Shown here piece by piece: positions 1 to 64,000 of a DNA stretch of 64,000 bases (positions are counted from its first letter, which is position 1; each line of letters starts with the position of its first letter). The stretch covers positions 4,402,001 to 4,466,000 of the forward strand of contig NC_089439.1 of the NCBI RefSeq assembly GCF_026210795.1, read 5' to 3'. Both the position numbers and the translations under genes were made by a program. Origin of the DNA: Rhizophagus irregularis (lineage: Eukaryota > Glomeromycota > Glomeromycetes > Glomerales > Glomeraceae). Below the pieces are notes generated by a model that saw only the letters and a list, made by a program, of their open reading frames with translations, was not told the DNA's origin and searched no databases.

Positions 1-137
1 TTTTAACTTTACTAAAAAAACCATATAGAATGTTTAATGTCTCTAAAATTCAAGAGTTTTATGAATACAAATTACATTACTATAATATAATAATTATTAT
101 GTTCAATAATACAACATTATTTCTGTAAAAAAGTTGA

Positions 138-297
138 TCCGTTTTTTATATTCCATCTTTTTTCCGTAAAAGACTCATATTTCCTGAATTAATAACCTTA
201 TATCATGGAATTTATCTACATTTTTTGTGAGTAGATCCGTAAGAGGCTCATTTTTATGGAGTTTTTACAGAAATAATGGATAAAATCTTTTATAGGG
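138..297 (-). repeat. Short repeat family B, copy 1
   Basis: About 160 bp ending in TTTTATAGGG. Read on the minus strand it matches 5797-5951 nearly end to end, including the start (CCTATAAAA), the TTTCTGTAAAAACTC block and the internal TTCCATGATATAAGGTTATT block. Only one end resembles the CCCTATAA terminus of the larger elements in this window. Probably a non-autonomous mobile element; the class is unknown. Confidence 0.6.
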
Positions 298-325
298 ACG
301 ACGAACACAAATAATAATTTATTTG

Positions 326-582
326 CCCTATAAAAAAAAAATTCTTTAAAATGTACTTAAAATATACTTATGTATTTTTTAAAATATACTTAAAATATAC
401 TTATATATTTTAAAATATACCTAAAATATACTTAACATTTTAAAATATACTTAAAATATACTTAAAATTGCAATTTTAAGTATATTATAAGTACATTTAA
501 AAATTTTAAGTACATTTTAGATATATTTTAAAATATTTAAGTACATTTTAAGTATATTTTAAAGAAATTTTTTTTCATAGGG
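326..582. repeat. Large imperfect palindrome built of AAAATATACTT units
   Basis: The left arm begins CCCTATAAAAAAAAAATTC and the right arm ends GAAATTTTTTTTCATAGGG, so the two ends are inverted copies. Both arms consist of repeats of (T)AAAATATACTT or its complement and meet at AATTGCAATT near 466-475. It would fold into one long hairpin. The CCCTATAA ends match the larger TIR elements here, but I see no clear target duplication (TTG on the left, ATT on the right). Confidence 0.6.
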
Positions 583-742
583 ATTGTACTACAATGATTA
601 TAATCTAGTCCTATACTGTTTTATTTATCCAATTATACCATTAAAAATAATAAGAATAAATGAATTATTGCAGAAAGACATTTGATATTAAACGAAATAT
701 TTCATAAATTGCTTGTTTTTATATAAATATATACCGTATAAC

Positions 743-957
743 GGGGGCCATAGTACCCCGGGTATGATACAGATTTCAGAGGTTTTGACCTTATACCCGT
801 GAGTTTTTATTATTAGTAGATATGTATAAAACTTATATAATATTTGGGTATTTATCATGCGTAATACCTAGGTATTTATTAATTATTTTAAATAATAAAA
901 TCGGTAGAAAATGGGAGTTCTATTTTGTAGGGTACTGTGCATGGGGTACTGTGGCCC
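743..957. mobile_element. MITE-like element with GGGCCATAGTACCCC termini
   Basis: The left end GGGGGCCATAGTACCCC is the inverted match of the right end GGGGTACTGTGGCCC, with one A/G difference in the shared core. The interior is AT-rich and has no coding potential. The length of about 215 bp suits a miniature inverted-repeat element. Exact ends and target duplication are not clear. Confidence 0.5.
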
Positions 958-1720
958 GCAAAATCTGGTAATTAAGGAAGCATTAAGGTTAGAATGCCTT
1001 CACTATCACCACCTCATACATAATACGGTCAACTCTCTTTAAGTGCACCTCCATTGGAACCATAGTGAAACTTTGAAAAAATGTGCATTTAGAAATGGTT
1101 TGCATTTAGAGAAAGGAATTGTTCAAGGCCATCCCATTAAAAAGAGAAAAGATGAAACATTAATAAAACATTTAGTTAAGTGAATAATTAAAAAGAAAAA
1201 AGACAAACTGTTAGTAAAGTTCGTTGAAATAAAATAAATAAAAATTTTTAAATTTGAAAAACTTAACAAAATTTCGCGTTCAAGAAGACTGAAAAAACGG
1301 CCTAAAAAGTTTCGTTTAGGAATTTTTTTTCAACAGAAAGTACGAAGTGGGAAAGGGGAAAGAAAGACGAAGAAAAGGGAATGGTAGGGAAAGGACAAAG
1401 GAAGGGGAAAGAGGACGAAGGGAAGGAAAAGAAAAATGAAGAAGAGTTTAATAAAAAAGTAAAAAGTGTTTTAGGAACCTAATTGCTGATCATTATCGTT
1501 ACTAATTGAGTCGATAGAGAAGGTTACACCTTATTGAAATATATTGTTAATAAAAATATTTTAAATAATCGGAATATAATCAATTTGAATACAAAATCGG
1601 ATTATCTTCAAAATTTTTTCAGAGTATTTCCCAAAAAACTTTTGAAATATAATCGGAATGTTATCAGTATAATCGGAGTATTTTCATAAATTCAGGAAAA
1701 AATTGGTGTGTATCCGACAA
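958..1720. other. Gene-free stretch with a purine-rich tract
   Basis: I see no gene here. The part at about 1330-1460 is almost pure purine (GGGAAAGG- and GAAGAAAAGG-type runs), and 1560-1720 is AT-rich with several TAATCGGA motifs. Confidence 0.5.
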
Positions 1721-2042
1721 AAATTTTTTATAGGATCTTTACGATATTAAAATGATATCAAAATGATGTCCTAAAAAAATGATATTATTAACGATATTAT
1801 TTGATATCTTTACCGATATTATACTAGGAAACGGGAACCGTTGTAAGTCCGGAACGAAAAACTAAAATTTGCCGATTTCATTGGGTGACGATCACGTGGC
1901 GGACAGAGAAACTCACGTGATCGATTTTTTTTTCATTCGCTTCGCTCCGGACAATTAATTATATTAATTATAATATCGTAATAAATATCAAATGATCAAT
2001 ATCGTTAGGATTATTTTAACGATATCGGTTAAATTTTTAGAA
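1720..2042. repeat. Inverted-repeat element with GATATC-rich arms and CACGTG core
   Basis: The two arms (about 1735-1835 and 1965-2040) carry imperfect inverted copies of ACGATATTA/TTTGATAT motifs. The centre contains CGATCACGTG, a short spacer, then CACGTGATCG. It looks like an old palindromic element. Ends and target duplication cannot be fixed. Confidence 0.4.
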
Positions 2043-2163
2043 TTATTGCTTTTTTTATTTCAAATCTGAAGACTTCCCATATATTTTTTTAATTAAATAG
2101 TAACTTTTTTTTCAATAATCATTTTATATGTGTATTTTATCGCCATCTAACACTCTATAAAAC

Positions 2164-3733
2164 TTAACAATTAATTGCATGTTTAGCTTGGGGAGCATAT
2201 ATAACAGTTCTCTTTCTACGATATAATAAGTAACTAACAGATATAATAATTATTACAGTTGCAATACCACCAGTTGTTCCACCTATTATTGCTGCAAGAC
2301 CTTCTCCAGGTGATTTAGTTGCATTTGCTGATTTAGTTGCGCTTGCTGGTTCAATTGTACTTGTTGATTCAGTTGTTGTATTACTTGTATAGGTATTATT
2401 TGGAGTAAAACTTTTAACCCACATGTAATTATTTTTTTCGCTCACGTCAATCATATGAATTTGATCACTAAAAATATCATTAGTAGTATTACGGTATTCT
2501 CCTAAACAATATAATAATTTGAAGAAAAATTAAGTAAACTTAATTTAAGTAAAAGCAAGATTTCATCAATATAAAATTCATACCAAATGCAATAATCATA
2601 TAATTTCCAACAATAGTAGCCGTATGATCACGGAATGGTGCAGAGCTAGGTACAGGATCGATATTAGGAACGGACCATGTAAAAGAGTCTACTTTGGTAT
2701 CTAAAACTGATATTTGATCGGGAACAGGTAAGAATTGAGAGTCTACTCCCCCATAAATGATAATAAGATCATCTTGTGCTAGAAAATTATTTAACCCATT
2801 TTATTAAAAATACTTTATTTAATCTAATATATGTATTTTTTAAAATTGATATATACTTAAGACCGCTGTGTGTAAAGCTCTAGATGATGGTTCAATTCCA
2901 CTTGTACTCTAATAATATAACAAATTTTGTGCATTAAATAGCAGAGAATAAATAATTGGCATAAATACCCTTCCTCTTTACAAAATTATTTACCATATTT
3001 ATCCATGTTCCATTAATGGTATCATATATGTAAATATTCCGAAACTGCGTTAATATAATAAACATACAGCCAATTAAAATAATTACTTATCTAATAATGA
3101 TAAAACAATCAATCAAAATAAACCGTACATTAACCCACAAATCATCTATTCTTTTGCCGATATAAGCAATTCTTCCATCTGGTAATAAGATCGCCGGAGC
3201 AAGATAATTCGGTATATTCAAATCAGGCAAAAGAAAATATTCCAGCTGGAAATATCCATAATAGTAATCTCATCATGAATAACACTACCATCATATATAT
3301 ATATATATGATCCATTTTTATTACAGACGGCTGATGACCATTGAACATTATCGAAACTTATAACCGGTACCCACTCTTTGTTATTAATAAATCTATAAAA
3401 AAAACTATCTTTAGAAACTCCACAGATTAGAAAGATCGTATCATTGTTAGGACCACATATAGTTGATACCCCACTACTACTATGAGGATGAATTTTACGA
3501 GCATCGTTACTTAAATCGACTATTGGTAAAGTAGAATCCAAATTAAAAGGTTTTGAAACGTCTAAATAAAAAAAATCATTGGTTTCAAAATAGTTTTCTA
3601 TTGCTCCACCAAGAAAATAAATTTTATTGTCCATATAACTTGCGGTGTGCCCCTTACGCCCAACAAGTGTATAAGAACTAGTAATAATTAATTGTGAAAA
3701 AAATACAAAAAATAATATAGAATATCGAGACAT
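2164..3733 (-). pseudogene. Kelch-repeat type I membrane protein gene with one frameshift
   Basis: Five exons can be assembled on the minus strand: 3733-3129, 3044-2994, 2908-2857, 2778-2584 and 2501-2164, with GT-AG introns and consistent phases between exons 2 and 5. The product starts with a hydrophobic signal peptide (about residues 1-20), then has kelch-type blade segments (RKGHTASYMDNKIYFLGG, ILLPDGRIAYIG, LIIIYGG), a Thr/Ser-rich stalk, one transmembrane helix (GGIATVIIIISVSYLLY) and a short basic tail. This predicts a surface or secretory-pathway beta-propeller; the ligand is unknown. Exon 1 is 605 nt and changes frame near 3230-3245: the first frame stops after SSWNIFFCLI, while the kelch sequence continues one frame over. 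I see no intron that repairs this, so it is either a recent pseudogene or a sequence error. All other exons are open. Confidence 0.75.
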
Positions 3734-4135
3734 TTGATTAAAAATTTCACAAATACATTATGTTTAAAAGAACAAATTCATTTGGTAATATGCTACAAGA
3801 CCACAACAGTGAAAAAAATTTTTTATGCGATAAAGTATAAATTAATGACGCAAACAATGCTAAAAGATTCCGCGCAACCTTAATAATAAGTCACCACACT
3901 ACTAGATATAAAGGAAAAATCAAAATACAATATAGGGCGTAATACGATATGACGAAAATAGGGAAATAGGTGAGGACAAAATGGAGAAACTAAATGTAAT
4001 AAAAACATATCGTGTTGTGTTACGAATATGAAACAGTAAATTGGCGAATTATTTAGCCTGTATAAATTAGGTTTCATATCTGTATATGATCTATATGATC
4101 TGCAATCAATCATTGGTCTCAGCGTATAAAATCTA
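3734..4135. other. Upstream region of the kelch gene, no other feature seen
   Basis: AT-rich DNA that should contain the promoter of the minus-strand kelch gene. A 77-codon open frame at 3880-4113 has no recognisable protein character. Confidence 0.4.
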
Positions 4136-4238
4136 TTATCTCCTGGCTAATTGGAATAATAAAAATTTTACGGCAGAAGGCCGATCATTTATCCAATCCT
4201 AGTAAAATTTTACTTATTCCTAATTAGCCAGGAGATAA
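4136..4238. mobile_element. MITE family A, copy 1 (TTATCTCCTGGCTAATT termini)
   Basis: A 103-bp element. The left end TTATCTCCTGGCTAATTGG and the right end CTAATTAGCCAGGAGATAA are inverted copies over about 23 bases, followed inward by matching AATTTTAC/GTAAAATT stretches. A second, shorter copy lies at 14966-15033, and the AGTAATACTT following the right end is shared by both loci. Confidence 0.75.
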
Positions 4239-5796
4239 GTAATACTTCTAAATTTGTCGAAGGATTCCTTGTAAAACCGGAAAAATTTTTAAATTCCAGA
4301 ATTTTTTTTGGATATGGCATATTAGATTTCTGGGAAATTTTATTAGTAAGTGAATATCCTTTCTTTTTGAAGCAAATCCGGAATTTTAAATTTATTCCGG
4401 TATTTTCTTAGAGATTTTTTTGCATGCTGTAATCCATTTATGTTAAAATAATATACTGTAAATTTGTTTTTAGTTTAAGACCTTTGCAAATTTTCATTAC
4501 TATTAAAGTTCTTTTATAGAAACGAAAACTTTCCTCCCTCATTCTCTTCTTTATCTTCCCTATAGGGATAGAAACGACTCTGTTGGTTCAGCTTCAGTTC
4601 TGCGAGCTAAACCAAGTCGGAGTGAGCCTGACCGATAGGACTGGTTCCAAACCCCGGTTTGAAGCAGACTTTCAAACGACATTTGCGAACGGGTTCGTTA
4701 ATTCTGTTATGTCACATGACGTTACACAAATTTCCGAAAAAGTAAATTGAACTGACGATCACTAATTTCACTTAATTATTATTATATTTCAGCATTTAAC
4801 ATGTTTTTTTAACTTACATATTTTCAGAGGCCAAAAGTGAAGAAAGGAGATTGTAATTAATATTTTGGATGGGTAGATTTTTTAGTTATTGTTTAATCAA
4901 TAATAGTGTAACCATGTATAATTATAGCCTAAGAAAAATTGTCATGCACCACGAATTACTATACATAAACTTGATTCTTTGATTATATTAACTTTTTATA
5001 TTAAAAAATTTAATGATCAAATAAATTTTAGGATTGGCTTTCATATAAAGTGACTCACTATTATATTGATTATATGATTATGCATAAAAGTTTTGTTACA
5101 ATAATCTAATAATACTGTGCATCAATGTTCCGATTCAATATATTGACACTGCTGTACTGGCTAAATCAACAAATGAATCTTTATTGGGTACAGTATATGA
5201 ATATAAAATCAAATATAATATTACCAATGGCCGTCTGAAAAAAGTTCTCTCAGTATAAATGATTTAAAAGCCCTCTCAATAAGCTGATACATTATTCCTC
5301 CAAGCATTATTAACTATTTATCATCTTTATTAATAATATAACTAGGGATGTTATGAAATTTGATCCAAACTGGTTTTATCCGAGTTTGATATAGTTTAGT
5401 CTAAAACTAGCTAGCTCACTAGTTTGAACAATCTTTGTTCGTTACTGTAACTTTGTTCACTTTGAGAAAATAAAAATAAAAAATCAATCTTGTTTTCAAA
5501 CCGTGTTTGATCAATCTGTTCTTTAGTTAGGTTTAGTTGAAACTTTTTTATTTCATTTCAATTTATAAATTTTACATATTTATTTATATTCTAATTATCA
5601 CCATAACTCTAGAATTTTTCTTAAATGAAATTAAAGTAATTTCTGAAAAATCAGACAAAAAATAATTCATATTATGCCATTATAAACTTTAAGTTCCAAA
5701 CTACTAGATTTTCAAATACAAATGATACAATAACTAACAAAAGAGTCATGTAAGTCATCGAATTTGGTGTATTTACAGATGATGATAATTCTCTTT
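4239..5796. other. Gene-free AT-rich interval
   Basis: No open frame with protein character. A GC-richer patch at about 4565-4700 contains GGTTCAGCTTC and GGTTCCAAACC, which loosely resemble pol III A and B boxes, but no cloverleaf forms. The rest is AT-rich. Confidence 0.4.
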
Positions 5797-5951
5797 CCTA
5801 TAAAAAATTTTATCCGTTATTTCTGTAAAAACTCTGTAAAGGTGAGCCTTTCACGGATCCATTCACGGAAAATGTAAATAAATCGATAAATTCCATGATA
5901 TAAGGTTATTAATTCCATTTTACAAAAAAAAAATGGAATATAAAAAACGGA
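5797..5951 (+). repeat. Short repeat family B, copy 2
   Basis: The opposite-strand counterpart of 138-297. It starts CCTATAAAAAATTTTATCCG and ends near AATATAAAAAACGGA. Its right end also holds a small hairpin (AATTCCATTTT / AAAATGGAAT). Confidence 0.6.
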
Positions 5952-6327
5952 ACGATATTTTTATTATCGTACAATATTGATATCAATAGTTTATTTGCAT
6001 ACAATATTGAATATCGATAGTTTATTTGCGTGCAATATCAAGTTTATTTGAGCATGATCTGCATTAGCCGTACGATAATATAGATATTGTACAGTGGTAG
6101 TCATTTTGTTGTTCATAACATTGAAAATCATTTCAATCAAATTAAAGTTAATACTTTTATTAAGAGATTTATATTGATAGGGAGAATGTTAACATAACGA
6201 TAATGCATTTTTACAAGGAAGATTCTAGGTGAAAAAATTGGTTCTCATCCTGGCGGAACGGGAATTCCAAATTTTTATTATTTTTTTTTATGTTAAACCA
6301 ATAAAATTGCTTAAAGTTATATTGCGT
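5952..6327. other. Gene-free interval with repeated ACAATATTGATATC-like units
   Basis: Two or three short tandem variants of CAATATTGATATCGATAGTTTATTTGC lie at about 5980-6060. No gene seen. Confidence 0.4.
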
Positions 6328-7804
6328 CCCTATAAAAAAATTGGATACGTTTTTTATAAAGTTTTATACGATTTTTTTCCTTAGAAATAACGTATCATAA
6401 TAGGATACAGAAAAATGCACAATTCCGTATCACTAAAAATATGGTTTGGATACGGAATTTGCACGGGATTCATATGGAATTTACATGATTTGATCACTGA
6501 TTTTATCACGAAATTTATACGACTTGGTCACTGAATTTACTATTTGTATTACAGTTTAATATAATTGTATTTTCATAAATCTAATTTTACTTTATTAAAT
6601 TAAATAAAAAATAAAAAATAAATAAAATACAAATACATTATGAAAAATCCCTCCTTATTAAAACCACCTATTGCAACCAAAATTATCTATAAGTTCAGGT
6701 TCATTTGGAGTCAAACAACTAAAAAACAAAAAAAAAGAAACATAAGAACATCTAACTTAATTGGAAACAAAACCCCCCTAATATAGTATCTGCAATCATC
6801 AAAGTCACCAAAGGTTAGCATTCCTACAAAAAAGAAAGAGAACTCCAAAATGTCTGACCTACATAAAAGAAAAGTATTATAAAGCGTCTGATGAAAAAGA
6901 AACCAAAACAACAAAATAAATCCAAAACTGATCTACAAAAAAAGAAGACTCTGAAGCAACAAACTGAAACAACCTACAAAAAAAAAAGAATCTGAACCCA
7001 ACTTACAAAAAAAAAAGAAAATTTGAACTGACCTAAAAAAAGAAAAAAATCCTGAACCATCCTACAAAAAGGAACTCCCAAACTGATCTACAAAAAAGAA
7101 AAAAGAAAACTGAATCTTCTCACAAAAAAAAATCTGCTGGTCTATGAAATAAAAAAAGAGATAAATATAAATAAAAAAAGGGGGAAATAAAGAATAAAGA
7201 ATAAATCAAAAAAAATATTTTTTTAAAAAGAGGGGTAACGAAGTTAGGAAAGTTAAAAAAAATTTTTTTTTAAAGGGAGGACGTCAAAGTTAGAAAAATA
7301 AAAAATTTTTTATAAAGAGGAAATAGAAATAGAAAGAAAAAAGAAGAGTGGGAATAAAAGAATAAAATCAAAAAAATTTTTTTGAAGTGAGGTACGAAAA
7401 AAAAATTTTTTTTTTTTAAAGGGGGGTGATGAAGAAAGAAGAAAATTTTAGAAAAAATAACAAAAATAAGACAAGAGATAAGAGAAAGGAAAGGAAAGAC
7501 AGAAAGGAAGATCAGAAGATCAAACTCATCAAAGTAAGGGTTTATATAAAAAACAAAAAACGTATCATAACAAATCAATAAACAATCACGTGATCTCGTG
7601 TTATGATGGGTAAAATTATCTTAAGTTTGTATACATTCCGCATGATTAATTTTTTCCATATACATTTCGTATACATTAGTTTTTTAAAAAATGTTCAAAA
7701 ATGAATTGCTTATTAAATATACGGAATTTGTATACGGAATCTATAAAAACGTACATAAAATGTATACAAAACGTATCCTTTCCGTATACATATTTCTTAT
7801 AGGG
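6328..7804. mobile_element. Non-autonomous TIR DNA element, copy 1 (CCCTATAARAA family)
   Basis: A 1,477-bp element from CCCTATAAAAAAATTGG to TTCTTATAGGG. Both ends carry inverted CCCTATAARAAA followed by GGATACG- and TATACGGAA-type subterminal blocks. It is flanked by CGT on each side (6325-6327 and 7805-7807), a 3-bp target duplication. There is no transposase. The interior has an A-rich array of about 30-bp units of the form CTACAAAAAAAGAA...CTGAAC (about 6935-7140), then a poly-purine zone of AAAAAATTTTTTT/GGGGTGACGAAG motifs. The copy at 42703 is very similar and the copy at 15722 is more diverged. Open frames inside are low-complexity artefacts. Confidence 0.8.
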
Positions 7805-8587
7805 CGTGATAAACTAAAATTTGCAACAAAGTCTTGTATCCATATAAATATTTTATAAAATGATTTCTCACGTCAAAATACTAATTAATAAACAACCCTA
7901 ACACAGTAAAACAAATCAAAAATCAGATGATGAAAAAATTTTGTTCTTAAAAATAAAAAAATCCGGTCAAATTAAAGTAAATTTTGATATGAAAAACCAA
8001 TTTGTTTTAACTTAATAACGGCTTTATATTTTAAATTGCCAATTTTAAAGTTTTTTGAATAAATCAATTTCATTATAAATATACAATAATTTACAAATTC
8101 AATAAATAAAGCATGGTCAGCTTTTTTTTTGTTACATAACTGTCCATAATTCTGGCCAGTTCATTAGCCTCTAATCTTGAATTAGTTAGTTTAATAAAAT
8201 GTATAATAATATAACTGTGCATGTATACATATTTATTGTGACAATATAGCATATTATTTATAACTGATAATAAGAATATACATTAATACAAATATGCATA
8301 ATTTCACAAAATCAAAAAGAATTATCAAATTGTATCCATACTTCTTAATTGCAAAGAATTATGAATTTATTAAAATTTATTTAAAATAACTAATTAAATC
8401 TATATATAAAAACAGAAGAGAGATGAAAAGAATATAAATTAATTATGAATTGAGATAATAAATTATATATAAAGCTTTGTAAATCAACATTAAAATCAAA
8501 GTATAAACATTCAACAAATATTAAATTATCGGCCAAGTTGCTAACTAATGAACTCTATCAAGTTTCCAAAATTAGATCCATGACACA
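7805..8587. other. Gene-free AT-rich interval
   Basis: No gene or repeat structure that I can support; simple AT-rich sequence up to the F-box remnant. Confidence 0.4.
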
Positions 8588-9302
8588 CTACATAGACAAC
8601 TCAACCAACATCTCCATATTACAATACCATAGTTTAAATTCTTTAAGATATAATTTATTCTTAAATAAATCTTTACAATGATCAAATCCTTCACAATATA
8701 AAAATTCAAGATGTTCTATGAATGATAAAACAAATTGTTGAAAATCTATACTATCAATTACTAACTCTTTTAAAGTTTCTTTTCGAAATTCTAATTCCAA
8801 ATTAGAAACTTTAATTAATATATTTTCTATAAAGGTTGTAATTTGATGATATCTAAATGTTGTTTTGCGAATACACCATTTGCTTATGAACCATCTCCTG
8901 ACAGGACATTCCCCCTAATGGTATTCTGATGTTTTTCATCATCAGTTATTAAATCTAAATTAAATATTGTTAAAGATCTAATCCAGGTTCATAATTTGTA
9001 AAAGCGGAACCTTTAGGTAAGTCAACAAAATTTTTCTGTGTTGCATTTACTTCAAATTCCTGAAAGGTTGTACTTTTTCTAATAATCATATGATATATTG
9101 CATCAATAAACTTTTGAATCCTATTTGATAATTCAATCTTATTGTAAAGGGAATTAATGATCATATGCTTGTCCTGGGAATAAAATTGTTTTTCTCTCTT
9201 ATCAAGAAAATAGAGTATGTTTCTAGAACATTCAGTGGATAACAAAGTCATGATTTTTAATAAAAAAAATAGGAACGAAATTTGAGTTGATAGTTGACGC
9301 AC
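8588..9302 (-). pseudogene. Decayed F-box/LRR-like protein gene
   Basis: On the minus strand three open pieces in different frames resemble the fungal F-box/LRR family seen intact at 21105-22589. They are an N-terminal part (about 9302-8970, including MTLLSTECSRNILYFLDKRE), a middle part (SLTIFNLDLITDDEKH, about 8965-8900) and a Leu-rich C-terminal part (8800-8588, ...FIEHLEFLYCEGFDHCKDL...). Stops and frame changes separate them and no F-box start is present, so this is a fragment. Assignment rests on overall pattern (Leu-rich, LEFLYCEG-type repeats), not on a diagnostic motif. Confidence 0.45.
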
Positions 9303-10261
9303 AAATTGACATTTTATAGCGTCTAAGGTGGTACCGGAGAACCTATAAGGTTAGAGACATTTTGTTGATCATGTCAATTAATACCCTTATTAGATTTTTA
9401 ATAAATTATATGATTTTATTTAACTGTAACATATTATCCCCCCTTCCCCATTTAATAAATACGTAATAGGTTTCCTTATTAATAAAACAGATGTTGTTCT
9501 CCTATTTTCCACGGTCTATAAAAAATTTTAATATTGTGTTTGGTTAAATAAATATATATATTATATTGTTTCCGCTAACGTTCTACAAAAATATTTTATT
9601 ATTTTCTTAGTTTTAGAAACTTTACATGGAATAAACCTCTTTAACAAAGAAAACAATTTATAAATTCTATAGATTCATCGGCAATAATAGATGATTTTAA
9701 ATAATATTTATCGTAATAATATGAATAATGTGATATATACTATATATAATATAATATAACATAAGTATTATTATTATATATTTTTTTTTTGAAACATTTA
9801 ATTTTATCCAGTAAAACTTGTTTCAAGATTAAAATTAAAATATTTTGAAAACATTAAATAAAAAAATACGAATTTTTTTAGTATTTACCTCTTTCAAAAA
9901 ATATTTTTAGCATATTAAAGATTTTTAAATCTTTTTAAAATGACAATTAAATTATCATTAGGATTATAAAACCAGGTTGCTTGATATATGACGTCTCCGT
10001 GTATCTTTCACAATTATTATCTTCAATATTAAATGAAACAAAAACAAATCGGTACGGGACTAGATTTTAATTTTGGTGTTGGGTTAAAAGAATTTTCTTG
10101 ATTTACGTTTATTAGTTCCATTTTTGTTTATGAATACTGTATTGAAAATTCGATATACAGTTTTCAAATTCTTAAAATAATGAATTACTTAATTAGCGTA
10201 CACATATATAGAAGTTATGTGAGGAATACTTTGTACATTGTGTAATGATGATCTACATGTA
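9303..10261. other. Gene-free AT-rich interval
   Basis: Very AT-rich, with poly-T and AT dinucleotide tracts (about 9690-9790). No gene seen. Confidence 0.4.
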
Positions 10262-10402
10262 CATATCTACCGGTATCGGACATTTTGCCGAAAGCCATTT
10301 CGCCGAAAAATAATCTCTGATCTGTCTGCATATTGTTGGCCCTATTTTTCGGCGAAACGTCCTTTCGGCGAAGTGGCTTTCGGCGAAATGTACCGTAACC
10401 AT
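10262..10402. repeat. Inverted repeat made of ATTTCGCCGAAA-type units
   Basis: The left arm has CATTTTGCCGAAAGCCATTT followed by CGCCGAAAAATA. The right arm has TATTTTTCGGCGAAACGTCC and then two more TTCGGCGAA units. The arms pair as a hairpin about 140 bp across. The same TTCGGYGAAATGG unit recurs at 35398-35475 and, weaker, at 50050-50165. The unit is itself near-palindromic. The 81-codon frame across it is an artefact. Confidence 0.65.
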
Positions 10403-11000
10403 ATCTACCCCTATTTGTTACAAAGTGCGGAAAAGTTTATTGTCCTTTTACGTATTGGTATGAATTACAATTTATATTTTTAAGGCGCAGTTTGAAAAAT
10501 GATCCGTGATCTCATATTTCATTGCTATAATTATCAAGGGCCCAGTCCGGGAAGTTTATACTGTCCTAATTCCAATAGTAGTTGGACTTATACGTATTCC
10601 ATCAAAATTTACAATATAAAATTATGAAGTATTTCAAGTATTTAAGCAATAATATGTTGATGTGAATTTTGTTTTAAAAGGTATATCACATTAGGCCATT
10701 CCAAACTAATAATTAGTTTAACGTTCTTTCTGGCTGAAAAATTTGAGGGGGGGAGGGGAGGGAATAATTTAAACAAACATGATTTTTAAACATCAAAATT
10801 TCTGAAAGTTTTCGGTAAAATCGGAAATATTCGGTACACCTAGTTTTTAATAGATGGACTGTCAGTAATTTACTTGTTACATTTTCATTAAATAAATCAT
10901 CAATATTATTTTTTATATCCTTATTGTAATAATTAATAATTATATGATTTTTTTGATAGATTTCATCTACAGCAATAGTAAGCTGATATTCGATATTCGT
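10403..11000. other. Gene-free interval
   Basis: No gene seen. It contains a short G-rich tract (GAGGGGGGGAGGGGAGGG at about 10743). Confidence 0.4.
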
Positions 11001-11676
11001 AAAGCCTTTTTTACGCCTATATCTTTGTGGTTATTATTTATAAGATATTCCCTGATTTTTCATTCTTTTTACATCATTTGACTTCATTAAATTGACTAAA
11101 TCTAACATTTTTAAATAGCAGTGGGGATGTTATTTCTCATTAAGAATAAAACTTTAGAAAAAATAAATTCTCTTCATAATCGTTGATCTGTTTTATGAAT
11201 CATTAAAAATTTTCTTTTCCGATACTTCACAAAAAAAAAAAAATTGCGAATTTGAATTTTAAAATTTTTTTAAAAAAATTAGATGACTACATCATCCGGT
11301 ATCCAATTTGCATCAACATTTTTATTCTCAAATTTATCATGTTAAAAAAAAAAAAATTAGAAATATTGAAATAACATTTTAATTTCTGTAAAACAGACAA
11401 ATTTTGATAAACTTATTAAATATATCTTAATTTTTTTTATCGACTTAATAATAAATAATATAAACATAGAGATTATTGCTTATTTTACGCTTAAATCACT
11501 TAAATTTGATTTTTGGAGGATATCCGTTGGTCTTAAACCGATACATCTATCTATTCCTTATCAAATATATAAATACATATAGTACTTCCTTAAATATAGT
11601 GAGAGAGTAAATTTCTTAAATTTCTTGGTTTAATTTCAAACAATAATTCGTCACCAGCAGCTATAATACAAGAAAA
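11000..11676 (-). other. 3' flank of P450 gene A, shared with the other two P450 loci
   Basis: Read on the minus strand this flank matches the DNA after the P450 pseudogene (53411-54010) and, more weakly, after the third P450 (58240-58760). A diagnostic block is GCAAATTGGATACCGGATGA (near 11300). It is part of a duplicated unit, not a gene. Just after the stop is a second diverged copy of the last coding bases. Confidence 0.6.
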
Positions 11677-13404
11677 TCAATTTCTTGGTCTAATTTCAAC
11701 TATTAAGTTGAGACATTTAATTATACTGCCGTCACTGGTAATTTTAATAGGATTATTCATATCCACTAAATTAATTTCATATTTTCTAAACATTAAAGCC
11801 ATTAAACAAACTATTCCAGTCATTGATAACTTTCTTCCTGGACATAATCTTAATCCTCCACCAAACATAAGAAAAGAATTCTTCTTTGGCTCAAAATTTT
11901 CAACCATCCACCTATCAGGGTTAAATTTATTAGGTTCTTCCCAATATTCATCATTATTATGAATAGCTTTAGAATAAATTAGAAACAATGAGTCAGCTGG
12001 CCAATGATATTCCCCCGTTTTATTAGGTTTATCAATATATCTTGTAAATGAATGTACTACTGGAATAATGCGAGCTGTTTCCTTTACAATTGCTTCACAA
12101 TAATTTAAACTATAAAAATCATCTTTAGTAATTGGTCGCCTTTTATCACCTTGGAATACATTATCAATTTCTTTTAGCATTTTCTTTTTTACATCTGGAT
12201 TACATACAATATAATAAACAATGAATGAGAGTAAATTTCCAGTCTATATTTGAAATAAAAAATGAGTATTTAAATTAATTTCAAGTTAAAGTACATTGCA
12301 TTTCAATGATTAAAGTAATGTATAATAAAAATTTCCTTAAAAAGATTTACTTACTTTAAAAGTTCCACCACTAATTGCTTCTTGTATACTAAGGCAAATT
12401 TCAGCATCAGTCATAGATCTCATGGCTTCACCAGTTTCGATATAATTATTATCACGAATTGTATTTTTGATAATCATCGATGTCAACATATCATACGATA
12501 AAGATTCATTCAATGGTGTATATTCAATTTCTTGTCTTCGATTCTTAATCAATTCATCCAATCTTTGATTAACATAATTGAAGGTTTGTTTTATTTCATC
12601 TGCTTTCTTTCTAACAAATGGAACATTATGTCGTATAAAAGAAGGAACTACGAAAAACACTGAATATCCCATAACTAATCTACGTAATGCTTCAAATAAT
12701 CTCACAGAATCTTCAACTATTGCTGATGGATAATCAGTTTTTTCGTCACTAAGAGTATCAAAATAAGCTGCCATTGAATAAGATCTTTTACCAGTTAACA
12801 ATTTAATAATAAAATCATTTGTGTAATGATAAACCCATTCAGAAAAATCCAATTTATTTTTATGTTCTCTAATAATTTCTTCCTTAAGGAATAACTTAAT
12901 CCAATAACTTTCTAATTCATTGAAAAGTTTGTTTGTCTGTTTAATAGCTTCATTAGTAAATTTTGGTGACAAAATAGCTTGATTAAAAAAATGATTATTA
13001 AACATCCATGATTTATAATTATTATTGAACGTTAATCCTTTTCCGTAAAGCCCCAATTCTTCTGTTCCTTCGCATTTTGGATATTTCATTGCATGTGTAT
13101 TTTTTGATAAAATGTTTTCAAGGTATTTTTCTCGACATAAAATTATAGATCGCATATTTACACTATAAAACTCGTATATGCCACCATATTTCTCGTAACA
13201 ATAATCATAAAACGTTATGATATTTCCTTTAAACCACAAAATTTGAGGCAAATTACCAACGAACGGGAATGGGAATGGACCAGGTAAAGAATTGATACGA
13301 GTAAAATATTTGTAATAATAATATGCCACATATGTCATTAACATTGCTGTTAAGAATAAAATGCAATCATAAATTCCAAAATTCTCAAATAGTTTAAAAA
13401 TCAT
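11677..13404 (-). CDS. Cytochrome P450 monooxygenase A
   Basis: Two exons, 13404-12355 and 12243-11677, joined in phase by a 111-nt intron (GTAAGT...ATATAG), give 538 residues, normal for a fungal microsomal P450. An N-terminal membrane anchor (about residues 10-30) is followed by the proline-rich hinge LPGPFPFPFVGNLP. Exon 2 holds the K-helix ExxR (ETAR, residues 405-408), the NPDRW segment and the heme loop FGGGLRLCPG with the thiolate Cys at residue 484. The fold and heme site are intact, so it should be an ER-bound oxygenase using a reductase partner; the substrate is unknown. The intron splits the I helix, where the expected AGxDTT reads GGTFKT, so the acid-alcohol pair is missing. Two close paralogues lie at 51702-53410 (broken) and 56483-58236 (intact). 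Confidence 0.9.
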
Positions 13405-13463
13405 TTTATTTTTTTTTCAATTAACTTAGGATTAGCTTAATGTTTGATTTTAATTGATTTTTT

Positions 13464-13485
13464 TTTTGTAGACGCTGTTGCGCCA
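13464..13485 (-). promoter_or_regulatory. Conserved P450 5' block 2
   Basis: The motif CAACAGCGTCTACAA (minus strand) lies about 60-80 bases before the start codon. Near-identical motifs sit at 51519-51541 and 56416-56433, before the other two P450 copies. It may mark the transcription start or the 5' UTR. Conservation could also just reflect recent duplication. Confidence 0.35.
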
Positions 13486-13557
13486 CGGTATACTTTTTTT
13501 GTTTACTTTGTTCAGCTTCTTTTTTCAGGTATTTTTATATCCTTTAGTAAATTTCAA

Positions 13558-13597
13558 TTATTGGAGAACCAATGAGACCTGAGGATGGTGAAATTTT
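13558..13597 (-). promoter_or_regulatory. Conserved P450 5' block 1
   Basis: On the minus strand it reads CCTCAGGTCTCATTGGTTCT then CCAATAATT. It matches the blocks at 51424-51455 and the doubled blocks at 56257-56342, all upstream of P450 starts. A candidate cis-element; function is inferred only from position and repetition. Confidence 0.35.
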
Positions 13598-14189
13598 AAT
13601 ACCTAAAAATAACAATCCATTATTTTTACTAAATTGAACTAATTTGATTCAAGATGTGTGATCGTCAAATTGTATAAAATTGATCTTTGCATGTGTTAAT
13701 CTTCCTTCAAATGCAGATCTTTTTTTTAATAACAAATTAATATTTTAAAAAGGATTTAACGATAAGTCACATTAAATTTCGTGGTACAACCTGAGTAATA
13801 AAAATTATGAAGCTGTTTGATATATATGTCTTGGTAAGCAATATTTTTTTTTTAGTTTGTTTTTTTTTTTACATGGAAATGCTTTATAAATATAAATTTA
13901 TGAATTTCCACAAAATTAATATTAATCGAAATAATTACTTTATTTTTACTACCGGTAAAGTAAAATCATTTAAAAAGTGGAGATTGAAGGAAATGTATTT
14001 TAACAGTAAGATGTTCATACTTTTTTCAATATAATAAACAGGAAACTCGTCCTCTGAGGAGCATCAACACGTGATATCTTATTAGGATCGTCAGAAAAAT
14101 TTAGTTATTCTGTTACCATTTTTGTTTACTCCGTAAAATATCCATATGAATGGCACAACAATGTATCCTATCTTTACACATATGTATAT

Positions 14190-14600
14190 ATCAGATCCAT
14201 CTATTAATTTTATTAATTTTAATCATCATCAATATGAATAGCTTTAAATATTACTGATATTACTAGGAACAATGTGTTCAGCTGACCGCTGGTAACCTAT
14301 TTTCATGAGCGTTTATCAACACATGAGAATGTGGTTTAGGTGTCTGGCCAAAATCTCAAATTTCGCTTGCCCGACTAACACAATTCTGACAAACATAAAT
14401 CCCGAAAGTTCATTATCAAATTCCCGACAATTCATTATTCCGTCAACACATCTTGCAAATGAGTGTACTGCTGTGAGAACGTGGTTTAGACGTCTGGTCA
14501 AAATCCCAAATTCCGACTAACACATGACAAACATAAATCCCGAAAGTTCATTGTCAAATTTTCGACAATTCGTTATCCCGACACAGGGGTCGCCATTATT
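14190..14600 (-). pseudogene. Relict P450 exon-2 fragment and internal duplication
   Basis: Positions 14193-14300 match, with indels, the minus-strand P450 exon-2 stretch coding for the NKFNPDRW region and the AIHNNDE/WPADSLF region (compare 11910-12005). Positions 14440-14475 match the part coding for the VVHSFTRYID region (compare 12025-12065). The remainder holds a diverged direct duplication of about 150 bp (about 14317-14450 and 14467-14590; both contain ACATAAATCCCGAAAGTTCA). A related relict lies at 50815-50975, upstream of the second P450, so the fragment predates that block duplication. The two open frames here are shadows. Confidence 0.6.
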
Positions 14601-14965
14601 ATCCCCTGATCGGCACCATTTACACGATTAGTTATACCTACTGGGTAGCAAATTTTATATGTATTTGTTTATCCGTTTCTAGGAATTTTTCGTAAAAATT
14701 AACTATTGATTATACTAGGACTGATTTGAAAATTTGAGTAATTCGGAAAGATTTGCATTTAAAAACTATTTTTCAAGTGTAATAGTAATGGTTCCGAAAC
14801 TTTCTAAAATTAATTATTTTTTAAAAATCTTTTAAAATGGAAAAAAAAAACCAAGCGAAAGAAAAATAAGATTCAACAATAAAATATACTATAAAATATA
14901 CTATATTATACTCACGATATACTATAAAACACTTGCTATTGTGTAAATGGCAGGGGATAAATCAA
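14601..14965. other. Gene-free interval
   Basis: AT-rich; repeated ATACTATAAAATATACTA units near 14880-14935. No gene seen. Confidence 0.4.
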
Positions 14966-15033
14966 TTATCTCTTGGCTAATTGGAATAGTAAAATTTTAC
15001 CGCTGAAAGACCTCCTAATTAGCCAGGAGATAA
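14966..15033. mobile_element. MITE family A, copy 2
   Basis: A 68-bp copy of the element at 4136-4238. It begins TTATCTCTTGGCTAATTGGA and ends CTAATTAGCCAGGAGATAA, with a shortened centre. Both copies are followed by GTAATACTT. Confidence 0.75.
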
Positions 15034-15721
15034 GTAATACTTAAATGGCAGCATAATTCCCGTATGAAAATCACGATGAACCATATTATATTGTTTTATA
15101 ATAACATAAACATAATAGAGCTGGTTCGATAGAAATAATAGTTATATACTGTATAATATTTATTATTACAATATGAAATCAGCTGTAATAAAAACTTTTG
15201 TTATGGTCAGGTCGTACGACAATAATACTATATACGTGGGCATGTGATCGGTGATCGGCAAATAAAATTTTGCTACAAAATTTTTTAACCAATCACCCAT
15301 TAACCATGTGAAAATAAGTGATATGCTCTCTCTCTGTATTAAATATAAATAATAAAAAAAATAATTAATTTTAATTAATAAAATTTAAAATTAATAAAAA
15401 AACAATTAATTTAATTAATAAAATCTGTTATTATAAAAAAATCGTTTGATCATTTTCGGCGTAATTAATGACCATTTTTAGCACCAATTTCCGATGGAAA
15501 AAAAAAATAATAATAAAATTTTTGATTGTTTTTTAATTTATCATTTACTACTAAAAGTAAATCTGTATATGTATCGTTCCCTAAAAACTTAAGAGTAACT
15601 TAAAATCGTAATTCCACAATTTTGCGAAAGAAAAAAATGATGCTCATAATTATAATAATGAAGGAGAGGGTTTTGTTATATGTCAATACTTTCAAAAATA
15701 TAATATATGAGAATAATCATG
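15034..15721. other. Gene-free interval
   Basis: AT-rich with TTAATTAATAAAAT repeats around 15350-15425. No gene seen. Confidence 0.4.
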
Positions 15722-17129
15722 CCCTATAAAAAAACTGGATACGTTTTTTATAAAGTTTTTATAAGATTTTTTTTCCTTAAAAATAACGTATCATGAGAGG
15801 ATACGGAAAAATGCAATTCCGTATCACAAAAACGTATCATTTGCACGATTTTATCACGGAATTTACACTTATTTGGTTACTGAATTTACATGGTTTAGTC
15901 GCAAATTTATAATGATTTAGTCACTGAATTTACACTATTGTTTACTAGTACTTTATTAAATAAAATACAAATAAAGTAAAATACAAATATGAAAAGTCCA
16001 TTCCCTCCCAAAAATCTTTATTAAAATAAAAATACCATGCATACCAACGTATCTATAAGATATTTGAAGTAGTCCTAAGAAAAAAGCTGTTCTTACAAAA
16101 ATATACAAAAAAGAAATAATAATATATTTCTTTGATACAAATGAAAACCCCAATTTAAAAGCCTAACTTCCCTTATATTAATTAGATCTAAGTCCAGGTT
16201 CGTCCAAGTTTCCACTTTCCAAGAGTCTAACGACCTGAAAAACAAAATAAAAAAAATGTATTAAAAGAATATTAATTACTTTTACTCAAACTCCTTCCTA
16301 TATAGTACCTACAGTATCCCAGGCTCGTCTAAGTCTCCAAAAGTCCGGCAACCTAAAAAAAAGAAGAAATGTTACTACATTTCTAATTAATATATTAACT
16401 CCTTCTATTTAATACATACAGAAAGTCTGGGTCTCCAAGAGGCAACGTTCCTATGAAAAAGAAGCTCAGTGTCATAAAAAAGGAAGAAGTCCTAGCGTCC
16501 TACACGTCGTCCTACAAGAAAAGAAATCAAACCACCCTACAAAAAAAAAGAGGGAAACCAAAAAATCCTACAAAAAAAATAAAAAATAAAAAATAAAAAT
16601 TATAAAAAAAATTTTTTTTAAAACACTTCTAAAAAGGGGGAAGACAAAAACAACGAGATGGAAATAAATGAGAAAAAATTTTTTTTAAAAAAAAACCAAA
16701 GGGGACGAAGTGATATAAAAAAAATATTATAAAAAGAGGGAATGAAGTGGAATCTATAAGAAAAAAAAATTATTTTTTTTTAAAACAAAAGCACGAAGTG
16801 GAATAAAAAAGAAGTGGGATAAAAGATAATAAAAAAAAGATCGGTGATCTAAATAAATAAAAAACGTATTACAGATCATAACAATAAACAATCACGTGGT
16901 CACATGTTATGGTACGGGAATGGAAATACGGAATAATGATAATTATTAAGTTTAAAAATTCAGTATAAATTCCGTATACACAATTTTCATTCCGTATACA
17001 TTAATTTTTTAAAAAATCTTCAAAAATAAATTACTTATGAAATATACGGAATTGTGATACGGAATTTAAAAAACCACGTATAAAATGTATACAAAACGTA
17101 TCATTTCCGTACATAGATTTTTTATAGGG
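15722..17129. mobile_element. Non-autonomous TIR DNA element, copy 2 (CCCTATAARAA family)
   Basis: A 1,408-bp element from CCCTATAAAAAAACTGGATA to GATTTTTTATAGGG, flanked on both sides by ATG (15719-15721 and 17130-17132), a 3-bp target duplication. It shares the subterminal GGATACGTTTTTTATAAAG and TATACAAAACGTATC blocks and the AT- and purine-rich interior of copies 1 and 3 but is clearly diverged. It contains no transposase. Its right end is about 30 bp from the duplicated 3' exon of the Uma2-zinc finger gene. Confidence 0.8.
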
Positions 17130-17157
17130 ATGTAATTATATAAGTTTATTGATAAAT

Positions 17158-17285
17158 TGGATATTAATAAAAAACGTATGGTTTTAAAAGTTTTACAATT
17201 TTAAAAATTATATTATTTAACAATAATATGTTTGTTTTACCATAGCAAAAACTGAGTAAAATGTGAATCATAATAAAGGCATCTT
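17158..17285 (-). pseudogene. Degenerate tandem copy of the zinc-finger exon
   Basis: On the minus strand this repeats the last exon and 3' flank of the neighbouring gene (17286-17418). Shared stretches include CAGTTTTTGCTATG and ATATTGTTGTTAAATAAT. Here the second zinc-binding Cys codon region is broken (stop within TTATTATGATTCACA) and both His positions are lost. It arose by tandem duplication and is not a working exon. Confidence 0.65.
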
Positions 17286-17349
17286 TGGATATTAATAAAA
17301 AACATGGTTTTAAAAGTTATACAATTTCAAAAATTATCGTCTATGATTA

Positions 17350-18248
17350 TTATTTAACAACAATATGTACTCTTGCTATATGTTTTAACATAGCAAAAAC
17401 TTGAAAAAAATGTTTATCACAATAAGGGCATTTATCTTCAATTTCATTACATTCCTATGAAAAAAAAAAAATTAAATGTAAATAAAAAGATAGAACTTTG
17501 CAACATAAAAGCAATAAAAACAAACATATACCTGTGAAACAATATTTTCAATTATTGATATGTTTAAAGTAAAACCTGGTAAAGTGTCACCCCCATCTAA
17601 ATCTTCCCATTTACAATTATTACGAATAATTTCATTATTATTCTTCTTATAAGTACAAATCATGCGTCTCTTTGGATCAATTAACCATCCTAGCTCTACA
17701 GACGTACCCATTGCAAAGTAATCATTTTTGAATCTATTATCAACTTCATTAAGTATTTGATCACTTGTACTATTTACAACCTCAGCAACAAATATGGGAG
17801 TAAAAGGTCGGCCATGCAAAGTCCAAAGTTGTTTTGCATTAAGTGAGTTGTAAGTATCTGCAGACGTAAAAGCAACGTGTGGTGCTCGGATTTTTCTTGG
17901 AGCAGTGGTACTAAAATTAAAAGCCCCTTGAGATGTAGTAACAACACCATTTTGGCAGGTATCAATATTCCAGTTACCAAGTTGTCTGGAAATCTCATGT
18001 ACAACAGCCTCATGAGCAATTGGAGTTTGAGGAAGAGAGATTAGCCTTCCATCTTCAAAATTAGTACGAACTTTAAGATATTTGTTAATTTGTTCAAGTT
18101 CCTCTGGAGTGTAAGTACGGGTGAGATTCAATTTGTTTAAGTCTAATGAAAGAGAGAATTAGTATTAAAAATGTTTGGTGCAAAAGTCAAAATTGTTTCT
18201 TAATCACAAATCAAAAATTACTTTACCAAGATTTTCAGGTTCTGACAT
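17350..18248 (-). CDS. Uma2-family nuclease-fold protein with C-terminal C2H2 zinc finger
   Basis: Three exons, 18248-18227, 18142-17532 and 17454-17350, join in phase (GTAAAG...TTAG and GTATAT...ATAG introns) into 245 residues. Residues 18-205 match the Uma2/DUF820 PD-(D/E)XK-like family: YTPEEL start, DGRLISLP, HEAVVHEISRQL, RAPHVAF, TPIFVAEVVNSTSD, then ELGWLIDPKRR and a DGGDTLPGFTLNIS end. Bacterial relatives usually read RAPDVAF and PDxVVEV; here the Asp is His96 and the second Asp is Ile, while Glu128 is kept, so catalysis may be weakened or lost. The last exon codes CPYCDKHFFQVFAMLKHIAR then VH, a C-x2-C-x12-H-x4-H finger (Cys220, Cys223, His236, His241). A DNA-binding role is inferred. 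Uma2 domains are mainly bacterial, so an ancient transfer is plausible. The first exon is only 22 nt and is the least certain part. Confidence 0.75.
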
Positions 18249-19657
18249 GTTGCTTAATATGGAAACTGCTTAATATGGAAATAATATGGAAACACTGCAA
18301 AACTGCAAAATATTTAATATGCAATCTGTTTGGCTTGTGAATCGTTCATTTATATACTTTTATTCTTACACATACTTGGTCAAAATTGCAATTTTGTAGT
18401 CATTATGATGACAAATGTTTTATATAGAGATCTTGTTTCATATGATAGTTTTTTTTTACTATGTTTCAAATTGGTATCTTATTATAATATTAGGAAATTG
18501 AGCAATAACGTTACCTATCTTAATAATAATAATAATCGAGTTGATGTTAACTTGCATAACTGATGATTAATTTTCACAAAAATCGAAATAGAATTATACA
18601 TTTTTATACAAGTACATATTACCGAAATAGTATAAAATAATATGATTCACTATTTATTTCACGACAATACAAGATGTAACAATTAATCACCTGGCCCACA
18701 TTACAGTATAACTCCGGCCATTATGTTTATACATCACGTCATGTGTTTACGGTGAAATGATTGTTGTCAAACCGTCTATCGGTCACTGAAACTTCCCTGT
18801 AATTCGTAAATATATGATACATTTATGGAAGAATCTCAGTAAGCAATTAAGGTAATTTCCATGTTTTGAGGCAATAAATTTTGTGAATATGATACATTCG
18901 TGGTAATGACATGGAATAAGAAAACACGGAATATATGGCTTATATTTACCAATCAGTTTTAAGGCCCTAAAGGTCAACATGATTGCGAGGTCCTAGATGC
19001 CTCAGGCATAGGTGTTTATACAAGACCTTAAAATTACGTGTACTTCTATTCTTTTCCGACTGTTTTCTTCACGAAGCAAGGAGCGAGGTATTTACATAAG
19101 GAAGGTCATTCAAGCTTTCCAAAGTGCGAAGGAACAACCAAAGAAAACTAAAGAAATATATCTCTACTTTCTTCATAAACTTTCCTTCTGACAATACTTC
19201 TAGTAGAATATACTCTCTATACCTGGCTAGTTAAATTATTATGTTTTTTCATTTGCTACTACTTTATCTTCATGTCTCGTAGAGATTAACCAAGTCTATT
19301 TTTGCAATTCTTTCTTTATTAGCGAAATCTTGTTCTATGTTACATCAATATCATTACATTATGGTTTCCAAATACAAACCATGTTTCATTCATTCATTTT
19401 ACCATAATTATAAGAAACTTCATTTGTTTTACTTTAAAGTGATTTTTTAATAAAAATAATATTTAAATAATCTTTAACTAACTTTACTATCGTACATATT
19501 TTATAAAAAGCAAATACGTCTAAATAACAACTCATGAAATTTTTATAGTAAATAAATAATAACAGATATTATTAAAATTTTGTTTTAACAAGAGAAGGAT
19601 AAACAAAGCAATTCTTAAATGATGTAATTGAATAATCAAGAATTATTCTGATTAATA
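18249..19657. other. Gene-free interval
   Basis: It includes the upstream region of the Uma2 gene. Open frames of 64-77 codons have no protein character. No clear repeats. Confidence 0.4.
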
Positions 19658-19827
19658 AGGGCACTGTCAGATATTACCTAATATCACTTTAATATAAGAG
19701 CTTACCCCCCCAGGTAAGATATGTTATATATATAATTCCTTATATAATATTGTATGTAACCAAGATCTTTAGTTACCCCCCCTCCTCTCCTCCCCCTAAA
19801 ATATTAGGTAATATCTGACAGCACCCT
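19658..19827. mobile_element. MITE with AGGGYRCTGTCAGATATTACC termini
   Basis: A 170-bp element: left end AGGGCACTGTCAGATATTAC, right end GTAATATCTGACAGCACCCT, inverted over about 27 bases with two mismatches. AATA lies on each side (19654-19657 and 19828-19831), though this may be chance in AT repeats. The DNA around it matches 41850-41900 (reverse), where the element is absent, giving a paralogous empty site. Confidence 0.75.
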
Positions 19828-19831
19828 AATA

Positions 19832-20245
19832 ACTATTATTATTTAATATTAAGAACGCTCCCTATGGATTTACCAGACGGAACTAGAAATAGCTAAACCG
19901 AAATTTCCTTTGATGATCATATAATTAGAAGTTCCTGAAACAACAGTTGAAGCTTGAGAATATGATATTTTTTCTTCTTATAATCTTTCGTTACTCTAAG
20001 TTCTTCAACTAATTTGCAATCTGACTTGGATAAGTTGGATTAGGCCTTTATAGATAGTCCAAGCAATCTCATAGTTTCCTCCAAGTGCAATAAAATGATA
20101 TATATTAAGTAATAGTTTCTCACTTTACAAGGGGTTGGAAAGATGCCAACATAAAGTTTATCATATTTCGTATCTTCCATACTATCGGAAATAGTCTCAA
20201 TTGAAGCCCTAGATGCAATATTATGATCACAAAAAAAATATTTGA
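19832..20245 (-). repeat. Decayed dispersed sequence, copy 1 (former coding DNA)
   Basis: The minus strand matches 41452-41895 over about 400 bp with many indels. In pieces it still reads like protein (SDSMEDTKYDKLYVGIFPTP, then ...KVRNYY; later STVVSGTSNYMIIKGNFGL), but stops break every frame. The family is not recognised. It is either a duplicated pseudogene or part of a mobile element. Confidence 0.5.
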
Positions 20246-20596
20246 ACATTAACAAAAGAACTGAATAAAGTTGCCTTTATAAATAATTTTAGTTGTCATA
20301 TTTTTATTATTGTAATCTAAAATAGTAATAAATTTCAAGTTGCATTTAGACCGAATAAATTAAAAATATTTTTTAAACTGAATTAACTATTGAAGTTATT
20401 ATAATTATACCGAAGCGAAGCATTGTATAAAATGATCTGCGTATTAAATTTAACAAAACACAATATATTTGTAATTGCTTTCACAAAGGCGAGATTTTAA
20501 AGGTTCCGAACTCGTAAGTTTAATAATTTTTTTCTTTAAAAAGAAGTGCTCCTTAATTTAAAAATATGAAACCGATTTATTATAATTTTTTTTAGG
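20246..20596. other. Gene-free AT-rich interval
   Basis: No gene seen; poly-T/AT sequence. Confidence 0.35.
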
Positions 20597-20836
20597 ATGA
20601 GCGAAGATATTTTGTATCATATCATAACTATATTACAAGATCAATCATCCGCATTTACTCCTTCACAGCATCATTTAAATATTTTAAAAGTTAGTGAATT
20701 CTGGAACGTTGTATTATGTGCTGGCGGGAGCGTTGCAAAACTTAATTCACATCCATTGAATAGTAGTTACCCGAGTATAACTTTCGTCCTGTCATTACTA
20801 GAAGAATTTAGTATAGCGTATAAAAGGTGTATATAA
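20597..20836 (+). CDS. Possible small hypothetical protein or exon
   Basis: A 79-codon frame from ATG to TAA with balanced composition, unlike the surrounding AT noise (MSEDILYHIITILQDQSSAF...FWNVVLCAGGSVAKLNSHPL...). A splice-acceptor-like TTTTTTTAG immediately precedes the ATG, so it may be an internal exon of a lost gene. I recognise no family. It could be a remnant. Confidence 0.25.
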   Translation: MSEDILYHIITILQDQSSAFTPSQHHLNILKVSEFWNVVLCAGGSVAKLNSHPLNSSYPSITFVLSLLEEFSIAYKRCI

Positions 20837-21104
20837 AAATTGTTGAATATAAGAAATTAAATAGAACCATGCATTACATATTCAGCATATTGACACGGGC
20901 TACTAAACAATAGCAATTTTTTAAAATGAGTTTATTGGTCACTTAAAAGTTTTTAAAATAAAGGGCAAAGTAAAAATTTATTTGAGGATGTGGTATACAT
21001 TATTTCGCCAATGCTACACTATAATATCATAAGAAAAAAAAAGTTCATTATTTTAAAAGCTTTATTGTTGTGGCTAATGTAAAAATAGAATTATTTCGTC
21101 ATTA

Positions 21105-22589
21105 TTAATCTTCCCATTCAATTTCTTCATATTTTTCAATATACCAAAAACTATTATCCATACAATATTTGATAATTCCTTCTATTTCATATTTTTTAAG
21201 TGAATCAGAAGTACTTCTCCAAGTTATCAAAGGATATAAATGCAGAAATTTTCTACCTCTCCAATTAATAAAAAATAGATCTAAAGTTTTTAAGGAGAAA
21301 ATTCTTAAATCGATTTGGATTTTATATAAACTAGTTGGTGCTAAACTAACCAATATATAAAAGAACTTTTCACTCATAAACCTTACATTCTCTGCCATTT
21401 TTATTAGTAATTCTATTCCTTCTAATCGCTGACAACTAATTAAAAGCCTTTTCAGTTCATCTAGATTCTGATTATTTATGAACAATGAAACATATTCAAT
21501 ATTCGGACAATAGTTAATTATTGCTCGTATATATATTATTGTATTGTTAAAATCACTGCTTTCAATTTTAACCTTCCAAAGATTCCCATTAGTATTCTCA
21601 ATAATCTTCGTAGCTATAGAAAGTGAGATACTAGTTAATTCAAGTACTTGAAGATTAGGAAAAGATGCCATTTCTAATTGCTTCTCAAATAATCTTTGTT
21701 CAACGCCAAGATCATTAATCAATTTCAAAGTTTCTAAATTTATTAATTGTGGAAAAAGACAAAAGGGAAAAGATCTATCAATCCATAACATAAAATAAAG
21801 AATTGAATCAGCATGTTTCACCAAAGCTTGAAAGATTCTTTTGTGTTTGTTCTCTCCACTCACTTGTTCCTTTTTACTTTCATTTTTATCTTTAAATCCA
21901 TAATCATTATCATCAACATAAACGCATAAATATTTAATTCGGGTTTGCATTTCAATTAAATGTGCAATCCCAGAATTGCTTTCAAATAACATTAGAGAAA
22001 TTTTTTCTATTGATCTGCATATCTGTGCCAATCCATAATAAAATGATAATTCACTACATGACATACATTGTAATTCTTTGAGTTTTGAGAGACTAACATT
22101 TGCTCCTGGGAATGTATATATTGGATATTCGCTGACCATAGTACTCAAACGCTTTATAGCATAACATTTACTGATAAAAAGTTTAATAATTTCTTGATTT
22201 AAAATTGCATATTGAGAATCGGTTAAATTATGCGATTCATGAAAATATTTACCATAGCAAATATATTGACAATATTTGATATAATCAAATAAAAGTTTTT
22301 GTCGTTGTTCTGGAATAATATTGATGCCCTTGCTTATTAAATGATTTCTTGATGATTCTGGTAAATGAAAAAGAATAATTCTCTCAAATAATGTTCCTCT
22401 TTTTAATCTTTCTTCAATATCTCTTGAACGTAAATATTTATACGGATCTCTCCATAAGATTGAGACTACCAGTTCACACAAAAGTTTATTAACGGATAAG
22501 CAAGAATATAGTGATTTTCTATCATTTATTAGTTCTTGTAAAATTAAGAAAAAAATATCATCGTTAAGTTTTGACATTTTTACAGTCAT
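21105..22589 (-). CDS. F-box/LRR-like protein
   Basis: A single-exon frame of 494 residues. The start is an F-box: residues about 5-50 read SKLNDDIFFLILQELI, then a SLYSCLSVNKLLCELVVSIL stretch ending LWRDPY, with the typical Leu-x2-D/L-x-IL, CLSVN and W-R-(D/N)-P marks. The rest is Leu-rich with degenerate LRR-like repeats (LKELQCMSC, LETLKLIND, LQVLELTSI, IEYVSLFIN). F-box proteins act as substrate receptors of SCF ubiquitin ligases by binding Skp1; the LRR part would choose the target. This family is strongly expanded in Rhizophagus, and most members have no known substrate. An intact copy, with a decayed relative at 8588-9302. The start MTVKMSK may begin at the second Met. Confidence 0.85.
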   Translation of the reverse strand: MTVKMSKLNDDIFFLILQELINDRKSLYSCLSVNKLLCELVVSILWRDPYKYLRSRDIEERLKRGTLFERIILFHLPESSRNHLISKGINIIPEQRQKLLFDYIKYCQYICYGKYFHESHNLTDSQYAILNQEIIKLFISKCYAIKRLSTMVSEYPIYTFPGANVSLSKLKELQCMSCSELSFYYGLAQICRSIEKISLMLFESNSGIAHLIEMQTRIKYLCVYVDDNDYGFKDKNESKKEQVSGENKHKRIFQALVKHADSILYFMLWIDRSFPFCLFPQLINLETLKLINDLGVEQRLFEKQLEMASFPNLQVLELTSISLSIATKIIENTNGNLWKVKIESSDFNNTIIYIRAIINYCPNIEYVSLFINNQNLDELKRLLISCQRLEGIELLIKMAENVRFMSEKFFYILVSLAPTSLYKIQIDLRIFSLKTLDLFFINWRGRKFLHLYPLITWRSTSDSLKKYEIEGIIKYCMDNSFWYIEKYEEIEWED

Positions 22590-22736
22590 TTATTTTTTTT
22601 TATTTGAGATTTTTTTAGGAGAGTCATCACGAAGTAGAATTCTAAGTTGATCATTATTTATAGATTTAACGACACCGATCACCATTTTTGGGATGTCTAA
22701 AGTCGCGTTCGATCACGTGAAATACACGTACCTTGA

Positions 22737-24182
22737 TTGGTCACTACAAATAGCCAGGCATTACGATTGGCTTATGGTCACGTAAACGAACATGACCCCA
22801 TTTCCATATTTTTTGGTAATTTATCTAATTTATCTATTACTATAAGACGCTTTTACGGACAACCTAGAAAATTAGGACGTGATATTAACCTCCTATGTCT
22901 ATTTTTCCGAAAGGAATTCCTGACCAACATTGTTATCTTTCTTTCAACGACAATTTCATCATTGATCGAGACATCAGAAAAACTTTAAAAAAATCTTTGA
23001 ATTACCGTATATTAGAATCTCACATTTCTCATCGCTCGTTATCGATCATTAAGCGATACGCCCTCGACTATACTATAGATTGGGAATTTTCACAACTTTG
23101 GATCAAACATAATCCTTTTGATCGACCTACAAGCATACAACTTAGATTTACCAGTTGGAAAATAAAATGTTCTACACACTCACTACCCACGTTAGATATC
23201 TTATTTAGAAACTATCCTGATTTATTGAAAGGTTTTACCTCATGTTTTTTTTGTAACAACGATTTTGAAGATAACCAACATCTATGGACATGTTCTAAGA
23301 TTCTCGACATACTTCGCCCCATTTTCAAAAACTTTCACGACACCTACAAAATTATTATTGTCAACAACTCCGACCGATATTCTACTTTATACGAAGATGC
23401 TATCAAATTTGCGCTATATTTAATTGGACCGAACGTACTTTAACGAATATCACGGATAATCTACATTTACATTGCTCACTCTTAAATTTAATCCCTAAAG
23501 AGATTATTTATCCTTTCAAAGCTGTTGGTATAGGTAAATCTCGTATGAAAAAGTTATCAATCAACTTTTTATACGACCTTCACAAAGACATTTACGAAGG
23601 GAAAGAACGCTCCATTATGTGGAAAGAGACCAAAAAACGTCTTAACATCACCAAATCTTCATTCCGTGATTATTAACGTACACATCCTAACGACACTACA
23701 CGAAAACGTACGCATCACGACCGAAATCTTAATAACTCCATTATAGAACGTGGCTATCGCCACCCCTTTAATGATTCACGACGAGCGCTTGACAACTCTA
23801 TATTATGGATCTATTTAACATCGTCAAATTTTAGACATAATCTGCCTTGGCTATCATCTTTGGATGTTGATTTATCATCTATTTCTTTTTATTCTCATTA
23901 TAATTTGGATCTATTTTACTTTCTAATATATATACCCATCGGACTAGTTTTCTTTTTTTCTTTTTTTTGTAGTTTTATTATTCTCGTATGGTTTTTTAGT
24001 GCTAGTAGTAGCATAGTTTTATTACTAGTATAGTTCAGTTCGAAGGGTGAGGTTTTGCTTTTGGTGGAATGAATAATGTACTTCTACTTGTTAGATTTCC
24101 CTGTGATTTTTTTCGCATATCTTTTGTAACAGATAACATTTACTACTCTTTTAGAAATAAATAAATAAATAAATAAATAACT
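22737..24182 (+). mobile_element. 5'-truncated non-LTR retrotransposon (LINE) 3' end
   Basis: A frame at 22895-23443 encodes the C-terminal region typical of fungal non-LTR reverse-transcriptase proteins: ...PTSIQLRFTSWKIKCSTHSL... followed by the CCHC knuckle CFFCNNDFEDNQHLWTC. After a frame change near 23440 the same protein continues (TNITDNLHLHCSLLNLIPKE...MWKETKKRLNITKSSFRDY, stop at about 23674). A 3' UTR follows and ends in seven TAAA units (about 24153-24182), a usual LINE tail. No endonuclease or RT core is present, so it is a dead 5' truncation. The 5' limit is uncertain (22640-22890) and I cannot define the target duplication. Confidence 0.75.
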
Positions 24183-25700
24183 ATTACTATAATCAGACAA
24201 TCTTGTCCGACCAATTTTATATGGGGTTTTTTTTCATGAAGTTTTGCATAATTACATAATTTCAGAATAGATTTTGGGTTTCAATAACTTAAATTTTAAT
24301 TTAACCAACTTCTTATTAATAAGAATTTTTCTTATCGTATAAAGATGAATACTTAGTTGTTGATGACTCATACTTTTAAAACTATAATATCATCAGAAAT
24401 TCTCGGTTTTAACATATAAATAATAAATATTGAATAAAAGATAATCTAATATTAAAGTAAGCATTCTGAAATCCAGACACATTGCAACACATCTTTTTTC
24501 ACTAACGTACTTTTGACCGGCGCCATTCAATCTGCTTATAATTTATATGAGAGGAATATTACACTACCGATTTATTGTCACGTTAGAAATGATTTTTTTA
24601 AAAAAATAAAAAATAGTATAAACAATAATAATATATTTGAAATTCTTTTGACTAGCTAGTAATAGAAAGCAATTGAAAAATCTTGTCGATTAACGAATGT
24701 CGTCAAATAATAGGAGTCGGTAATTTCCATTTTATATATTCGCAACTTTTAATTTCATTGCTGATCGACCAAATTTATAATAAGACTCCAGATAGGATTT
24801 TTAATTTGGGCCAGCATTATATATTTGATCAGCACTACAGAGTACAGATTTATTTTGTACAACATATATCTTAGAAAAATTTTTGCGGGTTTTTCAAGAA
24901 TATACATTTCGAGGCGAAATAACGCAAAATACTAAAAAAATTAAGGTGAGAACTGTTGAAAATAATATTCTATTGCGGTCTATTTTATCAATATATCCAC
25001 TATTTTTAGATTAGTAGTACAAAGTTATGTTATCGAATATTTTTTGGTTATGTTCTTGGGCAATTAGCTGTACGCAGGGTTTTTAATAAGTATAGCACGT
25101 ATTATTGACATCTGATATTAAAAATCCTGTAAAAATACGTTTATATATTTGTTATATATTTGATTTATTAAATGTACTGTACATCCTTACCATACTGTAT
25201 ACAAGTTATAACAATACATCATGGTCTGTATAAATAATTATTTAAGCAAGCTAGCTAGGATAATGAAAAAAAATTTTTTTATGTGACCTGCTAAATTAAT
25301 AATTCAAATAATTCATAAACTGTACGCAAATAAAAACCTTACTCTACTATTATGGTGACGCATCATTGGACCCACCCCTATATATATATGAAGAAACTAA
25401 ATTGATTCATTTTCGTTAACTATTTATAACATGCGGTATATAATTTGTTAGTATTATTCATTCACGATTTCATTATAATAAAGACAAATAATCCTTTTAA
25501 TAAAATAGAATTGAAATTACTGTATGGAGTATATGCTCATCTATATATAATAATAAAATTACGGTGAATATACTAATTAAAATTTGATTTTCCGGAAATA
25601 TGAAGTTCAACCAAATGTGAATCTGGAACTACAATAAGTATGATATCATTTAAAAAAAGTTAGTAAATACATAAATAAATACAAAAGAATTAATAAATAT
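24183..25700. other. Gene-free interval
   Basis: AT-rich. A 63-codon frame at 24683-24874 lacks protein features. No repeats that I can support. Confidence 0.4.
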
Positions 25701-28246
25701 TTATATATAAAATCTACCTTCTGGATCTTCAACGGAATTTCTTGGTACAGGAAGATTATGAAAACACATAGAACGACCAGAATAAATTGCTTCAGAATGT
25801 TTTAGTATTTCAGGAAAGGATTTTTTAAACATAATGTTATCTGCATCAATAAATTCTTTAAGAATTTCTGGTTCATCAAAAGATTTTTCGAGACGGGAAT
25901 AATTATCGTTAGGAAATCTCCAATTTCTAATTGTTTTAAGTAACACTTTTGAAGAGGGCCTTTTTCCTGGATTTACATCAAGACATTGGTTTACCAAATC
26001 GATATAACATTTTGGTGTCCCTTTAGCTACTCTTGGTCTCAAACCATTGCATATTTTCAATGCAAGATTTCCATCATGCGGTACATTTCTGTAAGGTGAT
26101 TTTCCGGTTGACACTTCTGTCATTATAATTCCGAAACTATAAATATCGCTTTCTAATGTATAAGATTTACCATCTAATATTTCAGGTGCTATGTAAGGAA
26201 GAACCCCAAAAACGTTTGAACAACAAGAAGATTTTGAATTTGTTATTGATTGTGAAAGTCCTAAATCAGTTATTTTTGTACCAAAACCACCGATATAAAA
26301 TTGAAGTATGTTCCCACTATGCAAATCTCTATGTATATATTTTAATTTGTGAATATTAAAAAGATTATTTGCAATACTTATTAAGATATTTAATTTATCT
26401 TTCCATTTTAAATTTATGAAGTTGTTTTCAAGGTAATTTCTTAAATTTCCTTCATGAGCATATTCTAAGATCATAAGAAATTCATTTGTTGCGGGATCTT
26501 TAGTTATTCCATAAAATTTCGTTAAATTCGCATTGTATAATACACAATGGTGATGTATGTTAATCTAATTAAAATAAAATATTATTAATATAGCATATAT
26601 AAAGCAAAATTAATTATCAGTGTATCAAACAATCAAATACCTCATTAACGAAAGCTTCTGTCGTAAATTTTGTATCTTTAATTCTTTTTAAAGCAATAGT
26701 AATTGGAGGAGACCTCTTTTTTTCTCTATTAAGTTTAGGTTCACCATCTAGCCAAATAGCAGAATATATTTTAGCAAACCCACCTTCTGCAACAAGTTTA
26801 ATATCTTGAAATTTATCATAAGATATCCATTCTAAATTACTGTAATAAGATTGTGTCTTGATTTGCGCTTGATAAATTAGTTGGTTTATTTCAGTGTTTC
26901 CACTTGATTTTCCTTCCCTCAAAAATTTACCTGGATCACATTTCTTACACCATGCATATCCAGTATTTATTTTTTTGCAATTAGGACATACACCATAATA
27001 ATCAGCATTGTATTTTTCACATTTAGTTGGTTCAATTGCATCATAGTTATTACAACATTTTTCTTCAGGGGTGTAATGTTGTTTAAATTCACGATTTTGT
27101 AAGCAATAAGTATTATTCCGGGAGTGAAATTTACTAAATTTATTTTCTAAATCACGAAGTACATATTTCCAAATGGTACCATTCGATGTTCGATGTTTTT
27201 GAATAATAAATATTTTTTCATCTCCTAAAAAATCGGGACATACTATCAAAGAAGCATGTTAAATTACTAAATTTAGTATATGTTTACGTGAAAAAAAGAT
27301 AATTAAAGATAAGAACTACTTACAATCCATATCGAGAATTCTATTTTGCTTCGAGTACCAAACCATTTTAATTTTATCTGCAGAACGAAGTTTACCAAAT
27401 TTATTTTTCAAATCACGGATTACAGATTCCCAAATCATATACGAATTTTGGTATTTTGGAACCCGTCTAATAATAAATTTTTTTTCATCATCTCCTAAGG
27501 GATCGTGACATTCTTGATCATGATACACTTTTTTATTAAAGAATTGAAAAAAAAATATATATATATTAATTATTTTTTTCTTAAAATCAAATATAATACG
27601 TATGTATACACTTACAAGTTAGGTCAAAATTCCATGAATGCCAAAAGTCTCTGACTTTATTTATAGAATGTAGTTTGCCAAATTTCTTTTCTAAATCACG
27701 GATTATGAATTTCCAATCAATAACTTTTGATCTTTGTTGTTTTTGAGCTTGTTCAACAATAAAATTTATTTCATCATGCGTTAAAGGATCGTGACATACT
27801 AATAGAGTATAAGTATAAAAGATAAACTAAAATTAATGTAATTCTTTTTTTATTTAGAAAAGAATAAACAAAAAATAAATTAATATTAATATATAAATTC
27901 ACATACAACGCGGATTGAGATGGTTTTTCCAGCTAAAATTAAAAAAAATCATATATGTCGATGTCTTCGATAAAGAAAGAAAGAAAGAAAATAATTTATT
28001 AAAAACTTACTAATAATAAATGTGTCTGTCTGTAAATCTTGCGTATGTGCTCTGAGTTAATTTTCTAATTGACGCAAGACATTCATAAGAATTTTCATGC
28101 TCTTTCAAATATTGTTTGACAATTTCACCGTCCTATAATAAAAAATAATTTAGTATATATTTTAGCTAGAATTATTTTTTAAAATAAATAAATTAATAAA
28201 TAATGCATTTTTATACTTCTAATGTAAGAATTGCTTTCTTTGACAT
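25701..28246 (-). CDS. TKL protein kinase with N-terminal Myb/SANT-like repeats
   Basis: Seven exons join in phase: 28246-28217, 28132-28011, 27932-27907, 27798-27616, 27527-27324, 27242-26641, 26564-25701, giving 676 residues. Residues 1-58 end with RFTDRHIYYYWKNHLNP, like the third helix of a Myb repeat. Three more related units follow at about 61-115, 126-180 and 190-235, each with DPL-x-DE-x-FI, a central W, RDLE/K-x-KFGKL and usually a final W/Y. A Cys-rich knuckle (CPNCKKINTGYAWCKKC, about 274-290) leads to the kinase: Gly loop AEGGFAKIYS, Lys374, HRDLHSGN with Asp469, DLG in place of DFG at 489-491, and APE. All catalytic residues are present, so it is probably active. Myb-like units suggest DNA or chromatin binding, but that is inference from the helix-3 pattern. 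Related unit copies lie at 35.0, 35.6 and 39.0 kb. Confidence 0.85.
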
Positions 28247-29027
28247 TTTACAATATATAATCTTTAGAAGTGAAGAAGAAAAATTAAAATAATTGGATTT
28301 TCTCTACAAAAACGTAGAAAGCGCGTTTAAATATTTCATTTTAAAACAATTTTTTTGTTGGTCAAAACTTTAAATTAAAAATGGTTAATCCGAATTTTAC
28401 TCACCATTTATTATTTACCACAGGATATAACATTACACCACTTCTGCATTACACCTGTATAAACATTTGGGATCTAAACTCATGTAATATATTTCAGCTT
28501 TAAAAAATATCTGGAATATATGATTGCATCCATGTACAGTATATACGCCCTGATGTAAACATCATTCAAAGTAAGTAATTTAGTATTACATTGATTCGGA
28601 CAGGCTAAGGTTCAACACATGATCATGTGTAATATAGTTTAAAAAATTCCTATTTTGTTAAGTTCATAAGGGTTTATTTGTTTTTTTTTTCTTTTTTTTA
28701 AAAAAAAAAGAAAATGGTGAATTCAAATTGATTTTTGAATGATCAAGAAATCTCATTTATTATCAGTATTAAGAAAAATTTTGTTTCAGCCCCTGCTTAG
28801 TGTCCTTCCACAAACATTAAAATGATTTCCTTTTAAAATGATCCACATGCATACTGCAGTTTTTTTATCATACTGTACATTCTGTAGCACGACAGACTTA
28901 CACAAATTGCTAATTAAATAACGATTATTGAATGCGAGATGGATGTCTTCGGAGTTGACATTTAAAATTATTATTTCTTTCTTATTTTGCCTTATTTAAA
29001 CTGTTCAATCCGTAGTACAGTATTGGC
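28247..29027. other. Gene-free interval upstream of the Myb-kinase gene
   Basis: AT-rich. The first few hundred bases should hold the promoter of the minus-strand gene. Nothing else seen. Confidence 0.4.
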
Positions 29028-29160
29028 CAGTGATGTGCATTTGTACTTCCAATAGTATTTGTTGGAAGTTTCCAATCCTGGTTTTATTAGAAAATTATAC
29101 TTCCAATCTTTCCAAAGATGCTTCCAATAGTGCTTCCAATCTTCCAAGAGCACATCACTG
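29028..29160. mobile_element. hAT-like MITE (CAGTGATGTGC termini)
   Basis: 133 bp from CAGTGATGTGCATTTGTACT to AGAGCACATCACTG. The ends are inverted CAGTGATGTGC, and CAGNG starts are typical of hAT elements. The inside is a set of CTTCCAAT/ATTGGAAG repeats (CTTCCAATAGT occurs at least twice). An 8-bp target duplication is not clear. No coding sequence. Confidence 0.65.
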
Positions 29161-29453
29161 AACTATTGCGGAAAATAATTGGAATTTATAGAGTTTAATT
29201 ATTAATTAGAAATTTTTCTCTTTTGGAATATTGATTTTGATCACATTTATAGACTTAATTAAAGGAATTATACTCTTAATATATTAACAAATATGCGACA
29301 ACATATCTTCAATCATGTTTTTGAAGAAATTTAGATCCCTAGATGTTCGCATTTGAAATAATTTGAACATTAGTTGGGTATTACAAAAAACAATTTAAAA
29401 ATTATCGTTCTTTACCTACAAATAATAATAATAGATTAAATAATATTTGATGC

Positions 29454-30240
29454 TAGTGCTCCTACCGGGTCAAGTCGGGTCGGGTTTTGAGGAAATATTC
29501 GACCCGATCTGAATAAAAAAATATAAGACTCGTATTTATTCGGGTCTCATATTTTCGTAACCCGACCCTTGACTCGACCGAGTATAATTTAACTCATGTA
29601 ACCCGGGTTAGACCCGAACATTTAAGTAAAATGGGTACTAACTTATATTATGTGAGATTTTCTTATAATAATAACAAAATTAATTTCCTTTTATTTGAAA
29701 AAAAGGCAACTCAGTGATTAACCACTAGTAGCCACCTGAAATTTGTATCATGAATGGTTATACAAAACATGTAACACTAGCTCTTATTTTCTCCTAGACT
29801 AATTAAATAAAATAAAATTAAAAATACGAATTTTGAACCTGGTTTAATATAATAAAAGTCAAAGAATTAGGCAAAATAATTAGCAGATATTCAAATCAAA
29901 GATAAATTGGAATTCTAAAGCTATCAGAAAAATATTATTCTCAAAAGTCAAAGGTTAATTTTTTTATTTTTCTGATTAAGCTATGTTAATATTTGTTAAA
30001 ACTAATTCTTGGCTTAATTTTGGCCAAAATTATAATTTTCCCAGAATTAAAAACATCCGGGTCGATCCGGGTCAAAACCCGGGTCAAACCCGGGTCAAGG
30101 AAATTTATAACCCGACCCGGCGGGTCGGGTCATGCGGGTCATGCGGGTCACGGGTCATTAAAAATCATTAGTATCGACCCGATTTAAAAGTCGAGTCGGG
30201 TCAAATTAACCCGGGTTGACTCGTATCATTCGGAGCACTA
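29454..30240. mobile_element. Non-autonomous hAT element with GGGTC arrays
   Basis: 787 bp with TAGTGCTCC at the left end and GGAGCACTA at the right. It is flanked by a perfect 8-bp direct repeat, TTTGATGC (29446-29453 and 30241-30248). The TAGTG start and 8-bp target duplication are hallmarks of the hAT superfamily. Both subterminal zones are packed with CGGGTC/GACCCG units (about 29468-29640 and 30056-30215), including CCCGGGTCAAACCCGGGTC. There is no transposase, so movement would need one supplied in trans. The GC-rich arrays contrast strongly with the surrounding AT-rich DNA. The 62- and 64-codon frames across the array are artefacts. Confidence 0.85.
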
Positions 30241-30248
30241 TTTGATGC

Positions 30249-33045
30249 ATTAGATAGTATTAGAAATAACATTTATTTTGGTAAAAATATTATATAATTT
30301 TATACTAATCTAGCTTCATAGTGCTAATGTAGATTAATTATTATTAGCTCGTATAAATTTTATAGGGTTATGTTATAATCTTTCTACAGGGCGGGCTTAT
30401 CTAATTTTATTGGAGAATGGGAGGTAGTGGGTTAATTATAGAAATGTTTTTAGAATTTATTATATAGGTTTTAAATAGTTTCGTTTATAATTATTACCTC
30501 AACCGTTGAAGTAGATTTTTTGTCTCTTCTTCTAGTTTAGTTTATTTTTGTTATTTCTTTTTCAATTTTGATTTGTTTGATAATAATTATATGTATATTA
30601 ACTAATTACTGGTAAATAAAAAATATAAAATGATGAAAAATAATTTAAAAGTAGAATAATAATGTATTTTCATCCAATGTAACACCTTATAAAATCTTTA
30701 ATCCAATAGATTTATTATGTCTATTAAAGTAACTTCTTTAAGGTTTATTACACTGCCATTATCTCTAACCTATCTGCTATTTCTTTATAAATAAGTTCAT
30801 AAGAAAATAAAATAATATTATATGTTATTATATACTGTATCTATCTAATCTATCTAATTAAAAAAATTTTGTCATGTTTAGATTACTCTGTATAAATAAT
30901 TTGAGTTGTGTAACATTGAAAAGTGTGATATTCTTTCGTTCCGTATTTATCATATCATACTACAATAACCAATCTTTAAACTAATACATTTCCGGTTAAT
31001 TAAAATTTTAACTAGATTTTTTTTATTCTGATGGATTAATACTAACAAAAAAAAAGTATAATTTTTCTTATTAATTGCAGTCATTTCTGCTCTTTTAGTT
31101 ACCACGACTAACCATTTCTATAATAATAATTTTTTTTTATTTTTCAGTCATTTTTTTTTTGTTTTACTTTTATTGGATTTTTTTAGGGGATTTTTTTTTC
31201 AATTGGAATTTATCAAAATTTTTGGAATTTTTTTTTAACCCAAAAAATATTGTTTATTCTTTTTTGGTTTGGGTCAAGACTATAATCAGATTAGAACTAT
31301 GTTGGTGATATTGTTTCTGACTAATAAATTCGCATGAAATTTTTTTTTTGTGAGAATTTTTTTGATTTAGTGAGAACTTTTTTTTTGTTTATTGAGATTG
31401 TTTTTTTCCGACTAAAGTGAAAAATTTTTTTTTTTGATACTAACGAATTTTTTTTAGTAAGATTGTTTTTAATTATATAGATACATAACAATATTAATAA
31501 TATTGTAATTAAATCTATAATAAATTTTTTGATAAATCTATATAACTAAAAAAACTATATAATTAAAAAAAATTATTTGACGTTTGGATTAGTTTTCGCA
31601 TAAATAATATGAATTGTGTAACTTGAAATCCGTACATTCCAATCAACTAATACAATTTCAGTTAATGAAATTTTTTGCCTTAATCAGAATTGTTTTTGAT
31701 TATTAATTTTAAATTTTTCAACAGAAAAAAAATTTTTTATCCCTTTCTTCTTACGGTTTAGTTTTTTTTCAAACCGAAAAATTTGATTTTTCTCATTCTT
31801 TTCCTGTTTAAGTTTAATTTTTTTTCCCAAACTGAAAATTTTTTTTTTATTAAATAACCCTATTGTTTCGACCGATTTTTTTATATTATTTTTTTCAATC
31901 TTTTTTTTTCCATTTAACTCCGCACATGTTATCAATGTATTAACGCGTGATGCTCATATGGAATTAGGATCCTTTAATAAAAACAAGGAATAATGTATAG
32001 TAATTCTAATATTGTGGTAATATAAAGTATGTAGAGAATGTAAATATCGGAGAAATATTGTATAGGTCTTTAGGCAATACTTTGCTAGGACCCGAGCTAT
32101 ACATAGAAAGGGGTTTTGGTTATTTGCTCCAAAATCATGTAGCTCGCTTCCATTTGTGGATAATGCCGACCGGCATTACATAGTGCCGGCCCTGAAGAAA
32201 GCGTACTAGAGAGAATAGTAAATGTGTGACGACCTATAATATATATATCTCGGGATCCTACTTTGCTGTTTTCATTATTAAGAACGCCCATTTTGAAAAT
32301 GACAATAAATTAAATTTAATATTTTCTACCACTTCATTATTATTTTTATTATTATTTAAATATTAATTATTATTATAAAAATTCTTTAGGCTCGATCAAA
32401 GTGGATTGACATGATCGCTACAGGCAAATTGATATTTTTTTATTAACATTTTTATTATTAATACTGTTATTATTATTATTAAAAAAAAATACATTTAAAT
32501 TAATTATTATTAATTGGTTTGCAAATTATTTTTAGACGAAACATACAGATTGTAAGAAATCTAGCAATGCATGCATACATATATATAAAAAAATGGTTGT
32601 ATAAAATTAAAAAAAAGCAGCTGTGCACACATGTACTAAAGAAAACTTGAAATAAATCAAAAAATGTTGATTGTATTTTTAATAAAAAATCCGAGGAAAA
32701 AAAACGAAAAAACAAGCGATAAAATGAAGGAATTTGAAATAACTCGAATAATTTGTTTGCGTTCGTAATAAAAGCGAAAAAAAGAATAATAATAAACGAA
32801 AAAGTTGTTTTTATTTGTAATAAAACCCGAGAAATAACTCGAATAATTTGCTTGCGTTTGTAATTAAAACCGAAAAAAAGAATAACAATAAACGAAAAGT
32901 TATTCGTATTTGTAATAAAACCCGGGAAAAAAAATATGAAAAAACGGTGATAAAATGAAAGAAAAATTGAAATAACTCGAATAATTTGTTTGCGTTCGTA
33001 ATAAAAACCGAAAAAAAAGAATAATAAACGAAATAATATAAGTTT
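30249..33045. other. Gene-poor low-complexity interval
   Basis: Long poly-T and AT tracts at 31020-31900 yield only low-complexity frames. The segment 32700-33030 has a repeated pattern of GAAATAACTCGAATAATTTG followed by (C/T)TTGCGTT(C/T)GTAATAAAA-CCGAAAAAAAG; three diverged units start at about 32735, 32831 and 32972. No gene seen. Confidence 0.5.
32735..33035. repeat. Diverged tandem repeat, about 100-140-bp units
   Basis: Three units share AAATAACTCGAATAATTTG and GTAATAAAAACCGAAAAAAA and end in AATAATAAACGAAA. They lie directly downstream of the 33046-34650 kinase gene and could be part of its 3' flank. Confidence 0.55.
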
Positions 33046-34650
33046 TCATATTTGATACTTATCAGAATTTATGTCACAATCATCACAACTTGGCAAATTT
33101 GGTAAGTCAGAATTATCATTTCTTAATATTACTGTTGTTTCACTTTCATTTTTAAAATTATTTGCTAAGCTTGTGTTGACTTTAGGATCAGTAGAATCAA
33201 TAATTTTATTAAGTTCCGAATTTACTTTGTGAACATCTGGTCTTTCATCTGGTTCTTGTCTCCAACATTCTATTCAAATAAATTTTAAAATTAGATCGTG
33301 CAGTTAAAAATTAATAGTATTAGCTCAAACTTACCTTCGTAAAGCGCAACGAATTTATCGTTTGTGTTTGGAATAGGTTTTTCCCTTTCACCATCAAGAA
33401 TTTTTAATATAATAGATGCATTATCATTCCTTGTTTCATAATTGAAAGGTGATGAACAACTAGTTAATTCCCAGAATATTACTCCTAAACTATATATATC
33501 TGATTTTTCGTTTAAATCGTAACCCTTAACATTATTAAGAATTTTAGGATCAACGTAAGGTATTATTCCACGTGGTTTAGTAGGTAAATAAGAATCTTTT
33601 CCTTGTTGACGCAAACGCGAACATCCAAAATCTGATAATTTTATTGTATTTTGATGTATTAATATATTTTTTGGATGCTAAATAGAATGAATAATACCTT
33701 AATGTGTTTAATTAGTGTTAATTATATAATATGATAACAATATTAAAATAAATTGATCATACTTACAAGATCTCCGTGTATGATTTTATTATCATGTAAC
33801 CATAAAATTGCACCTGTAATTTCTTTGGCAAACTTAAATTGAATTTCCCATCTAATTAAAGATTTAGTATTGTCTTTTAAATGATTTTCCAATGTCCCCC
33901 CGTCCGCGTATTCAAGAACGAATGAATAATTTATTCCATCCGATTCACCTTAAATTATAAAAAGAATTATACTTAAAATATATATCAAGCGATCAAATTA
34001 TTATCATACCTCATACCTCATACCTTTTAATTTCGTAACTCCATAAAATCGAATTATATTTGGATGAGAGGCTATTATCATTAAATTAATCTAAATGAAG
34101 AATTCATAATATTAAAAATAACAATGTCAATAAAATAATACGGATACAGTATACTATATATAAACAGAGTTAAATTATTAACATACTTCGTTAATGATTT
34201 CTTTCATAGAGCTTAAACTTTCATTAAATTTTTTAATCGCAAATTTCGTTGTGTTCTTCCAATATACGACATGAACTGTAGAAAATCCTCCAGAGCCAAT
34301 CTTAGCAAAATTTTTAAATTCTTGAGAGTCATAGTAACAAATTATCTTATCATCCAATAATACATTGATGCTATTTGGCTCGCGTGACTTTTATAAAATA
34401 AAATATAATTAATTAATTAATTAATTAATTAATACTAATTAATAACTAGTAATTGAATGGTTTTAATTTTAAATCAAAATAAATCCTAACCAACTGAAGG
34501 ATAAAATAAGTTGGGCTCAATAAATTCAAACAAAAAATAACAATTTACCTGTATACTCGTATTGTGCTTTTTTATTAAAAAAATGCAAGAATATAAGTTA
34601 AAGAAAGAATAAATAAATAAATTAATTAATTAAAAATCACGTACATTCAT
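33046..34650 (-). CDS. TKL-type protein kinase
   Basis: Seven exons in phase: 34650-34645, 34566-34549, 34387-34187, 34090-34024, 33948-33767, 33677-33335, 33269-33046, giving 346 residues. After a short N-terminus the kinase domain runs from about residue 33: Gly loop IGSGGFSTVHV, Lys60 in FAIKKF, catalytic loop IIHGDLHPKN with Asp157 (HGD rather than HRD), DFG at 174-176, and a VDP variant of the APE motif (GIIPYVDPKIL). The ECWRQEPDERP motif closes the C-lobe and an acidic Ser/Asn-rich tail follows. Such kinases are hugely expanded in Rhizophagus; substrates are unknown. The HGD change (no catalytic-loop Arg) suggests an activity not controlled by activation-loop phosphorylation. The two first exons (6 and 18 nt) are the weakest part of the model. 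Confidence 0.85.
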
Positions 34651-34794
34651 AACAGCAGTAATATTGTTATTACTACCAAAAAAAGTTAGGATTATGGATC
34701 TTGATAAGTTACAATTGCTAAGATAAGCTTGAGTGTAAAAGGATTGCAACCCAGAATGTAAGGATATTTAGGATATTTTATAGCTTTTTTTAAA

Positions 34795-35175
34795 ATCTAC
34801 GTGCATGCGACACAAAAAAAAAGGTCGAGAGGTAAACGCCATCAAACTTCTTAAAAATTTTCCACCTTTCGAAAAAGAATAACAGTATCGATTTAAAATA
34901 TACAAATAAAAAAAATATGTTTTTATTATTCTACGGAGAATATATTATTATGATACGAATTTTATGTATTTATATTCTTACTTATGCTAATTTATTTATA
35001 TTTCTTGTAAAGTACTTTAAAAAAATATTTAACAAATGGAATAAACATTTATGGATTTCTTTATTATATAGTATGTCTCGAGCCCTTAACAGATGATGAA
35101 AAAAAATATTATTGAACATGTTCAAAGCAATCGAAGAATAAACGGTCTTATTAATTGGAAACTCGTCCTTGTAGG
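34795..35175 (+). pseudogene. Myb-like gene fragment, promoter plus broken exons
   Basis: The plus strand matches the reverse of the intact gene at 38991-39780: upstream DNA (CTTCTTAAAAATTTTCCACC then TTTCGAAAAAGAATAACAGT), the first exon (ATGTTTTTATTATTCTACGG), intron 1 and the start of the last exon (GATGATGAAAAAAAATATTATTGAACATG...TTGGAAACTCGTCC), which then breaks off. The middle exons are reduced to a few bases. It lies head to head with the kinase start at 34650. Confidence 0.75.
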
Positions 35176-35184
35176 TTTTTACTT

Positions 35185-35289
35185 GGGGTGATCTTCACCG
35201 TTGGCCAGAATTATCAATTTTTACCGGCACTATATTTTTTTAATGCTGGTCGATTGTCATAATTTCAGTCACCGGTGATAATCACCCCC
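35185..35289. mobile_element. MITE family C, copy 1 (GGGTGAT...TCACCG)
   Basis: 105 bp. The left end GGGGTGATCTTCACCG and the right end CGGTGATAATCACCCC are inverted. The interior GGCCAGAATTA and CCGGCA motifs are shared with the copy at 36418-36563. It sits immediately after the truncated Myb-like fragment. Confidence 0.6.
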
Positions 35290-35397
35290 CTGTGATAGTT
35301 AGAAAAATTCAAACTTACTGTATATAATTCAAAAATTTCTAGAAAAGATTTCTTTATAGTATAAAAACAATAAAATAGCCAAATGGAATAAATAATT

Positions 35398-35490
35398 TTC
35401 GGCGAAATGTTCATTCGGTAAAATGGCTTAGCTTCGGCGAAATGGAATTCGGTGAAATAGAAATAAATGGATATCGGCAAAAAGTCCCGA
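35398..35490. repeat. TTCGGCGAAATGG unit cluster, copy 2
   Basis: Four degenerate units (TTCGGCGAAATGTTC, TTCGGTAAAATGGC, TTCGGCGAAATGG, TTCGGTGAAATAG) in direct order. Related to 10262-10402. Confidence 0.55.
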
Positions 35491-35554
35491 CACCTAGTAA
35501 AGATGTATACACACGTACTCTTTTTTAAAAAATATATATTATATACTTTACTGT

Positions 35555-36180
35555 AAACACAACTTGAATCAAGATTCCATGAGTACCAAAAATCTTTGAT
35601 TTTAGTTGTAGAACGTAATTTGCCAAATTTAATTATCGTTATATATGAATTTCAATCGATGCCTTTTGATCTTGAGCTTGATCAATAATAAATTTTATTT
35701 CATTGTGTGTCAAGGGGTCGTGACATACTAATAGAATATCAGTATAAAAGATAAACTAAATTAATGTAATTCTTTTTTATTCAGAATAGAAATCAATAAA
35801 CAAAAAAATAAATTAATATTAATAGATAAATTACATAACGCGGATTAAGATGGTTATTCCATCTATAATTAAATTATTAAACATATTTATTAATATCTTC
35901 AAGAAAAGTAAGAAAGAAAAAAAAATTTATTTACTGATTATAAACATACAGTATATACCTTGCCGTAAATCTTGTATATATATACTTTTTATCTTGGGTT
36001 AATTTTCTAATTAAAACAAGTCATTTATAAGAATTTTCATTCTTTCAAATATTGTTTGACAAATTCACCGTCCTACAAAATAAGCATATATTTAACAGGA
36101 TTTTTTTTTTTTAATAATAAGAAAATAAATAATTCAGTTTTTATACTTTCAATGGATGATTTGATATTTTTACAACGAAT
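35555..36180 (-). pseudogene. Decayed copy of the Myb-kinase N-terminal exons
   Basis: On the minus strand, 36180-35940 matches exons 1-2 of the 25701-28246 gene (GACGGTGAATTTGTCAAACA), and 35850-35555 matches exons 3-4 (TGTCACGACCCCTTGACACA; GATTTTTGGTACTCATGGAAT). The start codon is lost, a frameshift follows VKQYLKE, and the segment coding IDWKFIIRDLEKKF is shortened with a stop. No kinase exons follow, so only the repeat module was copied or kept. Confidence 0.75.
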
Positions 36181-36417
36181 AATGTCTTATACTAGTAGAT
36201 CAAAGAAAAAGCATTTTTGATAAATTAATTGTTTTGCTGCAAATTTCTTAAATAGTAAAAAGGTGCATTTTTATATTCTATTGTAAAACTTTTTTTGTTG
36301 ATCAAAATAAACTTAAAGACCGTTTATTTATTGACTCAACGAGATGCATATGTAATACACCTTGATGTGTAGTTTTTATTATACAGTAAGTAATTCTTAA
36401 GGGGTATACTTTTGTAA

Positions 36418-36563
36418 ATTGCTAAAGATCACTGGCGGTGATGGTCACCGTACCAGCATTATGATGTATTTTCGACCAGAATTAAAAACCCAATAAAATA
36501 CTGGCCGGCATTGCATCATAATTTAACCATCGGTGACCATCACCACCTGTGATGTTTAGCAAT
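36418..36563. mobile_element. MITE family C, copy 2
   Basis: 146 bp from ATTGCTAAAGATCACTGGCG to GGTGATG-rich ATCACCACCTGTGATGTTTA then GCAAT. The arms are inverted over about 35 bases (GGTGATGGTCACCG / CGGTGACCATCACC). A partial relative with GATGGTCACCATACCA lies at 54158-54240. Confidence 0.7.
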
Positions 36564-38990
36564 ACGGCCAATACCCTTATTTTTTAATAAAAAACAGAAT
36601 TTTATTATCATTTATTATCAAAGCAAAAAATATTAGTGACCGAATAATTATGGTATTAGAAAATTAGAAAATTTTGTTTTAGCCTTCTTAATGTCCTTCC
36701 ACAAACTGTCTCCTCTTTTAGATCCCACATGCATACCGCGATTTTTTACTGAACTGGGAACCATTCACAACCCTGACAAATCATAATCTCAAAAATTCAG
36801 AATCTTTTTTTTTAATTTTACATTATTATTATTTTTTTTGTTAAATTATTGACTGATATTGAAATACAAGATGAAAAAGATTTTATTACTTTGTAACAAA
36901 TAATATTTTTATTGATATGTAATAATTTTAAAATGTTTTGCAAGAATTAATGATTTTTTAATATTTTTTACGTCGTAAAATTAAGTAACAATTAAATATA
37001 TTTTTTTTAATATTTAATAATTTTAATAATAACTTCGCAAAATTTAATGAATATTATTAATGTTATTAGTTAATTAGAAAAAATAAATTAATAAATTCCA
37101 GTATATTGCTTTATATAAAATAAAAATGCAAATTATGCAATTTTTTGCATATAATTATATAATTATTTATTTTTAATATACTGATTAAATTTAATAAATA
37201 ATTTCTTGAAATTTTTGTATTCATGAGTATATTATCGTCGGCGTCGGGTTTGTATTATAATAGAATCCTGAATTCCTGATTGTCGGGATTTCGTGGTAAA
37301 TCTACCTGAATTAATGAATTATGTATGATAACGAACTTTTATATTTTTCTGACTAAATAGCTGAGTAACTGAGAAGCTTGATGATTATTAATAAATTGAG
37401 ATGATTGCTTTTTTTTTTTTTACTCTCCGTTCTTAACAAATTTTCTGGGGAAATTCCGATAAATGAACATTTTTCTAGTTTCCGTTCCAAAAAAACTCCG
37501 ATATGTAATCAATTTTCTAAAAATTTTTATAGGGTTAATAGTCTTTTTAGAAGGATAAAGTTTTTTTAGTGTTCTAAATAGGATTCGAACAGCACTGATC
37601 GTCGGGTTACTAGCGGAATTATATTTTTTATTTAATTCAAGCTTATAAATTATTTTTTTTTTTGATAGCCACAATTCGGATTGTAACTTCTATTCGGATT
37701 TATTCGGATCGGACAATTCGGAGAATTTCTTAATTTTCCGCATAACGGTTTATTCAGATCCAAGCACTAACCTCATTTATATTGTTATAGTAATTAAGAT
37801 TAATGATTTAAACCTACTTTGCGATAGTAATCCTTTTTTGTCAACAATGCCTCTCCTGTTGTTTAATCCTATAAATATTGATTTTAAGTCATTAAGATAG
37901 CATTATAAACATACTTTAGTTTTTGGAAATTGATGACCCAAGCAGACATTTTTTTTCAACTGGTTAACGATTTTATGCGTTAAATAATTTAATAATTTAA
38001 CAAAAAAAAAAAAAAAAAAGAATTTTTTTTCTATCCATCTATATTAGTCACAAATATATTTATATTAAAAAAAAAGAAAGAAAAGAAAAAAATATCTAAA
38101 TTTTTATGGCGATTAACGTCCAATCATAATTAATTATATTTACTTTATTTTATTAATTAATTAATTGTGATTATACAATACTAAAAGAGTTCACTTCAGG
38201 TAAAAAAATCAATATCACAAATACTAATTGAACAATAGCCTTCTGATCTAATAGATATTTATTTTCTCAATATTGTCATTCATGAATATCAGAATTTAGA
38301 GCGATGAATGACATCATAAGTATCAATGACAAGTTTCATTTACAAAGAAAAAACCTTTTTATTATTCATAAATAATTTAATGTTGCATGTTTTGTGATAC
38401 AACAGTTTTTTCTTTCAATGAATCATTAAAGTTTCCAGTTGAAGAAAAAATGAATGAACATTTATTTTAATATAGGAGTTAGTATTCCATTATAACTCCG
38501 AAGTGTTACCATATCGGAGAAAAACCGAAATTAGTAAGCATAATATAATGGATATGGTGATCAGTAAAACCAATCATCTAAATTAATCGAAAAAGTGTAG
38601 ATCTCAATTAGTCTTTGTGGCGCCGTACTACAAAAGGACTCGAAACAATATGGACTTTGGGAATTTCAATTTTTATTATTTGTAATAAAATGTTAAAACT
38701 TAAAAATCTATTTTAAGCATAATTTTTAGGGGTACATAGATTTTTTTTTTTAGTCAAAATAGTTAATGAAATGAAAATGAACACAACATAATTCACATAA
38801 TTTGAAAGTAAGTGGAGAATTGATTTTTTGAATGATTAAATATTGTTCTAATAAAATGTCTATATGATGTAAGTGGTGTAAGTGTGTAAGTGTAATACAC
38901 AAACATCAATAATAAATAATAATTATTATTATTAAATTTACTTAATTGTGATTATAAAAGATTCTATAAAATTCTATAAACTGATAGTAC
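36564..38990. other. Gene-poor interval
   Basis: AT-rich with many TTAAT/ATAAT stretches (36800-37200) and a poly-A run near 37999-38020. The 84-codon frame at 37420-37674 is Lys/Asn-biased noise. No gene seen. Confidence 0.45.
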
Positions 38991-39780
38991 TTAAAAAACT
39001 GGGTTCATTTTAATAGGCATATTAAAATTAAATGTAACATAAGGCTCCATAATGGGTAACGTTGAAAGATATTGTTGATTGTTTATTGTATCATTCAATT
39101 GAGGTTTATAATGTAATGGTAAATTTGGACGAACACTTTCTTCAATTAGATTATGAGGGCGAGAATTTCTTTCCTGTCTTTTAGCCTTCCTTAAATCACT
39201 TTTTTGTTTTGAATTCCAAAAATTTCTAACTCTATTTTCAGAACGGAGCTTACCAAATTTATTTTTTAAACCATTGACGACGAGTTTCCAATTAATAAGT
39301 CCATTTATTCTTCGATTGCTTTGAACATGTTCAATAATATATTTTTTTTCATCATCACTTAAAGGCTCGAGACATACTATATAATAATAAATATTTATTT
39401 CATTTGTTAAATACTTTTTTAAAGAAAAATATGAATAATATGAGATTACATACGGCGTGGATCGAGATAATTATTCCAACTAAATAAATTTTTTTTAAAG
39501 TTACTTTACCATTTTTTTTTATTTTTTTATTAAATAAGAAGAAAAAAATTGTTCAATTAAAACTTACTAATTTGAAAGTTGATTCGGTTTGTATTTCGGG
39601 ACTAACTTACTAATTAAAACGAAACGATTATGAATATGTTCATATTCTTTCATATATTTTCTGATAAGTTTATTACTCTACAAGAAATATAAATAAATTA
39701 GTATAAGTAAGAATATAAATATATAAAGTTCGTTATGATAATAATATGATAAATACTTCTTCGTCGAATAATAAAGACAT
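38991..39780 (-). CDS. Small Myb/SANT-like protein
   Basis: Four exons in phase, 39780-39757, 39677-39568, 39479-39454 and 39376-38991, give 181 residues. The exon plan and splice phases copy the first four exons of the Myb-kinase gene. The product has an N-terminal partial unit ending YWNNYLDPR, then a full unit (EPLSDDEKKYIIEHVQ, INWKLVVNGLKNKFGKLRS, RVRNFWNSKQKS), then a basic stretch (RKAKRQERN) and an Asn/Pro-rich tail. Trp spacing and the basic helix after it fit a Myb/SANT DNA-binding fold, by inference. A nuclear role is plausible from the basic stretch. It has no kinase domain. The upstream 150 bp is duplicated at 34795-34930. Confidence 0.8.
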
Positions 39781-40939
39781 GTTTTTTTTTTATTTATATA
39801 TTTTAAATCGATACTGTTATTCTTTTTCGAAAGGTGGAAAATTTTTAAGAAGTTTGTCCAAAAAGGATGGCGTATTTATCTCGCGACCGTTTTTTTTTTG
39901 TGTCGCATGCACGTTGATCAATTTCATAGGTAGAGTCATTTATCGGAGTTTATGTGATAAAAAAGAGAAACAAAGGACTTTATAGTTAATTACTTGCTTT
40001 GTTGTTAAATTTCAATAATAACAATGACATTAAAGTTAATTTATTGAATGCCTTTTAATAAATAGATGTAATAGATAATTCTTTTTTCTAATTTAACAAA
40101 AGAAAATAAATTTTACTTATATGTCTATATAAACAAAGTATTCTGTCTGTCTATCAATGCTCGAATTATGTTTCGGATTAAATAAAAATTTACCGAAATT
40201 GGTTAAATTGAAACAATAATACTGCGGTTGAAGTCACATAATACGTGTTTCATTTACGAAATGATTTCACATACGCATAATAAAATTTAGTTACTGTGCG
40301 TCAACTGCAAATGACATCATGTCACAGCGTTGTGATAATAATGCAATCAAATTTTTATTATGATTTTAATACGAATTCGTAATTTATAAATTTTGTAACT
40401 TATAAAGCCATTATAAAGAATAATAATGGATAAATAATGAGAATGTGAGACATCATTGTTTGTCACAAAAAATCATTGTAAAATCGGAGTAAAATGCTCA
40501 AAATTTTGGCGAAATGACTAATAAATCCTTTGAAATAAAGATGCCTAAATTTTTTTTAGAAATTAATGAATGAAGAGATAATAATATATAACGAGATATG
40601 ACGTTTAAAAAAATATTTTTAATAATCTAAAGTGCAAATGGAAATCATAATGTGATCTTAATTGTCATAAAAATATATAATAGTCTTTCGCGTAAAAACA
40701 CATAGTCCCTCGCTCCGCTACGGATACATTCATCTGCATGATTTATTATGACTTTAATCATATAAGTCAACCATACAAAAGGGAAAAGAAATTTTTAAAA
40801 ATTTTATAAAAGTTATAATTTCTTTTTTTTTATTGAAAAAGTTAGTCAGTTTCAATATACAATAGTGGTTCTAGTTCTAATTAATATTAAACGCCTTGCC
40901 ATTCTAACAGTTGCAAAGAAATGTTGCAATTAAATTATA
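39781..40939. other. Gene-free interval upstream of the Myb-like gene
   Basis: The first 150 bp are conserved with 34795-34930 and so likely include the promoter. The rest is AT-rich without features. Confidence 0.45.
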
Positions 40940-41187
40940 TACAGTGCCCGAAATAAATTGAGCCACTTCAAATAGGAAACATTATACTATGAATCCGTTT
41001 GTTTTCTATTTTATTTTATTTGTTTTCGAAACGGAGAAACCGGAGTTTTAAACAAAGATCCGTCGTTGTGGCGTATTTGGACATCGATCGACATTATACC
41101 ATATCAAGAAAGGAAAGATCTGGATGGGCCTATAAGGGGTGCGATGATCGTCCTACTTTGCGTATCAACACTACGATTTCTATTTGA
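40940..41187 (+). mobile_element. Truncated Tc1/mariner-like end
   Basis: It begins TACAGTGCCCGAAATAAATT right after a TA dinucleotide. TACAGTG starts and TA targets are typical of Tc1/mariner elements. A 62-codon frame follows (40999-41187, with ...QRSVVVAYLDIDRHYTISRK...) but it has no DDE core. I find no opposite terminal repeat nearby, so this is an end fragment. Confidence 0.45.
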
Positions 41188-41307
41188 ATTATATCTTGAA
41201 TAAATACTTGGGCATCAATGAATAACTGAAATATTCAGGGGCCCTGTATATGGAGTATTTATTAGATACTCATGGAATACTAACAGGCTTATCTCATTGT
41301 GTATGAC

Positions 41308-41390
41308 GTATACACCGATGGATTTTATACTTTTTTATACTTTTTTTATACCGGTGGAATAATTTACAAAAAAAATCCATCGGTGTATAC
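41308..41390. repeat. Hairpin element (GTATACACCGATGGATTTT arms)
   Basis: GTATACACCGATGGATTTT and AAAATCCATCGGTGTATAC are perfect 19-base inverted repeats enclosing about 45 bp. It would form a strong hairpin. Possibly a tiny MITE; no target duplication determined. Confidence 0.7.
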
Positions 41391-41451
41391 ATAATACTGA
41401 TAGAATAATGGGAATTAATTTATCCCATATTTCTGATATCGGTTTATACAC

Positions 41452-41895
41452 AATCATAGTACAACATCTAAATGTATTGGGTACGGCTTCAATTGGGGAC
41501 TATTTCTGATAATATGGAAGATACGAAATATGATAACCTTTTTATTGGCCTCTTTTCAACCCCTTATAAAGTGAGAAACTATTACTGAAAATATATCATT
41601 TATTGCCGTAATAGTAAATCTAGCTATATTTACTTTGGAGGAACTATGGGATCGGGATATACTGATTTTACGAAGGCCCCTAATCCAAGTGATTCACTTA
41701 GTTTGCAATTTAAATGGTTAGTGAGGGGTTATAAGAAGTCGACCAATCTAAAAGTATCATATTTCTTAACTGTTTGTTTTATGAACTTCTAATTATGTGA
41801 TCATCAAAGAAAATTTCGGGTTCTAGTAATTCCATAGGGAGCGCTTTTAATAATAAATATTGAATAATAGAGTTATTATTAATCAGAATAATTCT
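41452..41895 (+). repeat. Decayed dispersed sequence, copy 2
   Basis: The plus strand matches 19832-20245 and continues through its flank without the MITE present there. The partial reading TISDNMEDTKYDNLFIGLFS then ...KVRNYY and GGTMGSGYTDFTKAPNPSDS looks like former protein, broken by a stop. The family is not recognised. Confidence 0.5.
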
Positions 41896-41910
41896 TCTAT
41901 TGTTATTAGG

Positions 41911-42702
41911 GATTTATTATGACGAAATGATGATCATATCCTAAAATGCATTAAATTTTTGACAATCATATGAAATGAAAAATTGGGCGTATTATATTAA
42001 TATAATTCCCTTTATACAGTATATACTGTTAGCATTATTTGTTAGAAAAGGAAATCACTTACCACTTTTAATTTATTCTTTTCTCATAATGAAAAAAAAA
42101 TTGACAAAAAATTTAAAATAAAAATGGAAATCGTTTGTTTTATCATTTCCTTTTTTTGTTAAGAAAAATCCATTTTTGATAAAATGTTTATCTTTGAATC
42201 AAATTTATAGTTACGATGACTAATGACTAATTTTAATTTTGAAAAAAGATACGATCATCAAAAATTTTAAGTTATAGAACTTCAGTTAGTGAAAAGTAAG
42301 CGAGGCGAGTAATAAAAACTATTATTATTTTTTTTTAGGATCCAAACAATATTAATAATACTTGGATAAAGAAATTGTTTTTTGAGTATGGTGATTTATT
42401 CATATAGAAGACCTTCAGTTATCAAAAAAAAGTACTATCAAATAGATCCTATTAACAAAAATACACTATCAAAAATATTAAACAGGTTCTATTAAAAAAA
42501 AGAAAAGAATATCAAATGGATCTTACCAAAAAAAAAATTATAGTAGGAAAAAGCAAGGAAAGATACTGTACATACATACAATGCATAATACAAGATTTTG
42601 AAAAAGAAACAATTTTTATAGATAATTGTATGTTATTGTACGGGCATGCTTAATAATGGTATGATGATGGCGCGAAAATAATAATAATTAAAGTATTCCA
42701 AG
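41911..42702. other. Gene-free interval
   Basis: AT-rich. Between 42410 and 42545 are near-repeats of TATCAAATRGATCYTA/TTAACAAAAA. No gene seen. Confidence 0.4.
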
Positions 42703-44040
42703 CCCTATAAAAAAATTGGATACGTTTTTTATAAAGTTTTTATACGATTTTTTTCCTTAGAAATAACATATCATAATAGGATACGGGAAAATGCACAATT
42801 CCTATCACTAAAAATATGGTTTTGATACGGGATTCATATGGAATTTACATGATTTGATCACTGATTTTATCATGAAATTTATACGATTTGGTCACTGAAT
42901 TTACTATTTGTATTACAGTTTACTATAAATCTAATTTTACTTTATTAAATTAAATAAAAAATAAACAAAATACAAATACATTATGAAAATTCCCTCCTTA
43001 TTAAAACCACCTATTGCAACCAAAATTATCTATAAGTTCAGGTTCATTTGGAGTCAAACAACCTAAAAAAACAAAGAAAAAGAAACATAAGAATGTCTAA
43101 CTTAATTGGAAACAAAACCCCCCCTCATATAGTATCTGCAATCGTCGTCACCAAAGGTCAGCATTCCTACAAAAAAAGAAAGAGAACTCCAGAATGTCTG
43201 ACCTACATAAATGAAAAGAATTATGAAGCGTCTGATGAAAAAGAAACCAAAACAACAAAATAAATCCAAAACTGACCTACAAAAAAAGAAGGCTTTGAAG
43301 CAACAAAACTGAAACAACCTACAAAAGAAAAGAATCTGAACCCAACTTTCGAAAAAAAAAGAAAATTTGAACTGACCTAAAAAAAGAAAAAAATCCTGAA
43401 CCATCCTACAAAAAAGAAAGGACTCCCAAACTGATCTACAAAAGAAAAAAGAAACTGAATCTTCTCACAAAAAAAAATCTGCTGGCCTATGAAATAAAAA
43501 AAGGGACAAATATAAATAAAAAAGAAAGAGAATAAAGAATAAATTAAAAAAAAATATTTTTTTAAAAAGAGGGGTAACAAAGTTAGGAAAGTTAAAAAAA
43601 AAAGATGAGTGAGAATAAAAGAATAAAATCAAAAAAAAATTTTTTTTTAAAGGAGTGACGAAAAAAATTTTTTTAAAGTGAGGTACGAAAAAAAAATATT
43701 GTTTTTTAAAAGGGGGTGACGAAGAAAGAAGAAAAATTTAGAAAAAATAACAAAAATAAGACAAGAGAAAAGTGAAAGGAAAGGAAAGACAGAAAGGAAG
43801 ATCGGAAGATCAAACTCATCAAAGTAAGGGTTTATAAAAAACAAAAAACGTATCATAACAAAACAATAAACAATCACGTGATCTCATGTTATGATACGGG
43901 ATTTTTGTAATAAAAATATTGTTTAAAAATTCCGTATACATTCCGCAGGATTAATTTTTTCCGTATACATTTCATATATATTAGTTTTTTAAAAAAATGT
44001 TCAAAATGAATTGCTTATTAAATAAATATACGGAATTTGT
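42703..44040. mobile_element. Non-autonomous TIR DNA element, copy 3, left part
   Basis: It starts CCCTATAAAAAAATTGG, preceded by AAG (42700-42702), and matches copy 1 closely through the A-rich CTACAAAAAAGAA array. It runs to the subterminal TATACGGAATTTGT, where the match stops at 44040. The missing right end of this very copy lies at 49515-49591. Confidence 0.8.
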
Positions 44041-44216
44041 GGTTATGATGGCCACTACCGCGATGAATGGTGGCACTACAAGATGCTTCAATTTTAGAAA
44101 TTAGTTAATGCAAAAAATGTATGTAATTAACATAAGGTACAATTAATTTAGTTTAAAAGTTCATGTATGTTTTTTTTAGAATAGGGATTGTTTTATATAT
44201 ATTTGTATATTAACAT

Positions 44217-44705
44217 GTGTATACCAAGCGAACAAGTTTTCACAATGAATTTTTAGATAAAATAGGATATCAAGAATCATATAATAGATTTCCTATGGAA
44301 TACTGTAAAAAAAGAGGATACGATAAAATTATTGAAAGAGACTACGATCTTATAGAAGTAGGGTGTTTAATACTTAAAAAAAAGAAAAAATTTCAAACAT
44401 GGCAGCAAAGTTTCAATAATTTTTATATAATTATATTTTATTTTACTTTATTTTTTGTCACTGTGATTGTTCGAAATTTCATCACGTTAATAACTAAAAA
44501 AATTGAAATTTTTTACTATAAATATAATAATCATTTTGAGAAAATAACTATTTATCATTCATTCTTTTTGTTTCTTTTCTATTCTTTCTATTTAAAAATG
44601 AAATTTCATAGAAAAAGAGATCTATCCGTTTTTTCTATAAAAAAAAAATCATTATTTTTTTTCTATATTAAGAATTATTTATTGTTTTGTTTTTTTAAAA
44701 AATAG
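44217..44705 (+). other. Open frame of uncertain status
   Basis: 162 codons without an ATG start (it begins GTG). The first 50 residues have balanced composition (...FLDKIGYQESYNRFPMEYCK...), while the rest is Phe/Tyr/Lys-rich, as expected from AT-rich DNA. It may hold a remnant exon. No family recognised. Confidence 0.2.
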
Positions 44706-45914
44706 TATCATTCGTAAATATATATATATATATTAATTATATACAGTACGTGCGCATTACGGGAAAAAATATAAGATTCAAATTTTTACATTATTTTCAA
44801 ATAGTATTATAATATTTACTTTTTTTTGAAAAATTTATACAATAAAACCAGACATTAAAGTCAAAAATTTAATGTTGGTATTTGTGGAATAGATCAGGCA
44901 CAGACACATCACATGTTTCATGTTACACAATTCAATTTATTTTTATTTAATCGTACAAATTAATAAAATTATTATTATTATATAAACAAGCATTTTTTTT
45001 ATTTATCAATTAATCATAGTCAATGAACTTGTATCATATTAAATCAACTGAACTAATATGGTTGTCTATAAACAGGACATGAAAAATCCAGATGTGCCTA
45101 TTTGTATGAATATGTTTAAAAAAACAAAAAATTTTTGTAGACCGTGATAATTAGTGTATGCAATTATTATTATTCTTATATTTTTATTAACAAAATTTCA
45201 TAACTTTATAATTTATAAAATATGTAACATAATATATTTCAAGATAAGAGAAAAACCATATACTGTACATCACCTCTATCAAAGCTCTTCGTGGTATTAC
45301 TCTCTGTTGAAGAAATACGTTGACATTCTATCGATCACTTCTTGTTTGTGGCGCAGTTCATTTCAAAGACCCTATGAAGATATAGACTGGATGCTAATCG
45401 AAAGGTGGCAGGTATTTGTAAAAAATCGGACAGCTACACGTTTTATGCCCTGATTTGCAACTGAAATAGATCTACAAAATCGAGGTGATTGCGATTTCAC
45501 GAAAACTGATAGTAGTTATCCCCTATTTCATTATAAATATATCACAAAACTTCCATTTTCGATTACTGCACAAAGGTCATAATCCGCAAAATGCAAATCA
45601 GGGAGAGATTTCATATGCTTAATGGAAAGATATACCAGAACTTTCAGAAAAACATGATGAATTACGCACGCAACTTCTTCAATTTCATAATCTAATGACA
45701 ATCCTGACTTAATGACCGAAAAATTCAAACTGAAAAAAAAGAAGATAAACTAATTAGTAAGAAAATCACCTCCAAGAATTGAACTTGGACACAGAAATTG
45801 TGGAACCAACGGTGATGGATTATTGTTGAGTTGATAAGTTATTAAGGAAAGAACTCAACAAAGGAACAAAATAAAGGGTATCACATGTGAAAAATGAAAT
45901 CACATGAGATAGAT

Positions 45915-46165
45915 CAAAATGATCAAGAAAGATAAATTTTTACAAGACAAAGGATCTCTCTGACACCAATTAGCACTGTGCAATGCTTCATGGGCGATGC
46001 AAACGATCCCCTTGTAAATTTGATCTATCTAAGAATGGTCAAATGATCAAAGAAGGGTAAATTTTTACAAGACAAAGGATCTCTCTGACACCAATCAGCG
46101 CAGTGCAATGCTTCATGGGCGATGCAAACGATCCCCTTATAAAAATTATCTATCTAAGAATGGCC
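45915..46165. repeat. Two-copy tandem repeat, period about 121 bp
   Basis: Both units contain TTTTTACAAGACAAAGGATC followed by TCTCTGACACCAATYAGC and GCAATGCTTCATGGGCGATG then CAAACGATCCCCTT, and end CTATCTAAGAATG. Agreement between units is about 90%. Not coding. Confidence 0.8.
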
Positions 46166-46319
46166 AAGTATTCCCGAGTTGACCAAAGGGTAAAGATTAC
46201 GTCTCCATGCTATATTTGGTAAGCAATGGACCTAGCTACGTAATATAAAATTATTTAATTAAATAATAATGTCTAAACTATTGGGAATTAAGGGTATTTT
46301 TTAAATTAACTATTAATTC

Positions 46320-46900
46320 AATGTTGTGTTTGTAAAAAGAAAGTAAAGATAGAAGAAATAATATTGTAGAATGAGTAAACTCATAAAGAAAATCAAGAAA
46401 ATAAAGAATAAAATCAAGAAATGAAAGAAAAATTGATAAAGTATAATATGAAAAATTTGAAATAAGGAAGGATTTAAAAAGAGAGAGATTTGATAGGAGG
46501 AGAAGAGAAAGATTTGAGAAAGAGAAATTTAGGGAAAGGTAAAAGAATATTTGAATTATATATTTTGTCAAAGTAAAGATTAAAACAAGTATATGAGTGA
46601 GAAGGTTTGTATATATAATTAAAAAAACAAAAAGAATGTATAAGTAAGTAATGAAAAATGGCAAGTATTGAAATGTAAATGGTCCAGTTTGGAGATGAGA
46701 AGGAAAGCATTTGTCAATAGGAATATTATTAAAAGGAGTATTAATGAAATTTGGACACATTTGGAAAGACATTTTGTATTATTAGATTTTAGAAGAAATT
46801 TAAAAATTTAAAGAAAATTTGTTGCTTGACTTGAAAGTAAATTTGAAAAATTTGATTTGAAAATTTGTTACTTGAAAAAAGTTGAAAAAGTAAATTTGAT
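46320..46900. repeat. Purine-rich low-complexity tract
   Basis: GA/AAG-rich on the plus strand (AGAAAATCAAGAAAATAAAG, GGAGGAGAAGAGAAAG), giving the long Leu/Phe/Ser frame on the opposite strand. That frame is a composition artefact. Confidence 0.6.
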
Positions 46901-48594
46901 TTGAAGTTTGAATTTTAATTTTTCTTTGAAAAAGTTTAAGGGTATATATATATTTTTAAAACCTTTTGAATACATAGTGACTAATAATAAAATAGAGTAA
47001 CTTATTATGATTCATAAAAAAAAAATCTAGATTATGTATGAGTCACATCTATTACATCAATTAATTTATAGTTATTTATCCTAAACTAGTAATATGAGAT
47101 ATAATTGTGGATTATTTATTGGAATTTACTGTAAATATTACTATCAAACCAGTAGTGATTAAAGTATTTTACCACCAGTTTTGTATCAATTGGTGATAGG
47201 GTAAATTTTTCTGGAATTGTCTTTTATCTGTAGCAACCAATTCACAATAAAATCAATTGGTAAAATATCTGTTTTTATTAATGAGTCATATGTCATTATC
47301 TATCTATAATAATGATTATAAATAATTTTCATCTATAGATCGGTAGAAATCTAGATCTCTAATTATGACTCATTAACATTTATTAACAAAATTTGGTATA
47401 TATTAGGGATTTGAATATTGTGGGGCTTATACTCTCAATAATATTCAATACATACCATGATAAACATAATATAAAAATAAATTATTGGTCAGTATATTAG
47501 GATTATGCTGATTTTGACAGACTGATATTTTTGTTAATGGCTAAATAATTGATGTTTTTTTTCCATCAGTTAAATATGACTACAATTTTACAGTTTAGTA
47601 TATTTCGATTTTTATAAAAATATTTCTAGTCTATAGTTTCTTCCCGCTCTCAGCTGATAATAAATTTTCTGGGTGATAAAAAATTTGACTAAATCGGTAG
47701 ATTGGTAGGTTGTGTATTATATATATTTTTAACGTGTTTCAATTTTTTTCGCGATCACATCACATAATCGCACACGTCTTAACGTTAAGGTTAAATGACT
47801 CAAATAAGTCAAAACGAAAACCCTTACATTGTTATTTATTTATGGAAATGGTTTTATTTTATTGAATATTTGCTGCAGATTTTTATGAAATCATAATCTT
47901 TATAGAATCAAGTAAAACTATTCTATTTTTTATACACTACACTGCAATATAAAGACCAAACTTTTTTTTTACAGATCTTAGTGATATACAGCATGGTACA
48001 AACTCGTGATGAAACTGAGATTTAAAAACAATTACAATACGATTGGATTGAATAATATGCCAAGAAATCTATTTTTTTAATATTACAAAATCTTTTTTTT
48101 TTTTGCAACAGAAAGAAGATGAAGCAAAAAAAATGGATTGACTTTTTTTACAGGGACAGTCTTTATTTTTTTGGTATGTTAATTTCGGAAATCCAATGCA
48201 TATTAGTGTTTTTGAATCGACTTTTGTGCAAAAAGCCAAATGAAGTATGGGCTTTTAGTATCAATCTTATCAAAGTAAAATCTAGACATCATTAAGAAAT
48301 TTTTGAAACTATGACTCATGAGTCATGATTACAGATTAATGAACAATATTGTTAATTGGATAAATATTTTTCAGAGATGTTTAGTGATTTTAATAGGTAT
48401 GCATAAATTAAATAAATATAGACGAAGTTTATAATAAAGTATGTAAAATTGTTATACAATAATTGTTCATATCATAATCATGAGCCATCTTTTATGTATA
48501 TTTAGCCAAACAAAAAACAAAATTGTATTTCGTAAGAAATATCCATTCATTTATTAGATAAGAAATTAATGTACGTCTCAGAAAAAATTCATTT

Positions 48595-48735
48595 TTTGTG
48601 TGTGTCTTCTCTTTTCTTTAGGTTTCTCTTTCTGCATCTTCTCTTTCGTGTCTTCTCTTTTCTCTCTTTTCTTTAAGTATTCTCTTTTTGGTCGTGTCTT
48701 CTCTTTTATTTAGGTCTTCTCTTTTCTTAAATTTT
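48595..48735. repeat. CT-rich microsatellite-like tract
   Basis: Repeated TCTTCTCTTTTCTTTAGG-type units. Low complexity; no gene. Confidence 0.7.
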
Positions 48736-48779
48736 AAGAAAAAATACAAATTTAGTTATACCATCACCGTCAAACGTTA

Positions 48780-49060
48780 CAAAACCAAACAAATTCAATA
48801 GAACATTTTCTAACTACATTACGTCAACTTCGTATTTATCCCAATAAAGAATATTTGAATCTGAGATTTGACGTCGTGAAATCTCCTCAACAAGATCAAC
48901 AAGACAAGGTGGAATCGCATAACGGCTATAACTCTGATAATTCGAAGATTGTACCCTTTTGTCAAACATTCTACCCAAGATCCCTTTTATCGTTATTGTA
49001 TTGACGAGTTACCTAAAGGTGCAGCAACATACATTCTTCTACTAGTACAGTTAGTTATAA
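48780..49060 (+). pseudogene. Decayed coding fragment of unknown family
   Basis: One frame reads IEHFLTTLRQLRIYPNKEYL then NLRFDVVKSPQQDQQDKVES, and after about 48950 another frame reads DPFYRYCIDELPKGAATYI. Composition is protein-like over the frame change, which suggests a frameshifted remnant. Not recognised. Confidence 0.3.
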
Positions 49061-49514
49061 CTTTTATACTCATTTTATACTCATGTTTCAATTTATCATT
49101 GTTACTAACATCTATTCTTTATTTGTTAGTCCAAAAGCTGTAATACGGTCAAAACCGCAAGATTGCTGCAAAATTCAGTGGTTTCACTTTGAAAATGAAC
49201 AAATTCTTGAGTTTAAATTATTAATTATATCAGATACGTTATAAAAGGACTCTCGAACTCGCGTGATATATAATTATTAATTAAATATCTTAATGAGAAC
49301 TATAATATCTGTTTGTATAAACTTATGCACAAACCAAGTTTGGGTCGAAAGTCATACACCTGAATATATAAAGAGTAGAGCAAAGAGATTTTGGTCATCA
49401 AAACGATGATTCCAGACAAAATATATCGATTTTTTTTTATGAATCTGGATGTTTCAAGAGGTATTTACGATATTTTACTTGATAATTTTTTTAAATTTTA
49501 TTAATAATAAAGAG

Positions 49515-49591
49515 TTTGTATACGGAATCTATAGAAACGTACATAAATGTATACAAAACGTATCCTTTCCGTATACATATTTCTTATAGGG
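49515..49591. mobile_element. Non-autonomous TIR DNA element, copy 3, right end
   Basis: From TTTGTATACGGAATC through TATACAAAACGTATCCTTTC to TTCTTATAGGG, nearly identical to the last 75 bp of copy 1 (7728-7804). It is followed by AAG (49592-49594), which matches the AAG before the left part at 42700-42702. The matching 3-bp flanks show that the two parts were one insertion. Confidence 0.8.
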
Positions 49592-49799
49592 AAGTATTAT
49601 ATAAATCGAAAAATTGAGTAATTAACAAAACACGTGTACTTTGCTGTGGAAGGTCCTCAATGTGTTTCCATTATTAATGAGTATGTTAGGTCGAAAATGT
49701 CTTCTTATAATTCTTTGTCTTAGCTGTTTCTATCTTTATTGAGAAGGCATTTTCGTTTATACGACGTATATTAAGCCCCTACTGTATAAAAATTTATTC

Positions 49800-49868
49800 C
49801 GTGTTTTTTTTTTATTCCATATTTACGGAGTTTTGTTATAGAAATTATGGATAAAATTTTTTACAGGG
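49800..49868 (-). repeat. Short repeat family B, copy 3 (partial)
   Basis: ATTACGGAGTTTTGTTATAG, then AAATTATGGATAAAATTTTT and TACAGGG, match the end of 138-297 (AGTTTTTACAGAAATAATGG and following bases). The internal part is deleted. Confidence 0.5.
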
Positions 49869-50044
49869 AAGAGGAGATAAAAAAAGAAAATAAGAGGGAA
49901 GGGGAAAGCAAAAGAGAAAAAAAAGTAAAAAACGCTTATTTAAAGGAAAAACTAGAACGATAAAAATGAAAAAAGAATAAGCTACCATAGGGGGTGCGCG
50001 TGTACAGGTATGCACGATATGAAATTTAGCTTGGTTACAGTACA

Positions 50045-50170
50045 GCCATTTCACAGACATGAAATTAACTGACGCAATTTTGCTGACTTCCATTTTATTA
50101 ACATTAAAATTTACTATTCCATTTCACCGAAATGCCATTTTACCAACATATAAAATTACCCGACTTGTTT
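50045..50170. repeat. Degenerate ATTTCACCGAAATG unit cluster, copy 3
   Basis: Repeats of the form CATTTYACMGAAATG / ATTTTACCAACAT, related to the TTCGGCGAAATG clusters at 10262 and 35398. Diverged. Confidence 0.4.
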
Positions 50171-50779
50171 TCACCGAAAATTTATGATCCCATCGTCCCA
50201 TCGTACCTAACGAAAATCTCGTGACCGTTTTTTGTTACATGCGTTACACCCTTCCTTGTTTCTATTTTTCAACTTATTTTTCATAAGTATCTGAATTTTT
50301 CGAGGTGTGAAATCCTATTTGTCAATTTAATTTCTTAATGTCCGGCCGTCTCGTGACATTTTTGTAGTCAAAATTTATTGGCTGCGACACATTCCTTACT
50401 GGCTCATTTCAAATTATTTCAAGTGCTTAATAATGAAAGATTACTAATTATTTCTTCTCGAATTTTTTTTTTTTTTAAGTAGAACGGCTAGAATTTAGAA
50501 ACAAAAAATTTTTGTATCATTAAAATTTTCTTTTATGATCATCAAATACCACATTATTTGTGTCGCCATTCATATGGATATTTTCAGGTTATGATTATTG
50601 ATAAATAATTTAAACAAAAATGGTAACAAAATAATTCAATTTCTAGTTTCATGTCATATGTAATCATATTATAACTATTTATTACAATCTATCAAACCGA
50701 AAAAGACATAAAACCTGTTATGTTTAAATTATTATTTATAAAACAATAATAATTAAAGGAATTTGTCTAATTGAGTTGG

Positions 50780-51690
50780 GATGGCGATCGCTAGGTGTCG
50801 GGTAATGAATTGGCGGGAATTTGATAATGAACTTTCGGGGTTTATGTTTGGGATTTTGGCCAGAGCAGGATATTAGCGGCCAGCTGACACATTAATAATA
50901 TTAAAAATTATCCATAATGATTGATTATTAAGAAAATTTAACCCTGATAAATGGATCCGATATGATACATTATTGTGTCACGAGGTTATGATTATACTAT
51001 TTTCTGACGATCCTAATAAGCCATCACGTGTTGATACTTCCAAAATTTTCAGCTTCCTGTTTATTATATTGAAAAAAGCATGAACATCAATCTCCACTTT
51101 TAAATGATTTACTTTACCAATAAAGTAATTACTTCGATTGTATTAATTTATGTGGAAATTTATACATTTCTATGTAAAAAAAATTGCATACCAAAGACAT
51201 ATATATCATACAGCTTCATAATTTTTTATTACTCAGATATACCACGAAATTTAATGTAACTTATTATTGTTAAATCTTTTAATCTTTCTTTTTTATTAAA
51301 AAAAAAAAAGATCTGCAAATTGAAAATTACCACATGTACTGTAATTGACGATCATTCATCTTGAATCAGATTAGTTCATGAAGATAATGTGATGGTTATT
51401 TTTTAAATGTCAAAAATTTCACCATCCTCAGACCTCGTCGGTTCTCCAATAATTATAGATTACTATACCTGAAAAAAAGAAACTGAACAAGTAAACAAAA
51501 AAGTATATCATACCTTGGTGCAACAGCGCCTACAAAAAATCAATTAGAACATTAAGCTAAACCTAAATTAAATTTTATAATTGGATGTAATGATTTATAT
51601 GTCATCTTAAAAGTTTTTGATTTAAATATTTAGAAAAAAAATTATGCAAAATAAAAGAATTTATATTAACTTTTTAAATAAAATATATGA
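50780..51690 (+). pseudogene. Relict P450 fragment and duplicated 5' flank of P450 B
   Basis: 50875-50975 reads like P450 exon 2 DNA (CCAGCTGACACATT, then ACCCTGATAAATGGATCCG against the NPDRW codons) with gaps. 50815-50865 matches the AACTTTCGGGGTTTATGTTTGGGATTT stretch near 14345-14410 (reverse). 51000-51690 matches the 5' flank of P450 A. A block duplication with old P450 debris upstream. Confidence 0.6.
51424..51455 (+). promoter_or_regulatory. Conserved P450 5' block 1
   Basis: CCTCAGACCTCGTCGGTTCT then CCAATAATT, about 250 bases before the pseudogene start. The same block occurs before the other two P450 genes. Confidence 0.35.
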
Positions 51691-51701
51691 CAAACAATAA
51701 A

Positions 51702-53410
51702 ATGATATTTGGACTATTTAAGAATATTGGAATTTATAATTGTGTTTTATTCTTAACTGCAATGTTAATGATGTATGTGACATATTTCTATTACAAATAT
51801 TTTACTCGTGTCAATTCTTTACCTGGTCCACTCCCATTCCCATTCCTTGGTAATTTTCCTCAAATTTTGTGGTTTGGTGGAAATATCCATATGTTTTATA
51901 TTTATTGTTGCGAGAAATATGGTGACATATATGAGACTTATAGTGTAAATATACGAACTGTAGTTTTATGTCGAAGAAAATACCTTGAGAACATTTTATC
52001 AAAAAATACACATGGAATGAAATTTCCCAAATGCGAAGGAACAGAAAAATTGGGAGTTTACGGAAAGGATTAGCGTTCAATAATGATTATAAATCGTGGA
52101 TGTTTAATAATCATTTTTTTAATCAAGCTATTTTGTCACCAAAATTTACTAATGAAGCTATTGATCAGACAAACAAACTTTTCAATGAATTAGAAAGTTA
52201 TTGGAGTAAATTATTTCTTAAGAAAGAAATTATTCAAGAACATAAAAATAAATTAAATTATTCTGAATGGTCTTATCATTACACAAATGATATTATTATT
52301 AAATTGTTAACTGGTAAAAGATCTTATTCAATGGCAGCTTATTTTGATGCTCTTAGTGATGAAAAAACTGATTATCCTAAAGATTCTGTGAAATTATTTC
52401 TAGCATTTCGTAAATTAGTTACTGTGGGATATGCATTATTTGCTGTAGTTCCTTCTTTCATACGATATAATTTTCCATTTGTTAGAAAGATAACAGATGA
52501 AGTATTACAAGACTTGGATTATATTAATCAAACATTGGATGCAATGATTAAGAGTCGAAGACAAGAAATTGAACATACACCATTGAATGAACCTTTGAAC
52601 CTTTATCGCATGATATGTTGACATCGATGATTATCAAAAATACAATTCGTGAGATCTTTGACTGATGCCAAAATTCGCGCTAATATGCAAGAAGCAATTT
52701 GTACTGGAACTTATAAAGTAAGTAAATTTTTTTAGGAAAATTTTATGTTTAATATTATATATTATTTAGTCATTGAAATTTTAACATGAATGCAATGTGC
52801 TTTAACTTGAAATTAATTTAAACAATCCTTATTATTTATTTCAAATATAGACTGGGAATTTACTTTCATTCATTGTCTATTATATTGAACATAATCCAGA
52901 TGTGAAAAATAAGTTGCTAAAAGAAATTGATAGTATATTCCAAGGTGATAAAATATGACCAATAACTAAAGATGATTTTTATAGCTTAAGCTATCTATTG
53001 TGAAGCGATTGTAAAGGAAGCAGCTCGCATGTTCCCAGTAATACACTCGTTTACAAGATATATTGATAAACCCACGAAACAGCGGAATATCATTGACCAG
53101 CTGACACATTGTTTGCAATTAACGTTAAAGCTATTCATACAGATAATGATGATTGGGAAGAACCTAATAAATTTAATCCTTAATTGAAAATTTTGAGCCA
53201 AATAAGAATTCCTTTCTTATGTTTGGTGGAGGATTAAGATTATGTCCAGTAAGAAAATTATCAATGATTGTATTAGTTTGTCTTACGGCTTTAATGTTTA
53301 GAAAATATGAAATTAATTTAGTAGATAAGAATTCTCCTATTAAAATTACCAGTGACGGCTGTATAATCAAATGTCTCAATTTATTAGTTGAAATTAGACC
53401 AAGAAATTGA
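51702..53410 (+). pseudogene. Cytochrome P450 pseudogene B
   Basis: A close paralogue of the P450s at 11677-13404 and 56483-58236, with the same intron (donor GTAAGT at about 52719, acceptor ATATAG at about 52850). Lesions seen: loss of one base in the GKGL codons near 52066; a frameshift near 52595; a deletion of about 36 bp after the ITIR-type codons near 52651; a stop replacing Arg near 52957; an insertion near 52990; a frame change near 53078; loss of the DRWMV codons near 53183; and Gly to Val next to the heme Cys (LCPV instead of LCPG). It cannot make a working enzyme. The start aligns with the Met at 51702, not the upstream ATG at 51687. Confidence 0.9.
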
Positions 53411-54060
53411 TTTTCTTTTATTATAGCTGCTGGTGACGAATTATTGTTTGAAATTAAACTAAGAAATTGACTCTCTTACTATATTTAAGAAAGTACTATA
53501 TGTATTATATACAACACTTATCCTTCATATATATTATTATGCAGAAAATCAAATTTAAGCGATTTAAGCGTAAACTATAGTGATAGACTCTACATTTATA
53601 TTATTTGTTATTAAGTTTATATATATTCATTTCCAGAAATTAAGCACTATTAATAAGTTTATCAAGATATGTCTGTTTTACAGAAATAAAATGTTATTTT
53701 AATATTTTTAAGTTTATATTAAATGAATTTTTTTTTTTTAACAAGATGGTAAAATTGAGAGTAAAATGATGAACGGGATAGATTCTTCTTGGTGCAAATT
53801 GAATACCGGATGATTTTTTGTAAAAGAAAACTTTTAATGATTAATAAAATGATCAACGATCATGAAGAGAATTTATATTTTCTAAAGTTTTACTCTTTAT
53901 GAGACAGAACACTCCACTGCTATTTAAAAATGCCACTACATATTAGATTTAGTCAGCTTAATCATTGGAGTCAGATGATGTAAAATGAATACAAAATCAG
54001 GGGATTTCTAATAAATATTAATCAAGCACAAAAGGGATTTACCAAATACCAGTTTACTAC
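53411..54060 (+). other. Duplicated 3' flank of P450 B
   Basis: It matches the 3' flanks of P450 A and C (AATGATGAACGGGATAGATT, TGCAAATTGAATACCGGATG, TAGTCAGCTTAATCA). It gives the empty-site sequence for the element at 58834-59016. Confidence 0.6.
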
Positions 54061-54256
54061 TGCTGTAGATGAAATTTATACTTTCAATTTGACTTGGTCA
54101 AAAAATTATATAATTATAATAAATAAGGATATAAAAATAATATTAATAAAAATAGCATACAGTGTAGATGGTCACCATACCACAATTAAAATCCAATAAA
54201 ATCATATGGGCTCCCTTGATGGTGATCAGGATTGCAGATATTTCTTAGGATAGTTA

Positions 54257-54344
54257 GCAAAAATTATCTTTTTGACCCTGTACGACATCCTTTTTTGACC
54301 CTCCTATATGAAAACACGAGGAGGGTCAAAAAGGTAATTTTTGC
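54257..54344. repeat. Hairpin with GCAAAAATTA...TAATTTTTGC arms
   Basis: GCAAAAATTATCTTTTTGACCC and GGGTCAAAAAGGTAATTTTTGC are inverted over 22 bases with one mismatch, 88 bp overall. Next to it (54158-54240) is a diverged partial MITE family C copy. Possibly a MITE. Confidence 0.6.
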
Positions 54345-55840
54345 GGGTAGAATACAAAAAGGAAAGGACCGAAAGGTTACTACGTCATTACGTCAAGGTA
54401 TACTAACTTTAAGGTATTTTTAACCGTGATGTTTGATGTACTATATGTCATATGTCATATTATGCGTCATATGTCGTAATACATGTATTATTTTCACTAT
54501 TTCCGGTTTTCTCTTTAACCTAGATTTCCGTTTCAAATTATTTTATTGTTTAATATTTATGTAATGATATGAAAATTATGAATTTATATATATTAAATAA
54601 AATAAATGACCGATTCTAAACATATTTTAATATTTTATTATCTTCTGAACTGCTTTATCCATCATTCATAGTGAAAAATAAAGAAAAAGTCGCATATTGC
54701 ATATTAATTTATTTTATCAATTTTTTTTTTTTTGAAGAATGATTTTTGATCGGTTTTCATCATACAACGTGACGGGGATACGTCATGTGCAAGAGATACA
54801 GTACATCATATGGCAAGATTTACATCATGCGTCAAGGGTACGACATATGACGTATTGCTGTGACGTTTGCCGTAAGGTAGTTACCCCTAGCATGAGAAAT
54901 GTCTGCAACCCTAATATGAAAACTTTGCGACGCCCTAGTAATACCCTTTTTTAAAAAATGGAAATCGTTAAAACTTGTTATTGAACAATACTTCATAATT
55001 TTCTATTGTAAATTTTGACGGAATACATTATTATGGTAACGTGTATTGGAAATAGGACAGAGCGACAGGCATCCCATACTGGGCCCTTGATAATCATAGC
55101 AATAAATATCACGATAACCGAAATTATTTGTAGTGCTTTTACTATCCCTTCCAGTTCCTCCAATTAATTGTGTTGAACCTTGAATTTTTACCATCCCCTT
55201 TATTATCACAATTTTTATGAAATGATGCAGCATTGAATTCCACAATAAACATAATTTGATTTTTTTATCAAACGAAGCAAGTATGAACTTTACACATTTA
55301 TGAAAATTTCGTTAGACAATTCGAATTTTGTATTCAAAACACACGATTATTTATCCACGCGTCGTGGTCTCATTATGTATGAAAACGTAAACTAAATACA
55401 AAATCTGATTTGCAGGACAGAACGATATTGCATCTAAAATGCTTAAAAGTAAAAAAAAAATTAACTCATCACAAATTCCAAGATTGAATAAAATGCCTAC
55501 TCAAATCTATTGTATATTAATTACAAGTAGAATATAAGTAAAAACCTGACATCATGTAGTTCCGTAAAAATAATCTAGCATTGAAATAAATAATGCTTGA
55601 ATGAACAATGCGTAGTAAATGCCAATGATCATTGCAAATCTCGAAAATCATTTCAAAATCCCGACAAAAATTATAACACATTTAAACTAAATATTATATA
55701 TTGCAACAAATTATTTTATTAGAACACACAAAATTATCGATATTATGGCTTGTTAGGATTTTGGATTGTCATCAACATACCGAATTTTACTATCATTGAT
55801 TTATGACGATCTAAAAAAATTATCCTAAACAAAACGGTAA
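54345..55840. other. Interval between P450 blocks
   Basis: 54425-54480 and 54760-54880 contain several GTCATATG/ATACGTCATATG motifs in both orientations, possibly remains of an inverted-repeat element. The 80-codon minus-strand frame at 55003-55245 (…GYRDIYCYDYQGPSMGCLSL…) is protein-like in part but not recognised. No gene that I can support. Confidence 0.4.
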
Positions 55841-56256
55841 TAAAATAATTCTTTTCTGACGATCCCAATAAGACATCCCGTGTCGATACTCCAAAATTTT
55901 CAGCCACAGAGGACTTTAAATAACTTTAATTTGTAAAAAAAGTTACACGCCTCCTCAGTTAATCTGAATCTGAACCTGAATCAGAACCAGATACTGAATC
56001 AGATACATAATAAACGGGTCATTTAGGTAAAAAGGAAATTGTTTATTACACTAAAGACGATGAACATATATATAATTTCATTTTTAAGGTAACACAACTC
56101 TCTTGGCGGATCATCCTTAATTATATTATGTTAAAAAGATCTGCAATTGAACCACATGTATGATCAACACTACGATCGCACATCTTGAATCAAAATTAAA
56201 GTTTTAGTCATGAAGGTTATGGGATGGTTATTTTTTAAATGTCATAAGTTTCACTA

Positions 56257-56342
56257 TCCTCAGACCTCGTCAGTTCTCCAATAATTGAGCTTACTAAAAA
56301 AATATAAACTATCCCCAGACCTCGTCGGTTCTCCAATAATTG
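56257..56342 (+). promoter_or_regulatory. Doubled P450 5' block 1
   Basis: CCTCAGACCTCGTCAGTTCT (56259 on) and CCCCAGACCTCGTCGGTTCT (56313 on), each followed by CCAATAATTG, form a tandem duplication of about 54 bp upstream of the intact P450. The P450 A and B loci have one copy each. Confidence 0.4.
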
Positions 56343-56482
56343 TAAATTACTAAAAAAATATATAAATATACTGAAAAAAGAAGCTGAACAACAAAAAAAA
56401 GTATATCAATACAGTGTAACAGCGTCTACAAGGATTCAATTAAATCAAACAATACGCTAAGCCAAAGTTAAATTTAAATAAG

Positions 56483-58236
56483 ATGATTTTTGGACTATTT
56501 GAGAATTTTGGAATTTATGATTGTGTTTTATTCTTAACATTAACGTATGTGGCATATTACTATTACAAATATTTTACTCGTGAAAATCCTTTACCTGGTC
56601 CATTCCCATTCCCATTAGTTGGTAATTTTCCTCAAATTTTGTGGTTTATCGGAAATATTGAAATGTTTTTTAATTGTTGTTACAAGAAATATGGTGACAT
56701 ATATGAGATTTATACTATAAATATACGAACTATAGTTTTATGTCAAAGAAAATACCTTGATAACATTTTATCAAAAAATACACATGAAATGAAAATTCCA
56801 AAATGCAAAATACTAACAAAAGAATTGGGAAGTGAAGGAAAAGGATTAACGTTAAATAATGATTATAAATCGTGGATGTTTAATCGTCATTTTTTTAATC
56901 AAGCTATTTTGTCACCAAAATTTACTAATGAAGCTATTGAACAGACAAACAAACTTTTCAATGAATTAGAAAGTTATTGGAGTAAATTATTTCTTAAAGA
57001 AGAAATTATTAAAGAAAATAAAAATATATTGAATTTTTCTGAATGGTTTCAATATTACACAAATGATATTACTATTAAATTGTTATCTGGTAAAAGATCT
57101 TATTCAATGGCAACTTATTTTAATACTCTTAGTGATGAAAAAGCTGATTATCCTGAAGATGCTGTGAAATTGTCTCAAACATTTCATAAACCAATTACGG
57201 AATATTCAATATTTTTCGTAGTTCCTCCTTTCATACGACATAATATTCCATTTTTTAAAAATAAAGCAAATAGTATACTTCAAACTTTGGATAATGTCAA
57301 TCAAACACTGGATGCAATAATTAAGAGTCGTAGACAAGAAATTGAAGATACATCATTGAATGAACCCTTACAGAATGATATGTTGACATCGATGATCATC
57401 AAAAATACTCTTCGTGATAATAATTATATCGAAACTGGTGAAGCCATGAGATCTTTGACTGATGCCGAAATTCGCGCTAATATGCAAGAAGCAATTAATA
57501 GTGCAGCTTTGAAAGTAAGTAAATTTTATTAGAGAAATTATATGTTTAGGTTATTATATTATTTTAGTCATTGAAATTTAAACATAAATGCAATGTACTT
57601 TAACTTGAAGTAAATTTAAACATTCCTTTTTTTTTATTTCAAATATAGATTGGGAATATGCTTTCATTCATTGTTTATTATATTGCACATAATCCAGATG
57701 TGAAAAAGAAACTACTAGAAGAAATTGATAGTATATTCCAAGGTGATAAAATAAGACCAATTACTAAAGATGATTTTTATAGTTTAAGTTATTGTGAAGC
57801 AATTGTAAAGGAAGTAGCTCGCATTTTTCCAGTAACACACTTGATTACAAGATATATTGATAACCCTAGCGAAACAGCGGAATATCATTGGCCAGCTGGC
57901 ACATTGTTTGTAATTAATTCTAAAGTTATTCAAAATAATGATGATGATTGGGAAGAACCTAATAAATTTAACCCTGATAGATGGATGGTTGAAAATTTTG
58001 AGCCAAATAAGAATTCTTTTCTTATGTTTGGTGGTGGATCAAGATTTTGTCCAGGAAGAAAGTTATCAATGATTGAATTAGTTTGTTTGACGGCTTTAAT
58101 TTTTAGAAAATATGAAGTTGATTTAGTAGATATGAATGCTCCTATTAAAGTTACCAGTGATCCCGGTTTAGTTAGATGTCTCAGTTTATTAGTTGAAATT
58201 AGACCAAGAAATTGTTATGTTGGTGCCGATTATTGA
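56483..58236 (+). CDS. Cytochrome P450 monooxygenase C
   Basis: Exons 56483-57514 and 57649-58236 join in phase across a 134-nt intron, giving 539 residues. N-terminal anchor (about 8-25), hinge LPGPFPFPLVGNFP, ExxR as EVAR (399-402), NPDRW, and heme loop FGGGSRFCPG with Cys478: all structural hallmarks are present. The I-helix motif reads SAALKIGNML where AGxDTT is expected, so the acid-alcohol pair is absent here too, and even the Thr is replaced by Ile. The C-terminus is seven residues longer than that of P450 A because the stop has moved (RPRNCYVGADY). It should be ER-bound and reductase-dependent if active; the substrate is unknown. In tandem with pseudogene B, and paralogous to A on the opposite strand. 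Confidence 0.9.
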
Positions 58237-58833
58237 AGTTTAAAAAAATGACTCCCTTACTATGTTTAAGATAGTACTATATATTTGATAAGGAATAGAT
58301 GTATCTGTTGAAGATCCTCCATATTATTATGTAAAAGTTCTATATTTGTTTTATTAGTTAATTATTATTAAGTATATATATATATATTATTTATAACTTG
58401 GATATTATAAAACTAATAAAAAAATTAATTCGTGATCCACGAGTCAAAATGGGAATCTGGCGTGGCGTCAAATAAAAATTAACAAATTATGTGAGAAAAT
58501 TATTTTAAAAAATAAATTATTTGAAACTTGAATGGGTTCATATAAAGAGCATTACTTAACTGTTAGGAGAACCAAAATTATATATGAATTTTTTGCAGTT
58601 AACTCACATATCACAAGTTATTTCAATGTTTCTAAGTTATTTAATGAATTTTTTTCTTTTAACAAGAGGATTAAATTTGATTTAAAAAAAAGTTAAAATA
58701 ATGAACGGGATAGATTTCTTTTTATGCAAATTGGATACTGGATGATGTAGCTAACTTTATTATTTTAATCTTTTCTTTATGAGACATCTCACCGCTGATT
58801 TGTGGGAAAGTGTCACTATCATATTGGATTTGG
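58237..58833 (+). other. 3' flank of P450 C
   Basis: It matches the flanks of the other P450 copies in parts (GAACGGGATAGATTTC, GCAAATTGGATACTGGATGA). No gene. Confidence 0.5.
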
Positions 58834-59016
58834 TATAGGTGCCGTCGGAATTGCCGAATTGAAATTACGACATTACGAAATATGGATTTTACCATTTAAA
58901 TATTTCAAGATCAGCATTATAGATTTATGGATTACAAATTATCTACGGCATTACGGCGATTTAATATATTACGGTATAAGCTTCATATGCCGTAATTAAT
59001 TCCGACGGCAAGTATA
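58834..59016. mobile_element. MITE with GCCGTCGGAATT termini in the P450 C flank
   Basis: 183 bp. Left end TATAGGTGCCGTCGGAATTG, right end AATTCCGACGGCAAGTATA. The interior has further CCGTAAT/ATTACGGC units. The flanking 8-mers GGATTTGG and GAATTTAG agree at 6 of 8 positions. The P450 B flank (about 53945-53955) has a single GATTTAG at this point, so it is an empty site. Size, possible 8-bp duplication and short TIR fit hAT, weakly. Confidence 0.65.
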
Positions 59017-61177
59017 GAATTTAGTCAGCTTAATCAGTGAATTTCTAATAAATAATAATTAGATGAAATGTGATTTAAAATCTATACTTTCAGTTTTGTC
59101 TTTTGGTCAAAATATTATATAATTATTAATAATACATCTCTCCTTCCAAATAAATTAACAGTATGTATAAGTTTTGATTTGTCAAAACCTATTACTAATT
59201 CACCTATTATTATTTCTTTATACTTAATTTAACAAAAGTACTTTGTTTAAAGGCTTTTATTATCGAATAATTAATCCTATAATCACTAACTTTGTTACAT
59301 TCTTAACGTTAATAGATTGTAAAGATTCTCAATTATAACAGGTGCTGATGCTGACGATTGATTTTTGAGCTTTAGCAAATTGCGTTTTAAGGACGATGAG
59401 AAATGTGGTATTGTTGTATCGTTTTTTTAAATATCTCCATTGATTAAAGATTTTGTTTGTTCTTTTCAACTACCTATAACTTTCTTTTTATTTGAGACAA
59501 CATACATTTTCTGATGTATATTAGTACTATTATTTCTATTCTTTCATGTGGCTTTATAATTTACTGTATATAAATTATGCTATTTCATAGTTTATTATCT
59601 AAATATGAACATTAATAAATGAATAAATTTATTTCTTAAATATTATGATCGGACAAACTCGTCATCACACGACCAAATAAAATAAATTTTTTTCCTTAAA
59701 CATGATACGGCCGATGATGAGAATTTATATAGGATTTGTCATTACGTAATTAAATGAGATTATGGCTGAAAAAAAAAATATTATAAGCCTCAGCTCTGAA
59801 TGGACTATAAATTCGACCGGAATTAATATTATTATTCTGCAGTTCCACCCTAAATTAGCCGTACTGGATACCGGATAAAACTGTTACGGATAGAAACACT
59901 AGTCACAATTGGATATCGACTTGGAAAAATTACTTTTGGACGTTTTTAATTATGAAGAATAAATAGAGTAAATTATTTTAATTATCTATTTATAGTAAAT
60001 ATATTTTTGAGATGAAATTGTTTTCTTTTTATTGAAATGACAAGATCGAATTATCAAAATAATTTTTTTTTTTGAAAATTTTATTCTGTCTTACAAAGTA
60101 TTTAAGGTTGTATCCACCGGTAAGACAAAAACTGACTCACACCAATAGTTCATAGTATAGCTTTTAAGAATAATTGTCCGGAGCATAGCGAAGGAAATTC
60201 GTGATTTGATAGTAATATTCCTTCCTTTGCTTACGTCATCCTTATTCACCCTTGCATTTTCCCTTTTTTTTGATTATATACTTCTATTTGGTTGAAAGAT
60301 AATAATGTCGACTGATTATTTTTTTTATTGCAAATTTGGTCACAATGATGTTACGATGTAAATTATTAGTACAGGAAATCAAAATTTATTTTTAAAAGTC
60401 CGTCCGAGTACAGAAAAAATTTTTTTATACTAATTTGTAATAAAGATGACTCATATAGTAGTTATACTGTAAATATAGTTGTATTATTCTTATGTAATCA
60501 TAATTTTCCATATACTAATATAGTAAACTATAATTGCAAACAAAAAAATATAAATCAGAATTTTCTTTCAATGTACATATTTACCGTATATCACTAGGGT
60601 GATGTTTTTCGCATCTTTTTAATTTTTCTTATCGAGAAAAACATTGAGAGGATAACACTTTCGATGAGCTTTAAAAATAAAATAATATAAAGGTTACAAA
60701 TAATTTTTTTTAGATAGAAACAGAATTAAGGACGAAATGTCAGTGAATTATCAAGTAATATTTTAGAATTATATGAATGTGTTTTAATACTTAAAGTTGC
60801 TCTATATAAAAAAAATAAAATTCATTAATAAACGTTCAAATTAATCTTGTAAGACATACTTGATATTTGATATATAATCTCAAGTTTTATTATACATCTA
60901 TTTCAACAATTAATTCAGATCAACGTATTTATGAACTGTTAATTATTTATTTAAGGAATTACGTGTCTTCACTATCACGTTAATGAAATAATATTCATAA
61001 TAATTTACTAAACTTGACACCACGTGACCGCAACGATTTTAAATACGAATATTGTTACACACGGTGGCTTTGATTGTGCTACTATTGTGTATGTATAACA
61101 TTACCAAACTATTAAAGTCCACATATAGAATTTTCATTAATTTTTTTTTTACTTACGATTACTAAGAATATCAAAAT
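59017..61177. other. Gene-free interval
   Basis: AT-rich, no supported feature. Confidence 0.4.
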
Positions 61178-62561
61178 GAAAAACACAAATACTGTAAATG
61201 GGTGAATTGGATTGAAGAAGCTATTTCTAGAGAAATATTATAGACTTTATGAACAAAAACATTTTGGTAATATCCAAAAAGTTGGAATTGGAGGATTCAG
61301 AAAAGTTTATCGTGCGAGTTGGAAAAATTCTCAATATTTTGCGTTGAAATCTTTTTTTAATATTGATGACGTCACTGCAAAAGAAATCGTTCATGAGGTA
61401 TAAATTATGAGATAGTCAAAATAATAAACATTTCATATCGGCTGATTGGAAAAATCAAGCCAATTAATATTTAAGCTCAGTTGATGGGTTCATTATATAA
61501 CTGATGGGTTACTTAATGTCATTAGCATATAAAATTATGGGAGGCTTTTCTGATCAGCCGATATGTTAATATTCATAATATGAAATTTTGTTCATTTAAA
61601 GTTTATAGTATTTATAATATTGATATTCTAGCTTAAACTTCAACGTGATATACAATTACATAATAACATTATTAAATTCTATGGAATTGCAAAATTTGAT
61701 CCAGGTATAGTAAATTTATTATATTTCTGTATGTTTAATATGTAATTTATAAATTATATTTTAATAAAAAAAAAATGATTATTTCTTTTTATTTTATTAT
61801 TTATAATTAGAAAACCAAAATTCTCAATCAAATAATTATTTGCTAGTGATGGAGCATGCTGATTCTGGTTCTCTTAAAGATTATTTAAAGGAAAACTTCA
61901 ATAATCTTACATGGAACGATAAATATAACTTTGCATACCAATTAACCTGTGCCGTGTCATGTTTACATAATGAAGGAATAGTGCATCGTGATTTGGTAAT
62001 TTATTTAATTAATTATAAAAGTATTATTATAAAATTTTTCTTCCATATTTTTTAATATCATAACGCATTTATAGCACTCGGGTAATGTATCGGTTCATCG
62101 GAATATTATCAAATTATCCGACTTTGGGTTGTCGAAGAGAATTGAATCATCATCCAACACACAATCAAAACTTTTTGGAATAATTCTTTATGTTGATCCA
62201 AAAATATTTAATGGACAAAGAAAAAATCAACCTCAACACAAATATTCCGTTAAATGAAAAAGTGATATCTATAGTGTTGGTGTATTATTCTGGGAGATAT
62301 CTAGTATTCAAACTCCTTTCTATTATAAAAGCGAACAGTACTATGATATTGATTTTGCTTTAGAAATTTCACAGGTCTTAGAGAAGAACCGTTCCCGATA
62401 CACCTAAAGATTATGTTGAAATTTATACTGGTATGTAATATATTTATTTAGAAAATAAAATTTTCAACAAACTCTCATTATTACAATGTACTTTTTTTAG
62501 AATGTTGCCAGATAAACGCCCAACCATAAATCAAGTAGTAGAAAGATATTTATTGGTATGA
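61178..62561 (+). pseudogene. TKL kinase pseudogene
   Basis: Exon-like pieces at 61178-61397, 61632-61704, 61811-61995, 62075-62431 and 62502-62561 keep good splice sites and the family motifs: CKWVNWIEEAI, GIGGFRKVYRA, LKSF Lys, VMEHADSGSL, HRDLHSGN across an intron, DFGLSK, and the YVDPKIF variant of APE. Breaks: a frame change between WIEEAISREIL and YYRLYEQKHF near 61240; one base gained or lost before EKSDIYS near 62255 (giving a stop); another near 62390; and loss of most of the ECW...P region at the start of the last exon. It belongs to a different TKL subfamily from the two intact kinases here. No Cys-rich N-terminal exon is visible upstream. Confidence 0.85.
61434..61564. mobile_element. 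MITE in a kinase pseudogene intron (CATATCGGCTGAT termini)
   Basis: 131 bp from CATATCGGCTGATTGGAAAA to CTGATCAGCCGATATG. The ends are inverted over 13 bases, then partly (AAAAATCAAGCC / GGCTTTTC). It lies wholly inside the first visible intron (61398-61631). Target duplication unclear. Confidence 0.65.
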
Positions 62562-64000
62562 GAAAACTGCTAAACAAGGATTTCAATGCGCTCAAATTAA
62601 ATTAAAAAAATTAAGAAAATTGATTTTTTTATTCGAATGTAACTAAAAGTACATGATAATGATAGTATTTTGTTTATACTGTGCCTAGGGGGAAAATGGT
62701 GATGGCAATTGTAACCCAGTAATATTTTTACTTATTAGACAATTATTTATCACTCCTTAAATTTAATTCCTTGTTATTGTAAAAAGTTAAGGAGGTCAAC
62801 GATATAATCTAAGTTTAATTCCTGGCGACGATTACGTGAACATCTGAATCAACCTATTTACAAAATATTGTAGACAATAAAAAAAATTCCAAAATAACAA
62901 CATTACTACATTTTAATCTTAAATTTTCATTTAAATTATTAGTGAGCTCTCTTAAAAATGTGGTGACAAAAAAATTGAAAAAACATATGTAATATATATG
63001 ATGTAACACAGGATCTATAGAATATTCTTAAGGCTTTTAAAAATTTTTTCGATATATTAAGAAAATATTAAATAATGTATTCATCAAATTGTAAATAAGA
63101 TGTTGATACTCTATGTAGATTAATGAAGGAATTTTTAAGATGAAAGTTTGAAAGTTTGATTCATATCCTGAATTTTCATCCAAAAAAATGAAATTTGCCG
63201 AAAAGAGAATTTATATTTTGTATTTCAATTGCACCCAGTTTTTTGTATCACGGGGTGACAAATAAAATTTTGACACTAAGTCCCTCAGATACTTAATGTT
63301 TTTGAACTCGTGGCTGCACGTGATTATGTGACACTTAAATGTCACTTGTTCCTTAGATGGTGAAGATCGACACAAACCGCGCCCACAAAACCTGAGTGCA
63401 TTTCAATTTTGAGATGACGTAAATTATTTTGAGACCATAATATACAGGAATTATAATTACCACCGCTACAATTGCTACAGGTTCCAATTTGAACACGTTA
63501 AACGAATTTTCTATATTCGTTTCAAATTTATTAATATATTGTTCTTCTCAATGGTTTACTTTCCTTAGTGGTTTTACTTAATTTAATGATTAATCACCAT
63601 GTTCAATCGTTAAATATCTAAATTTAGAGCTCCAAATTGGATCAGCTCAGATCGGGTACCTGACACCTGAACTAAAAATCTGGGCCAGGTCATAATAGGT
63701 TTTTAACCTCCCTTTGAGTTGGATAACTTTATAATAAGATTAACATAAGTACAATGTAATTTTTTACTTTGTTACATCTTTGTAACATATTACATACAAT
63801 TCATTCTAAATAATACTTTATTTAATCATAAATCATAAAAATACATTCCAATAAAATATTATATTGTAGTAATGTTAAAGAAAATAAATAGTAAATAATA
63901 AAGAAATTTATACCTTTCCTTTCTTTTATTCAGCTGCTTTTATCTATAAGTGAAAAATAAATTATTAAATAATATATTAATAAAATGAATCATATAAAAG
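62562..64000. other. Gene-free interval to the window end
   Basis: AT-rich. No open frame with protein character and no repeat that I can support. Confidence 0.4.

What the first reader, a model, noticed from the sequence alone, without database searches (positions are those of the whole stretch)
17350..18248. Uma2 nuclease-fold domain joined to a C2H2 zinc finger
Exon 2 ends in phase 0 at a GT donor, and the next AG acceptor opens a 34-codon exon coding a perfect C-x2-C-x12-H-x4-H finger that ends in a stop. Uma2/DUF820 proteins are mostly bacterial single-domain PD-(D/E)XK relatives; a C-terminal eukaryotic finger would make a natural nuclease-plus-DNA-binding protein. The usual Asp of RAPDVAF is His96, which raises the alternative of a non-cutting DNA-binding protein.
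Basis: partly seen in the sequence, partly recalled or inferred. Interest (0 to 1): 0.78.

Follow-up and report, generated by a model that had tools for sequence, protein, structure and literature searches.

The report
Bacterial-type nuclease fold plus zinc finger
This fungal gene joins a nuclease-like fold best known from bacteria to a single zinc finger; it is one of about eighteen such genes in its genome and lacks a key cutting residue, so it may bind DNA or RNA rather than cut it.

Summary
On the minus strand, exons 18248-18227, 18142-17532 and 17454-17350 code 245 residues: a Uma2 domain (58.6 bits, cut-off 27), then one C-x2-C-x12-H-x4-H finger, the only such pattern in six frames of the window. 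No RNA evidence was available. The gene is not alone: the genome has 25 Uma2 matches, 18 of this type. All 17 modelled loci share the phase-0 GT-AG intron; 15 of 18 carry a finger exon. In 14 aligned fingers the four zinc ligands and one Lys are invariant, though subfamilies share only 2-6 of the 18 other positions. So the fusion is old in this genome and kept by selection. The predicted fold matches TT1808, a solved Uma2 protein (Z 17.5). In the window gene and four close relatives the metal-binding Asp is His; their coding sequence stayed constrained afterwards, yet three of these five lost the finger. Best reading: a probably non-cutting nucleic-acid-binding member of a nuclease-plus-finger family, 10 of 17 of whose modelled members keep both Asp and Glu. 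Cutting, binding and splicing are untested.

The parts
18227..18248 (-). exon 1 (MSEPENL plus first base of codon 8)
   Evidence: ATG to GT donor at 18226; the close paralogue C12a has a like layout
17532..18142 (-). exon 2, Uma2 domain; ends in phase 0
17559..18104 (-). Uma2 domain, residues 21-202
   Evidence: 58.6 bits, cut-off 27; model matches 1wdj, Z 17.5
17877..17879 (-). His96 in place of the metal-binding Asp
17781..17783 (-). Glu128, second carboxylate, kept
17727..17735 (-). Arg144-Phe145-Lys146, helix that should carry the relocated Lys; register unresolved
   Evidence: three alignments disagree
17455..17531 (-). intron 2, 77 nt, phase 0
   Evidence: GT-AG at the same place in 17 of 17 modelled loci
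17350..17454 (-). exon 3, 34 codons and stop
17365..17430 (-). C2H2 finger CPYCDKHFFQVFAMLKHIARVH
   Evidence: only match of the pattern in six frames of the window; ligands invariant in 14 of 14
17154..17301 (-). decayed tandem copy of exon 3 and what follows it
   Evidence: direct repeats D1-D5

Best explanation
The gene is an intact-looking member of a fungal family in which a Uma2 (PD-(D/E)XK-fold) domain, related to Uma2 proteins of cyanobacteria, is joined to one C-terminal C2H2 finger on its own exon. Shown here: gene anatomy in DNA, domain family, predicted fold, shared splice position, and selection on both the finger and the domain. Inferred: the family came from bacteria; its members work in the nucleus; the finger docks the protein on a nucleic acid (or a partner); members that keep Asp and Glu cut or nick. 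In the window gene and four close relatives Asp is His, so it most likely binds without cutting, as a regulator or a competitor of cutting paralogues. Odds: about 0.95 for the fusion as a coding unit, about 0.5 for 'does not cut but is functional', less for the regulator or competitor role.
For: Uma2 58.6 bits. Fold: pLDDT 80.6, best match 1wdj, Foldseek E 1.1e-9, Z 17.5 over 146 residues. Phase-0 GT-AG intron in 17 of 17 modelled loci; finger exon in 15 of 18. Four ligands and a Lys invariant in 14 of 14 fingers, with synonymous change in their codons; pooled finger pN 0.076 against pS 0.190, p 0.006. Exon-3 queries from three subfamilies: 14 of 14 distinct places with E up to 0.01 lie beside Uma2 sequence, intact or decayed. 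Asp, Glu and Lys invariant in 29 of 29 bacterial or viral-contig rows but Asp is His in 5 of 17 fungal ones, one change to His on the tree. After that change the coding sequence is constrained: window/C4 p 0.0009, C12a/C12b p 6e-7, C4/C12b p 0.009.
Against: No RNA, binding or cutting data. Finger scores are below Pfam's cut-offs, and exon 3 folded alone without an alignment gave one helix, not a finger fold. Three of the five His-bearing genes have lost the finger. For the closest pair, window/C12a, constraint is not significant (p 0.17) and exon 3 shows 8 nonsynonymous and 2 synonymous differences. The window's own exon 1 has no basic cluster. One finger alone often gives weak sequence specificity (recalled).
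Confidence: 0.5

Rival explanations
1. Active nuclease in spite of His96: His or another acid takes over metal binding, so the protein still cuts, with the finger helping to choose the site.
For: Glu128 is kept; the His is shared by all five members of its clade and the domain stays constrained. Active-site variants are common in this superfamily (PMC551604, passages).
Against: Asp is invariant in 29 of 29 bacterial or viral-contig rows and called practically invariant in COG4636 (PMC551604).
Confidence: 0.15
2. A paralogue on its way out: the family lives by birth and death, and the window copy has no function now.
For: Broken copies at C28, C3, C23, C14:4834k, C20 and C29; window/C12a constraint not significant (p 0.17); C19/C14 dN/dS 1.02; finger lost in three of five His genes.
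Against: Open frame, splice sites and zinc ligands all intact; significant constraint along deeper branches of the His clade.
Confidence: 0.2
3. The finger binds RNA or a protein (for example a partner or a second copy) and not DNA; the Uma2 fold is a scaffold.
For: There is a single finger; the helix positions vary widely between subfamilies. C2H2 fingers that bind protein or RNA are known (recalled).
Against: The fold is that of DNA-cutting enzymes; Lys/Arg-rich exon 1 or linkers in several paralogues fit a nuclear place, though not against RNA.
Confidence: 0.25
4. A selfish nuclease gene that spreads by cutting, as proposed for COG4636 in cyanobacteria.
For: Dispersed copies on many contigs; COG4636 was proposed to be selfish and to spread after transfer (PMC551604, abstract and section 3 part 3).
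Against: Compared copies share kilobases of flank: window/C12a about 2.8 kb, C9/C2a 5.9 kb, which points to segmental duplication and not to precise insertion of the gene. His96 makes cutting by this copy doubtful.
Confidence: 0.07
5. The finger is not in the mature product: intron 2 is kept or exon 3 skipped.
For: Keeping intron 2 adds 19 residues and a stop; three relatives have an exon 3 without a finger.
Against: Splice position shared by 17 of 17 loci while intron length runs from 62 to 88 nt; finger evolves as coding sequence.
Confidence: 0.05

Closest known systems
Uma2 / DUF820 / COG4636, TT1808 (PDB 1wdj) type
   Same: Profile match, predicted fold (Z 17.5), Glu of the active site, multi-copy habit.
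   Different: Asp is His; eukaryotic gene with introns; C-terminal finger, which is absent from 80 of 80 cyanobacterial frames examined.
Uma2 genes reported in the fungus Diversispora epigaea
   Same: Uma2 genes in an arbuscular mycorrhizal fungus, said to come from mycoplasma-related endobacteria (review PMC8227670, passages).
   Different: The original paper was not held; whether those genes carry a finger is unknown to me. Here the relatives found are cyanobacterial, but endobacteria were not searched.
Other fungal Uma2: Trichophyton rubrum F2SXP0
   Same: A Uma2 domain in a fungal proteome (PMC4102429, passages).
   Different: One protein only in that survey; no finger mentioned in the passages seen.
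Proteins joining a zinc finger to a restriction-like nuclease: R2 retrotransposons, FAN1, engineered zinc-finger nucleases (all recalled)
   Same: Works-like comparison: zinc finger and nuclease fold in one protein.
   Different: Other nuclease families and other large domains; no kinship to Uma2 was tested.

Membership tests
Uma2 (PF05685) | Profile match above the curated cut-off | tested here: met
   58.6 bits, cut-off 27, residues 21-202
Uma2 (PF05685) | PD-(D/E)XK fold of the TT1808 type | tested here: met
   Predicted model, 1wdj Z 17.5, 146 residues, 2.4 A; Foldseek E 1.1e-9
Uma2 (PF05685) | Active-site Asp of the PD half-motif | tested here: not met
   His96 in the window gene; Asp in 11 of 17 modelled paralogues
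Uma2 (PF05685) | Active-site Glu | tested here: met
   Glu128; kept in 16 of 17 paralogues
Uma2 (PF05685) | Relocated Lys in the following helix | tested here: inconclusive
   Bacterial Lys aligns with Lys146, Arg144 or Phe145 depending on the method
Uma2 nuclease | Cuts nucleic acid | not testable with these tools
   needs the purified protein
C2H2 zinc finger (PF00096, PF13894) | Two Cys and two His at finger spacing with a hydrophobic core | tested here: met
   C-x2-C-x12-H-x4-H; ligands invariant in 14 of 14, hydrophobic at positions 8 and 14 in 14 of 14; C11b and C2a have C-x4-C
C2H2 zinc finger (PF00096, PF13894) | Profile match above the curated cut-off | tested here: not met
   17.1 and 19.3 bits, cut-offs 25.2 and 27
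C2H2 zinc finger (PF00096, PF13894) | Beta-beta-alpha fold around zinc | tested here: inconclusive
   single-sequence model without zinc shows one helix, pLDDT 76
C2H2 zinc finger (PF00096, PF13894) | Binds zinc and DNA | not testable with these tools
   needs experiment
Candidate phage-defence Uma2 (PADLOC PDC-S03) | Profile match together with a defence setting | tested here: inconclusive
   E 5e-9, 33.9 bits, no cut-off given; a setting in a fungus was not tested

The most novel reading that the evidence does not exclude
The fungus holds a diversifying set of natural zinc-finger nucleases built from a captured bacterial Uma2 domain. Recombination inside the Uma2 exon exchanges fingers between copies (C9 matches C2a in front and C2b behind, finger included), re-aiming the nuclease, while Asp-to-His members such as the window gene act as non-cutting competitors at shared targets.
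Probability: 0.12. Interest if true: 0.85.

Novelty: new variant of a known kind. Interest (0 to 1): 0.6.

Why it matters
Uma2 is a large, mostly bacterial family of unproven function. A eukaryotic lineage that joined it to a finger, kept the finger through many duplications and let the active site vary offers presumed cutting and non-cutting versions side by side, so the question of what Uma2 proteins do becomes testable in pairs. If some members cut where the finger directs, they would be naturally evolved zinc-finger nucleases. In print: Uma2 plus 'zinc finger' lists two papers, which by title and abstract concern Ustilago metabolism and strawberry ripening; Uma2 plus Rhizophagus one review; PF05685 one fungal domain survey; COG4636 nine and DUF820 seven papers, none with a fungal title. 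Subscription papers, among them the Diversispora genome paper, were not held, and protein databases that may already list this architecture could not be searched.

Tried and rejected
Close relatives by patterns from the fungal profile: none confirmed in genome contigs (36 stretches) or viral contigs (35 stretches). A mixed profile gave 80 cyanobacterial loci (554 relatives, best 80 kept) and 1 viral contig; its first row was a Tolypothrix protein, so these 80 are nearest to that protein, not to the fungus. The fungal profile matched 95 of 292 genomes of one cyanobacterial phylum sample. Other phyla were not surveyed beyond one Thermomicrobium plasmid protein, so the donor is open.

A spliced retrocopy, which would prove the junction, was suspected at C19:2004k because the match ran past the exon end. 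The Uma2 part there stops at the end of exon 2 and runs into other sequence; it is no retrocopy.

Tree: the first tree used wrongly oriented rows (five were dropped by the program, L121 was out of frame). It was rebuilt with the right strands and only one search is used. L030 was left out of the second tree. For the Asp count on the tree all non-fungal rows were entered as Asp without checking each. The C3 row holds an out-of-frame front part, so the C24/C3 figures are not used.

Selection figures are Nei-Gojobori pair counts without a likelihood model; the Fisher tests are rough. One search pools 6 sister pairs of my choice, 12 of 14 finger rows (C3 and C9 left out). Against the picture of constraint: C19/C14 dN/dS 1.02 and C13/C16 0.63, not significant (p 0.55 and 0.10).

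PDB by sequence: nothing for the exon alone; the profile gave 1wdj at E 1.9e-4 among 7 rows, several of them chance-like. Exon 3 folded alone gave no finger fold. Weak finger-exon hits at C21:582k (E 0.34) and C22:277k (E 0.71) were not followed, so fingers of this type outside Uma2 loci are not excluded.

Contamination rejected: the genes lie on multi-megabase contigs of the window's own assembly and have introns.

Papers: PMC551604, abstract, passages and section 3 parts 2 and 3; PMC8227670, PMC4102429, PMC2701414 and PMC1913061, passages only; PMC5982333 and PMC8778642, word search with no occurrence.

Full report
1. What is there. The minus strand of 18248-17350 holds a three-exon gene: exon 1 18248-18227, intron 1 18226-18143, exon 2 18142-17532, intron 2 17531-17455, exon 3 17454-17350. 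The product is 245 residues. Pfam gives Uma2 at 58.6 bits (cut-off 27) over residues 21-202; the C2H2 families score 17-19 bits, below their cut-offs. The finger pattern occurs once in six frames of the window.

2. A family. The genome (146.7 Mb, 32 contigs) has 25 Uma2 matches. Seven are another type, open frames of 332-406 residues with no finger in the stretches read. Eighteen are of the window's type. Seventeen were modelled: all 17 have a GT donor and an AG acceptor in phase 0 at the end of the Uma2 part, with introns of 62-88 nt. Fourteen of these 17 code a finger in exon 3, and so does the eighteenth, C28: 15 of 18. The other three, C4, C12b and C5, have an acidic exon 3. Of the 18, C28 has one in-frame TAG and C3 a break of frame. 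Further degraded copies lie at C23, C19:2004k, C14:4834k, C20 and C29, with short fragments elsewhere.

3. The finger is kept by selection. Across 14 fingers the two Cys, the two His and the Lys before the first His are invariant, while all five codons vary synonymously. Between five subfamily representatives only 2-6 of the 18 other positions match, against 4 of 4 ligands, in 10 of 10 comparisons. Pooled over six sister pairs the finger shows pN 0.076 and pS 0.190, p 0.006. Exon-3 queries from three subfamilies hit 14 distinct places at E up to 0.01, all 14 beside Uma2 sequence, three of them (C14:4834k, C20, C29) decayed or cut. Weaker hits were not followed.

4. Fold and relatives. The exon-2 model (37 rows; pLDDT 80.6, pTM 0.73) matches TT1808 of Thermus (1wdj) best: Foldseek E 1.1e-9, Z 17.5 over 146 residues at 2.4 A; other DUF820-like entries follow. 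The fungal profile aligns with a profile of 28 cyanobacterial rows and one viral-contig row at probability 99.5, E 3.7e-22. The 17 fungal rows form one clade (support 100/100) against 33 cyanobacterial rows and one viral-contig row. None of 80 cyanobacterial frames carries the finger pattern. Transfer from bacteria is inferred; the donor is open. A review says that Diversispora epigaea received Uma2 genes from mycoplasma-related endobacteria (PMC8227670, passages).

5. Active site. COG4636 proteins use PD-EXX-K; Asp and Glu are practically invariant and Lys sits in a helix (PMC551604). In 29 of 29 bacterial or viral-contig rows Asp, Glu and Lys are invariant. In the fungus Asp is kept in 11 of 17; His stands in 5 (window, C12a, C4, C12b, C5) and Asn in C13; Glu is kept in 16 of 17, with Lys in C14; 10 of 17 keep both. 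The Lys register is unresolved. On the tree the finger needs one change among the 17 fungal rows and the Asp column two, one to His and one to Asn. Differences inside the His clade are constrained: window/C4 84 of 484 nonsynonymous against 40 of 131 synonymous sites, p 0.0009; C12a/C12b p 6e-7; C4/C12b p 0.009; C12b/C5 p 0.016; window/C12a alone p 0.17. So the clade looks maintained after Asp was lost, and a role other than cutting is the simplest reading; the window copy alone is less sure.

6. Where it may act. Exon 1 is Lys/Arg-rich in C16, C19 and C14 (C19 begins MSQKRKRSTKKPSK) and in the part seen of C13; C4 begins MPPKKKEI, C12b and C5 MPPKKEI; C19 and C14 carry further basic clusters before the finger. 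I read these as possible nuclear signals by eye; no predictor was run. The window's exon 1 has none.

7. How copies move. Window and C12a align over 17259-19658 and 19827-20234 at 86-88%; C9 and C2a over 5.9 kb at 97.7%: segmental duplication. In blocks of 100 columns C9 equals C2a in the first six and C2b from the sixth to the twelfth, which hold the end of the Uma2 exon, the intron and the finger. One of these copies is therefore a recombinant whose finger was exchanged; the direction is not shown. A decayed tandem copy of exon 3 follows the window gene.

8. Function. For COG4636 in bacteria two views are in print: selfish spreading nucleases (PMC551604) and likely solo toxins (PMC2701414, passages). 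I commit, at about even odds, to a maintained binder without cutting for the window gene. Rivals are an active enzyme with an altered site, a decaying copy, or a finger that serves RNA or protein contacts.

9. Verdict. I call the architecture a new variant of a known kind.

Noticed in passing
G000: C21:1330k, C5:1526k, C1:4285k, C7:4450k, C7:176k, C4:3588k, C17:272k (L014, L018, L023-L027): A second Uma2 type in the same genome, seven loci with open frames of 332-406 residues and no finger; Uma2 covers only part of them.
   Followed up: partly
window 17154-17301: Decayed tandem copy of exon 3 just behind the gene; a trace of a like copy seems to follow C12a.
   Followed up: partly
L032 4818-5043 (C24:1048001-1057000): A 227-base fragment 98.7% identical to window 17956-18182, spanning the start of exon 2 and part of intron 1, while the flanks shared with the window are much less alike.
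   Followed up: no
L020 and L021 (C2:807k and C9:45k), L017 (C2:3476k): C9 equals C2a in front and C2b behind, finger included: an exchange of fingers by recombination or conversion.
   Followed up: yes
L036, from about 1930: A Uma2 copy cut at the end of exon 2 runs into a frame with a GKTS stretch that looks like an ATP-binding loop by eye.
   Followed up: no
C19:3444k (L009) and C14:321k (L012): Pair with dN/dS 1.02 in exon 2 and, in C14, Lys in place of the active-site Glu: relaxed or changing selection.
   Followed up: no
window 11677-13416, 51678-52621, 56444-58236: Several frames that look like related cytochrome P450 genes (heme-loop FGGG-R-CPG motif recalled, read by eye).
   Followed up: no
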